Of a DNA stretch of 64,000 nt, positions 1 to 64,000 are shown in pieces. The stretch spans positions 1 through 64,000 of the forward strand of contig JAQBTQ010000006.1 of assembly GCA_027624855.1 (NCBI GenBank). Reading direction: 5' to 3'. A model generated the notes under the pieces. That model was not told the origin of the DNA, ran no database searches, and saw only the letters and a list, made by a program, of their open reading frames with translations. Within the stretch, counting starts at the first letter, position 1, and each line of letters begins with the position of its first letter. The position numbers and the translations under genes were made by a program. This DNA comes from Bacteroidota bacterium. Its GTDB lineage: Bacteria > Bacteroidota > Bacteroidia > Flavobacteriales_D > Sanyastnellaceae.

Positions 1-2
1 AC

Positions 3-299
3 AAAGATTTAATGGATCAGGCAATGAAGAAGAAAAATATTCACAGTTCAAAATACTCAAACGTTCGAGCAAGTATTTTGAATAGTGCTTTTCGACTTCG
101 AGCAATTCAAGGAAAGATTACAACAATAGAGGAAGACGGAAAAAAAGAGAAGTTCATCGTTGATGTAACCTGGTTGGATGATCAAGGAAACCTCTCAAAG
201 GCCCACATGAAGTGGTTGAAAGAGGAAAAAGACTTTTATCCAAAATCTGTTGACATGAGCGAATTGCCAAGTCCGAAATATGAAGAAGATCTGCGATAA
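3..299 (+). CDS. C-terminal part of an unrecognised protein
   Basis: The reading frame is open to the left edge of the window, so this is probably the end of a longer gene. An ATG at position 12 would give a 95-residue protein, but nothing marks it as a real start. The visible part is charged and lysine/glutamate rich, with no membrane segment, no cysteine motif and no signal peptide. The middle (about residues 30-70) alternates in a way that suggests a small beta-rich domain. I do not recognise the family. The gene is followed after 21 bases by a strong terminator, so it is the last gene of its transcript. Confidence 0.6.
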   Translation, partial: KDLMDQAMKKKNIHSSKYSNVRASILNSAFRLRAIQGKITTIEEDGKKEKFIVDVTWLDDQGNLSKAHMKWLKEEKDFYPKSVDMSELPSPKYEEDLR

Positions 300-320
300 C
301 CTTAGAGATAAAGTATGACA

Positions 321-346
321 GGGGGAGCAAAAGCTCCCCCTTTTTT
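321..346 (+). terminator. Intrinsic terminator after the first gene
   Basis: GGGGGAGC, loop AAAA, GCTCCCCC, then six T. The 8-bp GC-rich stem followed by a T run is a classic intrinsic terminator for the + strand. Its T run touches the stop codon of the convergent pruA gene. Confidence 0.92.
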
Positions 347-1985
347 AGTCTTTATCCATAAATGGATATCGGAAGTTGGTTGGCGGAACAAAAGTCTCCT
401 TAATGGTCCTGGCACTTGTCCACCTCCAAAGGTTCAATACGCTACCAGCCTTATCATTCGTTCCGGATCCTCGGGCGCCACCAAAAGGTTGCTGTCCTAC
501 CGCAGCTCCTGTAGGTTTGTCGTTGATGTAGAAATTTCCGGCAGCATTCTCCAGTTTTCTGGTTACGGATTCAATGACATGGCGATTTTTTGCGAAAATT
601 GCTCCGGTCAAGGCGTATTCACTTGTCGTGTCTACCAAATCGATAACACGTTCAAATTCGTCGTCTTTGTAAACGTAAATTGTCAAAACAGGCCCAAAGA
701 TTTCTTCAACCATTGTTTTTGATTGTGGATTGGTCGTGACGGCTATAGTGGGTTCAATAAAATATCCTGTTTCCTTATCCGCACCACCTCCAGTTAAAAT
801 TTCCACTTCACTCGATTCCGCTAAAAATTTTAGGTAGCCTTCAATTTTGAAAAAGGATCTTTGATCGATGACTGCCGTAACAAAGTTTTCAAAATCCTCA
901 GGAGAACCCATTTTCAGCTTCGCCACTTGGTCAATGAGTAACGCCTTTGTTTCCTCCCACAAACTTTGAGGAATATAGGCTCGACTGGCTGCACTGCATT
1001 TTTGACCTTGAAACTCGAAAGCGCCGCGAATTAAGCCTGTCACAAGCTCATGAACATCGGCTGAGTGATGTGCCAAAACAAAATCCTTTCCTCCAGTTTC
1101 TCCTACGATCCGAGGGTAGTTTTTGTAGCGCGAAATATTGGCTCCAATTTCAGACCACAAATGACGAAATACGCCAGTGGACCCAGTGAAATGCAACCCC
1201 GCTAAATCGGGATGTTTAAATACAACCTCTCCCGCAACAGGTCCATCGCAAGTAACCATGTTGATTACACCATCTGGAAGTCCTGCAGCCTTAAAAACCT
1301 CCATGATTACTTGCGCGCTGTACACTTGAGAATCCGCTGGCTTCCATACCACTACATTTCCCATCAAAGCTGGTGCAGCGCAGAGATTTGCCGCAATGGC
1401 AGTAAAGTTGAAAGGCGTAACAGCAAATACAAATCCCTCAAGACCGCGGTATTCCATTCGATTCCAAATACCATCTTGACTATCCGGCTGAACATTTTGA
1501 ATTTCTTGTAAGTAATAGGCGTTAAACCTCAGAAAATCAATGAGTTCACAAGCAGCGTCAATTTCAGCTTGAAAAATGTTTTTGGATTGAGCCAACATGG
1601 TAGCGGCATTGATCTTAGCCCGATACGGGCCAGCAATCAAATCAGCGGCCTTTAGGAAAACAGCAGCCCTTTCATTCCATGGCAAAGACGACCAACTTTG
1701 CCTCACAGCCAGAGCTGAGTCAATCGCTGCTTGGACATGGGTGTGATCGCCATAATTAAAATGTCCTAGTACATGCCGATGATCGTGTGGCGGAGACATG
1801 GGGCGCTTGTCCGACGTTCTGACCTCTAGACCACCAATGTACATGGGCACATCAATCGGGTCTTGTTCAAATAACATCCTGTATGTTATTCGCACTTCAT
1901 CTCTCTCCGGAGTCCCCGGCGCATAGGATAAAACAGGCTCATTGATCGGATAGGGGATGTTGAAATTTCCTTTCGACATGGACAT
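345..1985 (-). CDS. pruA: L-glutamate gamma-semialdehyde dehydrogenase (P5C dehydrogenase)
   Basis: This enzyme oxidises glutamate-5-semialdehyde (from 1-pyrroline-5-carboxylate) to glutamate with NAD+, the second step of proline breakdown in the cytoplasm. The 546-residue protein has the long N-terminal segment (FNIPYPINEPV) typical of the stand-alone, eukaryote-like P5C dehydrogenase group and not the bifunctional PutA form. Aldehyde dehydrogenase motifs are complete: the NAD-binding turn FTGSTGVF near residue 266, the general-base glutamate in GETGGKD (E296) and the catalytic cysteine in GQKCSAASR (C330). The start at 1985 is favoured because a TAGCTTTG box lies 22 bases upstream; a second ATG follows two codons later. 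No proline dehydrogenase gene is in the window. It is transcribed alone, divergently from the SPOR-domain gene. Confidence 0.95.
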   Translation of the reverse strand: MSMSKGNFNIPYPINEPVLSYAPGTPERDEVRITYRMLFEQDPIDVPMYIGGLEVRTSDKRPMSPPHDHRHVLGHFNYGDHTHVQAAIDSALAVRQSWSSLPWNERAAVFLKAADLIAGPYRAKINAATMLAQSKNIFQAEIDAACELIDFLRFNAYYLQEIQNVQPDSQDGIWNRMEYRGLEGFVFAVTPFNFTAIAANLCAAPALMGNVVVWKPADSQVYSAQVIMEVFKAAGLPDGVINMVTCDGPVAGEVVFKHPDLAGLHFTGSTGVFRHLWSEIGANISRYKNYPRIVGETGGKDFVLAHHSADVHELVTGLIRGAFEFQGQKCSAASRAYIPQSLWEETKALLIDQVAKLKMGSPEDFENFVTAVIDQRSFFKIEGYLKFLAESSEVEILTGGGADKETGYFIEPTIAVTTNPQSKTMVEEIFGPVLTIYVYKDDEFERVIDLVDTTSEYALTGAIFAKNRHVIESVTRKLENAAGNFYINDKPTGAAVGQQPFGGARGSGTNDKAGSVLNLWRWTSARTIKETFVPPTNFRYPFMDKD

Positions 1986-2007
1986 TATTTTTGTTCAATT
2001 CAATGTG

Positions 2008-2015
2008 CAAAGCTA
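2008..2015 (-). promoter_or_regulatory. -7 box of the pruA promoter
   Basis: On the minus strand this reads TAGCTTTG, an exact match to the Bacteroidota -7 consensus TAnnTTTG, 22 bases before the pruA start codon. No clear TTG -33 element is visible. Confidence 0.55.
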
Positions 2016-2137
2016 ATCGATTCGATATGAGTTGTCGGTTGAAAATGGCTATATCTTCGGCTGTTGGAGTCACCTCATTAAGGCATAATTACATGAATTT
2101 TCCTCTAGAACATGATCGCTTTGAGCTGGGCCATTCA

Positions 2138-5100
2138 ATGGTTTTTTGTCGTTTCGCAATCATCTTGCTTTTGCTCTTTTCAGTCCAAAGGTTGCAGGGG
2201 CAAACAAATGACTGGTCCGAAAAAGACTTGTCTAAGTCTGTTCATCGTGCAGATGAAACTTTCAAAGCAGGCGAAATGGAACGGGCATACGGGCTGTTCG
2301 CTCACCTGGTATCAGTGGCGAACGATCGAGCATTTGTTCATTTTCGCTTTGGAGCGACATGCACGTATTCTATCAAACATTTAGAGGAAGCAGAAGACCA
2401 TTTATTGAAAGCCAGAGAACTGGGTATTCTTGAGTCGGAGTATAAAGCTGATTGGCACTTCTACAAGGGTCGAATTCATCAGCTTCGATTTGAATTTGAT
2501 GAAGCGGCCGTTCAATTTCGACAAGCGATTGACTATGCACCCAAAAAATGTGATTGGATTGATGATGCGAAACTGGGTTTTGGGCAATGCACGAACCAAT
2601 CAAATTTCCCAAGTCAGTTAGTCAAGATGGGAGAGAAGGCGATATTGACTTCAAATTCCAAAGATTTTTATCGATTGTATGACATGCCTGCTTCTGCCGG
2701 CAGGCTTCTAGTCGTCCCAGAACAATTGCAATCGAAAGAAGACAAAAAGCGTCACTATGAAACGCAAATGCATTGGCTTCCTTCAAAGAGACTTGCATTT
2801 TATTCAAGCTATGGATTGGACGGCGATACGGGATTGGATATCTACTGTGTCTCGATTGATGCGAATGGGGAGTATGGAATTCCAAAACGATTGCCATCTC
2901 CAATCAATGGCGACTTTGATGATTGTGCGCCAATTTGTGTTCCTGCTGGTCAGTCGGACTCAGAATTTGACGCCCTTTACTTTTCCAGTTCTCGGCCTGA
3001 ATCATTGGGAGGGTATGATATTTTTTGGGTAGAAGGGAAACTCACCAGCCCAGAGAACACAGTGATTTTGTCCAACATGGATCAGGCTATGCAAATGCCA
3101 TTTGAAGTCAATAGCCCTGAGGATGAGTTTTTATTCTGGAAAAATTCTGAAAGCGACCAAACTTGGCTAACAACCAATAGAAATTTAAACTTTTCAGGCA
3201 CTGAGGTATGGCGTTTTAATGACGAATTTCTCGACGTGGTTCCTGTGGCCTTCACCTTCCAAAATGCAGACCTCGATCAATCAGGTGTTTTATCCATTGT
3301 GAAATCCAAGGATCATTCACTTGCTCAACGGGTGGAGTTACAGCCCAATGAACAGGTGCATTTAGCGCTTGAATCTGGGGATGATTTCATCATGAAATGG
3401 GAACTTACAGATGGCACCCAATCATGGGAAGAGATGATTCGAATTCCTTCAAAGAATTCAGGCACGCTAAGCGGTGACATCATTAAAATTGGTGAAACTG
3501 GAACGTACAGGGTGTCAGAAGCAATCGCAGATAATACGTTTTTGAAGGTTGAAGGATTGAATTGGACCTTTGATGGTATGGCTGCAAGAATGCTTACAGG
3601 GGTGTTTTCGCAAAAGATTCAAAGTGATGAGATTGCTGAATTAAGAGGTCAAAACATAGGGCGAATTCAAATTGAGCGAACCATTGAGTCGGCATACAAT
3701 GACTTCGAAACTGTGGACGGTAAAGGAATGCCAAAGTGGGTTTCTAACGCATTGAATGAAAGCATAACAAATGCCGGGTCAATGGAATTATTAGTCGTTT
3801 CAGACATTCGAAATGAAATGGATAAGACCAAGGCTTATTTAAAAGGTCACTCATTGCTCATCGCTCCAGGAAAGTCAGGTTGGACCATTCAAACTGCCAT
3901 TGATTTACACGGGACGGATCAAACATCAGAATCCATTGAATTGATATCAAATGTGCTTGAAAAGGCCAACAAATCTCAGGACGATTGGGCATTGGCTGCG
4001 GCAGAATTAATACGTCAAGCGGCAGAAGTTGAAAATCCATCTGAATTGATTGAGGCGTCCCAATTTTGTGAAGCGCAAAGTGACGCAATTGCCGAGGAGG
4101 TTGAATCCATGAACGTGTTGCTTGAAAATGTCAATGCGCATCAACGTATAAATGAGTGGCTGAGTGAAGCGCTTCCAATGAATGCCCCAGGATTTAAAGA
4201 TGATTTTTCCAAAGTAATCAAGGATACTCCGGTTGTTTTCAATGCGTTTCTTGAATCGGCTTCCGAAAAAACCACGCCTTCCGATCATCAAGAACTATTC
4301 AAGAATATTCAGCTGGGCCTTTGGAATGCTTTCACTGATTCCATCGCTCAACTTCAAGATTTGGGTGTATACGACCTTCAAGATATGCAAGACGCTCAAG
4401 CTTGGTTTTTACGAAGTGGAGGTTTGATGGAAGAAATTCAACTCTCTTCGAATCCATTGGACCAAATTGGCAAAGGACAACAGGCCATTGGATTGGTTTG
4501 GGAAACCTATAGAGCTGGAGCAGACCTCAAAAATCAGGTGGTCTTGGAATCCCAAATGACTCCAGGTAGTTGGTGGCAAGATTTTGGCCCTAAATCTACC
4601 AGTGGACAAGCAGAAAATGACGAGGAATTTCAGGGATATCAGCTCTTCGTAAAACATGATGATCCCATTCTAGACCAAGCTCATTTGTATCAAAAAGAAT
4701 TGGACATCTTGCGCACAGCTTCGAGAAATGGTGAAGCTTACAAAACCTCCATGAAGCGTGCCATCGAAATGAGATCCACCATAGAAGACGAAATGATGGC
4801 TCTATTCGGAGGTGAATCGCGCCCTGCGAATAAGGCTGATCTCGAAAGGGAAGGAATAAAAAGCCTTGAAAAAGTTGAGAATACTGAACCTCGAAGTGAG
4901 ATCGATACCGAAACAACCAAAGCAACCAATGCCGCAGTTACAACTTCAACCGCAGGGACAGAAGACATCTATTCATTCACCATCCAAGTAGGAGCATTTG
5001 AAAAGGCACCAGACTTCTCCAATATTGAAGCCAAAGAGGATATTTTTCAACTCGAAGAACCGGGGGTATACTTGAAATTCGGTTTTGGTAAATTCAAGAG

Positions 5101-5569
5101 CCGTGAAGATGCAATGAATCAGCTTGCCCAAGTTCAAACGTGGGCTCCGGATGCGTTTATTAAACCGCTTCCAACCGCTGACAGCCGAACATCAGAAAGA
5201 GAAGATGATGTTGTTGATGTAAAGAAAACGGAAGCGAGGTCAAAGGAATCGACGAATAAATCATCCGAGACCAAGTCAAATGTCAAGAAGAAATCAGTGA
5301 AATCTCGAGAAAAAGAGGCGCCGGAAGCAACCAATGAGCCCGTCAAAAAGTTTCGAGTGAAAATTGTAGAATACAGCGGAACGTTGAAGCCTTCAGAAGT
5401 CGCAACATTGCTCAGGCTCGGAAATGAGGTGCCACTCAAAACCCGTCGCTTGACGAATAAAACAGTGTATTATTCGGAAAACTTCAAGACCGCTGCTGAA
5501 GCACAAAAGGCACTAAAAATTTGCCTAGGAAAAGGATTTACGTATGCGGAAGTCGAAGTCATTTATTAA
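2138..5569 (+). CDS. Large TPR / PD40 / double-SPOR envelope protein
   Basis: This is a 1143-residue exported protein of no known reaction. From residue 1 there is a clear signal peptide (hydrophobic FAIILLLLF, cut after LQGQ). Helical TPR-like repeats cover about residues 30-155. A PD40 (WD40-like) segment follows near 205-310, with blades such as LYFSSSRPESLGGYDIFW. A long middle region is mixed alpha/beta. Near residue 944 there is a SPOR-like domain (FTIQVGAF), then a lysine-rich linker and a second SPOR-like repeat to the end. SPOR domains bind denuded peptidoglycan, so a periplasmic, wall-associated role is inferred. The frame is open back to 1991, but only the ATG at 2138 starts at a signal peptide. 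It overlaps the next gene by 26 bases, suggesting a shared transcript. Confidence 0.8.
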   Translation: MVFCRFAIILLLLFSVQRLQGQTNDWSEKDLSKSVHRADETFKAGEMERAYGLFAHLVSVANDRAFVHFRFGATCTYSIKHLEEAEDHLLKARELGILESEYKADWHFYKGRIHQLRFEFDEAAVQFRQAIDYAPKKCDWIDDAKLGFGQCTNQSNFPSQLVKMGEKAILTSNSKDFYRLYDMPASAGRLLVVPEQLQSKEDKKRHYETQMHWLPSKRLAFYSSYGLDGDTGLDIYCVSIDANGEYGIPKRLPSPINGDFDDCAPICVPAGQSDSEFDALYFSSSRPESLGGYDIFWVEGKLTSPENTVILSNMDQAMQMPFEVNSPEDEFLFWKNSESDQTWLTTNRNLNFSGTEVWRFNDEFLDVVPVAFTFQNADLDQSGVLSIVKSKDHSLAQRVELQPNEQVHLALESGDDFIMKWELTDGTQSWEEMIRIPSKNSGTLSGDIIKIGETGTYRVSEAIADNTFLKVEGLNWTFDGMAARMLTGVFSQKIQSDEIAELRGQNIGRIQIERTIESAYNDFETVDGKGMPKWVSNALNESITNAGSMELLVVSDIRNEMDKTKAYLKGHSLLIAPGKSGWTIQTAIDLHGTDQTSESIELISNVLEKANKSQDDWALAAAELIRQAAEVENPSELIEASQFCEAQSDAIAEEVESMNVLLENVNAHQRINEWLSEALPMNAPGFKDDFSKVIKDTPVVFNAFLESASEKTTPSDHQELFKNIQLGLWNAFTDSIAQLQDLGVYDLQDMQDAQAWFLRSGGLMEEIQLSSNPLDQIGKGQQAIGLVWETYRAGADLKNQVVLESQMTPGSWWQDFGPKSTSGQAENDEEFQGYQLFVKHDDPILDQAHLYQKELDILRTASRNGEAYKTSMKRAIEMRSTIEDEMMALFGGESRPANKADLEREGIKSLEKVENTEPRSEIDTETTKATNAAVTTSTAGTEDIYSFTIQVGAFEKAPDFSNIEAKEDIFQLEEPGVYLKFGFGKFKSREDAMNQLAQVQTWAPDAFIKPLPTADSRTSEREDDVVDVKKTEARSKESTNKSSETKSNVKKKSVKSREKEAPEATNEPVKKFRVKIVEYSGTLKPSEVATLLRLGNEVPLKTRRLTNKTVYYSENFKTAAEAQKALKICLGKGFTYAEVEVIY

Positions 5570-7202
5570 AAGCATCTTTCTTGTTGGAGTTGGATTGATG
5601 GCCTCCAATGAAAAAGTGTCTTGTCAGAATCTCTTGATTAATGAAGTTTTGGCAAGCAATTCATCCTATGATTATGATGACTTTTTTCAATTTGAGGATT
5701 GGATAGAAATTTATAACTCTGGAAGCATTGTCAACCTCGCGGAGTATTATTTAAGCGATGATCCTGATACGCTGAATAAATGGATGTTTCCATCATCGAA
5801 TCCGGGATTAACGACCATTTTACCTGGTGGCCATCTGAGAATCTGGTGTGACAACGATCCGCAACAAGGTGAAGATCACGCCAATTTCAAAATCAGCAGT
5901 GAAGGTGAAACTTTATTTCTGGTTGCTCAAGATGGCACAACCATCTTGGATAGCATCACGATTGGATTGCAACAAAATGACATCTCCTATGGCCGAACTT
6001 GTGATGGTTGTCCAGATTGGCAGTATTTCAATACCCCAACTCCTGAAGCACCTAACGCCGATCTTCTTGCACCGACTGCTACGCTTTTCATCAATGAATA
6101 TCAGGCCAATAATTCTACTACCGTTTTCGACGAATCCTTCACTTATTCAGCATGGATTGAAATCTTTAATCCGAACGACTTTCAAGTGAACCTTGCTCAA
6201 TACACCATTACATGGAATGGTCTGAGTCATATCATCGAAAACACGGCCCCTTATTTAACTACCATTGATGCGAATGGATTCCAAATCTTTTGGTTGGACG
6301 GAAGTACGGAAATGGGGGCAAATCATTTCGGCATTACTCCAAACGCGGATGGATCCATCCAGTTGTTCGGACCTGATGAAGAACTAGTAGACGAAGCATC
6401 TTGGATATCCAGTCTCGAAGAAGACCAAAGCCACGGCAGGGTGAGCGATGGTTCACCTACATGGGTAAATTTTGAAATTCCAACTCCCAGGGTAACGAAC
6501 GCTTTACAAATTATCCCACCCGCAAATGTTATCATCAATGAAGTTCAAACAGACAACTTCATCACCTTTGCTGACGATTTCAATGAATTTGACGACTGGA
6601 TCGAATTATTTAATCCTACGAATCAACCCATTGATCTAGCTGGATATTATTTGTCTGACCGGTTGGATTTACCTCAAAAATGGCAATTTCCAACAGGCGT
6701 CGGTGATTCCACCGTAATCAATCCAGGAGGTTACATGATGCTATTTGCCGATGAAAATGGTTCACAAGGTTGGAATCACTTAAACTTCAAATTGAGCGCT
6801 TTGGGGGAGCCGCTTGCTTTGCGTTCCCCGGATGGATTCACTGTTGCCGATTCACTCTTCATCCCAGGACTCTCGCCAGACCGATCGTGGGGGAGAACGT
6901 ATGATGCAGCACCGACATGGATAAACTTTTTTATTCCCACGCCAAATGCCTCGAATGGGCCCGTTAGCATTCCATCCGAAACCAATGAATCAATTCCAGT
7001 GATTTATCCAAATCCTGCGCTGCGAGGATCCATTGTTAATGTTAGTGATGCGGGGAAATTACTCGATGTGAACGGTAAAGAAATCATGCAATGGCAAGCC
7101 CACGAATCGATTTCTTTGGATATTTCCTCAGGCATTTACCTGGTTGTTTGGGAGCGCTTACCAGCTGCCGCTCCAACGATTCAAAGGTTGATTATTCAAT
7201 AA
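5544..7202 (+). CDS. Secreted lamin-tail-domain repeat protein with type IX sorting signal
   Basis: A 552-residue secreted protein. A signal peptide ends near residue 28 (KVSCQ). Three lamin-tail (LTD) repeats follow at about 29-172, 178-318 and 326-472. Each opens with an (L/I)INE motif and an acidic DWIE(I/L)-type strand, and closes with a G-R-x-x-D...PTP-x-x-x-N signature, so the unit has been duplicated twice. The last 75 residues form a type A sorting domain (IYPNPALRGS ... GIYLVVWERL), which directs export by the type IX system and anchoring at the cell surface. LTD domains in bacteria are found on secreted nucleases and adhesins, but no catalytic domain is visible here. An adhesive or structural role is an inference. 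The start codon lies inside the end of the SPOR gene. Confidence 0.85.
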   Translation: MRKSKSFIKSIFLVGVGLMASNEKVSCQNLLINEVLASNSSYDYDDFFQFEDWIEIYNSGSIVNLAEYYLSDDPDTLNKWMFPSSNPGLTTILPGGHLRIWCDNDPQQGEDHANFKISSEGETLFLVAQDGTTILDSITIGLQQNDISYGRTCDGCPDWQYFNTPTPEAPNADLLAPTATLFINEYQANNSTTVFDESFTYSAWIEIFNPNDFQVNLAQYTITWNGLSHIIENTAPYLTTIDANGFQIFWLDGSTEMGANHFGITPNADGSIQLFGPDEELVDEASWISSLEEDQSHGRVSDGSPTWVNFEIPTPRVTNALQIIPPANVIINEVQTDNFITFADDFNEFDDWIELFNPTNQPIDLAGYYLSDRLDLPQKWQFPTGVGDSTVINPGGYMMLFADENGSQGWNHLNFKLSALGEPLALRSPDGFTVADSLFIPGLSPDRSWGRTYDAAPTWINFFIPTPNASNGPVSIPSETNESIPVIYPNPALRGSIVNVSDAGKLLDVNGKEIMQWQAHESISLDISSGIYLVVWERLPAAAPTIQRLIIQ

Positions 7203-7238
7203 ATAGCACAGAATCGAGGTGTTTAAAGCAAAAGCGTT

Positions 7239-7246
7239 TACTTTTG
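7239..7246 (+). promoter_or_regulatory. -7 box of the rpsA promoter
   Basis: TACTTTTG matches TAnnTTTG exactly. It lies 37 bases after the preceding stop codon. Transcription from here would give an rpsA leader of about 85-90 bases, which contains the two hairpins described separately. Confidence 0.65.
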
Positions 7247-7263
7247 CACTCCATTTTTAAAAA

Positions 7264-7316
7264 CACCTGCGGGACCAGGTGAATCTTAACACTTCTGCTT
7301 TCGTCCCAAGGCAGAA
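7264..7316 (+). promoter_or_regulatory. rpsA leader: two hairpins with complementary hexaloops
   Basis: Hairpin 1 is CACCTG / CAGGTG (7264-7269 with 7276-7281) and closes the hexaloop CGGGAC. Hairpin 2 pairs 7293-7301 with 7308-7316 (nine pairs including one T-G) and closes the hexaloop CGTCCC. GGGAC of loop 1 (7271-7275) is the exact reverse complement of GTCCC of loop 2 (7303-7307), so a five-pair kissing interaction is possible. The element lies between the promoter box and the rpsA start codon. A role in feedback control of S1 synthesis is inferred; folding has not been computed. Confidence 0.6.
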
Positions 7317-7338
7317 TACAAAACCCACTGGGAAAGCC

Positions 7339-9573
7339 ATGAGCGAAGAAACCCAGAAATCCGAAGAGCAAGCTGAAAATCAAGCTGCTCCTACCGCAGA
7401 AAGCACGGATCAAGAAAACAATCAGGAACAAGAAGCTGCTCCAGCAGAAGAAGTGGTCAATGAAGACGCTCCTCAAGTTGAAGCTGCAGTTGCTGAAGAA
7501 TCTCCAGAATCCACCAAGGAACCCGTTCAAAAATTAGAAGAGCGACCTGCCCTTGCTGAACCAGGAGAATTTGATTGGGAAGCATACGAATCAGAATCTG
7601 ATGATTACGATTCAAAAGACCGAGCTGAGCTTGAGACGACTTATGAAAATTCTCTAAACCTCATTCAAGAAAAAGAGGTTGTGGACGGAACGGTTGTTTC
7701 AATCACTAAAAAAGAGGTGGTTGTCAACATTGGTTACAAGTCTGAAGGAATTGTGAACGCGAGCGAATTCCGTTACAATCCAGACTTGAAAGAAGGGGAC
7801 GTCGTTCCCATTTTCATTGAAAAGCAGGAAGACCAGAATGGTCAATTGATTGTATCGCATCGCACTGCCAGAATCTTCAGCGCTTGGGATAAAATCAACG
7901 AGGCCAATGAAAAAGGGCACATTATCCAAGGTGATGTCAAGTGTCGCACCAAAGGTGGTTTGATTGTTGATGTATTCGGAATTGAGGCATTCCTCCCCGG
8001 ATCACAAGTAGATGTAAAGCCCATCCGAGATTTCGATGTTTACGTCGGAAAGCAGATGGACTTCAAAGTGGTTAAAATCAACCAAGAATTCAAGAATGTC
8101 GTTGTTTCACACAAAGCTTTGATTGAAGCAGAATTGGAGGAACAAAAACGAGTCATCATTGGAGGCTTGGAAAAAGGCCAGGTATTGGAAGGCACCGTCA
8201 AAAACATCACTTCCTATGGAGTATTTGTGGATTTGGGCGGCATCGATGGTCTTGTTCACATCACAGACATGTCATGGGGACGAGTCAATCATCCAGAAGA
8301 GTTGGTCGAATTGGATCAACAACTCAACGTTGTAATCCTCGACTTTGATGACGACAAAAAGCGAATTGCTTTGGGCATGAAGCAATTGACGTCACACCCT
8401 TGGGATTCCATGACAGAGGACTTGGTTGAAGGTGGACGAATCAAAGGAAACGTTGTTGTGATCGCTGACTACGGTGCTTTCGTTGAAATTGCACCTGGAG
8501 TTGAAGGTCTTCTCCATGTTTCTGAAATGAGTTGGTCTCAACACTTACGCAGTGCGCAAGATTTCCTCAGTGTTGGTGATGATATCGAATGTGTCATTTT
8601 GAACATCGATAGGGAAGAGCGAAAAATGTCGCTAGGATTGAAGCAATTGAAGCAGGATCCTTGGGCAGAAATCGACCAGCGTTATCCAGTAAATTCAAAA
8701 CAGAAAGGGGTTGTTCGAAACTTCACGAACTTCGGATTATTTGTAGAGCTCGAAGAAGGAATCGATGGATTGGTGCACATTTCTGACTTGTCATGGTCTA
8801 AGAAAATCAAGCACCCATCGGAATTCTGCAGCATCGGAGATGAGATCGAAGTCGTTGTGCTCGAATTGGACAAAGAGAATCGTCGCATGAGTTTGGGACA
8901 CAAACAGATGGAGGAAAATCCATGGGAGGTGTTCGAAACAATTTTCGCAGTGGGATCAAACCATTCTGGAACGGTCGTAAAGATTGATGGTAACCAAGCA
9001 GTGATTGCCCTTCCTTATGGACTTGAAGGCTCATGTCATGTAAAGCATCTCAATAAAGAAGATGGTACAGCCATTGTTGCCGAAGAAACTGCTGATTTCG
9101 TAGTGCTTGAATTTAACCGTAACGCCAAGCGCATTACAGTAAGCCACACGCGCACGTTTGAGGAAGCTCCGCAGTCAGCAGCGCCAGCAAAAGAACGCAA
9201 ACAGCGTTCCGGCGGTGGAAGCAATCGCATGATGAACGAGGTAAATGCCAGCGTAGAGCGAAGCACATTTGGTGATTTGGATGTATTAAGTGCCTTGAAA
9301 GAGCAAATGGATGAAACTCCTGCTGAAACAAAAGAGTCAGAACCTGCGAAGCCTAAAAAAGCCACTAAAAAGAAAGCCGATGCCGTTGCAGATGAAGCAG
9401 CAACTCTAGAAACTTCCGCTGAAACGGAGGCTTCAGCTTCAGAGGAAGAAGGAGCAGAAAAGGAGGAGGCAAAGCCAAAAGCGAAGAAGGCACCAGCTAA
9501 GAAGGCTGCTACGAAGAAAACAACAGCAAAGAAATCTACATCCAAAACCAAAAAGGATGAAGACAAAAGCTAA
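7339..9573 (+). CDS. rpsA: 30S ribosomal protein S1
   Basis: S1 binds mRNA and helps it onto the 30S subunit. The 744-residue protein carries six S1 (OB-fold) repeats between about residues 111 and 605. The best preserved ones show the pattern GxVxxIxxYGxFVxL..GxxGLxHxSxMSW. Before them is an acidic, glutamate/alanine-rich stretch of about 100 residues. After them is a 140-residue tail that becomes lysine/alanine rich (KKAPAKKAATKK). Such extensions make it much longer than the enterobacterial protein of about 557 residues. I chose ATG 7339 because an upstream in-frame GTG (7279) sits inside a leader hairpin. The gene is monocistronic, with its own promoter and a terminator 27 bases after the stop. 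Confidence 0.95.
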   Translation: MSEETQKSEEQAENQAAPTAESTDQENNQEQEAAPAEEVVNEDAPQVEAAVAEESPESTKEPVQKLEERPALAEPGEFDWEAYESESDDYDSKDRAELETTYENSLNLIQEKEVVDGTVVSITKKEVVVNIGYKSEGIVNASEFRYNPDLKEGDVVPIFIEKQEDQNGQLIVSHRTARIFSAWDKINEANEKGHIIQGDVKCRTKGGLIVDVFGIEAFLPGSQVDVKPIRDFDVYVGKQMDFKVVKINQEFKNVVVSHKALIEAELEEQKRVIIGGLEKGQVLEGTVKNITSYGVFVDLGGIDGLVHITDMSWGRVNHPEELVELDQQLNVVILDFDDDKKRIALGMKQLTSHPWDSMTEDLVEGGRIKGNVVVIADYGAFVEIAPGVEGLLHVSEMSWSQHLRSAQDFLSVGDDIECVILNIDREERKMSLGLKQLKQDPWAEIDQRYPVNSKQKGVVRNFTNFGLFVELEEGIDGLVHISDLSWSKKIKHPSEFCSIGDEIEVVVLELDKENRRMSLGHKQMEENPWEVFETIFAVGSNHSGTVVKIDGNQAVIALPYGLEGSCHVKHLNKEDGTAIVAEETADFVVLEFNRNAKRITVSHTRTFEEAPQSAAPAKERKQRSGGGSNRMMNEVNASVERSTFGDLDVLSALKEQMDETPAETKESEPAKPKKATKKKADAVADEAATLETSAETEASASEEEGAEKEEAKPKAKKAPAKKAATKKTTAKKSTSKTKKDEDKS

Positions 9574-9600
9574 ACTTCACTTCGAAGAATAACCCATGAA

Positions 9601-9629
9601 AAAAGGGAAGTCATATGGCTTCCCTTTTT
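9601..9629 (+). terminator. Terminator of rpsA
   Basis: AAAAGGGAAG, loop of eight bases, CTTCCCTTTT: a perfect 10-bp stem ending in a T run, 27 bases after the rpsA stop codon. It shows that the ATG at 9596 is not the pyrR start. Confidence 0.9.
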
Positions 9630-9638
9630 CTTTGAATG

Positions 9639-9646
9639 TATCTTTG
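9639..9646 (+). promoter_or_regulatory. -7 box of the pyrR-pyrB promoter
   Basis: TATCTTTG matches TAnnTTTG. It ends only six bases before ATG 9653, so the transcript would have almost no leader. Confidence 0.6.
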
Positions 9647-9652
9647 TACCCG

Positions 9653-10198
9653 ATGGAATCACAGGTCCTAATGGATGAAGCTCTTTTTGAGCGTGTATTG
9701 GATAGGCTAACACATCAGTTGCTTGAACATCATGATTTCACCGAAACAGACCTTGTGGGCCTTCAACCTCGCGGTTTTTGGTTAGCGCAAATCTTCCAAG
9801 AAAGGATTCAAAAGTTACTTCCGAATGCCCAGATTAATTGTGGAGGATTGGATGTCACCTTTCACAGGGATGATTTTCGCAGAAGAGAAAAACCCATTTC
9901 ACCTGCGTCAACGCACATGCCATTCATTGTAGAGAAGAGGAATGTGATTCTAATCGATGATGTTCTTTTCACGGGAAGAACGATTCGAGCGGGTCTCGAT
10001 GCACTCTTGGCTCATGGAAGACCTGAATCAGTGCAGTTATTGGTTCTAGTTGATCGACGTTTCCAAAGAGAATTGCCCATTGAGCCACAATACATAGGTA
10101 AATCAGTCGACAGCATCGATTATCAGTATGTGCAAGTACTGAAGAATGAGGACAGCAGACGTTGTCAAGTCATGTTATTCAACAAGAAGCCGGAATGA
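9653..10198 (+). CDS. pyrR: PyrR: pyr operon regulator / uracil phosphoribosyltransferase
   Basis: PyrR-family proteins bind uridine nucleotides and PRPP. In Bacillus they control pyr mRNA by attenuation and also make UMP from uracil. The 181-residue protein has the PRPP-binding loop VILIDDVLFTGRT at residues 98-110 and the family segment around LQPRGFWLA. The ATG at 9653 is preferred over 9596 (inside the rpsA terminator); 9671 is a second possibility. The stop overlaps the pyrB start as ATGA, so the two genes are translationally coupled. I see no obvious PyrR-type attenuator in the very short leader, so control here may be by enzyme activity only or act elsewhere. Confidence 0.9.
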   Translation: MESQVLMDEALFERVLDRLTHQLLEHHDFTETDLVGLQPRGFWLAQIFQERIQKLLPNAQINCGGLDVTFHRDDFRRREKPISPASTHMPFIVEKRNVILIDDVLFTGRTIRAGLDALLAHGRPESVQLLVLVDRRFQRELPIEPQYIGKSVDSIDYQYVQVLKNEDSRRCQVMLFNKKPE

Positions 10199-11127
10199 AT
10201 CAACTATCTGTTCGTCATTTAACCGGTATTAGGGGACTCACGGAAAATGATGTCCAATTGATTTTCCAGGCGGCGAAGGAATTTAAAGAGGTCATCAATC
10301 GCCCTATCAAAAAAGTACCTTCGCTTCGAGATCTGACAATTGCCAACCTTTTTTTTGAAAATTCAACGCGTACGAGGCTTTCATTCGAACTTGCAGAGAA
10401 GCGTCTCAGCGCGGATGTCGTGAATTTTTCAGCCGGAAGCAGCTCGGTTTCAAAAGGAGAAACCTTAGTGGATACCGTCAATAACATTTTGGCTATGAAG
10501 GTGGACTTGGTGGTAATGAGGCACCCCCATCCTGGAGCATCGCAATTTTTAGCCAATAAGGTTGATACGATCGTGGTCAATGCTGGCGATGGCACCCATG
10601 AACATCCGACACAAGCACTCCTTGACGCCTTTAGTTTGCAAGAAAAACTTGGTGACCTTTCGAATAAGAATGTAGCAATTGTTGGAGACATTCGTCATTC
10701 TCGGGTGGCATTAAGCAACATCCTTTGTCTAAAGCTACTTGGCGCAAATGTTAGGGTATGTGGTCCCAAGACTTTGATACCGAAGGGAATCAATTCAATG
10801 GGAGTTGATGTAAGCCATAATTTACAAGAAACCCTCGAGTGGTGTGACGTAGCGAACATGTTAAGAATTCAGCTGGAGCGCCAAGAAAAGGGAACCGTAC
10901 CGTACTTTCCTTCATTGCGAGAATATGCAATGACCTTTGGATTGAATAAGGATAGGCTGGACAAACTTGACCATGAAATCACCATTTTACATCCTGGACC
11001 AATCAATCGAGGGGTAGAAATCACGAGTGATGTAGCCGATGGAAACCACTCGATCATTTTGAATCAAGTAGAGAACGGAGTGGCCATTCGAATGGCTGTT
11101 TTGTATTTGCTGGCTTCGAAGACCTAA
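10195..11127 (+). CDS. pyrB: Aspartate carbamoyltransferase, catalytic chain
   Basis: PyrB joins carbamoyl phosphate to aspartate, the first committed step of pyrimidine synthesis in the cytoplasm. The 310-residue length is normal. Key motifs are present: the carbamoyl phosphate loop FFENSTRTRLSFE at about residues 53-65, HPTQALLDAF near 136, and LHPGPINRGVE near 265 that contacts the substrates. The start at 10195 overlaps the pyrR stop by four bases. No pyrI regulatory chain follows, which fits the PyrR-associated type that lacks the regulatory subunit. Confidence 0.96.
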   Translation: MNQLSVRHLTGIRGLTENDVQLIFQAAKEFKEVINRPIKKVPSLRDLTIANLFFENSTRTRLSFELAEKRLSADVVNFSAGSSSVSKGETLVDTVNNILAMKVDLVVMRHPHPGASQFLANKVDTIVVNAGDGTHEHPTQALLDAFSLQEKLGDLSNKNVAIVGDIRHSRVALSNILCLKLLGANVRVCGPKTLIPKGINSMGVDVSHNLQETLEWCDVANMLRIQLERQEKGTVPYFPSLREYAMTFGLNKDRLDKLDHEITILHPGPINRGVEITSDVADGNHSIILNQVENGVAIRMAVLYLLASKT

Positions 11128-11168
11128 CTATTGCACTTTCTTCTATATTTACAACATACAAGCGATTC

Positions 11169-11546
11169 ATGAAATTCTCCACCGAAATCAAAGACAAGAT
11201 TGCCATTGTCACTTCTCAAGTTGAAAAATTAGATGCATTGCATGCCCCTGAATTAAAAGGGGAGTTGGTACGTATCGCCAAGGAAGGCACCAATCACATC
11301 GTTTTGGATTTGGAGCAGTCTCGGTATTGCGACAGTTCTGGCCTAAGTGCTGTACTCATTGGAAATCGATTATGCCGAGACTCCGGTGGAAGCTTTGTAT
11401 TATCTGGACTTCAACCTTCTGTTGAGAAACTTGTCCAAATCAGTCAACTCGATAAGGTATTGAAAATTGTCCCTACGGCATCCGAAGGATTTGACTTCCT
11501 TGTAATGGAAATCACTGAAAAAGAAGTAGGCTCCGGCTCTAACTAA
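11169..11546 (+). CDS. STAS-domain anti-sigma factor antagonist-like protein
   Basis: A 125-residue single-domain STAS protein like SpoIIAA/RsbV, which in partner-switch pathways binds a kinase/anti-sigma factor when its serine is unphosphorylated. The conserved phosphoacceptor segment is YCDSSGLSAVL (serines 56-57 after D55). No matching kinase, phosphatase or sigma factor lies beside it. Its partners are therefore unknown; the SiaB/SiaC pair near 45.6-46.5 kb is a different type of switch. It starts 41 bases after pyrB and 24 bases before the next gene, so it could be part of a longer transcript. Confidence 0.88.
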   Translation: MKFSTEIKDKIAIVTSQVEKLDALHAPELKGELVRIAKEGTNHIVLDLEQSRYCDSSGLSAVLIGNRLCRDSGGSFVLSGLQPSVEKLVQISQLDKVLKIVPTASEGFDFLVMEITEKEVGSGSN

Positions 11547-11570
11547 TTCTAACCCATTCATTCAAACACG

Positions 11571-12353
11571 ATGAAGCACATTGTACTTTTTGTTTTCTCA
11601 CTCCTGTCACTTGCTGTTGTGGCGCAGTGTGATCCTGATTTTGACTTCGGAGATGCTGAGTGGGGAGCTTCTCCCGACCCATCAGTTGGTGATCAATTTG
11701 ACACCGCTTATGTCGACGTTCCCTATGCAGATGTGTTTCATGTGCTCGTCCCAACAGACGCATCAGCAATTGATCCGATGTTCACCCTTCCATTGGATTC
11801 AGTGATTTTGTTGAATGTGACACTGATTGACACCGTGACGTCCGAAACGATGGCACTAGAGGATATTGGATTGGAAATAGTTTGCAACAATCTTGGGTCT
11901 TCACCCGACCCTTGCACCCTCATTTCAGGCGCCCAATATTGCGCTTCTTTAGAAGGTACTCCAACAACTGGAGGAGTCTTTCAAATGTCCCTGGACGTGA
12001 ACGCATTTGTTACAATTTTCGGCGTTGCAGTGGCTCAACCCTATCAGTTCAATGGTTACATTCTAGATGTTATTGGTGAGTCTACAGGGAATAATGTTGC
12101 AGAATCATCAAATGACATTCATTGGAAATTGTTTCCAAATCCTGCAAATGACCAACTCGAAATCCAAGGATTACCTGCTGATGCTAAAATTGAAATCTTC
12201 AACGCATCAGGTCAGTTGATCACGGTGGAGGAATCATCCATGCGCGGGTTGAATCGGTCGTTCGAAACGAGCACTTGGACTGCTGGCCTCTATTTCGTCG
12301 TCAGCACGACTGGTCATGGCGTTCAATCCCGACAGGTTGTCATCGAACATTAA
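11571..12353 (+). CDS. Secreted protein with type IX sorting domain, function unknown
   Basis: A 260-residue protein with a signal peptide (hydrophobic FVFSLLSLAVVA, cut near AQC) and a C-terminal type A sorting domain (WKLFPNPANDQLEIQG ... AGLYFVVS). It should be exported by the type IX system. The roughly 160-residue middle has four or five cysteines and a beta-rich, acidic character but no family I recognise. The region around DVPYADVFHVLVPTDASA resembles uncharacterised Bacteroidota proteins in which it precedes the sorting domain; that comparison is from memory and uncertain. Confidence 0.8.
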   Translation: MKHIVLFVFSLLSLAVVAQCDPDFDFGDAEWGASPDPSVGDQFDTAYVDVPYADVFHVLVPTDASAIDPMFTLPLDSVILLNVTLIDTVTSETMALEDIGLEIVCNNLGSSPDPCTLISGAQYCASLEGTPTTGGVFQMSLDVNAFVTIFGVAVAQPYQFNGYILDVIGESTGNNVAESSNDIHWKLFPNPANDQLEIQGLPADAKIEIFNASGQLITVEESSMRGLNRSFETSTWTAGLYFVVSTTGHGVQSRQVVIEH

Positions 12354-12373
12354 ACACACTGAGCCATTAAACA

Positions 12374-13294
12374 TTGCAGTTTGAAGTTGTGATAATTGGC
12401 TGTGGTGCAGCAACGCCAACTTTGCGCCACAGACCGAGTTCACAAGCGATAAACTGGTGTGGTAAGTGGTTCGTTGTAGACGCTGGGGAAGGGGTGCAGG
12501 TTGGGCTTCGCGAAAATCGAATTCCAATTCAAAAAATCCATTGTGTCTGCATCTCTCACATGCATGGTGATCATGTATTCGGCTTGCCCGGATTAATTGG
12601 AAGCATGAACCTTTATGGTCGAAAAGAATCGCTAACCATTATCGGACCGGCCCCATTGAAAGAGTTTTTATGGAATTGTTTACGTTCCACTGAAACCCAT
12701 ATTCGATTCGAAATCAACTTCATAGTTCCAGAGGAACATGATGCAGTCGTTGTGATGGACTGGGGGGAATCTTCTCTTAAAAGCGTTCCGGTTAAGCACA
12801 GAATTCCAGCATTTGGATATGCTTTTGAATTCAAGCCTACAAAAAGAAACTTGATTAAAAGCAAAATTGATTTGCATCAATTATCGCGTAGTGAAATACT
12901 GGCTTTAAAATCAGGACAGCATATGACGAGGGAGGATGGCACCTTCTTGAACCCTAACGAGCTTTGCCTTCCACTTAAATCCTCCCTGAAATACGTTTAC
13001 AGTGGGGATACACGTCCCTGTCAACAGTTAGAGCAAGCAGCAGATCAAGCTGACCTCCTTTACCATGAAGCTACCTTCACTCACGATTTGGCTAAAAGGG
13101 CAAAGGAAACAGGTCATTCTACTGCTAGAGAAGCAGGTCAAGTTGCGACACGTGCGATGTCAAAAAGATTGCTCATTGGTCATTTTTCGAGTCGGTATAA
13201 GGATGAAAGCAAACTTTTAAAGGAGGCTGAAGAATTTCATGAGAATGTCCTATTGGCTCATGATGGATTGAGAATTGCACTTAAGCCAGAATAA
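12374..13294 (+). CDS. rnz: Ribonuclease Z
   Basis: RNase Z cuts the 3' trailer from tRNA precursors. The tRNA-Ser in this window lacks an encoded CCA, so such processing is needed. The 306-residue length fits the short (ElaC) form. The metallo-beta-lactamase zinc motif is HMHGDH at about residue 60, with further ligands in YSGDTRPC and the late GHFSSRY segment. The best start is a TTG at 12374: a stop codon lies two codons upstream in frame, and the next possible start (GTG 12389) would cut into the first beta strand. The use of TTG is unusual here. Confidence 0.92.
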   Translation: MQFEVVIIGCGAATPTLRHRPSSQAINWCGKWFVVDAGEGVQVGLRENRIPIQKIHCVCISHMHGDHVFGLPGLIGSMNLYGRKESLTIIGPAPLKEFLWNCLRSTETHIRFEINFIVPEEHDAVVVMDWGESSLKSVPVKHRIPAFGYAFEFKPTKRNLIKSKIDLHQLSRSEILALKSGQHMTREDGTFLNPNELCLPLKSSLKYVYSGDTRPCQQLEQAADQADLLYHEATFTHDLAKRAKETGHSTAREAGQVATRAMSKRLLIGHFSSRYKDESKLLKEAEEFHENVLLAHDGLRIALKPE

Positions 13295-13309
13295 GACCCG
13301 CAAGTTTAT

Positions 13310-13337
13310 TTGGAATGGTTCTTAATAGTTAAGTTTG
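13310..13337 (+). promoter_or_regulatory. Promoter of the LuxR-type regulator
   Basis: TTG (13310-13312), 17-base spacer, TAAGTTTG (13330-13337). Both elements of the Bacteroidota promoter are present. The -7 box ends seven bases before the ATG at 13345. Confidence 0.6.
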
Positions 13338-13344
13338 CATTCCC

Positions 13345-14028
13345 ATGAGTACGCATGTTTTAATCGCTGATAGTAGCCCAGTGTTTCGATATGGGTTGGA
13401 TGAAATTCTTAGCAAAAAAGAAGGGTTTCACGTAACAGCACATGCTGGCAGTGGTGAAGAATTAGAGGCAATTCTCAAAGAACCCAAAAATCAATGCGAC
13501 CTCGTCATCATCGATTGCCTTTCAACGGGATTTGGAGTTGACAACATACTGTCGTCGTTGAGGCTAAGACCGAACATTAAAATGTTAGCCATCACATCTT
13601 CCCACAGTGGACAGAGCATCGTGAATTCTTTGCGCGCAGGCATAACGAGTTACGTGAAAAAGGACTGCAGCATGGAAGAGGTGATCCAAGCAATTGAAGA
13701 GACCAGCAAAGGAGGAACGTTTTTCTGTGGACAGATTCTCGCCGCAATTGAAGCAGAAAGTATTGAAGTGGATGACTTGGAACTTGCCAATGCCAATTGC
13801 GATCCGATTTTATTAACCGAGCGTGAAATCGAGGTTTTGACTTTGATTTCAGAGGGGCTCACGAATGTGCAAATTGCAGATAAGCTTTTTTTGTCAAACC
13901 ACACCGTGAACACCCATCGAAAGAACATCATGCAAAAGCTTGGAGTGAAAAACACCGCCTCAATGGTCATGTTCGCCGTTAAATCAGGATTTGTTAGTCC
14001 CAATCGCTTTTTATTTCAGAATAGTTAA
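13345..14028 (+). CDS. LuxR/NarL-type response regulator
   Basis: A 227-residue two-domain regulator. Residues 1-125 are a receiver domain with the likely phosphorylated aspartate in VIIDCLSTG (D57) and the conserved lysine in SYVKKD. Residues about 155-215 are a LuxR helix-turn-helix (LTEREIEVLTLISEGLTN ... HTVNTHRKNIM). Of the usual N-terminal acidic pair only D9 is obvious (IADSSP), so metal binding may be weaker than normal. No histidine kinase is adjacent, so the signal is unknown. It has its own promoter. Confidence 0.92.
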   Translation: MSTHVLIADSSPVFRYGLDEILSKKEGFHVTAHAGSGEELEAILKEPKNQCDLVIIDCLSTGFGVDNILSSLRLRPNIKMLAITSSHSGQSIVNSLRAGITSYVKKDCSMEEVIQAIEETSKGGTFFCGQILAAIEAESIEVDDLELANANCDPILLTEREIEVLTLISEGLTNVQIADKLFLSNHTVNTHRKNIMQKLGVKNTASMVMFAVKSGFVSPNRFLFQNS

Positions 14029-14113
14029 AACACCCCAAAGGGCTCCTATTATTTGGACTTTGGCTTCTGAAAACCGACATTTGCAGTCGCTTAATGACAG
14101 TTGACTGACCCTG

Positions 14114-15187
14114 ATGATGATTGAAACTTCCTCCTTTTTTGACATTCACAAAACCGAAACTTCTCGAATCAATCAAGTCGATTTCGACAACCTTGAATTT
14201 GGAAGGGTATTTTCGGATCACATGTTCTTAATGGAATATGAAAATGGTGAATGGATGCGTGGCAAGATTGAGCCATACGGCCCATTTACTATGAGTCCTG
14301 CTTCCATGGTATTCCACTATGGTCAAGCAATTTTTGAAGGAATGAAGGCTTATCGAATGGCAGACGGCGGCGTCTCCATTTTTCGACCAGGAAAAAACAT
14401 CGAACGATTCAATTTATCCGCAAAGCGGATGTGCATGCCGGAAGTTCCTGAAGACATTTTCATGGAGGCTCTTGCTACACTCGTAGAGCTCGATAAAGAA
14501 TGGGTGCCAGGAGGCGATGAATCTTCTCTATACATCAGGCCGTTCATGATTGCAACGGATTCATATGTTGGTGTAAAAGCAAGTGAGAAATATGCATTCA
14601 GCATTTTTACTTGCCCAGTAGGTGCATACTACAAAGGAAATGTGAGTGTCAAAGTCGAAAGAAATTACACAAGAGCGACCCCAGGAGGTACCGGCTATGC
14701 AAAAGCTGCAGGTAATTACGCGGGTTCACTGTATCCATCACGACTAGCAAGAGAAGAAGGATTTGATCAGCTGATATGGACTGATGCGATTGAGCACGAG
14801 TACATCGAAGAAAGTGGTACAATGAATGCCATGTTTGTGCTAAATGGGGGACTTGTATCACCTGCAACTAGCGACACCATCTTAAATGGTGTAACCCGGG
14901 ATTCGGTACTTACCATCGCCCGTGATTTGGGAATCAATGTGGACATTCGGAAAGTCGCTGTTAGCGAACTTCGTAGTGGATTGGAGTCTGGCTCGATCAC
15001 TGAAGCTTTTGGCGTGGGAACGGCAGCCACCATTAAACCCATTGCTGAAATCGGAATTGACGGGATTCACTACCCCTTGAAGCACGTCAATCATGCGAAA
15101 AGCGTAGCGAATCAGCTGCTGAATGAACTTGATGGCATACGGAGAGGCAAAATCGAAGATCGTCATGCATGGAACATTCCTATTTAA
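14114..15187 (+). CDS. ilvE: Branched-chain amino acid aminotransferase
   Basis: IlvE moves the amino group between glutamate and the keto acids of valine, leucine and isoleucine, using pyridoxal phosphate. The 357-residue length fits the longer (BCAT type II) group. The PLP lysine is K197 in GTGYAKAAGNYAGSL, and the class IV signature continues with EYIEESGTMNAMFVL. GVTRDSVLTIARDLG is the usual cofactor-phosphate segment. Two adjacent ATG codons at 14114 and 14117 are both possible starts. The downstream outer-membrane gene overlaps by 19 bases but is functionally unrelated. Confidence 0.95.
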   Translation: MMIETSSFFDIHKTETSRINQVDFDNLEFGRVFSDHMFLMEYENGEWMRGKIEPYGPFTMSPASMVFHYGQAIFEGMKAYRMADGGVSIFRPGKNIERFNLSAKRMCMPEVPEDIFMEALATLVELDKEWVPGGDESSLYIRPFMIATDSYVGVKASEKYAFSIFTCPVGAYYKGNVSVKVERNYTRATPGGTGYAKAAGNYAGSLYPSRLAREEGFDQLIWTDAIEHEYIEESGTMNAMFVLNGGLVSPATSDTILNGVTRDSVLTIARDLGINVDIRKVAVSELRSGLESGSITEAFGVGTAATIKPIAEIGIDGIHYPLKHVNHAKSVANQLLNELDGIRRGKIEDRHAWNIPI

Positions 15188-16677
15188 AGGATAAAACACC
15201 CTTCTTGAGTGAATTCGTCAAAATTAGCGTCTTCACATTGCTATCACTGCTCACTCTTGAATCAGCGATAGCCCAAAGTCGATATTTAACATTCGGCACT
15301 GGTGCAACTCCTATGGCACTTTCAGGAGACTATCGAGCGATGGGTTGGAATCCAGGCCAGATGTCATTTTCACCATTGAATCATGAAAACTGGAAATCCG
15401 CGGTCGGCGGGCTTGAAATCGGCGCCAGATTGAGTTCTGAAGCGCTTAACAGAAGTGATATTTGGGATGGAATCCTCAATCGAAATGAAACCAATGGCAC
15501 ATGGGATGTGTCAGACTGGAACGGATTCATCGATTTGGTTTCTAACGAATCCATCGATTTTAATGCTGAAGCCTTAACCGCCGGTTCTGCAAAACATCTT
15601 GGTTCTTGGGTTTTTGCTTATTCCAACACCCAACATTTTCAAGCTGAAGCCTTTTTCGACCAGGCGCCTTTGGAATTATTGGTTCAAGGTGGTTCAGATC
15701 TTTGGACCGGTTATTTCGATCAGCTCATAACGGTAAGCGGTGACACGGTCATGAATACCGGAGAGTTTTCAGCAGAGGAATTGCTCAACTTTAGTGGTGG
15801 CGTCAACATAAATGGCGACGAAATCATTTCAGACTTACTCGGCACTTCACGCCTCGGTTTCTCTTGGCAACGATGTCACAGCATTGGAGTTTCCAAAGCT
15901 TGGAAACTCGGTTCGCTCAGGTTACATACGGGAGTTTCCGGCAGAATCATCCTCGGAAATGGCTTCTTTCAATTGAAGAATACCGAAAACGGATTGGATG
16001 CCTTTGGTGCCTTTTCCAATGGCTTTGGGTTATCAAATATTGCAAGCATTGCTACCGGTGGTGTGAACAATGTCGAAGATTTAAGACAATGGGGACCAGT
16101 GGGGCAAGGTTGGGGACTCGATGTGGGCGGTGTACTTGAATGGAAAGATAAAGCTTGGGTTTCCGCATCCATTTCTGACCTGGGCGAAGTTGAATGGCGA
16201 GGCGAACGTTATTCGACAAATACCAGTTTAAACTCCTGGTCCACACCCGTTTCTAATTCAACTTCGATTACTTCCATTGTCGTTGGTGCAATGAATCCGA
16301 ATACGTGGTTCGAAGCGGCAGAATTCGAAACCAGGGTCATTCCGAATGGAGCTACTTTTCATATTGGGGGTGGATTGCACTTGAATCGGTTTTTCCTGAT
16401 AGCTGGTGAAATGGCCTTCGACAATCCCGAGTTGATTGGTAATTCAGGGACACGTTTTGGTGGCACTTTGATTTTTGAACCCCTGAGGTACATTCGAGGA
16501 GATATTGGGTTGAGTAAATGGGGCGACCAATCCATGCGAGTGCCCGCAGGAATTCTGATCAAGACTGGGAAAAGGGGATATGAATTTGGCATTCAATCAA
16601 CCGACATTCAAGCAATTTGGAAAGACAGCCAACCAGAATTAGGATTCCGTGCCGTCGCTATGCGTTGGATATGGTAA
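15169..16677 (+). CDS. DUF5723-like outer-membrane beta-barrel protein
   Basis: A 502-residue exported protein: hydrophobic signal segment near residues 17-35 ending in AIAQ, then repeated amphipathic strands rich in glycine and aromatic residues up to a C-terminal tryptophan, as in outer-membrane barrels. The early motif GTGATPMALSGDYRAMGWNP matches the DUF5723 group of Bacteroidota (family name from memory). The function is unknown. The ATG at 15169 lies inside the end of ilvE; a TTG at 15205 is an alternative start giving a more typical signal peptide. The stop codon overlaps the msrA start. Confidence 0.75.
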   Translation: MEHSYLKDKTPFLSEFVKISVFTLLSLLTLESAIAQSRYLTFGTGATPMALSGDYRAMGWNPGQMSFSPLNHENWKSAVGGLEIGARLSSEALNRSDIWDGILNRNETNGTWDVSDWNGFIDLVSNESIDFNAEALTAGSAKHLGSWVFAYSNTQHFQAEAFFDQAPLELLVQGGSDLWTGYFDQLITVSGDTVMNTGEFSAEELLNFSGGVNINGDEIISDLLGTSRLGFSWQRCHSIGVSKAWKLGSLRLHTGVSGRIILGNGFFQLKNTENGLDAFGAFSNGFGLSNIASIATGGVNNVEDLRQWGPVGQGWGLDVGGVLEWKDKAWVSASISDLGEVEWRGERYSTNTSLNSWSTPVSNSTSITSIVVGAMNPNTWFEAAEFETRVIPNGATFHIGGGLHLNRFFLIAGEMAFDNPELIGNSGTRFGGTLIFEPLRYIRGDIGLSKWGDQSMRVPAGILIKTGKRGYEFGIQSTDIQAIWKDSQPELGFRAVAMRWIW

Positions 16678-17306
16678 AAATGGTCGCAAAATTAGGAAGG
16701 GGGTTCCTCTTAGCCTTTATCTCAACAAGTTTGTCACTTGGCTCTTGCGCTTCAGAAAACGAAATTGAAATGAATATTGACACAATAACACTTGGTGCTG
16801 GGTGCTTTTGGTGCGTCGAGGCCGTTTTTGACCAAATCCAAGGTGTAAATCAAGTCACTTCTGGATACATGGGTGGGCAAATAAAGAATCCAAGCTATCG
16901 AGAGGTTTGTACTGGAAGGACAGGACATGCAGAAGTTGTTCAAATCCAATTTGACCCAAGTCAAGTATCAACTGAAACAATTCTAGAAGTCTTCTTTTCG
17001 ACGCATGACCCCACTCAACTCAATCGACAAGGTGCAGACGTTGGTACCCAATACCGTTCTGTCATTTTTGTTCGGAATGAAAAAGAACGGGATCTAGCAG
17101 AAGAGTCGATTGCAAAGCATCAGCATCTCTTCCAGGAAAAGATTGTCACCACCATTGAGGACGAATCCGCTTTTTATGTCGCGGAAGACTATCATCAATC
17201 GTATTATGAACTGCACGGCGAAGCTCCTTATTGTAAGGCCGTAATTCGCCCAAAAATATCCAAGCTCCAATCACAGTTTCAGCCCCTTTTAAAAAGCGTC
17301 AATTGA
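16671..17306 (+). CDS. msrA: Peptide methionine sulfoxide reductase MsrA, lipoprotein form
   Basis: MsrA reduces methionine-S-sulfoxide in proteins. The catalytic motif GCFWC is at residues 44-48 (C45 is the attacking cysteine), followed by the family segments SGYMGG and GTQYRS. The 211-residue protein begins with a hydrophobic segment and a lipobox, SLGSC (C26), so it is probably an exported lipoprotein that repairs envelope proteins rather than a cytoplasmic enzyme. The start at 16671 (ATGGTAA overlap with the previous stop) gives the full signal; 16680 is also possible. The resolving cysteine is in PYCKAVIRPK near the end. Confidence 0.92.
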   Translation: MVKMVAKLGRGFLLAFISTSLSLGSCASENEIEMNIDTITLGAGCFWCVEAVFDQIQGVNQVTSGYMGGQIKNPSYREVCTGRTGHAEVVQIQFDPSQVSTETILEVFFSTHDPTQLNRQGADVGTQYRSVIFVRNEKERDLAEESIAKHQHLFQEKIVTTIEDESAFYVAEDYHQSYYELHGEAPYCKAVIRPKISKLQSQFQPLLKSVN

Positions 17307-17311
17307 ACTGT

Positions 17312-17866
17312 TTATTCCGATTCTGACTCCTCGATGAGCTGATCCAACAATCGCTCTATTTCCGCCAATTCACCTTCCGAAATTCCCTGAGAGAGCTTCG
17401 CTTGCTTTTTCATTTGTCGATACATCGCACTTTTCTTGATTTCAATGGCTACATACACTGTGTAGCTTCCATCATCTTGGATATACTTTTCCATCCCAAT
17501 GACGCGCATATCCGCAAGTTTTGCGCTTGTAATTTCCCGACCAAGTGTTTCGAATCGCATCATCGCCTCGTCTACAAATTCTCCTGAAGTGTTTTTCTGA
17601 TAATCGTCCGTAACGACTTCAAAGTAGCTTTGAACTTGCTGAGCGAGTTGCTGACGCGCACGCATCTCCGCTTGACTTTGTGCTACATTATCTATTTTGC
17701 TCATCCCTTTGCCAGTTCCTCGATAGAATCGATTGTTCGACTCGTATTTTCCACCTGAGAATGGCTCTTTCACTTTTTGACCTAAATCAATCGAATTGCA
17801 GGACATGAAGCTTCCTAAAAGGAGAAGGCAAAAGGGAAACAAAAAGGTTTTATAAGAACGAATCAT
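17312..17866 (-). CDS. LPP20-like lipoprotein
   Basis: A 184-residue protein with a lipoprotein signal (FPFCLLLLGSFMSC, lipid cysteine near residue 23). After it, GTGKGMSKIDNVAQSQAEM and the following helix match the LPP20/LPP-like fold: a helix rich in alanine/glutamine, then strands ending YTVYVAIEIKK. The last 30 residues are acidic and probably helical. The frame is open to 17935, but the signal peptide begins at 17866. The function is unknown; similar domains occur on outer-membrane lipoproteins. It is convergent with msrA. Confidence 0.75.
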   Translation of the reverse strand: MIRSYKTFLFPFCLLLLGSFMSCNSIDLGQKVKEPFSGGKYESNNRFYRGTGKGMSKIDNVAQSQAEMRARQQLAQQVQSYFEVVTDDYQKNTSGEFVDEAMMRFETLGREITSAKLADMRVIGMEKYIQDDGSYTVYVAIEIKKSAMYRQMKKQAKLSQGISEGELAEIERLLDQLIEESESE

Positions 17867-17920
17867 AGGGATTAAAATTGATTTATTTCTGAGTAACCAA
17901 TGTCGTGCCAAACTTCGCAT

Positions 17921-17928
17921 TAAATTTG
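17921..17928 (+). promoter_or_regulatory. -7 box before the DUF6913 gene
   Basis: TAAATTTG matches TAnnTTTG, 18 bases before ATG 17947. This supports the short start and not the ATG at 17905, which is upstream of the box. Confidence 0.55.
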
Positions 17929-17946
17929 TTTCCATCGATCACCACC

Positions 17947-18504
17947 ATGAAATTCTTACCAAAAAGCATCAAGGATCGAATCGCTTCACAAATGTTGAAA
18001 CGCATGCCGGGCTACGCGCGCGACAAAAAAGGGGTAAACCTGAGGAATGCGCAAAACTTGATATTGACCTATGCTGAAAAGGATGAGGCTCGATTCAAAC
18101 TGGTCAAGGATATCGCTATTTATCTAAAGCAAGAATATGACATCAAACATATCATGAGGCTTGCATACATAGATGATGACGAGAAGGGGGTACCGCCGTG
18201 GCACATGCGAAAATTGGAGGCAGACTTCTTTTGTAATTCTGATTTGAACTGGTATGGCAAACCTGTCAAACATGTCGTGGCCATCATGGAAGAACCCTAT
18301 GATTTGCTGATTCATTTCGACCCTGACTTGAAGGTGCCATTGGATTTTTTTGTAGCGGAATCGCACGCCAAAATGAAAGTTGCTAATTATTCGACTTTGC
18401 GAAATCGAGACTTTGACATCTTACTTCCATCGAAAAAAGACGACACCTGGAAACAGCGAAATCATCGAATCATTGAGTTTTTAGCTGAATCGTCCATTTC
18501 ATGA
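17947..18504 (+). CDS. DUF6913-like conserved protein
   Basis: A 185-residue soluble protein with no signal or membrane segment. It begins with basic helices (KFLPKSIKDRIASQML), then an alternating strand/helix region (DIKHIMRLAYIDDD ... VKHVVAIMEEPYDLLIHFD). It resembles the small DUF6913 proteins that, as far as I recall, often sit beside dapA in Flavobacteriales. The function is unknown. Its stop overlaps the next start as ATGA, so it is translationally coupled to the DapA-like gene, and the two products probably act together or are needed in fixed ratio. Confidence 0.7.
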   Translation: MKFLPKSIKDRIASQMLKRMPGYARDKKGVNLRNAQNLILTYAEKDEARFKLVKDIAIYLKQEYDIKHIMRLAYIDDDEKGVPPWHMRKLEADFFCNSDLNWYGKPVKHVVAIMEEPYDLLIHFDPDLKVPLDFFVAESHAKMKVANYSTLRNRDFDILLPSKKDDTWKQRNHRIIEFLAESSIS

Positions 18505-19409
18505 AAGTTCAAACGAATTTGTCCGGTTTAGGAGTGAACCTTGTCACTCCGTTTAATCAATCAGGTGAAATAGATTTCCCAGCTCTCGAGAAACTGGTCA
18601 ATAGATTGGGAGATTCGAAAATTGATTTCATTCTTGTGAATGGCAGCGCCGCCGAAGCATCTTTACTCAGTTTTGACGAACAAGATCGAGTTCTCGCTTT
18701 TGTAGCCGAAATCAATGATGCCAGGGTAGATTTGGTCTGTGGAATATCAGGAGCTGACACACGCACAAGTGTTCAACGCGTCTCAAAAATGCTGCAATCG
18801 GGATATGTGGCTTTGTATGCAGATGAACCATTGCCGCGCGCCTCTTCCAGTTCTGGATTCGTCGGGCATTTTAGGTCCATAGCTCAAGCAACTGAATTGC
18901 CTCTCATCATCCAACATCGTTCTCCGTTGAAGGATGGCCGTTCCATTGAGGGGATTTTGCAATTATTGAACGAACCAGGAATCATTGGTGTTGTAGAGTC
19001 GACTGGTGATGTCGCATTGAGTGGCGAAATCATTCGAAACAAACCCCGTGGAACAAATATTTTTTGCGGAAGAGATGTCATGAATCTCCCCTTAATGGCA
19101 CTTGGATGTGATGGCGTTGTTTCAACCATTGCCAATGCTTTTTCAGATGATTGGTCAAACATGCTAGGTCAAATGCAGTTTGGCAACTTTCAGGACGCAA
19201 GGAGCACGCATCACCAATTTGCGCCATTGTTAAGAATTCTCGAGACTGAAGGTGAGCCCACTGGTATCAAGGCGATATTGAACCATTTCCAAAAAATGGA
19301 ACACACCGTTCGACTCCCAAATACGCCCGTCTCTGAAGAAGTGAAATCTTTGATTTACAAAGAGCTTGCGCATTTGCCACAGGAGAGTGTCGAGTTACTC
19401 TTGGGGTAA
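18501..19409 (+). CDS. DapA-family protein lacking the catalytic residues
   Basis: The 302-residue protein spans the whole DapA (dihydrodipicolinate synthase) barrel and keeps family landmarks such as LVTPFNQSGEIDF, GCDGVVSTIANAF and VRLPNTPVSEE. The residues that do the chemistry are replaced. GTTGE reads GSAAE (48-52), YYNxP reads YADEP (106-110), the YNVPxRT tyrosine is Q138, and the Schiff-base lysine of GIKEATGD is V165 in GVVESTGD (codon gta). As written it cannot form the pyruvate imine used by every active member. It may be a pseudoenzyme or regulator, or have new chemistry. Coupling to the DUF6913 gene suggests it sits at the usual dapA position. No other dapA is in the window. Confidence 0.85.
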   Translation: MKVQTNLSGLGVNLVTPFNQSGEIDFPALEKLVNRLGDSKIDFILVNGSAAEASLLSFDEQDRVLAFVAEINDARVDLVCGISGADTRTSVQRVSKMLQSGYVALYADEPLPRASSSSGFVGHFRSIAQATELPLIIQHRSPLKDGRSIEGILQLLNEPGIIGVVESTGDVALSGEIIRNKPRGTNIFCGRDVMNLPLMALGCDGVVSTIANAFSDDWSNMLGQMQFGNFQDARSTHHQFAPLLRILETEGEPTGIKAILNHFQKMEHTVRLPNTPVSEEVKSLIYKELAHLPQESVELLLG

Positions 19410-19438
19410 CAAGATTATCATCTGCGAACTGCCGAGAA

Positions 19439-20410
19439 TTAGGTAAGTGCGTGAATGATGGACTCAACCTTACTTTCAATGGCTTTGGCGTTGAGCCCAT
19501 ACTTATCCAATAACTGCTTTGGGGTGCCACTTTCTCCGAATGAATCTTGCACCGCAACCTGATCCATGATCACAGGATGATGCTGAGACAAACATTGCGC
19601 GACCATTGAACCGAGCCCACCAATTTTCTGATGTTCCTCTGCCACTATTACGCAGTTTGTTCTTTTTGCAGATGCTACAATGGTTGCTTCATCCAAAGGC
19701 TTGATTGTATGAATGTTGATGACCTCTGCTCGAATTCCTCGATTCTTCAATGCTTCACTAGCCAACAAAGCTTCCCATACCAAATGGCCTGTTGCGATGA
19801 TCGTGACATCATTTCCCTCCGTCAACGTTTGGGCCTTTCCAATCTCAAACGGAGCGTCATTTTTGATGAACACAGGAACTTTAGGTCTTCCAAATCTCAA
19901 ATACACGGGCCCTTCATGTTCCGCAATGGCCAAAGTGGCTTGCCTTGTTTGCTCAAAATCAGCAGGGCAGATGACCGTCATATTGGGTAGCATAGACATC
20001 ATGCCGATGTCTTCCAAAATTTGATGCGTTGCTCCGTCCTCTCCAAGGGTCAATCCAGCATGTGAAGCACAAATCTTCACGTTTTTTTCTGAATAGGCTA
20101 TGGACTGACGAATTTGGTCATACACCCTTCCCGTAGAAAAATTCGCAAAGGTTCCAGTGAATGGAATTTTACCTCCAATGGTCATGCCTGCTGCGATTCC
20201 CATCATGTTTGCCTCAGCAATGCCGACTTGATAAAAACGATCTGGAAAAGCGTCCTTAAAGTCGCCCATTTTCAATGAGCCGGTCAAATCCGCACATAAT
20301 GCGACGATGTCGTCATTTGCCTTACCAGCTTCAAGCAAACCAACACCAAATCCACTTCGAGTATCCTTTTGAGTGGATGGAGTCAATGTATCTATGTATC
20401 GAGAATTCAT
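19439..20410 (-). CDS. Transketolase, C-terminal subunit
   Basis: The 323-residue protein contains the pyrimidine-binding and C-terminal domains of transketolase. The conserved glutamate that activates thiamine diphosphate is in VGIAEANMMGIAAG, and SHAGLTLGEDGATHQ is the usual substrate-side loop. It pairs with the N-terminal subunit encoded just upstream (39-base gap) to form a two-gene transketolase, which transfers two-carbon units in the non-oxidative pentose phosphate pathway. Such split enzymes are normal in Bacteroidota. Both genes are read on the minus strand in the order N then C. Confidence 0.93.
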   Translation of the reverse strand: MNSRYIDTLTPSTQKDTRSGFGVGLLEAGKANDDIVALCADLTGSLKMGDFKDAFPDRFYQVGIAEANMMGIAAGMTIGGKIPFTGTFANFSTGRVYDQIRQSIAYSEKNVKICASHAGLTLGEDGATHQILEDIGMMSMLPNMTVICPADFEQTRQATLAIAEHEGPVYLRFGRPKVPVFIKNDAPFEIGKAQTLTEGNDVTIIATGHLVWEALLASEALKNRGIRAEVINIHTIKPLDEATIVASAKRTNCVIVAEEHQKIGGLGSMVAQCLSQHHPVIMDQVAVQDSFGESGTPKQLLDKYGLNAKAIESKVESIIHALT

Positions 20411-20449
20411 GGAATTAGTTTTAAAAGGTTAAACCCACAACGCCGTCTA

Positions 20450-21283
20450 TCAATAGTCCTCTAAAGTGGAATTCAACTGATCTAATGCTGCCACTAATTG
20501 ATCATCATTCGGAGCAATTCCATGCCATTCATGCGTTCCCTCCATAAAATCCACGCCTTTACCCATTTCTGTTTTCATTAATATCATGGTGGGCTTACCC
20601 GAACCGCGATTCTTTTTAGCCTTTGCAATCGCCCGCCTTAAATCCTCAAAGTCATGCCCATCACATTGTAACACATGCCAATTAAAGGCTTCCCATTTTT
20701 TCTGTAAATCGCCGAGATCCAACACCTCTTTTGTCGAACCATCAATTTGCTGACCATTGCAGTCAACAAAACTGATTAGGTTATCGATGCCGTTGTGCGG
20801 TGCATACATAGCAGCCTCCCAAATTTGGCCTTCTTGGAGCTCACCGTCTCCATGCAATGAAAACACCCAAGAATCCTCCCTGTTTAACTTCTTAGTTTGT
20901 GCTGCGCCAATTGCTACGCTCAATCCTTGACCGAGCGAACCTGAAGCCACTCGAATGCCCGGCAACCCTTCTTCAGTGGCGGGATGACCTTGCAATCTTG
21001 AGTTCAATTTGCGAAAAGTAGCGAGTTCATGAATTGGGAAATAGCCCTTTCGAGCCAATGTAGCATACCAAACGGGGCTTATATGGCCATTGGATAAGAA
21101 AAATAAATCTTCACCCAATCCATCCATATCAAACTGATCGGCCCGAATGTTCATCACCTCGAAATAGAGTAAAACAAACAATTCTACACACCCTAAACTA
21201 CCACCAGGGTGACCTGATGCAGCCCCATGAACCATCCGGACAATATCCCTTCGGATTTGGATGGAAATTTCATGTAATTCCAT
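20450..21283 (-). CDS. Transketolase, N-terminal subunit
   Basis: A 277-residue protein covering the thiamine diphosphate-binding domain: GHPGGSLG, LSNGHISP, and the GDG...N motif as GDGELQEGQIWEA with N in VDCNGQQ. It works with the C-terminal subunit encoded 39 bases downstream. The start at 21283 is chosen because the family begins about nine residues before IRRDIVRMV; the open frame up to 21337 would run into the promoter box region. Confidence 0.93.
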   Translation of the reverse strand: MELHEISIQIRRDIVRMVHGAASGHPGGSLGCVELFVLLYFEVMNIRADQFDMDGLGEDLFFLSNGHISPVWYATLARKGYFPIHELATFRKLNSRLQGHPATEEGLPGIRVASGSLGQGLSVAIGAAQTKKLNREDSWVFSLHGDGELQEGQIWEAAMYAPHNGIDNLISFVDCNGQQIDGSTKEVLDLGDLQKKWEAFNWHVLQCDGHDFEDLRRAIAKAKKNRGSGKPTMILMKTEMGKGVDFMEGTHEWHGIAPNDDQLVAALDQLNSTLEDY

Positions 21284-21308
21284 TGAAACGTTGATTTTAA
21301 AAAACCCA

Positions 21309-21321
21309 CGACATTCTGTCG
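21309..21321 (-). other. Small hairpin with T run in the transketolase leader
   Basis: On the minus strand: CGACA, loop GAA, TGTCG, then TGGG and six T. It lies between the promoter box and the start codon. The stem is short (five pairs), so it is at best a weak terminator or attenuator. Confidence 0.35.
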
Positions 21322-21334
21322 CCAAGTTCGAGTG

Positions 21335-21342
21335 CAAAATTA
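21335..21342 (-). promoter_or_regulatory. -7 box of the transketolase operon
   Basis: Minus strand TAATTTTG matches TAnnTTTG, about 50 bases before the start codon of the N-terminal subunit. A TTG at proper distance is not clear. Confidence 0.5.
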
Positions 21343-21407
21343 CCTCAGAAGCTTACCAAACTCCTCAATTGTTGGTAAAGTGTGAAAAGCATTTAACCGC
21401 GCAGGTG

Positions 21408-21415
21408 TACTTTCG
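21408..21415 (+). promoter_or_regulatory. Possible -7 box of ychF
   Basis: TACTTTCG has one mismatch to TAnnTTTG. It ends 25 bases before the ychF ATG. Confidence 0.35.
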
Positions 21416-21440
21416 CAACTGCGACAAAAAATAAAATAGG

Positions 21441-22538
21441 ATGGCCTTGAAATGCGGGATTGTTGGATTGCCCAATGTGGGAAAATCAACCTTATTCAAT
21501 TGCTTGAGCAATGCAAAAGCGCAAAGTGCTAATTTTCCTTTTTGCACGATTGAGCCAAATGTTGGAGTGATAACAGTTCCAGATCCACGACTTCAGAAAT
21601 TGGCTGAATTGGTGAATCCACAAAATGTGATTCCCACAACCGTCGAAATTGTAGATATTGCAGGTTTGGTAAAAGGAGCGAGCCAGGGCGAAGGTCTCGG
21701 GAATAAATTTCTTGGCAACATTCGAGAAACAGATGCAATCCTCCATGTGCTCCGATGCTTTGACGATGGGAATATCGTTCATGTGGATGGCAGTGTGGAT
21801 CCCATTCGGGATAAAGAAGTGATTGATATGGAGCTCCAATTGAAGGATCTCGAAACCGTGCAGGCAAGAGCGACCAAAATCAAAAAAGCAGCTCAAACAG
21901 GGGATAAGGATGCAGCCAAAGCCTTCACTGTCTATGAGCGAATCATCGCTGCTCTAGAATCTGGAAATTCTGCCCGATCATTGGCATTTGATGAAGCAGA
22001 AGCGGCCGTAGTAAAAGAATTGCAATTGTTGACGGCTAAACCAGTTCTGTACGTTTGTAATGTGGATGAAGCTTCCGTTGTTTCAGGAAACGCCTATGTT
22101 GACCAGGTTCAAGAGGCAGCAGCTCAAGAAGGTGCGTCAACCATCATCATTGGAGCAGGGATTGAAGCGGATATAGCAGAACTGGATGACCCCGAGGAGC
22201 GTGCACTATTTCTAGAGGATCTGGGATTAAGCGAGGCGGGTGTAGCGAAACTCATCCGGAAAGCATACGAATTGCTCAATCTTCAGACCTATTTCACGGC
22301 TGGTGAAAAAGAGGTCAGAGCATGGACATTTCGAAAAGGATATAAAGCTCCTCAAGCGGCTGGGGTCATTCACACCGACTTTGAAAAAGGATTCATCCGA
22401 GCTGAAGTAATGGCTTACGATGATTTTGTCTCGTTCGGATCGGAAATGGCCGTAAAGGAAGCAGGAAAACTTCACGTTGAAGGGAAGGAATACCTCGTTA
22501 AGGATGGAGACATCATGCATTTCCGATTCAATGTTTAA
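21441..22538 (+). CDS. ychF: YchF / Obg-like ATPase
   Basis: A 365-residue P-loop ATPase of the OLA1/YchF group, which binds ribosomes and helps control stress and translation. The P-loop GLPNVGKST is at residues 8-16. The G4 position reads NVDE, the NxxE form that makes the group prefer ATP over GTP. A coiled-coil insertion (about 130-200) and a C-terminal TGS domain ([18 protein letters not shown] ... DIMHFRFNV) complete it. The length and ends match the family, so the start is secure. The last eight bases overlap the next gene. Confidence 0.96.
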
Positions 22539-22992
22539 GGTCAGGGGCATACATCTTGTAGCATTTGTATTGCTCGCTGCAAGTTGCGATTCAGTGGTTG
22601 AGACCGAACCCACTTCAAAGCAGATTCCGCTCGGAATTACAGAAAAACTCAATAACCAAGAGAATGCTTGGAATGAAGGCGAAATTGAAGCATTCATGTC
22701 CAATGGATATTGGGCAAACGACTCGTTGTTGTTCATCGGTAAATCTGGAGTGACCCTAGGATATAATCATACGCTTGAAAACTACCTCAAGTCGTATCCA
22801 AATCGCGAAGCAATGGGAACACTGAAATTTGATCTCTTGAATTGGAGGCCCCTGGGTTCGGACCACGGGTTACTTATCGGAAGTTGGCATTTGCAACGAA
22901 TGGGCAGCCTAGAAAGTCTTTCAGGGCATTTTTCACTGACATGGAAGAAAATACAAGGAGAGTGGTTCATCATTGCAGATCACAGCAGTTAA
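22531..22992 (+). CDS. Small lipoprotein with DUF4440/SnoaL-like domain
   Basis: A 153-residue protein with a lipoprotein signal (GIHLVAFVLLAASC). The mature part has the NTF2-like pattern of DUF4440 proteins: helix NNQENAWNEGEIEAFMSNGYW, then SLLFIGKSGVTLGY and a final HFSLTWKKIQGEWFIIADHSS strand pair. The binding pocket function is unknown. The start at 22531 overlaps the ychF stop, and the next gene begins 10 bases after the stop, suggesting a ychF-lipoprotein-rhomboid transcript. Confidence 0.85.
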   Translation: MFKVRGIHLVAFVLLAASCDSVVETEPTSKQIPLGITEKLNNQENAWNEGEIEAFMSNGYWANDSLLFIGKSGVTLGYNHTLENYLKSYPNREAMGTLKFDLLNWRPLGSDHGLLIGSWHLQRMGSLESLSGHFSLTWKKIQGEWFIIADHSS

Positions 22993-23002
22993 CCTCGTTG
23001 AA

Positions 23003-23638
23003 ATGGATTCCTCTTTGCTTTTCATCTTGATTGCTACTGGTTTTGTATCATGGCAAGCCAATCAGCGACCAGATTTGAAGGATAAACTCTTGTTGCATCC
23101 TTTTCGCGTTAAACATGAAAACCAGTGGTTTCGGGTCTTGACCCATGCTTTCGTTCATGGTGATTCAACTCATTTGTTGGTGAATCTCTTTGTCTTATGG
23201 CAATTTGGTTCCCAAGTGGAAGCACTCTTGGCTAGTGACTCCTTGGTTCCCCTGGTGAAATTGCCCGGTAATTATTCTTTTTTGATGCTGTATTTCGGTG
23301 GAATTTTATTTGCCGCCCTTCCGGCCATGTTGAGGCATAAGAACAATCCGGATTATCGCAGTCTTGGGGCCAGTGGAGCAGTGAGTGCCGTTTTGATCTT
23401 TTATATTATTCATTTTCCGACCGTCCAACTATTGTTGTTCTTCGTCATCCCCATACCTGCATTTCTCGCTGGCATCTTGTTCTTCGTCTACGAAGGGTAC
23501 ATGGATCGAAAAGGAGGGGGAAGAATTGCTCATGACGCCCATCTTTATGGAGGTCTTTACGGTCTAATTTTCGCGCTGCTTTCGAATGATTCAGCGATGA
23601 CCGACTTCATCACAGCAGTCGAAAACTTTTTGTACTGA
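23003..23638 (+). CDS. Rhomboid-family intramembrane serine protease
   Basis: A 211-residue membrane protein with about six hydrophobic segments. Rhomboid residues are present: HxxxN-type motif THLLVN in the second helix, the catalytic serine in LGASGAVS (S124) and the catalytic histidine in HDAHLYGG (H180). It should cut single-pass membrane proteins within the membrane. The start at 23003 gives the first helix directly; the open frame extends ten codons upstream into the lipoprotein gene. The substrate is unknown. Confidence 0.9.
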   Translation: MDSSLLFILIATGFVSWQANQRPDLKDKLLLHPFRVKHENQWFRVLTHAFVHGDSTHLLVNLFVLWQFGSQVEALLASDSLVPLVKLPGNYSFLMLYFGGILFAALPAMLRHKNNPDYRSLGASGAVSAVLIFYIIHFPTVQLLLFFVIPIPAFLAGILFFVYEGYMDRKGGGRIAHDAHLYGGLYGLIFALLSNDSAMTDFITAVENFLY

Positions 23639-23645
23639 TAGCCTA

Positions 23646-23957
23646 CTATTTCGCACGAACGATTCGAAACAAATCTTCGTTATCTCGTTTCATGAAATAC
23701 TCTTCTCGAGCAAACGATTCCAACAATTTTGGATTGGTGGTAAGCGCTTCTAGTTGTTGATGCGTTTCTCTTATTTGCTCTTGATAATGTGCAACGTCGG
23801 CGTGCATCTGATTCAGTTGCCTTTGACTTTTAGTCAGATAGACCAAATCAATGTCTGATATGAACGTGACCCAAAACAGACCAAACAAACCAGTCAATAG
23901 ATAACGGTTTTTCAACGCCTCAAATAACCGTGCATTGAAATCAGCCCTCTTCTTCAT
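23646..23957 (-). CDS. DivIC/FtsB-like septum formation initiator
   Basis: A 103-residue single-pass membrane protein: basic N-terminus, one membrane helix (YLLTGLFGLFWVTFISD), then a coiled coil (QLNQMHADVAHYQEQIRE) and the family ending ESFAREEYFMKRDNEDLFRIV. This is the FtsB/DivIC architecture that links FtsL and FtsQ in the division complex. The start at 23957 overlaps the clpC stop by 17 bases, so it is probably cotranscribed after clpC. It is convergent with the rhomboid gene. Confidence 0.9.
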   Translation of the reverse strand: MKKRADFNARLFEALKNRYLLTGLFGLFWVTFISDIDLVYLTKSQRQLNQMHADVAHYQEQIRETHQQLEALTTNPKLLESFAREEYFMKRDNEDLFRIVRAK

Positions 23958-26553
23958 CCGGTGCAGATGGTTCTTTTGGTAAGTCGTCATTCAATGCTTC
24001 ATCGGCACCTTCTGGCATAGATAAAAAACCACCCTTCACGATGGAAATTTTTAAGGCTTTCTCACCCTTCTTGAAATCTGCTTTCAGCAAATCACCTTCT
24101 TGAATTTGTGAGTTTATGATTTCCTCAGCGAACGGATCCTCAATGTGTTTTTGGATTGCACGTTTCAATGGACGAGCGCCATATTTCTCATCATAACCTT
24201 CTTCGACCAAAAAGTCTTTAGCCTTCTTGGTGATTTCAATTCCATAACCCAATCCTTCAATTCGATCCACAAGCGCTTTCAACTCAAGGTCAATGATTTG
24301 ATGGATGTGTTCTATGTCTAAACTCTTGAAGAGGACAACATCATCGATTCGATTCAAAAATTCTGGACTAAACGCACGTTTCAAAGCTGTTTGAATCACC
24401 GAATCTCGATTGGCATGCTCATTTTCTTTTTGAGCCGCAGTACCAAATCCAACTCCTGTCCCAAATTCCGCCAATTGACGTGCGCCAATGTTGGATGTCA
24501 TGATGATGATGGTATTCCGGAAATCAATTTTTCTTCCCAAGCTGTCCGTCATTTGACCATCATCGAGGGCCTGCAACAACAAGTTGAAAACATCGGGATG
24601 TGCCTTTTCAATTTCATCCAATAAAACGATGGAGTAGGGGTGACGTCTCACTTTCTCGGTAAGTTGGCCTCCTTCTTCATAGCCGACATATCCCGGAGGA
24701 GCCCCGATTAATCGACTGATGGCAAATTTCTCCATGTACTCTGACATGTCAATGCGAATCAATGATTCTTCCGAATCAAACATGAACCTCGAAAGCACCT
24801 TTGCAAGTTGGGTTTTACCAACCCCTGTGGGGCCCAAGAAAATGAATGATCCAATCGGTTTATTTGGATCCTTCAGACCCGCACGATTCCGTTTGATTGC
24901 CCGCGCCACTCGAAGGATGGCATCGTCTTGCCCAATGACCTTTCCTTGCAAATCATCATTCATTCGCGCCAGGCGTCCGGACTCTTTTTCAGCGATTCGA
25001 TGAACGGGGATTCCAGTCATCATGCCAACAACGTCACCGACATGATTGATGGTAACCGTGACCCTTTTATTCTTGCTATCCTCTTCCCACTGAAGTTTCG
25101 CCTTTTCTAGTTTGTCATTCAACGTTCGTTCGTTATCCCTTAATCGAGCCGCCTCTTCGTACTGCTGAGAGCGAACCACACGAACTTTCTCTTCCTTAAC
25201 CTTTTCTATTTCAGCCTCAATATCCAAGATTTCTTGAGGAACATGAATGTTATTGAGGTGCACCCTAGAACCGACCTCGTCCATGGCATCAATGGCCTTA
25301 TCGGGCAAATGCCGATCGGTGATATAACGGGCGGTGAGATTTACACAAGCCTCGATTGCTTCTTCTGTATACGAAACACTGTGGTGATCTTCGTATTTAT
25401 CCTTGATGTTGTTCAAGATTTGAATGGTCTCTTCAATCGAAGTGGGTTCCACCAAGACCTTTTGAAATCTCCGCTCCAGCGCACCGTCCTTCTCAATGTG
25501 TTGTCGATATTCATCCAGTGTTGTTGCGCCGACGCATTGAATCTCTCCACGTGCAAGAGCCGGCTTGAACATGTTTGAGGCATCGAGTGAACCGCTGGCA
25601 CCACCTGCTCCTACAATTGTATGAATTTCATCAATGAACAAGATGACATCCGGTGATTTTTCCAATTCGTTCATGACTGCTTTCATGCGTTCTTCAAACT
25701 GACCACGATATTTTGTGCCAGCAACCAGTGACGCTACATCCAAGGTCACAATGCGTTTATTGAATAAGACACGACTGACCTTCTTTTCAACGATTCGCAA
25801 TGCCAAGCCTTCAGCAATTGCTGATTTCCCAACACCAGGCTCTCCAATGAGAATGGGATTGTTCTTCTTCCTTCGAGAAAGGATTTGCGAAACCCGCTCA
25901 ATTTCTTTTTGCCGACCCACAATTTGATCCAAACGCCCTTCCTCGGCCATTTTTGTCAAGTCACGACCGAAGTTGTCGAGCACCGGGGTTTTGCTTTTTG
26001 GATCTGCCTTTCTTGTGCTACCGCCTCCAATATTGGACTCGGAATCTCCCTCATCTCCATCTGTAAAATCTGCGGACTCAGCCCGGGGTGGAGGAGTTGC
26101 CTTGATTGCATCATTGGATTGAATCATGTCTTCATATTCTTCCTTTGCGACATCGTAATCAATATTGAAGGCGGACAATGCCTTTGTCGCCACATTGTCT
26201 TCATCTTTTAAAATACTAAGGAGCAAATGTTCTGTGCCAATTAAACTCGACTTGAAAATCTTCGCTTCTAGGTAGGTAATCTTGAGGATTTTTTCGGCTT
26301 GCTTAACCAATGGAATGTTACCAGCACCCACCGAAGAACCGGCTGTTGGTCGAATGCTGCCTTCCAGCACCTTTCGGAGTTTTTGCAAATCCACATTCAA
26401 ACCTTCCAACATCCTCACGGCAGTTCCTTCACCTTCGCGGATGATGCCAAGGAGCAAGTGTTCTACTCCGATGTAATTGTGTCCAAGGCGAAGTGCTTCC
26501 TCTCTGCTATAAGTAATTACGTCCTTAACCCGGGGTGAAAATTTTGCATCCAT
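23941..26553 (-). CDS. clpC: ATP-dependent Clp protease ATP-binding subunit ClpC
   Basis: An 870-residue AAA+ unfoldase that feeds proteins to ClpP. Order: Clp N-terminal repeats (1-150), an acidic linker, the first ATPase domain (GEPGVGKSA), a UVR-type helical pair (EEAARLRDNERTLNDKL) that marks ClpC, the second ATPase domain (GPTGVGKTQ) and the D2-small domain with GARPLKRAIQ. The frame is open to 26601, but the family start is MDAKFSPRVKDV at 26553. Promoter not clearly seen; a small inverted repeat lies 44 bases upstream. No CtsR, McsA or McsB genes are near, unlike in Firmicutes. Confidence 0.95.
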   Translation of the reverse strand: MDAKFSPRVKDVITYSREEALRLGHNYIGVEHLLLGIIREGEGTAVRMLEGLNVDLQKLRKVLEGSIRPTAGSSVGAGNIPLVKQAEKILKITYLEAKIFKSSLIGTEHLLLSILKDEDNVATKALSAFNIDYDVAKEEYEDMIQSNDAIKATPPPRAESADFTDGDEGDSESNIGGGSTRKADPKSKTPVLDNFGRDLTKMAEEGRLDQIVGRQKEIERVSQILSRRKKNNPILIGEPGVGKSAIAEGLALRIVEKKVSRVLFNKRIVTLDVASLVAGTKYRGQFEERMKAVMNELEKSPDVILFIDEIHTIVGAGGASGSLDASNMFKPALARGEIQCVGATTLDEYRQHIEKDGALERRFQKVLVEPTSIEETIQILNNIKDKYEDHHSVSYTEEAIEACVNLTARYITDRHLPDKAIDAMDEVGSRVHLNNIHVPQEILDIEAEIEKVKEEKVRVVRSQQYEEAARLRDNERTLNDKLEKAKLQWEEDSKNKRVTVTINHVGDVVGMMTGIPVHRIAEKESGRLARMNDDLQGKVIGQDDAILRVARAIKRNRAGLKDPNKPIGSFIFLGPTGVGKTQLAKVLSRFMFDSEESLIRIDMSEYMEKFAISRLIGAPPGYVGYEEGGQLTEKVRRHPYSIVLLDEIEKAHPDVFNLLLQALDDGQMTDSLGRKIDFRNTIIIMTSNIGARQLAEFGTGVGFGTAAQKENEHANRDSVIQTALKRAFSPEFLNRIDDVVLFKSLDIEHIHQIIDLELKALVDRIEGLGYGIEITKKAKDFLVEEGYDEKYGARPLKRAIQKHIEDPFAEEIINSQIQEGDLLKADFKKGEKALKISIVKGGFLSMPEGADEALNDDLPKEPSAPDEEEG

Positions 26554-26596
26554 ATCACTGGCTTTTTTAAAAGTCCTTTGTTTGATCCGTTCAAGG

Positions 26597-26610
26597 CACA
26601 ATCCATTGTG
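26597..26610. repeat. Inverted repeat upstream of clpC
   Basis: CACAAT CC ATTGTG, a 6-bp perfect inverted repeat with a 2-base centre, 44 bases upstream of the clpC start codon. It could be a small operator or chance. Confidence 0.3.
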
Positions 26611-26743
26611 TTCCCTGACGCTTCTAAACTACAAACGAGTTATGTCAAACATCTTGCCAATTTGGAGGTTTATTCACAGCACAATGGGGAGATTTGTGGG
26701 TAATTGAATCCTCTATCCTTGTGCATCAGGCTGATTCCAAGAG

Positions 26744-26751
26744 TATTTTCG
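26744..26751 (+). promoter_or_regulatory. Possible -7 box of gyrA
   Basis: TATTTTCG, one mismatch to TAnnTTTG, with a TTG at 26719-26721 (22-base spacer). It lies 52 bases before the gyrA ATG. The 250 bases between clpC and gyrA hold no other gene that I can see. Confidence 0.35.
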
Positions 26752-26803
26752 TTATTGCGATTAACCACAAGGGAAACCAACCGAATTAGGAATAACTGAC
26801 ACG

Positions 26804-29344
26804 ATGGCAGAAGGAGAAAAAATAGTCCAGATCAACATAGCCGAGGAGATGAAATCAGCCTACATCGATTATTCGATGTCGGTCATTGTATCACGGGCAT
26901 TGCCCGATGTACGCGATGGATTGAAGCCAGTGCATAGGAGGGTGCTTTACGGCATGCTGGACCTTGGAGTATTGTCGAATCGCGCTTACAAGAAAAGCGC
27001 AAGGATTGTAGGTGAAGTGCTCGGTAAATACCACCCTCATGGGGACAGCTCTGTTTACGATACCATGGTGCGAATGGCTCAAGATTGGTCATTGCGCTAT
27101 CCGATGGTTGATGGGCAAGGAAATTTCGGTTCCATTGATGGAGACAACCCGGCAGCGATGCGTTACACCGAAGCTAGACTTCGGAAGATTGCAGAAGAGA
27201 TGCTGGATGATTTGGAAAAAGAAACGGTGGATTTCCGACCCAACTTTGATGAAAGTTTAAAGGAGCCTACCGTCTTACCAGCTAAAGTGCCCAATCTGCT
27301 CGTAAATGGTGCATCGGGAATTGCAGTCGGGATGGCCACGAATATGCCTCCTCACAACTTAAGTGAGGTTATTGATGGGGCGGTGGCTTATATTCAAAAT
27401 CGTGACATTACGGTGGAAGAGTTGATGGAACATGTAAAGGCTCCTGATTTTCCAACCGGTGGTATCATCCATGGCGTAGAAGGCGTGCACGAAGCATTTC
27501 ACACCGGTCGAGGTCGAGTCGTCGTCAGAGGCCGTGCAAGGATTGAAGAGACCAAATCTGGAAGAGAAGTCATCATTGTCGAAGAAATTCCATATCTCGT
27601 CAATAAGGCGGATATGGTTCGGAAGACCGCGGAGTTGGTCAACGACAAGAAAATTGAAGGGATCTCAGAGATTCGAGACGAATCGGACCGAAAGGGCATG
27701 CGAGTGGTGTACGAAATCAAGCGCGACGCGATGGCCTCGGTCGTCTTAAACAAACTGTATAAGTACACTAGCTTACAAAGCTCATTCTCAGTCAATAACA
27801 TTTGCCTTGTCAATGGCCGGCCTCAATTGTTAAATCTGAAGGGGCTCATCTCAAACTTTGTCGATCACCGTCATGAAGTAGTGACACGTAGGACTGAGTA
27901 TGATTTGAGAAAGGCGCAAGAGCGGGCGCACATCCTGCAAGGGTTGATCATTGCCATCGATAACCTTGACGAAGTCATCAAACTCATTCGCGCCAGCGCA
28001 ACGCCAGAAGAAGCAAGGAATGGGTTGATGTCCAGATTTGAATTATCAGAAATTCAAGCTCGTGCGATTTTGGATATGCGATTGCAAAAGCTTACGGGCC
28101 TTGAGCGGGATAAGTTGAGAGCCGAATATGACGAATTGCTCGCGACGATTGCAGATTTAGAAGACATCTTGGCGCGATTGGAACGACGAATGGAAATCAT
28201 TACCTCTGAACTTCTGGATATCAAGGAACGCTATGGAGATGAACGACGCAGTGACATAGAGTTCAGTAGCGCGGATGTTCGAATGGAAGATTTGATTGCT
28301 GACGAACAAGTGGTCGTCAGTATCAGTCATGCAGGATACATTAAAAGAACCAGGCTTTCGGACTATCGGTCTCAAAGCAGAGGAGGAGTGGGGTCGAAAG
28401 GGGCAACGACAAGAGATGAAGATTTTGTTGAACACATTTTTACCGCAACCAATCACAATTGGCTGTTAATTTTCACAGCAAATGGCCGTTGTTTCTGGAT
28501 GCGGATATTTGAAGTTCCAGAAGGCTCAAAAACATCGAAGGGCCGTGCCATCCAAAACCTGATTCAAATCGAATCAGACGATAAAGTCTTGGCTTATATC
28601 CCCGTCCAAGATTTGAAGGATGAAGAGTACGCGAACAACAATTTCGTGGTCCTCGCCACTCGGAAAGGGCTCATTAAGAAAACCACCCTGGCTGCTTATT
28701 CTCGTCCACGAAGCAATGGAATCAACGCCATTACCATCCGAGAAGGGGATGAACTGCTTACTGCAAGGCTCACCAATGGAGACAACGAGATCATCATTGG
28801 TAAAAAATCAGGTAAAGCAATCCGTTTCCATGAAAGCACCGCTCGTGCAGTTGGAAGAACTGCAATGGGAGTTAAGGGGGTAACACTGGAGGGTCCGAAT
28901 GACGAAGTCATAGGAATGGTGTGCGTTCGCGGATTGGAGACTGAAATCTTAGTCGTTTCTGAAAATGGATATGGAAAGCGCTCGGCCGTTGAAGATTATC
29001 GAATTACCAATCGTGGGGGAAAAGGAGTGAAAACCCTGAGTGTGACCGAGAAAACAGGCTCATTGATTAGCATTTTGAACGTCACTGATGATGACGATTT
29101 GATGATCATTAACCGTTCAGGAATTACCATTCGCACTGGTGTGGAAGAACTTCGTGTCATGGGTCGGGCGACCCAAGGAGTTAAGCTGATTTCATTGCGT
29201 GGAGACGATCAAATCGCCTCGGTTTGTCGCGTTCCGAAAAGCGATGACGAGGAGTTACCTGATGATGGGATAGAAGGCACGAATGATTCTTCAGAATCTA
29301 CAGACTCCTCAAACTCGGTAGATGCAGCGGATGCCAATGAATAA
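26804..29344 (+). CDS. gyrA: DNA gyrase subunit A
   Basis: An 846-residue gyrase A subunit, which with GyrB introduces negative supercoils. The active-site tyrosine is Y121 in [10 protein letters not shown]. The quinolone region reads [11 protein letters not shown], keeping the serine and aspartate whose changes give resistance, so it looks quinolone-sensitive at this site. The C-terminal DNA-wrapping blades follow, including the GyrA-box-like [10 protein letters not shown]. The last 35 residues are acidic and serine rich. Start and length fit the family. The gene has its own upstream region and no gyrB nearby. Confidence 0.97.
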
Positions 29345-29371
29345 AGGTCCATTCAATTGCCTTTCTGGCAT

Positions 29372-29379
29372 TACTTTTG
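29372..29379 (+). promoter_or_regulatory. -7 box of the TPR gene
   Basis: TACTTTTG matches TAnnTTTG, 55 bases before ATG 29435. It lies downstream of the ATG at 29357, which is therefore not the start. Confidence 0.6.
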
Positions 29380-29434
29380 CACCGCGATAGCGCACGAAAA
29401 TAAAAGCTACAAAGGAATGTACAATTCAAAATTG

Positions 29435-30580
29435 ATGAAGAACTACTTAACGATTTTATTCTTAGCGATTACGACCTTAGCATTCGGTCAAAAGCAAGTC
29501 GTATCCGCTTACAATGCCAATAAATCTGGAGATTTCAAGGCTGCAGCAGGATACATTGAAGAAGCTACAACCATCGAAAAAGCTGCCATCAAGGAAAAAA
29601 CTTGGAGGTACCGTGGGGAAATCTATTTGAACATTGCCAACGACAGCACCTTGTCCCTGGAATTTCCAGAAGCCCTGTGGATTGCGAAAGACTCATACAC
29701 CAAAGCACGTGAATTGGATGTGAAAGGAAGCTACGAGCGTGAGATCATCACAGGACTTGGATTGGTTCAAACAACCGCTGCCAATCAAGGAATCGGCGAC
29801 TTCATTACTGAAAATTATAATGTAGCCGCTAAAAAATTTGACTTAAGCGCTGAGGTTGCAGCGATGTTTGACGTAATTGATACAATGGCAGTTTACAATG
29901 CTGCATTGTGCTATGAAAAATCTGACGAGGCAGATTTGGCTGTAGCACGATACAAGACTTGTGGGAGCTATGGCTACCAGGTGCCGAACGTATACCTTTT
30001 CGCTGCTAACGTATTGAAGCAAAGTGGACGTGTAGAAGATGCCCTTGCAGAATTACAAGCCGCACGAATGCAGTTTCCGCGAGAACAAAGTCTGATTATT
30101 GAAGAGCTGAACATCTATTTAGAAGCCCAGGATTATGAGAGAGCTGAGAATAATTTAAAATTGGCAGCCGAAGGCGAACCAACCAACGAGATTCTGTGGT
30201 TTAGTCTTGGAAGTGTCTATGATAATTTGGGTAAATCTGATTTGGCTGCAGAGGCCTATTTGAAAGCCATTGCATTGAGACCAACATATTTTGATGCGAA
30301 TTACAATCTAGGAGCGATGTACTTCAATGACGCGGTTCAGCAGATCAATGAAGCGAATGATATGTGGGATCCTCGAATGAAATCCGCCGAAAAGGCTAAA
30401 CAAAAGGAGTTGGAAACTTCTGCCAAAGCTGCCTTTGCAGCAGCAAGACCTTATTTAGAAGCAGCACATGAAACTGATCCTATGGATGTTCAAACAATTC
30501 GATCTTTGCGAGATGTCTACGCAAGGATAGGAGAAGATGACTTGACCATTAAGATGAGCGAACTGTTAAAATCCCTATAG
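29435..30580 (+). CDS. Exported TPR-repeat protein
   Basis: A 381-residue protein with a short signal peptide (YLTILFLAITTLAFGQ) and helical TPR repeats through most of its length. The clearest repeat is about residues 250-285 (EILWFSLGSVYDNLGKSDLAAEAYLKAIALRP). It is probably periplasmic and serves as a protein-binding scaffold; the partner is unknown. It has its own promoter and is followed after 18 bases by a terminator, so it is monocistronic. Confidence 0.88.
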   Translation: MKNYLTILFLAITTLAFGQKQVVSAYNANKSGDFKAAAGYIEEATTIEKAAIKEKTWRYRGEIYLNIANDSTLSLEFPEALWIAKDSYTKARELDVKGSYEREIITGLGLVQTTAANQGIGDFITENYNVAAKKFDLSAEVAAMFDVIDTMAVYNAALCYEKSDEADLAVARYKTCGSYGYQVPNVYLFAANVLKQSGRVEDALAELQAARMQFPREQSLIIEELNIYLEAQDYERAENNLKLAAEGEPTNEILWFSLGSVYDNLGKSDLAAEAYLKAIALRPTYFDANYNLGAMYFNDAVQQINEANDMWDPRMKSAEKAKQKELETSAKAAFAAARPYLEAAHETDPMDVQTIRSLRDVYARIGEDDLTIKMSELLKSL

Positions 30581-30598
30581 AGGGGTTTATAATGAGAT

Positions 30599-30617
30599 GG
30601 GGACGTTTGTCCCTTTT
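30599..30617 (+). terminator. Terminator of the TPR gene
   Basis: GGGAC, loop GTTT, GTCCC, TTTT. The 5-bp stem with a T run lies 18 bases after the stop codon. Confidence 0.7.
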
Positions 30618-30738
30618 CTCTTTCAAATGTCATTTAACATAATATTTATTATCATTCAATATAGGTCACTCAAAAGCCTACTATTAAGGATCGTACAAAG
30701 AGAATGCAGTAAAGCATCGACTTTTAGAATGAATCAAC
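30618..30738. other. AT-rich spacer with no visible gene
   Basis: This stretch between the TPR terminator and the tRNA promoter has no supported reading frame. A 65-codon frame starting at 30597 crosses the terminator and the tRNA and is not credible. Confidence 0.6.
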
Positions 30739-30746
30739 TAAATTTG
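30739..30746 (+). promoter_or_regulatory. -7 box of the tRNA-Ser promoter
   Basis: TAAATTTG matches TAnnTTTG exactly and ends ten bases before the tRNA. It gives an internal reference for the distance from box to transcript start in this genome. Confidence 0.65.
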
Positions 30747-30756
30747 CAACTTCTTT

Positions 30757-30842
30757 GGAGGTTTGGCAGAGTTGGTCGATTGCACCGGTCTTGAAAACCG
30801 GCGTACCGCAAGGTACCGGGGGTTCGAATCCCTCAGCCTCCG
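30757..30842 (+). tRNA. tRNA-Ser (anticodon UGA)
   Basis: The acceptor stem pairs GGAGGTT with AGCCTCC, discriminator G at 30842. The anticodon stem CCGGT/ACCGG closes the loop CTTGAAA with anticodon TGA at 30792-30794. A long variable arm (GTACCGCAAGGTAC) marks a class II tRNA, and the T arm is GGGGG TTCGAATC CCTC-like. It reads UCA and, by wobble, other UCN serine codons. CCA is not encoded, so RNase Z (12.4 kb) and CCA addition are needed. It is transcribed alone, between two terminators. Confidence 0.97.
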
Positions 30843-30847
30843 CAAGT

Positions 30848-30879
30848 AAAGCGTTTGAACCTCAAACGCTTTCTTTTTT
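30848..30879 (+). terminator. Terminator of tRNA-Ser
   Basis: AAAGCGTTTGA, loop ACC, TCAAACGCTTT, then C and six T. The 11-bp perfect stem starts six bases after the tRNA. Confidence 0.92.
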
Positions 30880-30924
30880 TATAAAAGCGCGGAACCTTTT
30901 CACCCGGTCCTGAGTTTTACCCTT

Positions 30925-32196
30925 ATGAAATTCTATCCACGCCAATTAGCTGTTCTACTGTTCCTTTCGATGTGGTGCAAGAACCATGCTCAAATAAGTG
31001 TTTACGGATTTTACAATGAAACGTCGAATCCTGACGTACCATTGATTTTGGGCCAATTTGAGGCCTTATCAGGCGAATGGCTGCAACTTGACACCTTGGA
31101 ATTTGCCTCCGCAGTTGTTGTCGGCTCCAGCGCCTTTGACTCGGGAACTCAAAGCTATATGTTTTCTGGAATTGGTTTTCCAATGGCCACCAGTCCATTT
31201 GGTTTCTGGAATTATGATGTAATCGAGGATGAAATTTTGGATAATCCACTATTGAATTATACCCTTAACGCAATTCAACACGATATGGCCAATGACCGAC
31301 TCATTGGTTTGGCCACGGTCGCCATTGATTCGTCCTATGTTGATTTCGGCAACGGATATGGGTATTGGGAATATGAATGGGGAAATCAACTCGTAGAATT
31401 GAATGCTCAAACTGGATGGATAGAACCAATCGCTAATGTATCAGGCATTAACGGCGTGGTTTTGGGGGCTACAGCCTATGATTCTGATAATGATATATAC
31501 GCTTTGGTCGGTATGGATTCGAGCTTCAACCAAAAGTTCATCCAGCTGAATGGTTCCACAGGTCAGGTCATTTCTTCAGTCAACATACAAATCGCCCCAA
31601 ATCGGGGCTTTAACGAATTGGAATGCTTCGTGGCGGGATCTTCTTTTTTGGGCATTGACCGCCCCTATGGAAACAGCGGAAACCAGCCCGCCCAGCTCGT
31701 TTCTATCAATCCACTCACAGGCGAATTAACTCCATTAATTGATTTGCCACAGCTTTACGCTTTTACCCCAAATGCAAGTGTTTTTGATCAAGATAGTGGT
31801 CTGTTCATCATGCTTTATTACGATTACTCTTATCAAACCCACATGATCGTGCTGGACCCCACAGAACAGGCAGTTGTTGCTGACCACATCATTCAAGGCA
31901 CCTTCATCGAGCTCCAGGTCAACAATCGGGAATTCATGGTTGCTTCATACGGAAATGCCAATTCTATCCCTACAGAATTCGAGCGTTCAAAGGAAGAGAT
32001 TTTTTGTTGGCCCAATGCCGCATCACATCAAATTGCAATCGCATCCCACGCTCCTTTTCAGATAATTGATCAATCAGGGCGAACCATGGCCGCTTGGAAT
32101 GATTCAAAAACCATAACCATAGACTCTTGGCCAAACGGATACTACATCATTCAAAATGCTAAGGGATCTGTGAAGCGCTTTCTCGTCGATCATTAA
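30925..32196 (+). CDS. Secreted protein with type IX sorting domain
   Basis: A 423-residue exported protein with a signal peptide ending near residue 23 (WCKNHAQ). The body consists of repeated beta strands of about 40-50 residues (for example QLVELNAQTGWIEPI, QPAQLVSINPLTGELTPLI), suggesting a beta-propeller. The end has a type A sorting domain (IFCWPNAASHQIAI ... GYYIIQNAKGSVKRFLV), slightly divergent from the usual YPNP start. It should be delivered to the cell surface by the type IX system. No catalytic residues are recognised. Confidence 0.8.
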   Translation: MKFYPRQLAVLLFLSMWCKNHAQISVYGFYNETSNPDVPLILGQFEALSGEWLQLDTLEFASAVVVGSSAFDSGTQSYMFSGIGFPMATSPFGFWNYDVIEDEILDNPLLNYTLNAIQHDMANDRLIGLATVAIDSSYVDFGNGYGYWEYEWGNQLVELNAQTGWIEPIANVSGINGVVLGATAYDSDNDIYALVGMDSSFNQKFIQLNGSTGQVISSVNIQIAPNRGFNELECFVAGSSFLGIDRPYGNSGNQPAQLVSINPLTGELTPLIDLPQLYAFTPNASVFDQDSGLFIMLYYDYSYQTHMIVLDPTEQAVVADHIIQGTFIELQVNNREFMVASYGNANSIPTEFERSKEEIFCWPNAASHQIAIASHAPFQIIDQSGRTMAAWNDSKTITIDSWPNGYYIIQNAKGSVKRFLVDH

Positions 32197-32247
32197 GAGT
32201 CGGTCATTTTTTCAGCCAAGTTTCAAAGAACATGCAAAAATGACTGG

Positions 32248-32281
32248 TATTCTGATAGTTACAGGACGAATTGTCAGAATA
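32248..32281. promoter_or_regulatory. 8-bp inverted repeat upstream of clpB
   Basis: TATTCTGA (32248-32255) and TCAGAATA (32274-32281) are perfect reverse complements separated by 18 bases, about 60 bases before the clpB start. The spacing suits an operator bound by a dimer or a promoter-overlapping control site. No known heat-shock operator such as CIRCE is matched. Confidence 0.45.
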
Positions 32282-32340
32282 ATCCGCTGAAAATTGCCTT
32301 GGCCTACGGTTTGATGCCATGCTGAAAATGACATTTCAAC

Positions 32341-34962
32341 ATGGACGTAAATATTTTCACTTTAAAGAGTCAAGCAGCGATTAATCAGGCTCAGCAAGAA
32401 GCTTTGATAAGACAGCACCCTGCCATCGACACGACGCATTTGTTGGATGCACTATTGAACGGAGATGATCCAATAATACCCAATCTCCTAAGAAAAATGG
32501 GCGTTGGTGTCGAGATCATCAATAAAGCAAATAAGAAGCGATTAGAGGCTCTTGGCCAACAAGAAGGGGCTTCTCCACAATGGACTAGAAATGCTGCACA
32601 AGTTCTTCAACGCGCTGCTGGATTAGCCCGAAAGGCAGGAGATGATTACGTTTCTTCGGACCGGTTGTTTGAATCCTTGGTTTTAGAAAACGACAGCACT
32701 TCGAGTTTATTGAAGGATGCTGGAGTCGAACCAGCCCAACTAAACGCGGCCATTGCATCACTCCGACAAGGCGCAAAAACCACTTCTGCTAGTCAAGAAT
32801 CAACGTTTGAAGCGTTACAGAAATACGCTCGCAACCTGAATCAATTGGCATTGGATGGGAAATTAGATCCTGTAATTGGTCGGGATGAGGAAATAAGAAG
32901 GGTTCTGCAAATTCTCAGCCGAAGAACGAAGAACAATCCGCTACTAATTGGTGAGCCAGGCGTAGGAAAAACTGCAATCGCTGAAGGAATTGCTCATCGG
33001 ATTATTCAAGGTGACATTCCAGACACGTTGATTGGCAAAAACATCTACAGCTTGGATTTGGGAGCGCTGATCGCCGGTGCGAAATACAAAGGAGAATTTG
33101 AGGAGCGATTGAAAGCTATAATTAAAGAAGTGCAAGATGGCCTCGGCGAAGTCATTTTATTCATTGACGAAATCCACACCCTTGTTGGAGCCGGAGGAGG
33201 CGATGGAGCAATGGATGCAGCCAATATCTTAAAACCAGCACTAGCACGAGGTGAGCTCCGCGCTGTTGGAGCCACCACCCTGGCCGAATTCCAGAAATAT
33301 TTTGAAAAGGACAAAGCACTGGAAAGACGATTTCAGCCTGTTCTGGTTGAGGAACCCAATCGTGAAGCTTCGATTTCAATTTTGCGAGGAATCAAGGAGA
33401 AATATGAGCAGCATCACCAGATACAAATATTGGATGAAGCCATCATTGCGGCAGTGGATTTATCCACCCGGTATGTCAGCGAGCGTCACCTTCCAGACAA
33501 AGCAATTGATCTCATTGATGAAGCAGCCTCAAAATTGAGATTGGAGATGAACTCAAAGCCCGAGGAATTAGATGAATTAAATCGTAAGATTCTTCAACTC
33601 GAAATTGAACGGGAAGCAATCAAGCGTGAGAACGATACAGCCAAACTTGCCGAGCTCACTATGCAATTGGCCAATTTTCAAGAAGAACGCGACCAATTGC
33701 AGGCGAAATGGCAAAGTGAAAAAGAAGTTGCCGATCGCATCGCCGCCGGCAAGGCGCGAAAGGAACAGTTGAAATCAGAAGCCGAAAAGGCAGAACGTGA
33801 AGGTGATTATGGAAAAGTAGCTGAAATCAGATACGGAATGCTCAGCGAAATTGATGGCCAAATTGAGTTGGACAAGACTGAGTTAATTAATATCCAAGCT
33901 GATTCCAAAATGATTAAGGAAGAAGTTGATGCCTTTGAGGTGGCTGATGTGGTTGCGTCTTGGACCGGGATTCCTGTGCAGAAGATGCTGACCGCAGAAA
34001 AAGACCGTTTGCTGGATTTGGAATCTTTGCTTCGAAGTCGGGTTGTCGGACAAGATCGAGCAGTTCAAGTGATAGCTGATGCCGTTCGTCGGTCACGCAG
34101 TGGGTTGAATGACGAAAAAAAGCCTGTTGGATCGTTCCTATTTCTAGGAACATCAGGCGTGGGTAAAACTGAACTGGCGAAAGCCTTAGCCGAATCGTTG
34201 TTCAATGATGAGCAAGCCATTGTGCGGTTGGACATGAGTGAATTTCAGGAGCGCCACAGCGTAAGCCGACTGATTGGCTCGCCTCCTGGATATGTGGGCT
34301 ACGATGAAGGCGGGCAATTGACCGAAGCTGTTCGCAGACGGCCCTATTCCATTGTGCTTTTGGATGAGCTGGAGAAGGCACATGACGACGTCTTCAATTT
34401 GCTGTTGCAGGTGCTGGATGAAGGTCGACTCACAGATTCAAAGGGACGAACGGTTAACTTCAGAAATTGCATCATCATCATGACATCGAATGCTGGAGCA
34501 ACGGCAATTCAAGAGCGTTTTCAGGAGATTTCTGGAGAAATTGATGAGGCAGCTCTGGCTGAGATGAAAGGCGATGCCATGATCGAACTGAAGAATAGAC
34601 TGCGTCCAGAATTCATCAATCGAATTGATGAAGTCGTCATGTTTGAACCCCTTCAAAAGAAGCAGTTGAAATCCATCGTAAAAATTCAATTGAAGCAACT
34701 TGAAGATCGGTTGCGCCATGCAGGCATTCAACTCATGATTTCTAACGATGCGATGGATTGGTTAGCAGATCAAGGCTACAGCCCAGAGTATGGAGCTCGG
34801 CCACTCAAGAGATTAATCCAAAATCAACTACTCAACGTATTGAGCAAGGCCCTCCTCTCCCATCAAGTCAGTGCTAACACCCCAATGGTCGTCGATGTTT
34901 TTGAAAATCAAATGGTCCTACGAGAGCGCATTGCTGAGGAGGAGTGTTTCGAAATATCCTGA
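32341..34962 (+). CDS. clpB: ClpB disaggregase chaperone
   Basis: An 873-residue AAA+ chaperone that, with DnaK, pulls proteins out of aggregates. It has the N-terminal repeat domain (1-145), ATPase 1 (GEPGVGKTA near residue 205), a long coiled-coil middle domain (about 400-530), which marks ClpB, and ATPase 2 (GTSGVGKTE near 605). There is no ClpP-binding loop sign. The start [14 protein letters not shown] is the family start. It is transcribed alone with an upstream inverted repeat and a downstream terminator, probably as a heat-shock gene. Confidence 0.96.
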
Positions 34963-34986
34963 TACGTCGAGGTATTAAATTAATGA

Positions 34987-35024
34987 GAATGGGACGAAGC
35001 GTTGTTACTTTGTCCCATTCTTTT
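34987..35024 (+). terminator. Terminator of clpB
   Basis: GAATGGGACGAAG pairs with CTTTGTCCCATTC (13 pairs with one G-T) across an 8-base loop, followed by TTTT. It lies 24 bases after the clpB stop. Confidence 0.9.
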
Positions 35025-35034
35025 GTGCTACCGC

Positions 35035-35874
35035 ATGAATTCTCCTCAACCGCACCCGACAAATTGGTACAATGATCCCGCCTGGTTATCGGCGGTGTCA
35101 GGAAATGCGGGAGCAACACCTTTACAATTGATGAGGACAAAGGTGAAAGGCGTTTCAGCCTTGATCACACCTTCTTGGTCACTCTACGCAGGAATGCCAG
35201 GCGATGCCGAGCTAGATGACATCAAATCCCGCTTGGATGAATCCAAAGAATCTTTAATAGTTGCTGACCTCCCTCCTGGCATTTCATGCGATTGGAAAGC
35301 ACCCTGGATAGTCCATAATTTGCACACGAGATGGCTTGAAGCCAATGAATCAGGAGTATTTCCGCAAATACCCAAGCACCGGGCCAAACAAGTTAGAAAA
35401 GGCGTCCACGCAGGCATTCAAATTTCAACCTGCACGGACCTCGAAAGGATGGTGAAACTGCATCAAAACTCGAGGGACAGAAAATCAATTCCTTCGAACG
35501 AAAAAGCATTGCGGTCATTGCTCAAAGTCATTTTTGAAACCCCGTATCACAGCAGCTTCATTGCCACCAATCAAGACGGTGAAGACATCGCAAATGCCAT
35601 ATTTATCCACCATTCAGATGCTACCGTTTATGCTTTTGGTGGTCAATTTCGGTCGCCAGTTTCAGCTTTGGCATCGGTGATGTTGATTCAAAAAGGAATC
35701 GAATCTGCACAATCCTTAGGTCATAAAGTCTTCGATTTTGGCGGGTCGGCCGATGCTGGTGTCGATCAGTTCTATGCAGAATTTGGTGCGATTCAGAAAG
35801 TGAAACAACGAGTGGTTCGGGTAAGAGGACCTCTGAAAATATGGCTGAAATTGACTCGTCCAGATTTGTTTTGA
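35035..35874 (+). CDS. FemAB/GNAT-like acyltransferase
   Basis: A 279-residue cytoplasmic-type protein. The second half matches the GNAT domain found in FemAB-like enzymes: SSFIATNQDGEDIANAIFIHH, then VYAFGGQF and the late FDFGGSADAGVDQFYAEFGA, which is the usual substrate loop. It probably transfers an acyl or aminoacyl group. The substrate is not evident, and no cell-wall or exopolysaccharide genes sit beside it. ATG 35035 is chosen because the ATG at 35002 is inside the clpB terminator. It is convergent with the PKD-domain gene. Confidence 0.78.
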   Translation: MNSPQPHPTNWYNDPAWLSAVSGNAGATPLQLMRTKVKGVSALITPSWSLYAGMPGDAELDDIKSRLDESKESLIVADLPPGISCDWKAPWIVHNLHTRWLEANESGVFPQIPKHRAKQVRKGVHAGIQISTCTDLERMVKLHQNSRDRKSIPSNEKALRSLLKVIFETPYHSSFIATNQDGEDIANAIFIHHSDATVYAFGGQFRSPVSALASVMLIQKGIESAQSLGHKVFDFGGSADAGVDQFYAEFGAIQKVKQRVVRVRGPLKIWLKLTRPDLF

Positions 35875-35890
35875 GCCGAAACTAAGTCAA

Positions 35891-38116
35891 TTATCGAACC
35901 AGCGTTACCTCACCTACATACTCAAAAGGTTCGAGGTCGCAAACGTGTTTGGACTTCATGATGATGTAGTAGGTTCCTTCACTCACCATTGGATCAGGAC
36001 GCCATGCCTTTCCTGCTTGCTGGGTTGAAAACATCAATCCACCCCATCGGTTGAAAACCTTCAAATCGTAGAGATTGAATTGACCGGGATCAACACCAAT
36101 TTCATTGCCCCCCACTCCCAACAATTTCGGAGACAACGCGTCATTTCGCCCATCGTTGTTGGGCGAGAATACATTTGGCACAACGTATTCAACACCATAA
36201 ACAGGGGATGGAATCTCAACATCGAGCTCCCAGGTTTCTTCGATATCGCAGTATGCGTTGTAGACATAAAGGCTTCCAGTATACACTCCTTCTCCTGGGA
36301 ACGTAGCCTGAACAGTGGCTTCATTCGAAGTTATGATACCAGGGAAATTCCAAGTCAATTCATCAGCCATGTCGTTGGCATATTGCAATAAAGTGAATCC
36401 AGTCTCTTCACACATGGCTAGTGGCTGAATGACCCAAGTGGAGTCAAAGAGGTTGGCAGGCAAAACAACCACCTCGATGGACTCCGTATCCGCGCATTCA
36501 CTTCCGGCTCCAGCAGTCAATGTAACGAGATACGTTCCATACGCAGGATAGGTAAAGGTTGGACTAACTTCATCATTTGGCAATCCGGCCCCTCCTCCAA
36601 AATCCCATGAAAAAGGCCCACTGCTCGGACTTAGATTTTCAAAAGCCACTTCCAGTCCCGTGCATGGCTCAGAAATGACTTCGAAAGAAGCCAACGGCAA
36701 AGCCGGCAATTCCAATGCTGTGGTTGCATTATTGACACAATTAAATGCAGATGAATTCAGGGAAAGAATGAGGTCTTCATCCTGTGGAAACCAAATCATG
36801 CCTGGATGCGTGTTGGTTAACGCACTAGGCTCCGAATCGACACCAAAATCCCATGACCAATCGATGAATTCAGTCCACGTCGTGGTATCAATCGCAATCT
36901 CTCCCAACCAGCCTCCATTTGAACATTCCAAATCCACGACTTCAAAGTCCGTATTCCACGGATCATGTGCGGTGACCTGAAAGAACAGAGAATCTGAACA
37001 AGTTCCCGTTTCGAAAAACAAACTGACTTCATACACACCAGGCGTATCGTAAGTGTAGGACGGTTCTGCTTCATTGCTTACGTCATCAAAGGAGGTTAGC
37101 ACCCCAAAATCCCACGTATAATTCTCGCTCGGATTGGATGTCTGGTCGAATTGAACCGTCATGCCTGTGCACGGTTCAGGAATTTCATAACCTGGTGAAA
37201 GGATATTGCATGTCACCACATCCAAAGTGAAATCCCTCAAGATTGATCCAATTTGCTGTCCATCACGCCACTCAATAACACATACCCCCAAAGCGAATTT
37301 TCCAATCAAATTGGGCGTGCCTGTCAACAATCCCGTAGTCGGATTGATGGACAATCCGGCCAAAGACCCCAATGGGTTGGCTGCATTGAAACCAGGAGCC
37401 CATGAAACCATATTAAAGGGAGGTCCGGTGGGTGGATTGGGAATGGGAACCAGATATGTTCCACCAAGAAAAATCGGACACAATGAGTAACTCAAAGAAT
37501 CGCCATCGATATCGGTCGCTCCATTGTCCAATTGAAAAGGATAATTGTTGCATACAAAGGCCTGCGGGAGCTCATTGAATGTTGGAGTCGAATTTGGCTC
37601 ATTGATTGAAAGGTTGCCGGGTATCGTTGTGGTTAATGAAAATCCTTGATCTTGAGGCATATCCAAATTGGTAATGGACGGAGAACGACAACATCGTTGA
37701 TGCACCAAGGTGTATGGCTGCTGACTTGGTTCCACAGTCAAGTAAATGATGTATTCAGCTCTTTCGATGCACAGGTCTTCAGGCAAAAACGCACAATTAT
37801 TCGGATTTTGAGGGATGATATCCGTGACCAAGTTCAAATCAAGGTTACCTGAAGCCGTCGTTACAAGGGTGGTTCCTTGGTAGACCCCTATTGCTGCGGA
37901 AGCATCAAATCCCGTTCCATTGGTATTTGACGAACTGCAATCACGATAAATGTAGCAGTGAATTTCAAATTCGTTCTGGCCATTGCTATTGGTCCCGATG
38001 AATTGGTATGTCATTTCCCCGCCAACCAAATGCGTAGCATGCACCTTTCCAGGCTTAATGAAAGGAATCACAATCATCCCAAAAATGAATGCCCAAAAGA
38101 AATTGACTGTGTTCAT
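35891..38116 (-). CDS. PKD-domain secreted protein with type B sorting domain
   Basis: A 741-residue surface or secreted protein. After a signal segment (FFWAFIFGMIVIPF ... KVHA) comes a roughly 280-residue N-terminal region beginning THLVGGEMTYQF. It is followed by about four PKD-like repeats (for example YTWDFGVL ... YTYDTPGVYEVSL and FSWDFGGG ... FTYPAYGTYLVTL). The last 95 residues are a type B (CHU_C-like) sorting domain: VPNVFSPNNDGRND ... LKVFNRWGGLMF. It should travel by the type IX system. Such proteins serve in adhesion or gliding; the exact role is unknown. The start at 38116 fits the signal peptide; the frame is open to 38164. Confidence 0.88.
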   Translation of the reverse strand: MNTVNFFWAFIFGMIVIPFIKPGKVHATHLVGGEMTYQFIGTNSNGQNEFEIHCYIYRDCSSSNTNGTGFDASAAIGVYQGTTLVTTASGNLDLNLVTDIIPQNPNNCAFLPEDLCIERAEYIIYLTVEPSQQPYTLVHQRCCRSPSITNLDMPQDQGFSLTTTIPGNLSINEPNSTPTFNELPQAFVCNNYPFQLDNGATDIDGDSLSYSLCPIFLGGTYLVPIPNPPTGPPFNMVSWAPGFNAANPLGSLAGLSINPTTGLLTGTPNLIGKFALGVCVIEWRDGQQIGSILRDFTLDVVTCNILSPGYEIPEPCTGMTVQFDQTSNPSENYTWDFGVLTSFDDVSNEAEPSYTYDTPGVYEVSLFFETGTCSDSLFFQVTAHDPWNTDFEVVDLECSNGGWLGEIAIDTTTWTEFIDWSWDFGVDSEPSALTNTHPGMIWFPQDEDLILSLNSSAFNCVNNATTALELPALPLASFEVISEPCTGLEVAFENLSPSSGPFSWDFGGGAGLPNDEVSPTFTYPAYGTYLVTLTAGAGSECADTESIEVVVLPANLFDSTWVIQPLAMCEETGFTLLQYANDMADELTWNFPGIITSNEATVQATFPGEGVYTGSLYVYNAYCDIEETWELDVEIPSPVYGVEYVVPNVFSPNNDGRNDALSPKLLGVGGNEIGVDPGQFNLYDLKVFNRWGGLMFSTQQAGKAWRPDPMVSEGTYYIIMKSKHVCDLEPFEYVGEVTLVR

Positions 38117-38184
38117 AATCTGGTCAAAGGAATACCAATGTACGAAAGTTCCAAAGGGTACCATAAAGGCAATAACTTTACACC

Positions 38185-39669
38185 ATGCATGGGATGATTC
38201 AAAAGGCTTTGATGTTTCTCACTGGAAGCATGACCTGCTTAGCATCTTGGGCTCAACAGAGCGTACAATGTGAAGTGCTGCGGTTTCAAAGCCAATCTTC
38301 CGCATTCATTGAAATCCACTTGAATTTTGCGAGCAATTTGTTTCGAGCAGAACAATCAGAGCAGGGTTGGGCGACTGAAGTTCAGTTTGAAGCGGTTGTC
38401 GAATCAAGTGAAGGGATTGTCAACTACGGAAAATCGAAAATCATCGCGCCGTTTAGCCTAGATTCCACTGAAGCTGTAAGTGGTCAACAATTTCATTTGG
38501 AGAGAATTACAGTTCCTTCTGGAATGTTCGTGGTTAAAATAAAACTATCCGATGCGCTAGCTGAGAATCGGATTGAACAAACCCTTGAAGTAACCACTCA
38601 AATCCCTGAACTAGACCTCCCTCACTGGTCAGACCCCTTTTTAGTAGAGGCATTTTCGCCTTCGATAGAAGGCCAATCGGCTTCAATTTTATCACGTTCT
38701 GGATACGAAATGTTGCCAGCACCAGATGCGGCAATCACCTCGGATGCCGATAAAATCCAAGTCTATGCTGAATTTTATAATGCTCATGACGTGGTTGATT
38801 CCACCTTCTTAATTTCGTGTTGGTTGGAAAATGAACAAGGAGGAATCCTCAATGGTTCTCGACGGTTTTTCAAAAAATCCCCTGCCCCTGTGATCCCAGT
38901 ATTTACTGGTGTTTCAACAGCTGGCATTGCAGCTGTAGACGAAATTCAATTGGTACTTCAAGCTACAACAAGACAAAATCAGCTCATTGCAGAAAATCGT
39001 TTGCCAATTCGGGTGGTTCAATCAACGCTTGAATCGTCGGATGCGACAGGTAACTTTGATATCCCCGGTTATTTTAAATTATTCACTGACTCGACTGCTT
39101 TACAACAACACATTCGAGACCATCACCCAAAGGCGGATGCATCGCAACGCAAAACAATGGAACGGTTCATTGAAACTGCCACCGTGGATCAAATGCAGGC
39201 ATTTCTGACCCATTTCTGGGAACAAGCTTCAACAGATAATCCAGAAGCTGGCTGGCGTACCTATACGACGGCAATTGCTTATGCCGACTCGGCCTATGGA
39301 GCGTGTCGAAATGGACACGGAGCTGAAACAGACATGGGATACATTTATCTGCGGTATGGTCCTCCGAATACCATTGTCAAGCGGCACAATGAAACGGACT
39401 ATTATCCCTACGAAATTTGGCATTACCACCGCGCCGGACCTTTTACCAACAAGCGATTTCTTTTTTACAGTCCACACATGGTTGCAGAATGCTTTAGCCT
39501 TTTGCATTCTGATATGTTGGGTGAAGTTCAAAACGCTGATTGGTTGCACCTGTTGCGCAACAGAGAGAATAGACTCCGCGTCATTGACAGCCAACTGAAT
39601 CGTCTAAATCCCCGACGCGACACATTCTCCGGTGAGGAACCCGAGGACTTGTTTTTCAATCCACGATGA
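38185..39669 (+). CDS. GWxTD-domain protein
   Basis: A 494-residue exported protein with a signal segment ending near SWAQQ. The C-terminal part has the GWxTD-domain features: FIETATVDQMQAFLTHFW, then GWRTYTTAIAYAD (here R-T-Y in place of the named x-T-D), and MGYIYLRYGPPNTI followed by YEIWHYH. The N-terminal 280 residues are beta-rich, like other Bacteroidota members. The role of the domain is not established. Start 38185 or 38194 are both possible. The stop overlaps the next start (ATGA), so it is coupled to the glycosyltransferase. Confidence 0.85.
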   Translation: MHGMIQKALMFLTGSMTCLASWAQQSVQCEVLRFQSQSSAFIEIHLNFASNLFRAEQSEQGWATEVQFEAVVESSEGIVNYGKSKIIAPFSLDSTEAVSGQQFHLERITVPSGMFVVKIKLSDALAENRIEQTLEVTTQIPELDLPHWSDPFLVEAFSPSIEGQSASILSRSGYEMLPAPDAAITSDADKIQVYAEFYNAHDVVDSTFLISCWLENEQGGILNGSRRFFKKSPAPVIPVFTGVSTAGIAAVDEIQLVLQATTRQNQLIAENRLPIRVVQSTLESSDATGNFDIPGYFKLFTDSTALQQHIRDHHPKADASQRKTMERFIETATVDQMQAFLTHFWEQASTDNPEAGWRTYTTAIAYADSAYGACRNGHGAETDMGYIYLRYGPPNTIVKRHNETDYYPYEIWHYHRAGPFTNKRFLFYSPHMVAECFSLLHSDMLGEVQNADWLHLLRNRENRLRVIDSQLNRLNPRRDTFSGEEPEDLFFNPR

Positions 39670-40772
39670 TGTCGGAAGAAAGGAATGATCGCATCGTCGT
39701 CGCCATATTAAACTGGAATGGCCGGCACCACCTAGAAACCTACTTGCCATCCGTTGTACTGCATTCTCAAGGTTTTGCCGATGTCATTGTTATTGATAAT
39801 GGAAGCAGCGATGACTCGGTCGATTGGCTATCAATGAACTTTCCTAGCGTAGAGATCATTCGTCTAACTGAAAACAAAGGATTTTCTGCAGGTTACAATG
39901 AGGGGCTCAATCAAATTGACGCGGATTACTATATCCTGCTGAACAGCGATGTCCGTGTTTCTCCCAATTGGATTGATCCCGTAATCCAAATGATGAAAGA
40001 ACAACAATTCATCGCTTGCCAACCCCTCATTCGCAATGATTCAGATCCTGAATTGTTTGAATATGCGGGCGCAGCTGGGGGGTACATTGACCGCGACGGC
40101 TTCACTTTTTGTGCTGGACGGATGTTTGAAGTATTCGAAAGTGATGAAGGACAATACAACGCAAATCGCGAGGTTTTTTGGGCGTCTGGAGCGGCTTTGT
40201 TCATCAAAAGCTCTGCCTTCCATGAAGTTGGCGGATTGGATACCGCATTTTTTGCTCATATGGAGGAGATTGATTTGTGTTGGCGATTAAAAAATCGCGG
40301 CTATCGAATTGGGTGCTGTGGCGATTCCGTCGTGTTTCACCTTGGCGGTGGGACATTGCAAAAGCTCAATCCCTTTAAAACCTATCTGAATTTCAGGAAT
40401 AACTTATTCCTGCTCGTGAAAAACCATCATCGCAAGTGGCTCTATCCCATGCTCTTCCGAAGGATGATTTTAGATGGAATTGCGGCGATTAAGTTTTTTT
40501 TCGAAGGATCTCCAGATATGTTTTTTGCCGTCTGGAAAGCACACCTTCACTTTTGGGGCAACTTTTCCTTGATGACCAAGAAGCGAAAAGAAGAGTATGC
40601 AAAATGTCAACATGCTGCAGAAACCGCTATAGCTCACCCCATAAATTATGCGGGATGGTACAATGAAAGCATCATCATTGACTACTTCTTTAAGAAGAAA
40701 CAAACGTTTGATGCATTGAATCCGGATTGCTTCTGCAAATCCCGAATTTTGAACGCCGACAACCAACCATAA
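39666..40772 (+). CDS. Family 2 glycosyltransferase
   Basis: A 368-residue GT-A enzyme. It opens with VVAILNWNGRHHLETYLPS and VIDNGSSDDS, has the metal site in ILLNSDVRV and the acceptor-side motif EEIDLCWRLKNRGYRIG. The C-terminal 110 residues are basic and aromatic with amphipathic helices (NPFKTYLNFRNNLFLLVKN), suggesting membrane contact. It is like the rhamnosyltransferase-type enzymes that build cell-surface glycans. The acceptor is unknown. It is translationally coupled to the GWxTD gene. Confidence 0.92.
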   Translation: MMSEERNDRIVVAILNWNGRHHLETYLPSVVLHSQGFADVIVIDNGSSDDSVDWLSMNFPSVEIIRLTENKGFSAGYNEGLNQIDADYYILLNSDVRVSPNWIDPVIQMMKEQQFIACQPLIRNDSDPELFEYAGAAGGYIDRDGFTFCAGRMFEVFESDEGQYNANREVFWASGAALFIKSSAFHEVGGLDTAFFAHMEEIDLCWRLKNRGYRIGCCGDSVVFHLGGGTLQKLNPFKTYLNFRNNLFLLVKNHHRKWLYPMLFRRMILDGIAAIKFFFEGSPDMFFAVWKAHLHFWGNFSLMTKKRKEEYAKCQHAAETAIAHPINYAGWYNESIIIDYFFKKKQTFDALNPDCFCKSRILNADNQP

Positions 40773-40814
40773 AACTTCAATCATCAAGAACGATGAAGTG
40801 GGCAATTTCGTCGG

Positions 40815-42635
40815 GTGAAACGGGATCCACTTCAAGCCCCTCTATTCCTTCCCATCATTTTCATGTGGGTTGGCATGGTTTCCGATGCATTCATGGGCTT
40901 TGTAGTCAGCAGTATTCTGCTGATCCTGGGCATTGTGAGTGGAAAAATCAAATGGATCACCGGTCATTTCTTGATGTTCGTTCTGGGCTTTTGCCTCACT
41001 TCATACGATTTCAACGACAAATACTCACCCAATCATTCCTTCGCGGATGAATGGCTATGTTCAAAAGACTGGATAAGGAATTTGGGACAGAGCAGGCTAT
41101 TGCACTGCAGCTGTTTATCGAATGAACAGGTGTTAACCCTTGAATGGAAAGATGAAGCACCTCCCCCTTTTGATACAGCATTTCTTGGGTATTTCAAACC
41201 AATCTCTAACGATAGAAATCCATTTACTGAATGGAAAATCCGAAAGGGAATTGTTGGTGAACTCAAACCGGCTATTGAAAATGACTCGCTAGGCAGCTGG
41301 CCTTCCGAATTATCAACCAGCCAATTCAGATTGAAAGCCTTGCTGGATCAAAATTTTTCCAACCAACCTTCAGCATTTCTATTCGCGCTTTCTTCAGGAA
41401 ACAAGAGCTTTATCTCAAGGGAACTCAAAAATGCCATGAACCATGCTGGTCTGGCTCATTTATTGGCAGTCAGCGGCTTTCATGTGGGTCTCATTGCCAT
41501 GATAACAATATTGCTGTTGAGGTCAAATCGACTCCTCTTCCGGTTTTTCGGATTTGTGAGCATTGGGTTGATTTGGATCTACGTGGAGTTTTGTGAATGG
41601 CCCGATTCTGCAATTCGAGCCGTCCTGATGTTGAGCTTATTTGGTTTGAGTCAATTGACTTATCGGCGCATCTCTAGTTTTCAAGTCCTCTCGCTTGCTG
41701 CATGGGGGATGTTATTGCACAACCCGGATCGATCATTGCTTCTTGGAACCCAATTGAGCTTCATCGCAGTAATTGCAATTTTGTTGGGACTTCGAGGTGT
41801 CCATTTGTATTCAAAAAGAAAACGAATCGTCTCTTTTTTACTCGTTCCAATAGCAGCTCAATGGGGTACAATTGGCCTATCGTGGAGCGCATTTGGAATC
41901 TTCCCAAAATGGTTTTTGCCATTCAATATTCTCGCAACTCCAATCATTGCTGTTGTTGGCCTAGCCTACCTAGGATGGCTTATTGGAACTGCCCTTGACC
42001 TGCCAGACAATTTCCTATCGTTTATCGCAAACTCCCTTGATTCATTCCTTTCTTTGATTTTCGGGCACCTTATTCAAGGCGATGATTCATCTTGGACGGT
42101 CTATGTCGGCGGATTTCCCTCTCATTTTGGATGGATTGTTAGCGCCGTATTCTTCATTGGTTCTGGGGTATTGGCCTACAAATTGCGAACGCCCAAGCAT
42201 GTTTTCAAAGTTGGTTGCCTTCTGCTATTAGCCCTCCTTCCTTGGGTTTTGATTGGTCAAAGCGAAAACCTGGAAATCATCTATAAAAATGATGTGATTG
42301 TTGTAATGAATGATCAGCATCCGGAGGTTTTGTTGTTCGAGCAAAAGGATGAATTTCACATTCAAAAAATGCTTTCCCGCCGAAATGTTGCGCTCAATCA
42401 ATTGAATGTCGTCAACCCAGGAGATTTTTGGTGCAAGCCCAATGGTGATTGGTTGATTCGGTGCAACGAACACCTTACAATTGGACAAATAAAAAATCGT
42501 CCAATCAGACTGAGCCAATTGGACGATTCACATGTATCGATTGCATTCGGAGCCGACAGCGATCAATTAACCGCTTGGGGAGACCCCGTTCGCTTCCGAT
42601 TCAAAGCGTTCAATTCAAATGCAACAAATTGGTGA
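40815..42635 (+). CDS. ComEC/Rec2-family competence protein
   Basis: A 606-residue polytopic membrane protein of the DNA-uptake channel family. There are two helices at the start, a soluble segment (about 75-190), the competence core with NAMNHAGLAHLLAVSGFHVG and about eight helices, and a short C-terminal soluble part (from about 500). The C-terminal metallo-beta-lactamase domain of Bacillus ComEC is not visible, as is common in Bacteroidota. The start is a GTG at 40815; an in-frame stop lies about seven codons upstream. ATG 40793 is in another frame. The 3' end overlaps a convergent small gene by 26 bases. Confidence 0.85.
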   Translation: MKRDPLQAPLFLPIIFMWVGMVSDAFMGFVVSSILLILGIVSGKIKWITGHFLMFVLGFCLTSYDFNDKYSPNHSFADEWLCSKDWIRNLGQSRLLHCSCLSNEQVLTLEWKDEAPPPFDTAFLGYFKPISNDRNPFTEWKIRKGIVGELKPAIENDSLGSWPSELSTSQFRLKALLDQNFSNQPSAFLFALSSGNKSFISRELKNAMNHAGLAHLLAVSGFHVGLIAMITILLLRSNRLLFRFFGFVSIGLIWIYVEFCEWPDSAIRAVLMLSLFGLSQLTYRRISSFQVLSLAAWGMLLHNPDRSLLLGTQLSFIAVIAILLGLRGVHLYSKRKRIVSFLLVPIAAQWGTIGLSWSAFGIFPKWFLPFNILATPIIAVVGLAYLGWLIGTALDLPDNFLSFIANSLDSFLSLIFGHLIQGDDSSWTVYVGGFPSHFGWIVSAVFFIGSGVLAYKLRTPKHVFKVGCLLLLALLPWVLIGQSENLEIIYKNDVIVVMNDQHPEVLLFEQKDEFHIQKMLSRRNVALNQLNVVNPGDFWCKPNGDWLIRCNEHLTIGQIKNRPIRLSQLDDSHVSIAFGADSDQLTAWGDPVRFRFKAFNSNATNW

Positions 42636-42900
42636 TCACTTGATCCACATAGCCTTCCCATTCTGGCAAATCTGCAATGGGTAAAATCGCATTGACTCGA
42701 TTGTTGCGACGACTATAGATCGCCTCAACATAGAATCCGTTCAATTCAAAAATGCATAAAATGTAGCGATTCTCAACGATGCGTTGGGCCAAGCAAATTC
42801 CATGGTCCCACATATAATTGGTTTTCTCGTCAAGCGGAAGGCGGTTAAAAGCGGTCAAGTCCATTTCGTTATATACTAGTTGTAAAGTCGTAGCACTCAT
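42610..42900 (-). CDS. Small conserved Bacteroidota protein
   Basis: A 96-residue soluble protein. It resembles a small family I recall from Flavobacteriia and Cytophagia with the pattern F-x-x-L-x-L-x-x-K-x-x-x-x-W-x-x-G (here FNRLPLDEKTNYMWDHG), followed by strands RYILCIFELNGFYVEAIYSRR. No catalytic motif is visible, and the function is unknown. The start at 42900 (MSATTLQLVY) is chosen over 42927 because the latter adds only a basic extension toward the divergent mvaB promoter. It is not a shadow: codon use and strand pattern look like real protein. Confidence 0.7.
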   Translation of the reverse strand: MSATTLQLVYNEMDLTAFNRLPLDEKTNYMWDHGICLAQRIVENRYILCIFELNGFYVEAIYSRRNNRVNAILPIADLPEWEGYVDQVITNLLHLN

Positions 42901-42938
42901 ACGCCTAAATTCAAATAAAGGTTTCACGTCAAATCCAG

Positions 42939-42946
42939 TAAATTTG
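42939..42946 (+). promoter_or_regulatory. -7 box of the HMG-CoA lyase gene
   Basis: TAAATTTG matches TAnnTTTG and ends four bases before ATG 42951, the same geometry as at 60439-60451. A leaderless mRNA is likely. Confidence 0.65.
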
Positions 42947-42950
42947 ATGT

Positions 42951-43811
42951 ATGAGTCCGATCCGACTGATCGAGTGCCCGCGTGATGCCATTCAAGGTTG
43001 GCCGCACCCTATCTCCACCGAGGATAAAATTGCCTATTACCGAACCCTTTTGGATGTAGGATTTGATGAGCTGGATCTCGGTAGCTTTGTATCACACAAG
43101 GCCGTCCCTCAGATGGCTGATACCCGAGCGGTGTTGAATGCTCTGTATGATGAAGGGAAACTGGAGGGAAAAACGGAAACATTGGTCATTGTTGCAAATG
43201 AACGAGGAGCTAAGGATGCACGATCAGCCCCGGGTGTAAATGGTGTCGGATTCCCTTTGAGTTTGTCTGAAACCTTTCAAATAAGAAATACGGGAGCAGA
43301 CATCCAAGCTGCATGGGATCGCTTGGAGAACATTCAAGAAATACTTGCTGCAACCGACATCAAATTGGTCGTTTATCTGAGTATGGGATTTGGAAACCCA
43401 TACAATGAGGAATGGAGTGAATCTCAATTGTTGGATTGGATTGGCCAATTAAATGACCGGTTGCATCCTGACGTCATATCATTGGCTGATACCATTGGAA
43501 ATGCCTCCGTTGAGAAAATTAATTCGGTTTATCAAAAAGTTGATTCGGCTTTTGATGACACCTCATTCGGATTGCATCTCCATGCCTCCCCATGGAACGC
43601 TCGAGAGAAAATCAATGCAGCATTGGATGCAGGTTGCACCAGGATCGACTCAGCCATCAAAGGAATCGGGGGCTGCCCCATGGCACAAGATGAGTTGATT
43701 GGAAATTTACCTACTGAATTGGTCGTAGAAGCATTGACTGAGCGTGAGGCGCTTCAATTCAACGAGCATGCCTGGAATCAAGCATTGAGCTTGGCAGCAG
43801 ATTTATTCTAA
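42951..43811 (+). CDS. Hydroxymethylglutaryl-CoA lyase
   Basis: This enzyme splits HMG-CoA into acetoacetate and acetyl-CoA, as in leucine breakdown. The 286-residue TIM barrel has the catalytic pair in CPRD (R11, D12), the HxH metal ligands in GLHLHAS, the mobile-loop cysteine in GGCPMAQ and the final metal asparagine in GNLPTE. The first motif is CPRDAIQ in place of the usual GPRDGLQ, so it belongs to a divergent branch, and a related aldolase activity cannot be excluded. It is a single gene with a close promoter. Confidence 0.82.
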   Translation: MSPIRLIECPRDAIQGWPHPISTEDKIAYYRTLLDVGFDELDLGSFVSHKAVPQMADTRAVLNALYDEGKLEGKTETLVIVANERGAKDARSAPGVNGVGFPLSLSETFQIRNTGADIQAAWDRLENIQEILAATDIKLVVYLSMGFGNPYNEEWSESQLLDWIGQLNDRLHPDVISLADTIGNASVEKINSVYQKVDSAFDDTSFGLHLHASPWNAREKINAALDAGCTRIDSAIKGIGGCPMAQDELIGNLPTELVVEALTEREALQFNEHAWNQALSLAADLF

Positions 43812-43838
43812 AAAAAAAGCCTCAATGTTAATTGAGGC
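43810..43838 (-). terminator. Terminator downstream of the ZIP gene region
   Basis: On the minus strand: GCCTCAAT, loop TAAC, ATTGAGGC, then nine T. A strong 8-bp stem. It lies about 150 bases after the ZIP stop codon and overlaps the end of the 33-codon frame at 43828-43929. It also sits at the end of the convergent HMG-CoA lyase gene. Confidence 0.88.
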
Positions 43839-43929
43839 AATATTCAAAGAGGTTGAATTCAAATCGATGACGATGTAGATAAATCTGTTCGAACTTATGA
43901 ATGTCGATGTGTATGCGATAATGTTTCAT
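43828..43929 (-). CDS. Possible histidine-rich mini-protein
   Basis: A 33-codon frame on the minus strand, 60 bases after the ZIP transporter stop codon. The peptide starts MKHYRIHIDIHKFEQIYLHR and has five histidines in the first 21 residues, two or more arranged as H-x-H or H-x-x-x-H. The last codons form one arm of the terminator and the stop codon TAA is in its loop. Being next to a zinc-type transporter, metal binding is a possible role. Chance cannot be ruled out; no start signal is obvious and I know of no homologue. Confidence 0.3.
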   Translation of the reverse strand: MKHYRIHIDIHKFEQIYLHRHRFEFNLFEYCLN

Positions 43930-43989
43930 GAGCGTGGCTAAGTGACAATATTTACGCATTCATCTACAAAAGGTTTCGTTTAATCGAAA

Positions 43990-44757
43990 CTAAGTTGAGA
44001 AAAGTGCCAAAGCCAAGCCTGCAATTGTGACCAAAAGTTTATTGCGATTGAAGCGATGACCGTCACCCGCCTCAAAGAGTATGGTCGTGCTGATATGCAG
44101 CAAAATCCCAATAAGTATCCCTCCTGCCCAAAGAGGCACCTGCTCCGCCATCGCACCCCCTAGGTTGATCAACCCTTGATAACTCAGCATGCCAAACAAC
44201 GGCATCAAACCAAATAAGATCAATGCCACCCACCGTAATTTGCGCCCTAATCCCATCGCATCCAACATGCCCATCAAAACCAAGGCCACGGGGAACTTGT
44301 GGAGAATCAAACCAATGAGCAAGGTGCTGTCGACACCTTCGATTCCATGCAAATGAAAATGACCGTCATGAGCATGAGCATGATGATGATGATGATGGGT
44401 ATCAGTGTGAAGTGGCATTGACTCGATGAATGCATGCAAACACAAACTGAGAAACATGGCCAACGGCATCTTCGAGTTTGAATGGTGCTGATGGACATGA
44501 AGGTGCCCGTGCTCAACACCTTGTGAACCATACTCAAGCACACCTTGGATAAGAAAACCAAGAACCACAATCCATCCAGCCTTCGGATTTAAGGCGTATG
44601 TCTCTGGAACGAGGTGATTGAAAATGATCCCAATCAAAAAAGCACCACCAAACGCCAGAATTAAACTCAAATGTGGCTTTAACACATCGCCAAAACGATC
44701 ATAAGCCAGAGCACCGAGCGCAGTAATGGCAAGAAGTACGAATGCTGCTATCCACAT
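43990..44757 (-). CDS. ZIP-family metal transporter
   Basis: A 255-residue membrane protein with about eight helices that imports divalent metal, most often zinc. The family sites are in helix 4 (LCLHAFIESMP) and helix 5 (LILHKFPVALVL). Histidine-rich loops lie between them: EHGHLHVHQHH and HTDTHHHHHHAHAHDG, which can hold metal near the pore. The start at 44757 overlaps the methyltransferase stop by ten bases, so the two are likely cotranscribed. The metal is inferred from the family. Confidence 0.92.
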   Translation of the reverse strand: MWIAAFVLLAITALGALAYDRFGDVLKPHLSLILAFGGAFLIGIIFNHLVPETYALNPKAGWIVVLGFLIQGVLEYGSQGVEHGHLHVHQHHSNSKMPLAMFLSLCLHAFIESMPLHTDTHHHHHHAHAHDGHFHLHGIEGVDSTLLIGLILHKFPVALVLMGMLDAMGLGRKLRWVALILFGLMPLFGMLSYQGLINLGGAMAEQVPLWAGGILIGILLHISTTILFEAGDGHRFNRNKLLVTIAGLALALFST

Positions 44758-45533
44758 GGCATTTTTCGAGCCACAAGTATACACCGAGGACTTTCTTCCA
44801 TCAAGGGATTCAAGGAGTAATCACCAAAACGATTGACAATTTCCCATCCAACGCTTTGAAACAAAACCTCCCATTCCTTTTCGGAAATGGCTTGAACACG
44901 TTCAACGAAGTGATACTCTTCCCCCTGTACTTCGTATTGGATTGATTTTTCAATCCATCCCTCCACTATTCTGCGATGAATATTGAACTGGTAACCACCT
45001 TTGAAAATTTGCTCGTGCGGAACCAATGTTGATTTCACATGATGCACATGTAAAAAATCGAGCACAAAAATGCCCTCATCCCTCATGACATGGTGGATAC
45101 CATCTAACGTTTGCTGGAGATCGTTGAAGCTCTCGAAGTATCCAAGACTCGTAAAAAGTGACACCACCGCATGAAAAGAATTCGCTGGAAAGATTTTCTG
45201 AAGCTCTCTCATATCCCCCTTTAAAAAGGACACATTGGGGAATGATTCGGTGTTTTTTTGAGCCGTTTCAATGCTGTTTTGACTCAGATCAAGCCCAATC
45301 GCGCTGTGGCCTTGAAGGCCAAACTGAATGGAATGCCGACCCGCACCGCACCCTAGGTCCAATATTTTTTTTGAACCACTTCCTGACCCACTTGGAAATA
45401 GCTGATTTACCAACCGTTCAACAAACTGCTTCGCCTCAACATCATCTCGTTTTTCATAGAGCACATGGTAAGCTTCGGTATTGAACCACCGAGCAAACCA
45501 ATCACTTTCGCTTTTCCACAAATCCATCATCAT
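44748..45533 (-). CDS. Class I SAM-dependent methyltransferase
   Basis: A 261-residue Rossmann-fold methyltransferase. The SAM loop is ILDLGCGAGRHS near residues 57-68, then GLDLSQNSIETAQK and GDMRELQKIFP. The first 50 residues (SDWFARWFNTEAYHVLYEKRDD) are typical of the small Bacteroidota group with a helical cap. The acceptor is unknown. Three adjacent ATG codons (45533, 45530, 45527) begin the gene. It overlaps the ZIP gene and is divergent from siaB. Confidence 0.88.
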   Translation of the reverse strand: MMMDLWKSESDWFARWFNTEAYHVLYEKRDDVEAKQFVERLVNQLFPSGSGSGSKKILDLGCGAGRHSIQFGLQGHSAIGLDLSQNSIETAQKNTESFPNVSFLKGDMRELQKIFPANSFHAVVSLFTSLGYFESFNDLQQTLDGIHHVMRDEGIFVLDFLHVHHVKSTLVPHEQIFKGGYQFNIHRRIVEGWIEKSIQYEVQGEEYHFVERVQAISEKEWEVLFQSVGWEIVNRFGDYSLNPLMEESPRCILVARKMPCG

Positions 45534-45587
45534 TACTCATCCTTGTACCATGAACGAAGTTCGGGGTTATGACCGTAATTTGAAATT

Positions 45588-46148
45588 ATGTCAGGTGTTT
45601 TTCCAGAACCATCATCCTCAAATGAAGCGAAACAGTGGTTTCCAATATCCTTGGATAGTAAACCCTGTGAATTTCAATGGAATGGTGCGGTACACGACGA
45701 GTCGACGCGATTTGTCATCCATTGGATGGAAGAACGGCTGGAGGCCCTCAACTCCAGTACTTTACAGCGCAAAAGAATTGTTCGCGTAGCAATTGAAATG
45801 CTTCAAAACCTGCATCATCATGCCGTCGAGCCAAAAGCTGAGGTCACTTTTGCTGTACACGAACAATCCAATAGCCATTGGATTCTTTTTTCTAAGAATT
45901 GCATTCCGTCCGACCAGTGCAGTGACCTCAAACAACGATGGGAATCGCTCAAAGCACTCTGCAACCAAGAACTTCGAAAACAGCAACGAAATCAGATCGC
46001 ATCAAATGATCGAAGTTTACATGGTGGCGGTGGCGTGGGATTGAATGAAATCATCCGTAAATCGGAAGGGAATGCGGATATGCAAATTGTAAGTGATCAT
46101 TCACAGGCCTGGGTTACTTTCATCGCTGAACTACCTTTATTCTCATGA
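45588..46148 (+). CDS. SiaB-family protein kinase
   Basis: A 186-residue protein of the SiaB (DUF6272) group, a GHKL-fold kinase that phosphorylates SiaC on threonine. The ATP-site features are EMLQNLHHHAV (N-box-like) and GGGGVGLNEIIRKS (G-box-like). In Pseudomonas SiaB and the phosphatase SiaA switch SiaC, which activates the diguanylate cyclase SiaD. Here only the kinase and its partner are adjacent. The stop overlaps the siaC start by four bases (ATGA). Confidence 0.85.
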   Translation: MSGVFPEPSSSNEAKQWFPISLDSKPCEFQWNGAVHDESTRFVIHWMEERLEALNSSTLQRKRIVRVAIEMLQNLHHHAVEPKAEVTFAVHEQSNSHWILFSKNCIPSDQCSDLKQRWESLKALCNQELRKQQRNQIASNDRSLHGGGGVGLNEIIRKSEGNADMQIVSDHSQAWVTFIAELPLFS

Positions 46149-46516
46149 GTGCCATACGACTAGAAGGAACATCCAAGACACCCCAAGTAGATTTCAATAC
46201 TGCTCCGCTGTCTATGTCAATTTCTGGTAGGTCCATACCAGAAAACTCCATTGCGTTTTACACCCCTTTAATGGAATGGATCGATGATCATTTGAAGGAT
46301 GGAAAAGATTCTGTCGATATTTCGATTCGATTGGAATATTTCAACACGAGTAGTAGCAAATGCATCATGGATTTACTGAAACGTGTCGAGAAGTCATCCG
46401 TGAATGCGACGGTTTCATGGTATTATGAAGAAGAAGATGAAGACATGCTTGAAGCTGGAGAAGATTACGATGCCATCATCGACCTCCCATTTCGGCTAAT
46501 AGCCACCAAAGCTTAA
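46145..46516 (+). CDS. SiaC-family regulatory phosphoprotein
   Basis: A 123-residue SiaC (DUF1987) protein, the substrate of SiaB. The phosphoacceptor segment is EYFNTSSSKCIMDLL. Its threonine is T68, the same number as the acceptor threonine I recall for the Pseudomonas protein. The acidic stretch YYEEEDEDMLEAGED follows. No GGDEF cyclase or phosphatase gene is adjacent, so the output is unknown; the STAS protein at 11.2 kb and the neighbouring ABC transporter are only positional candidates. Confidence 0.9.
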   Translation: MSAIRLEGTSKTPQVDFNTAPLSMSISGRSIPENSIAFYTPLMEWIDDHLKDGKDSVDISIRLEYFNTSSSKCIMDLLKRVEKSSVNATVSWYYEEEDEDMLEAGEDYDAIIDLPFRLIATKA

Positions 46517-49414
46517 TCAATCAAGCTTTTTTCCCCATCCCCACCTTTCCGGCCAACGGTTAGCAATGAGGAAATAGAGGAAAGCGCTCATCGCCCATAA
46601 AACGATCAAATTAAAGGTAGAGGTCCTCATTTTGACAGGTCCAAGTTGTTTAAAAGGAGCATAATACGGTGCATTCCATGCTTGCAGTCCCTGAGGCATT
46701 TGATGGATAAATGAAGATGCTTGAACCAGTCCACGATCAGACAATTCGATACGCTTCTTGCGATCTGTCTGCATAACCCATTCATGAAGCGCCTCATTGT
46801 GGTGCTTATCCTTTAATTCTTTTAAATCGACCGATTGGCTCAAAGCTTGTCTCACTTCATCTCTCTGAGAAAAGGCTTGCTTGTAAACCGCTTTGTAAGC
46901 ATCTCTGGCATCTAGCGCATCATCAATTCCACTGGTATCCCAATTCCAAGAATTCAGTTCTTCCAGTGCATTTTGCCATTCTCGCTCTTTCAAGGTTCCA
47001 TCTTCCAATTCCGTGTACGATTGGTGCCAAAAATCCCTTCTCCAAGCCGCTCTTTCCATTTGGTCTTCTAATTCTACGAATGGTAGAGTGGACTCATTTT
47101 CTCGTGTCAAGTACACAGCCAATGATTCAAAACCCCACCTTGAAGCCATCAGATTTCCTATGAGCGGAACCCGATCGATTGAAGTAAACATGGGATTGAA
47201 CCGATCAAATCGAATGATGGCTCCACCGAAAATGATTTGAGGAATGATAAGCAGCGGAATGATGATATAAATCGTTTTGGCAGATTTCATCGCTGATGAT
47301 AAGTTCAACCCGAGAATATTGGCGAAACTACTTAAACTAAAGAGCGTTAGGAATATGAAAAAGAATGCGTTAGGTATCTCAAGGATCCAAGTTGAAATGG
47401 CGGCATATAAACCGCTTTGAATCGCTGAAATTCCCAGCATGACTCCAGTCTTTGAAGCCAAATACGCGTTCCAATTAAGCTGTAAGAATCGCTCCCGACG
47501 CAATGTGGGACGATCGCGGAATATTTCCTCAGCGCTGAAGCTCAATCCCAAGAACAAAGCAACGATCACAGAAATGAACAAGAATTGCGGCAAATTCTCG
47601 CTCCACCGATAAACGAAGCCTTGGTCACCACTTTGAAATCGCGTGAACAAAGCAAGAACCAACGCTAAGACAGGTGCTTGAAGTAAGTTCATGATAACAT
47701 AGGGACGATTTTTTCGCTTGGCGTGTAAATCACGGCGACAGAAAATCACAAATTGATCCCACCAACTAGGCGATTGGTGAACAAATGGGATTACTGAAGG
47801 ATCCGGAGGAACTGACTCCAAATCATTCACCATGTTGTAATAGTCATTCCATTCTTCGGGTGATACGCGGCGCTCATCTGTTAATTGGCCATATTCATCC
47901 ACCATGCATGCTTCAATCGTCTCAAAAATCTCTTCCGGGTTAATGGTTCCGCATGCTGTACAAACCGAATGATTGGATTGAACTTGATTCGAAAGTTGTC
48001 GAACATAGTCTAGACATTCCAGTGGATTTCCCTGATAGACCGGATAACCTCCGACGTCCAATAGCAATAATCCATCAAAGAGTTTGAAAATATCAGAACT
48101 CGGTTGATGAATCACGACGAAAACGATTTTACCGCGTAATGTCTGTTCCTTCAGTAAGTCCATGATGTGCTCACTGTCCCGACTTGACAAACCGCTCGTA
48201 GGCTCATCAACGAACAAAATCGATGGCTCGCGTATCAGCTCCAAAGCAATGTTTAGGCGTTTTCTTTGTCCGCCAGATATCGTTTTATCCATAACCGATC
48301 CTACACGTAAGTGACGGATTTCCCAAAGCCCCAATCGTTGCAAGGTTCGATCAACCCTTGAAACGAGCTCCTCCTCTGCCAATTGACTCAAGCTCAATGC
48401 CGCACTAAATCTCAAGTTTTCGTAAACGGTCAATTCGCTGATGAGGACATCTTGTTGTGCAATGTGACCAATGCTTCCGTTCGCTGAGGCAGATTGATAA
48501 ATGGAATTTCCATTGACCAATACATCACCAAAAGTGGGTTGAAGGGAACCATTGAGTACGTTGAGAAGGGTGGATTTTCCCGAGCCGCTCGCTCCCATAA
48601 TGCCAATCAATTCTCCAGATTGCGCATGAATACTCAACGGACGCAACGCTGGCTCCTTTGGATAAGAAAAAAAATGCGCAATGTCTTTTGCATGAAAATC
48701 CAGATCGTGATCCAACCGGTCGCAGGATGAACACCGTTGAAGGATATCACTAAAAAACAAGGCATGACCTGAAGGATCCTTGATTACACTTCCTTGTGCC
48801 ATAGGACTGATGGACCCCGGAATCAATGCATTCCCATTCAGTTTCAACATTCCATCTCCGATGTCCTTGATTAAAAACAGATCCTCGAGAGAAAGTCTGC
48901 AACACAACAAGGTCTCGTCTTCTTCATGCGAGACCGCAATGGAAAACAATTCATCATGGTCTCTAGCTTCATTCGCTTGAACCAATGCTTTTATTTTCCG
49001 CGAATCATCGACGTCTAATTTCAATGCATCCGCTACAGCATCCAAAAAGCTATCTGCTTCATCAATGGTTCCGATTGCTTGAGCCAGTTCGGACAATCGA
49101 GCGTACATGATGAGGCGATCGCGCACTGTCAATTCGCCTTGAATTTGATGGCAGAGCAATAACAACCGAACCGACAATTTCGCTCGGCGTTTGGCTAAAG
49201 GAACAAAATCTGAAGAGTCGGGGGTTCCGACATTCAATTCTGACAATGCCCGGTCATAATGCTTGAGATACGTCTCTGTTAATTCGTAGGAAAGCCTCCC
49301 TGACAAATACCGACTTGCCGCTTGACGACCAAGCATGGCTTCACGCGCTGACCTACCTGCCGCAAAAACAGCAAATAGACGCACCAAAGCATCCAAAATT
49401 CCCGTGGTCATCAT
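46517..49414 (-). CDS. ABCG-like transporter with N-terminal helical domain
   Basis: A 965-residue half-transporter. Residues 1-155 are helical and TerB-like (LTVRDRLIMYARLSEL). About 160-225 is a small beta domain. The ATPase domain has Walker A GASGSGKS (274-281), signature ISGGQRKR and Walker B ILFVDEPTSG. After a linker with CTACG comes the membrane part of about six helices. A long soluble insertion (about 730-890) separates the last helix, LIVLWAMSAFLYFLIANRWPE. Both the order ATPase-membrane and the motifs are ABCG type. Substrate unknown. It is convergent with siaC with no gap. Confidence 0.85.
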   Translation of the reverse strand: MMTTGILDALVRLFAVFAAGRSAREAMLGRQAASRYLSGRLSYELTETYLKHYDRALSELNVGTPDSSDFVPLAKRRAKLSVRLLLLCHQIQGELTVRDRLIMYARLSELAQAIGTIDEADSFLDAVADALKLDVDDSRKIKALVQANEARDHDELFSIAVSHEEDETLLCCRLSLEDLFLIKDIGDGMLKLNGNALIPGSISPMAQGSVIKDPSGHALFFSDILQRCSSCDRLDHDLDFHAKDIAHFFSYPKEPALRPLSIHAQSGELIGIMGASGSGKSTLLNVLNGSLQPTFGDVLVNGNSIYQSASANGSIGHIAQQDVLISELTVYENLRFSAALSLSQLAEEELVSRVDRTLQRLGLWEIRHLRVGSVMDKTISGGQRKRLNIALELIREPSILFVDEPTSGLSSRDSEHIMDLLKEQTLRGKIVFVVIHQPSSDIFKLFDGLLLLDVGGYPVYQGNPLECLDYVRQLSNQVQSNHSVCTACGTINPEEIFETIEACMVDEYGQLTDERRVSPEEWNDYYNMVNDLESVPPDPSVIPFVHQSPSWWDQFVIFCRRDLHAKRKNRPYVIMNLLQAPVLALVLALFTRFQSGDQGFVYRWSENLPQFLFISVIVALFLGLSFSAEEIFRDRPTLRRERFLQLNWNAYLASKTGVMLGISAIQSGLYAAISTWILEIPNAFFFIFLTLFSLSSFANILGLNLSSAMKSAKTIYIIIPLLIIPQIIFGGAIIRFDRFNPMFTSIDRVPLIGNLMASRWGFESLAVYLTRENESTLPFVELEDQMERAAWRRDFWHQSYTELEDGTLKEREWQNALEELNSWNWDTSGIDDALDARDAYKAVYKQAFSQRDEVRQALSQSVDLKELKDKHHNEALHEWVMQTDRKKRIELSDRGLVQASSFIHQMPQGLQAWNAPYYAPFKQLGPVKMRTSTFNLIVLWAMSAFLYFLIANRWPERWGWGKKLD

Positions 49415-49471
49415 ATCGATGCATACGAGAAATCATTGCAATGGTTACATCCTGATGCTATCCAAAACTCC

Positions 49472-50992
49472 TCATTGCTGGCGTTCAAAGCAACCCTTAT
49501 CAGGAATCCCAATGTTTCTCGGCAAACCATCCAAGTCCAAGGCCACATTAAATTGGCTTGATCCCCCATCCCACAAGGTGTTATTCGACGTCAAATGAAA
49601 GTCGCGATCCGAGGTTGAGGCAAATGGTGGCTCATTTGAAGTGGTACAAGCTTCGATTAACTGTAATGGGAAATCTGGATCATCAACATCCAATGCCGAA
49701 TTTCGGACGATTGGATTAACCGGGATATTCAGAAGACTGACCACCAGTTCGTCAAAATCCGTCAAACTGTAATTGTTCCCCCAGAAAATACAATTATTGA
49801 ATTCAGAACCCTCGAGCGAGCGAATTTGAATATTGCCATCTATGTCTTCGTACCAATCTGTGAACAACACCGAAGGTGATTGGCGAACGCCTTCGCTCCA
49901 ATAATTGGCAAACGTGCAATGATCTAAACGGTAAGCACCACCAAGTGTAAAAGCAGCCGTCGATTGACCACAATCGTAGATTAAATCATTGTACCCGTCA
50001 ATGGTAGCTCCTTGAGCATACAATCCGTAGGCACTCATGTTATGAATGATGGTATTTGTCAGGGTTAATGCAGGCAGCGTTGATCCCGTTGTATCCACTT
50101 GAAGACCAATGGTACCATTCTTCAGAATGGCATAATTCATCGAACAATTCACACCACCGTACAACCAAATCCCTCCACGTTGAGCCGTTACCTCCTCGAT
50201 ACCGTAGTCTGTCTCAAATTGAAAGTCCAATTCAATCCCCCATTGACCTGCTTCATCTGAATAATTCTCCTCCAATCGGTCCCCTTGAAAGACCACTTCA
50301 TTATTCAAAGTTCCTTGAACATCCAACGTTGATTGATAAACGAGTAAACCGCCTCCTTTATGGACATGCACTTGGGTTCCCGGCTCAATCGTCAAGCGGC
50401 ATCCAGGCTCTATTTCAACGATGCCATAAATCACATGCGGTAAATCATTTTGCCACGTTTCATCGCAACTAGCCAAAGGTGTAATTTGTTCCAATCCCCC
50501 GTGAAAATGAGCATTTTGACCCCAAGCTATCAGCCTCACTTCTTGATTGATTCCATTCGCATTAATTCGAATGGCGTCTTCAACGATGAATGGCGTTGCT
50601 GCTGATGTCGGATCAACTGTGACTTCAACAAAAATCCATAAGCTATCTCTACCGAGTAATGGCCAGTCCTCGACGGTCGGACCAACAGCGCCATCGACGT
50701 TCACCCGAAATGGAGAATCCACACCTCCCTCTAGTGCAATTTCATCAATTAGTATGGCATTAGCATGTGGGTTGTACACCTTTAAGGGCAACGTCACCGA
50801 TCCAATGGTGGTGAAAACCGTATCAAACAATACCGTGTCCGCTGAAAAAGTCAATTCCAAAGTGGGATCATCAGAAAAATTCACGCGATTGCACCCTGAG
50901 TTTTGGAAACCCAAAGCAATCAAGAACACACAGAAAAAGCCACTGATTACAGCTTTATTCAACTCAAAGGATGATGACAGAGTAATTCGCAT
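49472..50992 (-). CDS. Exported beta-helix protein, probable lipoprotein
   Basis: A 506-residue protein. The hydrophobic segment (ISGFFCVFLIALGF) is followed by QNSGC, a weak lipobox with C34. Residues 50-140 are a beta-sandwich domain (DTVLFDTVFTTIGSVTLPLKVYNPH), and about 190-430 holds right-handed beta-helix repeats (for example GGIWLYGGVNCSMNYAILKN). It ends with LDLDGLPRNIGIPDKGCFE, common in polymorphic or parallel beta-helix proteins. A surface role is inferred; no enzyme motif is seen. Its start faces the AlkA gene, with 16 bases or fewer between them. Confidence 0.8.
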   Translation of the reverse strand: MRITLSSSFELNKAVISGFFCVFLIALGFQNSGCNRVNFSDDPTLELTFSADTVLFDTVFTTIGSVTLPLKVYNPHANAILIDEIALEGGVDSPFRVNVDGAVGPTVEDWPLLGRDSLWIFVEVTVDPTSAATPFIVEDAIRINANGINQEVRLIAWGQNAHFHGGLEQITPLASCDETWQNDLPHVIYGIVEIEPGCRLTIEPGTQVHVHKGGGLLVYQSTLDVQGTLNNEVVFQGDRLEENYSDEAGQWGIELDFQFETDYGIEEVTAQRGGIWLYGGVNCSMNYAILKNGTIGLQVDTTGSTLPALTLTNTIIHNMSAYGLYAQGATIDGYNDLIYDCGQSTAAFTLGGAYRLDHCTFANYWSEGVRQSPSVLFTDWYEDIDGNIQIRSLEGSEFNNCIFWGNNYSLTDFDELVVSLLNIPVNPIVRNSALDVDDPDFPLQLIEACTTSNEPPFASTSDRDFHLTSNNTLWDGGSSQFNVALDLDGLPRNIGIPDKGCFERQQ

Positions 50993-51008
50993 GATTGATT
51001 GCGCAAAG

Positions 51009-51635
51009 ATGATGCATATTCACCGTATGAACGAATTGCACGAAGCATTCATTGCACACCTGAATCTCCACGATCCTAATCTGGCACACATTGCCAAAAA
51101 ACAAGGACCAATTTCAATAGATGAGCCCGCAAATCATTTTCATGCGCTGTGTCGAGCCATTGTCGGACAACAATTGAGCACAAAAGCGGCAGCAACCATC
51201 TATGGAAGACTGAATGACTGGGCTAATGAGCAAAACGGCTTGAGTCCGGAACTCATTCTCAGTAGCGACCCAATTCAAATCCGACAATTGGGGTTAAGCC
51301 ATCAAAAAAACTCCTATTTGATCGCATTGAGTCAAGCATGGATCGAGCAAAAGACCGAATTCGCTGATCTAGATTCATTGGAGAATGAGGCCATCTTGAA
51401 CTTGTTGTGCTCGATTAAAGGAATCGGATCTTGGACCGCTCAGATGTTTCTCATTTTTACACTTCACCGCAGTGACGTTTTCGCTCCAAACGACCTTGGC
51501 ATTAAAAAAGCCATGGAGAAAATCTATGATTTCACCATGGCTTCCAATGAAAAAAGTCGAGAGGAGTTTGCTCTTAAATGGTCTCCATACCGTTCATTGG
51601 CATGTCTCCATTTATGGAAGAGCCTCGAAGAATAA
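51009..51635 (+). CDS. DNA-3-methyladenine glycosylase (AlkA type)
   Basis: An HhH-GPD DNA glycosylase of about 208 residues that removes alkylated bases. The helix-hairpin-helix is SIKGIGSWTAQMFLIFTL and the catalytic aspartate is in VFAPNDLGIKKAM. HALCRAIVGQQLSTKAA is the conserved first helix block. Starts at 50991, 51009, 51012 and 51027 are possible; 51009 is my choice, with 51027 close behind. The frame is open far upstream inside the divergent beta-helix gene, but that part has no family match. No other repair genes are near. It is convergent with rpoD, with 3 bases between. Confidence 0.88.
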   Translation: MMHIHRMNELHEAFIAHLNLHDPNLAHIAKKQGPISIDEPANHFHALCRAIVGQQLSTKAAATIYGRLNDWANEQNGLSPELILSSDPIQIRQLGLSHQKNSYLIALSQAWIEQKTEFADLDSLENEAILNLLCSIKGIGSWTAQMFLIFTLHRSDVFAPNDLGIKKAMEKIYDFTMASNEKSREEFALKWSPYRSLACLHLWKSLEE

Positions 51636-51638
51636 ATC

Positions 51639-52508
51639 CTACCCCAAGTAACTCTTCAAAATTCGACTTCGGCTTGTATGCTTCAGTCTACGGATGGCTT
51701 TCTCCTTGATTTGACGAACACGTTCACGAGTCAAATCAAATCGCTCACCAATTTCTTCGAGTGTCATAGGGTGTTCGCCATTCAATCCAAAGTAAAGTCG
51801 TATCACATCACCTTCACGAGGAGTCAACGTGCGCAGAGAACGTTCAATTTCTTTTCGAAGAGACTCTGTCATCAAGTCCGTATCTGGTGAGGGAGTATCA
51901 CCAGTCCGCATCACGTCGTACATGTTACTCGATGATTCATCGCCGTCTTTCAACGGTGCGTCCATTGAGACATGTCGACCAGCATTTTTCATACTCTGCT
52001 TGACTTCGTCCAGCGTCATGTCCAACGTTTCTGCTAATTCTGCGGCTGTTGGAGGACGTTCAAATTCCTGCTCGAGTCGTGCGAAAGCCTTGTTGATTTT
52101 GTTGATTGAACCGATCTTATTCAATGGCAAACGAACGATTCGGCTCTGTTCAGCCAACGCCTGCAAAATGCTCTGACGAATCCACCAAACCGCGTAAGAA
52201 ATGAACTTGAAACCCCTCGTTTCATCAAAACGCTGCGCAGCTTTGATCAAACCAAGGTTGCCTTCATTGATCAAATCAGGCAATGAAAGGCCTTGATTTT
52301 GATATTGCTTCGATACCGATACCACAAATCTCAAATTGGCTTTCGTCAACTTTTCAAGAGCGACTTGGTCACCCTTCTTGATACGACGAGCCAATTCCAC
52401 CTCTTCCTCTGCCGTTATCAAATCAACTCGACCAATTTCCTGAAGGTATTTATCCAGGGAAGCCGTTTCTCGATTTGTAACCTGCTTGGTGATTTTGAGT
52501 TGCCTCAT
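51639..52508 (-). CDS. rpoD: Primary sigma factor RpoD
   Basis: A 289-residue group 1 sigma factor of the short Bacteroidota form, lacking the long region 1.1 of E. coli RpoD. Region 1.2 begins [15 protein letters not shown], region 2 has [18 protein letters not shown] and [15 protein letters not shown] (-10 recognition), and region 4 ends with the helix-turn-helix [20 protein letters not shown]. It directs RNA polymerase to the TAnnTTTG-type promoters seen in this window. A 65-base gap separates it from pnp upstream. No promoter box was found in that gap. Confidence 0.96.
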
Positions 52509-52573
52509 GAATTGAAATGATTGTTGTATGAATGATTAATTGAAAAAACCGAAGAAATGTTGCGTGTAAGACG

Positions 52574-54817
52574 TTAATCGTTGTTACGTTCTTCGCTTCG
52601 CGGACCTCGATCTCGATTTCGGTCGCCACGTCCTCGTCCTCGATCGCCACGATCTCCTCTCGGGCGTTCTGGACGCTCCACGTATCCTTCAGGTTTAGGT
52701 AATAATACTTTTCTGCTGAGTTTTATTTTACCCGTTTTCTCATCACGTCCGACCACTTTGAACTTGACCACCTCTCCCTCTTTCAACACGTCTTCCACCC
52801 TTTCAATCCGCTTCCAATCCAATTCAGAAACGTGCAAAAGACCATCTTGGCCAGGAATGACTTCAACGAATGCTCCGTAAGGCATGATGCTCTTCACTTT
52901 TCCTTCATACTCTTCACCAATCTCAACGGTTGGCGGGAATGCAATGGCTTTTACCTTCGCTAAAGCGGCGTCAATTGCTGTCTTGTTTGTAGCAGCAATT
53001 TCAACAATTCCTTTGCCATCCACGTCCTCGATGCTGATGGTCGTTTCGGTTTCGGCTTGAATTTCTTGGATGATTTTTCCTCCCGGACCAATGATTGGAC
53101 CGATGGCTTCACCTGGCACAACCAAGGTGACGATTCGAGGGGCATGTTCTTTATAATCACTTCGTGGCTCTGAAATACTGCCGAGCATTTCTTTTCGAAT
53201 GTGATGACGACCATCCCGAGCTTGGGCCAACGCCTCACGCAATTGAGTAAAGCTCAACCCTTTAATTTTGATATCCATCTGACAGGCCGTAATTCCGTGC
53301 TCCGTCCCGGTAACTTTAAAGTCCATGTCACCCAAGTGGTCTTCATCACCAAGAATGTCGGATAAAACCACATATTTTCCTAAATCTTTATCGGTAATCA
53401 AACCCATGGCAATTCCAGAAACAGGCGCCTTGATTGGTACACCACCGTCCATCAAGGCCAAGGTACCTGCACAAACAGTAGCCATTGATGAAGAACCGTT
53501 GGATTCCAAAATCTCACTTACCAATCGAATGGTATAGGGACAATCCTCGGTAGCTGGCAAAACAGGCTTTAAAGCGCGCAGTGCCAGATTACCGTGTCCC
53601 ACTTCTCTTCGGCTGGTTCCGCGAAGCGGCCTTTCTTCACCAGTTGAGAATGGTGGAAAATTGTAGTGTAACAAGAATTTCTCGTTTTTCCTTACCAACG
53701 CCCCGTCTATCAATTGCTCGTCGAGTTTTGTACCGAGTGTCAGGGTGGTCAACGATTGAGTCTCGCCACGGGTAAAAATCGAACTTCCGTGCGTGCCAGG
53801 CAAGTAATCCACCTCAGTCCAGATCGGTCGAATTTCAGTTGACTTACGACCATCAAGTCGAATCCCTTCGTTCAACAGCAAGTCACGAACCGCTTTTTTC
53901 TGAGCTGCACTGATGTATTGACGCAGCATGAAACCTTTTTCAGAAATCTCTTCTTCTGAAAGGGTCGCCATGAATTCTTCTTTCAACTCACTGAACTTGG
54001 CCTTTCGCTCTTCTTTCGTACTTCCTTCCTTCGCCGCAGCATAAAATTTGTCCGTCAATGCTGCATTCACTCGGCCACGGAGTTCCTCGTCATGGTTCTC
54101 ATGATTGTACTCGCGCTGAACACCGAAGTGCCCTGTCTTTTTGGCGAGCTCGATTTGTGCTTCGCATTGTGCTTGAATCGCTTTGTGCGCAACTTCAATG
54201 GCATCGACCATTTCATCTTCGCTGACCTCATTCATTTCACCTTCTACCATGACAATGCTGTCCATGCTTCCAGCAACCATGATGTCCATGTCAGCCCGTT
54301 CCAATTCCGATCGGAAGGGGTTGATCACGAATTCACCATCTACGCGGGCCACCCGCACTTCGGAAATGGGACCATCAAATGGGATATCACTTACCGAAAT
54401 ACAAGCTGAAGCTGCCAATCCTGCCAGGCTATCTGGCAGCACCTCTGCATCAGCCGACATGAGCTGAATCATGATTTGAGTGCCTGCATGATAGTCTCCT
54501 GGAAATGTTGGTCGCAAAGCCCTGTCCACCAATCGCATGACCAATACTTCCGTATCAGAAGGCCTCGCTTCTCTCTTAAAGAAACCTCCGGGAAATCTGC
54601 CCGCAGCAGCGTATTTTTCTCTGTAATCTACCGTTAATGGCAAAAAATCGACGTCATCTCTAACATCATGCGCAGAAACTGCTGTCGCCAATAACATGGT
54701 GTTGCCGCTCCTTACGACAACAGAACCGTGGGCTTGCTTTGCAAGCTTTCCGGTTTCAATGGTGATCTCGCGCCCGTTGCCGAGATCAATGGTTTGGTTG
54801 TGTACCGTATAATTCAT
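52574..54817 (-). CDS. pnp: Polyribonucleotide nucleotidyltransferase (PNPase)
   Basis: PNPase degrades RNA from the 3' end with phosphate. The 747-residue protein has two RNase PH domains around a helical domain ([10 protein letters not shown] and the second-core [21 protein letters not shown]), a KH domain ([20 protein letters not shown]) and an S1 domain ([21 protein letters not shown]). An arginine/glycine-rich tail of about 40 residues ends it. The start at 54817 ([13 protein letters not shown]) is the family start; the frame open to 54886 runs into the leader hairpins. It follows rpsO, the classical order, with a terminator between them. Confidence 0.96.
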
Positions 54818-54840
54818 CTTTCCTGTAAAATCATCCTGAG

Positions 54841-54867
54841 GCGAATCACCCCGTTGGGTGCAAACGC
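54841..54867 (-). promoter_or_regulatory. Hairpin in the pnp leader
   Basis: On the minus strand: CACCC, loop AACG, GGGTG, with an outer GCG/CGC pair of three bases across an internal loop. It lies between the rpsO terminator and the pnp start. In other bacteria the pnp leader carries an RNase III-cut stem used for self-control; the same role here is only suggested. Confidence 0.4.
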
Positions 54868-54907
54868 TAAAAAACGAAGAAGGCAATGGATATCACCAAT
54901 TGCCTCC
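54868..54907 (-). terminator. Terminator between rpsO and pnp
   Basis: On the minus strand: AGGCAAT and ATTGCCT with a further GG/CC and one bulged base, a short loop, then CTTCG and six T. It lies 19 bases after the rpsO stop. Partial read-through would allow pnp expression. Confidence 0.8.
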
Positions 54908-54925
54908 TCCGTCTGTAAATTTTTA

Positions 54926-55195
54926 TTAGCGACGCAAACCGAGCTTCGAAACTATATCTCGGTAACGTGTAATGTCTTTTGCTTTGAGGTAATCCAGCAA
55001 TTTCCTGCGCTTACCTACCAATTTGATCAACGCACGCTGCGTGTGAAAATCCTTTCTGTTTTGCTTTAAATGCTCAGTTAAGTGAGCAATTCTGTAGGAG
55101 AACATCGCGATTTGCGCTTCTGCGCTTCCGGTGTCCTTGTCATTCGCGCCAAACGTTGCGAAAAACTCTTTCTTTTTTGCTGAATCTAAATACAT
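54926..55195 (-). CDS. rpsO: 30S ribosomal protein S15
   Basis: An 89-residue S15, which binds 16S rRNA in the central domain. The family pattern DTGSAEAQIAMFSYRIAHLTEHLK and RALIKLVGKRRKLLDYL is complete. It has a full promoter 42 bases upstream and a terminator just after, with pnp next. No S15-type autoregulatory pseudoknot was recognised in the short leader. Confidence 0.97.
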   Translation of the reverse strand: MYLDSAKKKEFFATFGANDKDTGSAEAQIAMFSYRIAHLTEHLKQNRKDFHTQRALIKLVGKRRKLLDYLKAKDITRYRDIVSKLGLRR

Positions 55196-55236
55196 GGCGA
55201 AATCTAATTGATGTTCGTTATGCTAAAATTGAGGCG

Positions 55237-55267
55237 CAAATGTACAACGGATAACATTGTAAATCAA
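55237..55267 (-). promoter_or_regulatory. Promoter of rpsO
   Basis: On the minus strand: TTG (55265-55267), 20-base spacer, TACATTTG (55237-55244). This is the most complete promoter in the window, with both elements at normal distance. The -7 box ends 41 bases before the start codon. Confidence 0.75.
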
Positions 55268-55281
55268 CGGAGGAAGTGAAT

Positions 55282-56142
55282 TTATTCCCCTTTTGCAAAA
55301 TCACCCATGGCGCGCAAGGTGAATGCAATTTTTTTCTTCAGATCCTTTCGTTCGACAATGGCATCCAAAAAACCGTGTTCCAATAAAAATTCCGATCGCT
55401 GGAATCCCTCTGGCAACTCCTTTCCAATGGTTTCCTTCACTACTCGAGGCCCCGCAAAACCTATTAGGGCATTAGGTTCAGCTATGTTGATATCGCCCAA
55501 CATGGCAAAAGAGGCCGTAACTCCGCCTGTCGTTGGATCCGTTAATACTGAAATGTAAGGGAGTCCGGCCTTGCCGAGAAGTGAAAGTTTGGCGCTGGTT
55601 TTAGCCATCTGCATAAGGCTTAACCCGGCTTCCATCATTCGAGCCCCTCCAGACTTACTGATGCATATAAAAGGACAACCCTTCTTTAATGCATGATCAA
55701 TTCCGCGTGCAATTTTCTCTCCGACTACGCTCCCCATGGAACCGCCAATGAATTGAAAATCCATGCAACTAATGACCACAGGTATTCCATCTAAATCTCC
55801 CGAAGCCGTCCTTAATGCATCTTGAAGCCCTGTCTTTTTTTGTGCCGATTCAAGCCGTGATGTGTAAGATTTTGTGTCCTCGAATTGCAGCGGATCAGCA
55901 CTGGTCATTTTCGGCGCGATTTCCCTGTATTTGCCTTCATCGAACAACAAATTGAAGTACGACTCACTTCCTGCTCTGTCATGATGACCACAATAATTGC
56001 AGACGTTAAGTCGCTCTGCGTGTTGCTGGGAGGTAACGACGGTCTTGCAATTTGGGCATTGATACCAAGCGCCTTCTGGAATTTCCTTCTTTTCCGTACT
56101 CTTCGTTGTAATTCCGTCTTGAATCCGTTTGAACCAGCCCAT
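55282..56142 (-). CDS. accD: Acetyl-CoA carboxylase carboxyltransferase, beta subunit
   Basis: AccD, with AccA, moves the carboxyl group from biotin to acetyl-CoA to make malonyl-CoA for fatty acid synthesis. The 286-residue protein has the zinc ribbon with C29, C32, C48 and C51 (YQCPNCK ... NVCNYCGHH) and the crotonase-like core with [19 protein letters not shown] and [17 protein letters not shown]. Length is normal. Its own promoter box lies just upstream. No accA is in the window. Confidence 0.97.
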
Positions 56143-56162
56143 GGGATTTATCTATTTCGACC

Positions 56163-56170
56163 CAAAGTTA
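56163..56170 (-). promoter_or_regulatory. -7 box of accD
   Basis: Minus strand TAACTTTG matches TAnnTTTG, 20 bases before the accD start codon. It lies in the 46-base gap to tamL. Confidence 0.55.
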
Positions 56171-56188
56171 ACGCATGCTTTGAAAATC

Positions 56189-58444
56189 TCAGAATGCATG
56201 ACCTATTCCTAAATGAAATCTACCATTTTGTTGATTCCATTCAATCCATCGATTGTCTGTGGGTTTTGAAGGATCAAATAATCGAACGGCCCCGTCCAAT
56301 CGAAGAATGAAAAATTCAAAATCCAAGCGCATACCAATGCCTGTGCTCCAAGCCATTGAGTTCAAACCAAAGTTCACTGGGCCGGATCCCTCGCTTTTCG
56401 GAATGACCCAAACATTCCCCGCATCTGAAAACCAAGCAAGCTCTAATACTTCTGACATCATTCTCCTGTATTCAATCGAACCCTCTATTTGAACATCTCC
56501 AACACCTTGAACCCATTCACTTGAAACCACATTGGCTTCTGCAAAACCAGGCCCCAATTCTCGAGAAGTCCAACCCCGTATTCCATTTGCACCACCTGCA
56601 TAAAAAGCACGGTCAAATGGAATGACTTCCATGTTAGCTCCGGTCTTCGCTCCACCAACCTTTAATCTCGAATGCCAAGAGGCGCTCGAAGCAATTGGAC
56701 CTTTCATTGAAGCAATCCATTCAATGTCACATCGCACATATTGCGCATAAGGGATTCCTCCCAATGTATAGGGCCCATCACTTGATTGAGAAAATCGCTT
56801 TTGCATCCAATTCATCCCCATCCCTGTCCATTCCAAATTTGCAGAAATCCTACCCTGAAGCCGCAGATTTGGAGCGAGCCAATTTGAGTGCCAATGCGCC
56901 CTTGATAGCAGCGATGTATAGTCAGAAAATCGTGCACTCAGAACAGGGTTTGCTTGATCGATTAACCAGCTTTCAAAATCGGGTTTGGCTTCAATATCCG
57001 AATACCGAAACTCAAGAGGAGTCAATTCAAACTTGCTCTGCATTTCGGGGTTTTCTATGAAGTCAAATCCATACGAGAATCCAACGCCTGTTCGAATGTA
57101 TTCAGGCCTGCTTTCATGAACCCAACTAGCACGAACGGACGTTCTTGCTTGATTGGACGGACGCAATCGATTCCAGCTCAACGGGGGAATTCCAAGGGTC
57201 GAATAATTGACATCAACAGACCATGTGCCACTATTCGGAATGATGTTGTCGCTGCTATAACTGAATGGGCTGGTCGAAGCCAATCCCCCTGACAATTTGG
57301 CCCCCCAAACATCTCCTTTTCCAGAAACATTGTTGTCCTGCCACATCCAGCTCACGATGGGGCCGTAACGCGCATCACTTCGAACCATGTCAATCGAAGA
57401 AGTGACACCATAGCGATTCCTCAAATGCAGGGCAATGTCCATGTCATAGGCCGCAACTCCAGAGGCATTTACATTGATATCACCCGGAATTTCCAAACGA
57501 CCTATGCTGGGGACTTTCGCCAACCGACGGTAAGTGTCCTTCATGGCCCGTTCATTGAATATCATTCCTGAGTCAATTGAAATCAGAAATTCTACCATGA
57601 CTTCATCCAAGCAAGATTGTCTCAATGAAGAATCCCCATCACAATGCCAATCAATGTTGCCGAATCGAACAGGGAAATGAGGAAGTGGAATGCCGTCTTC
57701 ATCCCAACCTCGAGGAAGTATTTGCAATTCCAAGCTCACCGAATTTGCCGCATGATGCGAAGAAGTGTCCGCGACAAAAGACAAATGAGACTCTTGTATC
57801 GTTGGAAATCCTGAATTTCTAAACTGGGAAACAAGATCAGAGCGCAGCCCATCTAAACCTGAAACATCGAATTTCATTCCATTCATCACACTCAAATCTG
57901 AATCCTCCAGTTTGCGATTGATATAACAATGATCCTTATCCCATTTTCCTTCCACAATCGTCCAAGGGGCTCCCAATGCTAGATCATAAATCAGCTGAAT
58001 TTGATTTGCATCGGTGCTATCAACAATTCCCGTGCATTTCGCTTCCAAATAACCCTTTTTCTGGGCCAATCGCTCGATGTTTTTGCTGGTTCGAAGGAAT
58101 GCCTCTTCATCATAAATGACCGGCGCCTCCCCCATTCGATTTGCCATCCACCATCGAAATCCTCCTTCCTCTTTCTCCTGACTTCGACGCCTTTCTGAAG
58201 CTTTCTGCAATCCTTCAGGTGATATCATAAGATGCAATCTCATAGGAACTCGGATGCCAAGGAAACGACTATTCGGGATTTGTCGCATCACATCCCAATA
58301 AGCTTCATCGGATTCTTCATCGTTATCTATGTTGATCTCCACCTTCGTCAGCAGTCGCTCATTTTGCTGCAGTCGCTTGTACGGAGAGCACGCCGATAAT
58401 GCAATCAATCCGCAGATTGCATAGTTTTGCCATGGTCTACACAT
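56189..58444 (-). CDS. tamL: TamL-type lipoprotein of the Omp85 family
   Basis: A 751-residue outer-membrane protein of the BamA/TamA family. Unlike TamA it has a lipoprotein signal (IALSAC, C20), which marks the Bacteroidota TamL form that works with TamB in outer-membrane assembly. POTRA-like repeats cover about 30-330. The C-terminal barrel contains the conserved GGANGIRGW loop motif (the VRGF site of Omp85 proteins) and ends in ...HLGIGHAF with the usual terminal phenylalanine. Starts at 58444 or 58450 are both possible. No tamB is next to it in the window. The start is divergent from, and touching, the RNA methyltransferase start. Confidence 0.85.
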   Translation of the reverse strand: MCRPWQNYAICGLIALSACSPYKRLQQNERLLTKVEINIDNDEESDEAYWDVMRQIPNSRFLGIRVPMRLHLMISPEGLQKASERRRSQEKEEGGFRWWMANRMGEAPVIYDEEAFLRTSKNIERLAQKKGYLEAKCTGIVDSTDANQIQLIYDLALGAPWTIVEGKWDKDHCYINRKLEDSDLSVMNGMKFDVSGLDGLRSDLVSQFRNSGFPTIQESHLSFVADTSSHHAANSVSLELQILPRGWDEDGIPLPHFPVRFGNIDWHCDGDSSLRQSCLDEVMVEFLISIDSGMIFNERAMKDTYRRLAKVPSIGRLEIPGDINVNASGVAAYDMDIALHLRNRYGVTSSIDMVRSDARYGPIVSWMWQDNNVSGKGDVWGAKLSGGLASTSPFSYSSDNIIPNSGTWSVDVNYSTLGIPPLSWNRLRPSNQARTSVRASWVHESRPEYIRTGVGFSYGFDFIENPEMQSKFELTPLEFRYSDIEAKPDFESWLIDQANPVLSARFSDYTSLLSRAHWHSNWLAPNLRLQGRISANLEWTGMGMNWMQKRFSQSSDGPYTLGGIPYAQYVRCDIEWIASMKGPIASSASWHSRLKVGGAKTGANMEVIPFDRAFYAGGANGIRGWTSRELGPGFAEANVVSSEWVQGVGDVQIEGSIEYRRMMSEVLELAWFSDAGNVWVIPKSEGSGPVNFGLNSMAWSTGIGMRLDFEFFILRLDGAVRLFDPSKPTDNRWIEWNQQNGRFHLGIGHAF

Positions 58445-58448
58445 CACC

Positions 58449-59210
58449 ATGACACGGCAAGAAATCCAATCCATAAAAGCGCTTAAAAACAGGGCGGAGC
58501 GTGCGCTCCAGAACCGTTTTATCGTTGAAGGCGAAAAAAGCATTTTTGAATTGTGTTCAAGCTCACTCACTGTGCAACGAATTTACTGCCTGGACAGCAT
58601 GTTTGACACGCTGGCGAATGCAATTGATGCTAAACATCACCCCAACATCCAATCCATTAGCACCAAAGAAATGGGTCGGATTTCCCAAATGGCAACTCCA
58701 CCTGGGATGCTGGCTATAGCAGAATTGCCGTCAATCGAAGCCAAAGACGTTTTGGAAAACATTGAAAAGGCGCCTCTGCCATTCGGGGCTGTTTGCTGCG
58801 ACATAAAAGATCCCGGTAATTTGGGGACATTGATTCGAAGTGCTGATTGGTTCGGAATGGGAGGAATACTCATTTCGAATGGCACAGTCGACCCTTGGTC
58901 ACAAAAATGCGTTCAAGCTTCGATGGGCTCTATTTTTAGATTGCCCGTTGCGGTTGCAGACATTGAAAATATCCAAGGGCTGAATCATTATCACCTGGAA
59001 ATGCACGGAAATTCATACACTGAAATTGAATGGAAGCCCGGACTCATTTGGATAGGATCGGAATCACACGGTTTTAATTATCATTCAATCCCTAAGACCT
59101 CTGTTCCAGTACACATACCAAAACGAGGTCAGGCGGATTCATTGAATGCTGGACTCGCCGGAGGCATTGTATTTGCTCACCTTTCAAACTGTTGGGAGAA
59201 AAAAATCTGA
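58449..59210 (+). CDS. TrmH/SpoU-family RNA 2'-O-methyltransferase
   Basis: A 253-residue RNA methyltransferase. Residues 1-95 are the L30e-like RNA-binding domain (LKNRAERALQNRFIVEGEKSI). The knotted SPOUT domain has its three motifs: DIKDPGNLGTLIRSADWFG, IWIGSESHGF and a final SLNAGLAGGIVFAHL, where the usual N-V-S reads N-A-G. The target (a 2'-OH in rRNA or tRNA) is unknown. Its ATG shares a CATG with the possible 58450 start of tamL, so both promoters must lie inside the partner gene. Confidence 0.88.
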   Translation: MTRQEIQSIKALKNRAERALQNRFIVEGEKSIFELCSSSLTVQRIYCLDSMFDTLANAIDAKHHPNIQSISTKEMGRISQMATPPGMLAIAELPSIEAKDVLENIEKAPLPFGAVCCDIKDPGNLGTLIRSADWFGMGGILISNGTVDPWSQKCVQASMGSIFRLPVAVADIENIQGLNHYHLEMHGNSYTEIEWKPGLIWIGSESHGFNYHSIPKTSVPVHIPKRGQADSLNAGLAGGIVFAHLSNCWEKKI

Positions 59211-59241
59211 GGTATTTAAAGCATCTATTGATTCAAGCGCT

Positions 59242-60414
59242 TTAAGACGCTTCATCCACAACAGCATGGACCGCATGCATTCTGTTGATTAATGGATTCA
59301 TGGTGATTTCACACCATTTTTTACGAATGCTCAATTCATCCATGTTCAATTCATTCATCGATTGACTGATGATCGAGATGCGCTTTTCGCAAGCATCAAC
59401 AATTTCTGACGACACAGAATCTGGGCTCCAATCGTCCGGCCAACTTTCATCTCTACCTCCATTGAGCCTTTCCCATTCAGCAGCAGCCCAGTGCTGAGAC
59501 GGCCATGGCTTCATCGATTTGAAAATTTGCTGATCAATCAATGATGCCAAATGGGCTGCAGGTCTCACTCCTTCTGGCGGCTCTCCCCATCGAACGGGCT
59601 CACAAAATTCAATATGAATCCCACCCTTCCAACCAAAAAGCCCCTGTTTCATGCTTCGTTCATCCTCACCCGATTCTTTGGAATATTCACCATCACATTG
59701 CTCGCGAAGTAACAGCTCGCGAACTTTCATGCCGTCACACGGGTCCCATTCATAGCTCAAACTAACCGGTTGAACTTTTAGCTGATTCCAAACTTCATTG
59801 CCATCATCACTCAATAACATGCGCACCAAAGCTGGAGAGGTTCGGTCATTTCCATCTTTTGCCCTTCCTTCCCTCTGCGCCAACCAAACCGAACCATTTT
59901 CACTTAAGATTACCTCACGAACATAAGATGCAACTTCTGCGCTGCTCATCAATTGTTCTCTCGGGGTACCACCTCTTTGAACGATGAAGCTCTTATTCAA
60001 TCGAACCAGCTTCTCTACCCACTCCAACTCAAGTAGATTGCTTCCAATTCCAATTTGAGTCGTTGGCTCATTTTTGGACAAAAGCGCGCGATTAATTAAA
60101 GATGGATCTAGGACGATGTCGCGGTGGTTTGAAATAAACAATGCACCATGCGATTTGAATTGGTCAGAAAAGGAAATGGTCACATGATCCGTTGTTCGCT
60201 CTAGGATTTGATCAATGAACACTTTCGAACACCGATCCTGGAACCCTTCGACACTATCCACCTCTCGCAACCCGTTAATCAGCTGCTGGGCTGCCTCATC
60301 TCCCAAAAACGGCGAAAGATGAGCCTGCCAATCCAATGCATTGAGCAAGAACTCAATGGCGTCGGGCACCTCACTTGCCCGATACGGCCTCATGTGCGCA
60401 AAAGAATCATTCAT
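59242..60414 (-). CDS. Glycerol-3-phosphate acyltransferase-like protein
   Basis: A 390-residue PlsC/PlsB-like acyltransferase, probably involved in phospholipid synthesis. Its catalytic block reads LFISNHRDIVLDP, where the spacing of H and the last D is six positions, one more than in the standard HX4D (the R-D may also fit H-x-D). Later blocks include KSFIVQRGGTPREQL and GSVWLAQREGRAKDGNDRTS, the usual G-x-R substrate site. The family is common in Bacteroidota. The start at 60414 is chosen because the frame to 60483 crosses the divergent promoter. Confidence 0.82.
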   Translation of the reverse strand: MNDSFAHMRPYRASEVPDAIEFLLNALDWQAHLSPFLGDEAAQQLINGLREVDSVEGFQDRCSKVFIDQILERTTDHVTISFSDQFKSHGALFISNHRDIVLDPSLINRALLSKNEPTTQIGIGSNLLELEWVEKLVRLNKSFIVQRGGTPREQLMSSAEVASYVREVILSENGSVWLAQREGRAKDGNDRTSPALVRMLLSDDGNEVWNQLKVQPVSLSYEWDPCDGMKVRELLLREQCDGEYSKESGEDERSMKQGLFGWKGGIHIEFCEPVRWGEPPEGVRPAAHLASLIDQQIFKSMKPWPSQHWAAAEWERLNGGRDESWPDDWSPDSVSSEIVDACEKRISIISQSMNELNMDELSIRKKWCEITMNPLINRMHAVHAVVDEAS

Positions 60415-60425
60415 ATTCCGGGCGC

Positions 60426-60446
60426 AATTTAGGTAACCTAAATTTG
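60426..60446. promoter_or_regulatory. Symmetric divergent promoter
   Basis: AATTTAGGT A ACCTAAATT (60426-60444) is a perfect palindrome with one central base. Its right arm forms the -7 box TAAATTTG (60439-60446) for the helicase gene, ending four bases before ATG 60451. Its left arm gives TAAATTGC on the other strand for the acyltransferase gene. A dimeric regulator could cover both promoters. Confidence 0.6.
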
Positions 60447-60450
60447 TCTC

Positions 60451-61713
60451 ATGAATTTCGCCGATCTCAAATTGACTCGTCAATTCTTAAATGCCATTGG
60501 CGAAGCGGGGTATGAATCGCCAACACCAATTCAAATTCAGGCCATTCCACCCATCCGTTCTGGACAAGACGTCGTTGGGATTGCTCAAACAGGGACGGGA
60601 AAAACTGCAGCTTTTTTGTTGCCGATATTGCAACTTTTAAAATTTGCCCAAGGTGAATCACCGCGATGCATCATCCTCGCCCCCACCAAAGAGCTTGTGG
60701 TTCAAATCTTCAATGAAGCCATCAAATTCGCTTCATACACCGATTTAAGAATCGTTGCTTTTTATGGAGGCGTGGGGCCAAAAAGGCAAATAGAATCCGT
60801 TGCAGATGGTGTAGACATGATCATTTCCACACCTGGACGATTCCTTGAAATTTATTCAAAAGGATTTGTTTCCACTAAGAAGATCAAGCATGTGGTTTTA
60901 GACGAAGCCGATCGAATGATGGACATGGGGTTCATGCCTCAGCTACGTAACATCCAAGAGGTCATTCCTTCAAAACGTCAAAATCTTCTATTCTCTGCTA
61001 CATTCCCTCCTCGAGTTGAGAAATTATCCGAAGAATTTCTTCTGTGGCCGACTCGAATTGAAGTGACTCCTGAATCCACTCCGGTAGAAACAGTGGAGCA
61101 ATTCAAACTGGCATTACCCAATCTTCGCACCAAGATCGCATTCATCGAATGGTACATTCAAAACCATCTGAATGAGGAACGGCTCTTGATTTTCACAAGA
61201 AAAAAGGAAGAGGCTGAAAATCTCTCTAAGTTCCTACAACGAAGCTTTGATTTCGGCGTCCGTTCCATCCATAGCAACAAGGGACAAAATTCACGCATCA
61301 ATGCCATGAATGAATTTCGAGAGGGAACCATCCAAATATTGATCGCTACCGACGTCGCCAGCCGAGGCATTGACGTTCCCGAAACATCCATGGTCATCAA
61401 CGCATCGGTCCCCAGTGATCCACATGACTACATTCACAGAATCGGTCGAACGGGCAGAGCGTTTCAACATGGCACCGCATTGACACTTTATGACCCTTCA
61501 GAACGATTTGCCCTAGAAAGAATCGAATCCTTGGCGCAACAAAAGCTCATTGATTTCAATGATCCGCCCGTATTGGAAGCGTTCGAAACGCCCCGTTTTG
61601 AGAAGCAACAACAGGCTAGAAAAATTGATCGTGAATTGAAAAAGCGAGACCCCAATTATCAAGGGGCTTTTCACGAAAAGAAATCAAAAGGTAGCCGGAA
61701 GCGCAGGCGTTGA
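60451..61713 (+). CDS. DEAD-box RNA helicase (RhlE type)
   Basis: A 420-residue ATP-dependent RNA helicase. It has the Q motif (GYESPTPIQIQAIPPI), motif I (AQTGTGKTAAF), motif II (VLDEADRMMDMGF), motif III (FSATFPP) and motif VI (HRIGRTGRAFQ). The short basic tail (KKSKGSRKRRR) supports RNA binding. It probably helps ribosome assembly or cold adaptation. The ATG follows the -7 box by four bases. The last 30 bases overlap the convergent zinc-finger gene. Confidence 0.95.
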   Translation: MNFADLKLTRQFLNAIGEAGYESPTPIQIQAIPPIRSGQDVVGIAQTGTGKTAAFLLPILQLLKFAQGESPRCIILAPTKELVVQIFNEAIKFASYTDLRIVAFYGGVGPKRQIESVADGVDMIISTPGRFLEIYSKGFVSTKKIKHVVLDEADRMMDMGFMPQLRNIQEVIPSKRQNLLFSATFPPRVEKLSEEFLLWPTRIEVTPESTPVETVEQFKLALPNLRTKIAFIEWYIQNHLNEERLLIFTRKKEEAENLSKFLQRSFDFGVRSIHSNKGQNSRINAMNEFREGTIQILIATDVASRGIDVPETSMVINASVPSDPHDYIHRIGRTGRAFQHGTALTLYDPSERFALERIESLAQQKLIDFNDPPVLEAFETPRFEKQQQARKIDRELKKRDPNYQGAFHEKKSKGSRKRRR

Positions 61714-62091
61714 ATCAGTTGGTGTGTTCTTCTTGGAAAAAGGAATCACTCCGTTTCCATCCAAGATATAGCCCTCTTCGTAGCACATGATCACCATTCT
61801 TCCGTCGCTCAGTGTAACCACATGGGTATGGAAATCGAAGTCGAAACCGTTTCTGCGCAACCAGAAAGCGCGGTCCTCAGCATTTGAAATTGCCTTGTTG
61901 GTCCTTTGAACTGCGATCAATAATGAACGATTCTTTTGAAGAATCTTGTCGACCCGTGATTTGACACGAATGAGTTGATTATTTTCTCGGTGATACCGAA
62001 CCCTGCAAAGATCGTCGCAGAAAAGCTTGTCACTCCTACCTTGGATTTGTCCTCTGCAATGTTTGCACTGAAATGATTTAATCTTGAACAT
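61684..62091 (-). CDS. Small zinc-finger protein, function unknown
   Basis: A 135-residue protein. Near the start it has a four-cysteine zinc-ribbon (QCKHCRGQ and LFCDDLCR, C9, C12, C25, C29), followed by RYHRENN and a helix. The middle (about 60-110) has VVTLSDGRMVIMCYEEGYILD, a compact beta region. I recall similar proteins in other Bacteroidota, always uncharacterised. The 3' end overlaps the helicase gene by 30 bases. The start at 62091 is the first ATG after the upstream region. Confidence 0.75.
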   Translation of the reverse strand: MFKIKSFQCKHCRGQIQGRSDKLFCDDLCRVRYHRENNQLIRVKSRVDKILQKNRSLLIAVQRTNKAISNAEDRAFWLRRNGFDFDFHTHVVTLSDGRMVIMCYEEGYILDGNGVIPFSKKNTPTDSTPALPATF

Positions 62092-62164
62092 GCGCCCAAG
62101 AAAATCAGACCGTAAACATCACACTATGAAGTATATACAGACGATCACTCGGAATTTACTTTCG

Positions 62165-62989
62165 TTAAAATTCCAATTCTTTAATCAATTGAGAAAACAA
62201 CGTTGTCAATGAAGGTTCTGCACTTTCTGCAACCGCCAAAACTTCATTTACATCGAAGGGTGCTAGATTCTCGGGATTGCATTCGTCAGTTAATACGCTC
62301 ACGGCAGCACAAGGCATTCCCATATGAGCCGCAGCAATGACCTCGGGCACAGTGGACATCCCTACCGCATCTGCACCTATCAATCGCAAGTATCGGTATT
62401 CGGCTCGGGTCTCTAATTGTGGGCCGGCAACAGAAACGTAGGTACCCGTGTAAAGTGAAATTTCATGCTGACGTGCGATGGCAAACAGTTTTGCGCTCAG
62501 CGACGCGTCATAAGGTTTGCACATGTCTGGAAAACGGGGGCCCAAAAAATCCAGGTTTGCCCCCCTTAGTGGGTTTTCTGGTAACAAATTAATGTGATCC
62601 TCCAAACACATGAGCGACCCCTTTTTCATGTCCCGATTCAGGCTCCCTGCCGCATTCGAGATGAGTAATACTTTGGCCCCAAGCAATCGTGAAATGCGAA
62701 TTGGCTTAACAACCTGCTCCATGGTATAGCCTTCATAGTAGTGGAAACGGCCTTGCCAAGCGAGCACCCATTTCCCGCCCAACTTCCCATAGATCAGCTT
62801 TCCAAAATGAAATTCAACGGTCGCAACGGGCAAATGAGGAATTCGACTGTAACTCCATTCCTGATGTACCTCGATGTGTTGCACCAATCCTCCAAGTCCT
62901 GTGCCCAACACAATCGCCACATCGACTTCACCAATTCCTTTCTCTTTGAGGTAGGCGACCGACTCCTCTAATTCAATCTTTATATCCAT
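62165..62989 (-). CDS. Purine-nucleoside phosphorylase (trimeric type)
   Basis: This enzyme cleaves inosine and guanosine with phosphate to free base and ribose-1-phosphate in purine salvage. The 274-residue length fits the trimeric class. Motifs: phosphate loop LGTGLGGL, FHYYEGY, SNAAGSLN and the purine-site segment EYRYLRLIGADAVGMSTVPE, with N in DECNPENLAP. The start at 62989 is the family start; the frame to 63043 is open but runs into the divergent gene. Confidence 0.95.
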   Translation of the reverse strand: MDIKIELEESVAYLKEKGIGEVDVAIVLGTGLGGLVQHIEVHQEWSYSRIPHLPVATVEFHFGKLIYGKLGGKWVLAWQGRFHYYEGYTMEQVVKPIRISRLLGAKVLLISNAAGSLNRDMKKGSLMCLEDHINLLPENPLRGANLDFLGPRFPDMCKPYDASLSAKLFAIARQHEISLYTGTYVSVAGPQLETRAEYRYLRLIGADAVGMSTVPEVIAAAHMGMPCAAVSVLTDECNPENLAPFDVNEVLAVAESAEPSLTTLFSQLIKELEF

Positions 62990-63041
62990 GTTGGCAAGGT
63001 ACGAGCGGATTTTTCTATTTCTTTCTTCCGTAATTAGCACC

Positions 63042-64000
63042 ATGGAAATTGGACGTGCTCAAATTGGAATCATTGGCGCAGGAGCCATGGGATCAGGAAT
63101 CGCACAAGTTGCCGCTCAATCGGGTCACCGGGTCATCCTAATTGACCAAAACCCAGAAGCGCTTGAACGAAGTGAGCGAGCGCTGGCTTCGGTCGCCGAT
63201 CGTTTGCTTGAAAAGGGACGCTGGTCAAAAGCACAACACGCTTCAATTCAACAATCGATTCACCGAAGCAGCGATTGGAATGATCTAGCCGGGTGCAAGT
63301 TGATCATTGAGGCAATCATTGAAGATTTTGAGATCAAACGAAACGTCTTTCAAAAGCTGGAACAAACCGTTGATGTGAACGTTTTGCTTGCTTCCAATAC
63401 TTCCTCCTTGTCCTTGACTGGCATCGCAGGATGCCTGATGCATCCTGAACGGTTTTTGGGACTTCATTTTTTCAATCCTGCTCCATTGATGGACCTGGTG
63501 GAGGTAATTCCTGCACTGCAAACAAATGCAGACCATGTTTTAGATATGGTTGAACTCATGAACGAATGGGGTAAAAAACCCGTGATTGCCAAGGACACCC
63601 CCGGATTTATTGTGAATCGCGTCGCGCGGCCCTTTTATGGGGAAGCCCTTCGCATCTTCGAGGAAGGCATTGCCAATAAGCAGACCATCGATGCCGCTAT
63701 GCGCGATCAAGGGTTTCGCATGGGCCCATTTGAACTGATGGATTTGATTGGAAATGATGTGAACTACGCCGTTACCCAATCGGTTTTTGAAGCATTTTAT
63801 TACGATCCTCGTTATCGTCCCAGCTTGATTCAAAAAAGACACGTCGAAGCCGGATGGCTGGGAAAGAAATCCGGAAGGGGGTATTATGATTATTCCTCAA
63901 AAGATGGAGCTGAACCCATAGACAAGCATAAATTCCAGGAAGTCAGCGAGCGCATTATTGCATTGTTGATTAATGAGGCGGCCGACGCACTCTACCTCAA
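63042..64000 (+). CDS. 3-hydroxyacyl-CoA dehydrogenase, cut by the window edge
   Basis: The first 319 residues of an NAD-dependent 3-hydroxyacyl-CoA dehydrogenase, used in beta-oxidation or related degradation. The Rossmann loop is GIIGAGAMGSGIAQ. Further motifs are LASNTSSLSL, HPERFLGLHFFNPAPLMDLVEV and DTPGFIVNRV, which hold the catalytic histidine and CoA site. GYYDYSS closes the standard domain near residue 280, and the reading frame continues past the edge, so a longer form with a second domain (PaaH-like) is likely. The ATG at 63042 overlaps no gene and is divergent from the phosphorylase. Confidence 0.9.
   Translation, partial: MEIGRAQIGIIGAGAMGSGIAQVAAQSGHRVILIDQNPEALERSERALASVADRLLEKGRWSKAQHASIQQSIHRSSDWNDLAGCKLIIEAIIEDFEIKRNVFQKLEQTVDVNVLLASNTSSLSLTGIAGCLMHPERFLGLHFFNPAPLMDLVEVIPALQTNADHVLDMVELMNEWGKKPVIAKDTPGFIVNRVARPFYGEALRIFEEGIANKQTIDAAMRDQGFRMGPFELMDLIGNDVNYAVTQSVFEAFYYDPRYRPSLIQKRHVEAGWLGKKSGRGYYDYSSKDGAEPIDKHKFQEVSERIIALLINEAADALYL

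Follow-up and report, generated by a model that had tools for sequence, protein, structure and literature searches.

A candidate kissing-loop leader RNA upstream of rpsA in Bacteroidota and its possible role in autoregulation by ribosomal protein S1

The 5' leader of rpsA, the gene for ribosomal protein S1, carries two adjacent hairpins whose loops are complementary to each other. It was found in a member of Bacteroidota, in a stretch of DNA of 64,000 nucleotides (hereafter the window) from a draft genome of 40 contigs and 2.29 Mb. As far as the leaders compared can be read, the same arrangement is present before rpsA through the order of the window and in further families of the class. On sequence grounds, this structure is very likely a real cis-acting control element of the rpsA messenger. 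S1 probably represses its own translation through the kissing-loop leader, where we infer both S1 as the ligand and the sign of the regulation. More tentative, and somewhat short of probable, is the full proposal that the leaders form an undescribed S1 autoregulatory RNA family, order-wide and in further class families, in which the intramolecular kissing complex is the S1 receptor.

All features of the leader are on the plus strand of the window. A TAnnTTTG -7 promoter box (TACTTTTG), read in the sequence at 7239-7246, is presumably the Bacteroidota promoter element, and a TAnnTT[TC]G box also stands before the leader in relatives. The leader RNA is predicted to start at about 7253, a few bases 3' of this box. 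Hairpin 1 (7264-7281) is formed by six base pairs, CACCTG with CAGGTG, around the loop CGGGAC (7270-7275). A single-stranded linker of 11 nt (7282-7292) leads to hairpin 2 (7293-7316), in which nine pairs, including one G-U, are formed by TTCTGCTTT and AAGGCAGAA around the loop CGTCCC (7302-7307). Both hairpins are contained in the minimum free energy structure given by RNAfold. Five bases of the first loop (GGGAC, G7271-C7275) are exactly complementary to five of the second (GTCCC, G7303-C7307), and these two kissing strands were the subject of the loop-swap tests described below. Hairpin 2 is directly followed by a single-stranded UACAA (7317-7321), which is conserved in relatives. The ATG of rpsA is at 7339, 22 nt from the end of hairpin 2. 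The putative controlled gene (7339-9573) encodes 744 amino acids, and its product matches NF004953, 30S ribosomal protein S1, with 886 bits (cut-off 720). The first-pass annotation had reported hairpins of 6 and 9 pairs, hexaloops CGGGAC and CGTCCC with five complementary bases, and a location between the TAnnTTTG box and the S1 start; this reading was exact and its coordinates agree with ours.

The folding energy of the 111-nt stretch was ordinary (z-score of -0.68; 46 of 200 shuffled sequences were equally stable), so that thermodynamics by itself is not evidence for the element. Under a strict rule, which demands two adjacent hairpins of at least six pairs each with a GC-rich 5-base loop-loop match, the rpsA leader was the one place found on the plus strand of the window, the minus strand gave none, and 20 Markov-1 random sequences of 64 kb gave one place in total. 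A looser rule, requiring a hairpin before TACAA and an upstream hairpin with a matching loop, was not unique: three chance places on the minus strand scored 20.5 to 22.0, and the rpsA leader itself scored 22.0. It was unspecific elsewhere too, since two Bacteroidales-type loci (L264 and L265) scored 22.5 and 19.2 and had no match in the relaxed kissing-hairpin search described below. We consider the decisive evidence for the element to be comparative.

The loop sequences are wholly different between families, with their complementarity kept. In addition to GGGAC/GTCCC in the window, the loop pairs found within single leaders include TGATGGC/GCCATCA, TTACAGC/GCTGTAA, CCCTGAA/TTCAGGG, ATTCGACA/TGTCGAAT, ACCAATA/TATTGGT, CTAAGGC/GCCTTAG, and CAAGAAAC/GTTTCTTG. 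In the swap tests, the interior of hairpin 2 of each leader was compared with its own upstream segment and with the segments of other families. At the family level (30 families with one genome each, false detections kept, the set chosen without using the loop partner), the best helix scored on average 14.6 with own and 11.7 with exchanged segments, and none of 20,000 permutations reached the observed mean. When the partner was confined to the loop of the upstream hairpin, the corresponding scores were 18.9 and 13.35, with 0 of 5,000 permutations reaching the former in each of 20 random draws of representatives. Under this hairpin-1-loop rule, a score of at least 18 was obtained for 73 of 95 leaders, including 45 of the 47 order leaders, versus 1,525 of 7,998 cross-family exchanges (19%). 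The 22 leaders below 18 comprise four without a result under the rule (L033, L068, L091, and L106) and 18 others; L033 gave no result because its hairpin 2 was misplaced, which was corrected in the relaxed search. Some kissing pairs are only 4-5 bp long.

A held-out set of 21 genomes, whose leaders were found by the covariance model R3 and had been unused in earlier steps (G010 was left out, as was G295, whose contig has the same length as that of training locus L190), gave a similar picture. The mean score was 20.5 for own versus 14.8 for exchanged partners (0 of 20,000 permutations reached the own mean), and 19 of the 21 genomes scored at least 18 versus 28.9% of 308 cross-family exchanges, values to be read with the caveat that the R3 loop positions carry some sequence preference and several genomes come from genera already sampled. 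The exceptions were L290, for which the rule gave no kissing pair, and L309, with a score of 17.8. These comparisons indicate that the two loops are mutually complementary and that this is maintained by compensatory change. That the hairpin-2 loop pairs instead with GGGA close to the start codon was considered and rejected: the downstream TGGGAAAGCC is mostly constant while the loop varies in the genus, which gives no covariation support.

Taking 6 Å per nucleotide and 2.8 Å per base pair, the linker is long enough to reach across the coaxial stack in 77 of the 80 leaders measured. The kissing helix could thus form within one strand. Linker length and stack length showed no correlation (Spearman 0.03).

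Both stems also covary. Covariance models, which did not include the kissing helix, were built from leaders of the genus and then widened. In 19 sequences, aligned by a fit to the structure that leans towards it, 98.7% of 238 cells were standard pairs, and 65 cells were changed on both sides versus 19.7 in shuffles. In 30 sequences, fitted in the same way and carrying the flaws of alignment A10 and model R3 (one false row, L049 673-738, and some wrongly aligned arms of hairpin 1), 95.3% of 359 cells were paired, and 139 were changed on both sides versus 43.9 in shuffles. Two-sided changes were seen in all six pairs of hairpin 1 and in six of the seven modelled pairs of hairpin 2 (12 of 13 in total) in both alignments. 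For the 30 sequences, this count of pairs was not above the shuffles (12 versus 11.0; 150 of 500 reached it); the cells paired, the cells changed on both sides, and the covariation score were above all 500 shuffles. Shifting the pairing partners by 1-3 columns resulted in pairing of 36-55%. It should be mentioned that the loop-swap tests are independent of these two alignments. MAFFT alignments of distant leaders (A3 and A4), in which the hairpins were not aligned, were unused for the counts; alignment A5, in which two loop registers were mixed, was set aside, and A6 seeded the models.

Model R2 matched 24 of 40 relatives, at one place each, and 22 of these places were rpsA leaders already located. 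The remaining two were on a contig of G010 and in G043 (E value of 0.463), the latter elsewhere and chance-like. The G010 place (C39:4675-4747; L312) is a leader with a kissing pair near the contig end; no S1 was seen in the approximately 200 nt that follow, and protein search gave no full S1 gene in this genome. In three genomes of the same genus without an R2 match (G005, G012, and G017), the protein search likewise gave no full S1 match. Model R3 matched 46 of 120 order genomes, again at one place each, and 44 of these places were directly before rpsA: 22 coincided with leaders located through the gene, and 22 of the 24 others had S1 downstream on the same strand by tblastn. The two matches off rpsA (L303 and L311; E values of 0.031 and 0.093) had no adjacent S1 gene and seem to be chance-like. 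False places were returned by the first model (E up to 5) and by R2 (E up to 2), for example L025 1827-1897 and L111 462-550, both on the minus strand. The models are insensitive: 74 of the 120 order genomes had no R3 match, R2 (E up to 2) recovered 29 of 56 chosen carriers, and known leaders were missed in G023, G024, G025, G028, G029, G030, G032, and G034. Therefore, genomes without a model match need not lack the element.

The leaders were also surveyed through the gene. By protein search, rpsA was located in 60 relatives, 119 class genomes, and 118 phylum genomes, and the upstream DNA was compared in 184 genomes (50 of the 60 relatives, all matching class genomes but two, and 11 of 89 outside the class). 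The leader detector required a TAnnTT[TC]G box plus a hairpin with UACAA immediately 3' of it, and ignored the loop partner. It was positive in 95 of the 184 genomes, including 47 of 50 order loci, some of them probably false (e.g., L085 and L146); because UACAA and the promoter-like box are demanded by the detector, their frequency is not derivable from these counts. L019 and L020 are without UACAA yet have two hairpins with matching loops (GGGCA/TGCCC and ACAGGG/CCCTGT), and L036, missed by the detector, has a matching loop pair visible by eye. In the relaxed kissing-hairpin search the UACAA requirement was dropped. Positives were 42 of the 50 order loci, 63 of the 95 detector leaders, and 33 of 135 class and phylum loci (122 with a searchable region; L055 duplicates an order genome, and L156, L170, and L175 are chance-like), against a background of 19 in 475 Markov random controls. 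L036, L187, and L197 were missed by this search though their pairs are visible by eye.

Over the 80 leaders, the linker has a median length of 13 nt; it is A/T-rich and ends approximately in AA[AC]NNC, according to base counts from 30 families. UACAA tracks hairpin 2, and its distance to the start codon varies. Hairpin 2 lies 15-23 nt from the first ATG, taken without verification of the start codon, in 67 of the 80 leaders. This spacing puts the end of hairpin 2 at the upstream edge of a 30S subunit during initiation.

Among 80 named records, the relaxed detector was positive in 22 of 28 with flavobacterial titles (three without a searchable region) versus 4 of 52 others. Of the four, L189, L215, and L242 have flavobacterial-type leaders and may be misnamed or misbinned; together with L195, they have titles other than Flavobacteriales and were grouped with flavobacterial loci by leader. 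Named carriers include Brumimicrobium salinarum, B. mesophilum, B. glaciale, and Fluviicola chungangensis. The 48 other-type loci, mostly Bacteroidales, of which 39 were searchable, gave one relaxed match (L219). In many families of the class, and at nearly all Bacteroidales-type loci, the element was not detected, which means that S1 control does not require it. Outside the order, kissing hairpins were observed in part of the class families, and UACAA was different or absent in f28, f47, f40, f19, and f41; single cases here are tentative, given the background in the random controls. Kissing pairs without the UACAA flank, which point to a loop-loop core that predates this motif, were seen in L126 and L133 (f47), L157, L158, and L161 (f28), L123 (f40), L052 and L065 (f41), and L110 (f19).

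A different conserved rpsA leader, approximately ATAATGTCTAACTTATTAA and 30-50 nt before the start, is shared by many Bacteroidales-type loci. It was observed in L200, L213, L226, L228, L230, L244, L252-L254, L258, and L259, with variants in L227, L234, L237, L243, L247, and L257. This leader may contain a short upstream ORF; in L200, inspected by eye, the ORF would overlap the S1 start codon.

That the element might overlap a described leader family had been considered from the outset. No family of Rfam 15 matched the leader at its gathering score, in the window or at 40 related loci; MIR2086, PtaRNA1, and DUF805b scored far below their gathering scores in the window and were taken as chance. 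Absence from Rfam might be caused by the inability of standard covariance models to hold pseudoknots, by which the tertiary contact is missed. Like the leader, Flavo-1 RNA (RF01705), filed as an sRNA, is a flavobacterial RNA near rpsA, in three f63 genomes (L091 1167-1252 and L094 1177-1252 on the plus strand, and L089 3482-3577 on the minus strand). It differs in its position, about 85-100 nt 5' of the leader with its promoter box and without overlap, and was not found in the window. Such an element was likewise not found in the open PubMed Central literature, supplements aside, in the portions consulted (including PMC7247131, PMC10931766, PMC11109978, PMC8632094, PMC7708055, and PMC9976891). 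A count of 30 ribosomal leader candidates, one of them described in the text consulted, is given in PMC11109978, and the rpsA leader may be among the others. The element thus appears to be a ribosomal protein leader with an unusual kissing-loop architecture that is neither in Rfam 15 nor in the literature searched, and a prior description is possible.

Among the closest known systems is the rpsA leader of E. coli and other gamma-proteobacteria, which concerns the same gene and has a conserved fold directly upstream, a proposed competition between free S1 and the 30S subunit, and no canonical Shine-Dalgarno (SD) sequence (PMC10931766). Its specific fold has AU-rich single strands, and the description consulted mentions no kissing helix (PMC10931766), whereas the Bacteroidota leader consists of two hairpins, a covarying loop-loop helix, and UACAA; the two folds are set apart by description only. 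The gamma-proteobacterial leader gave no Rfam match in the window, and the E. coli leader is perhaps absent from Rfam. A survey of 20 motifs in ribosomal protein leaders (S4, L13, S15, and S16; PMC7247131) described structured 5' leaders in the same phylum; S1 is not among the ligands in its summary table, and its main text uses neither "kissing" nor "pseudoknot". The S1-binding pseudoknots (the SELEX ligand, the tisB standby site, rpsO, and tmRNA; PMC7708055) resemble the element, in the reading proposed here, in using tertiary loop pairing as an S1 receptor. They are pseudoknots in other RNAs, whereas here two hairpins would meet loop to loop in the messenger of S1 itself, with S1 binding putative. 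Autoregulation of bS21 (rpsU) in Flavobacteriales is also feedback by a ribosomal protein on translation initiation, but it depends on an extended Shine-Dalgarno sequence and ribosomes lacking bS21, with no leader RNA structure in the account consulted (PMC9976891).

Two features by which autogenous leaders of ribosomal proteins are recognized were found here, namely a consistent place in the 5' leader of a ribosomal protein gene and a covarying, conserved RNA structure. The near-exclusive association with rpsA and the published work on S1 and pseudoknots seem to favor an S1-responsive switch. In E. coli, S1 specifically represses its own messenger, competing with the 30S subunit for the initiation region of rpsA (PMC10931766); pseudoknots are among the RNAs bound by S1, one SELEX pseudoknot with nanomolar affinity (PMC7708055); and in F. 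johnsoniae, bS1 promoted initiation on one mRNA lacking an SD sequence (PMC9976891). From these three observations together, negative feedback by S1 is favored. In the model we propose, two hairpins separated by a short A/T-rich linker are joined through a kissing helix of usually 5-8 pairs, with UACAA on the 3' side of hairpin 2, a structure that the sequence comparison supports, and this complex lies at the upstream edge of the position that a 30S subunit would take on the mRNA. The folded kissing complex and its single-stranded flanks might constitute a high-affinity S1 site. Free S1, in excess of ribosome uptake, would bind the leader and hold the complex in its folded form. The leader-bound S1 would then bar loading of the 30S subunit, whose own S1 brings it to the start codon, leading to self-repression. 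Because hairpin 2 has no terminator-like U-run behind it in the window sequence, transcription attenuation was rejected, and control at translation initiation is the likelier level.

The main rival, which we regard as rather unlikely, is that the kissing complex is a docking or standby enhancer that recruits S1 bound to the 30S subunit and raises rpsA translation in ribosomes that work without SD pairing, with no feedback by free S1. The spacing of 15-23 nt before the first ATG fits this explanation, and so does the activity of F. johnsoniae bS1 mentioned above; furthermore, S1 anchors the 30S subunit on the pseudoknot of E. coli tisB mRNA, where compensatory mutations restore activity (PMC7708055). 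A device for general use would, however, be expected on other highly expressed genes, and the model matches are confined to rpsA save weak ones. Less probable still is that the leader answers a signal other than S1 (another ribosomal protein, an sRNA, an RNase, temperature, or a small molecule) or mainly shields the 5' end of the mRNA. The hairpin pair does start near the predicted RNA start, and the choice of S1 as ligand is ours; on the other side, near-exclusive association with rpsA is the usual sign of an autogenous ribosomal protein leader, and a mere shield would seem to need no covarying loop-loop helix. Any complementary loop pair could pair in trans, but dimerization of two mRNA molecules through these loops is very improbable, given linkers long enough for pairing in cis in nearly all leaders and the expectation that cis pairing of nearby loops is favored at cellular mRNA levels. 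A chance coincidence of two hairpins, to which the unremarkable folding energy and the three similar-scoring looser-rule places on the other strand might point, has a negligible probability and is refuted, as far as sequence can do so, by the loop-swap tests, the stem covariation, and the rarity under the strict rule. The first-pass annotation had held the coincidence hard to explain by chance, and its kissing-loop reading, for which covariation was looked for in related genomes and was present in the loops and both stems, is strongly supported.

In the small subunit, S1 is a major protein for mRNA binding. Translation in Bacteroidia starts without Shine-Dalgarno pairing (PMC9976891), and S1 autoregulation has been described for gamma-proteobacteria (PMC10931766); in the literature consulted, the S1 balance in other phyla is apparently little described. 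The compact 53-nt leader with its covarying, order-wide kissing helix is a concrete RNA candidate for such control. If repression by S1 through this leader is correct, the leader would represent an unusual architecture among ribosomal protein leaders, and a dedicated tertiary fold of RNA would mediate S1 feedback in bacteria whose ribosomes do without SD pairing. S1 would then sense S1 through the same contacts as are used in mRNA docking.

Two observations concern the surroundings of rpsA. In the window (9573-11127), a pyrR-like gene (NF003549) begins 22 nt 3' of rpsA, and the following ORF is one that we take to resemble aspartate carbamoyltransferase; the S1 leader might affect these downstream pyrimidine genes too. 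In addition, strong SD-like sequences (GGAGG or AAAGGAG) were seen just before rpsA in the class genomes L101, L104, L143, L149, L151, L153, L155, and L162. Such sites are unusual for bacteria that initiate without SD pairing and may be compared with the site of rpsU (PMC9976891).
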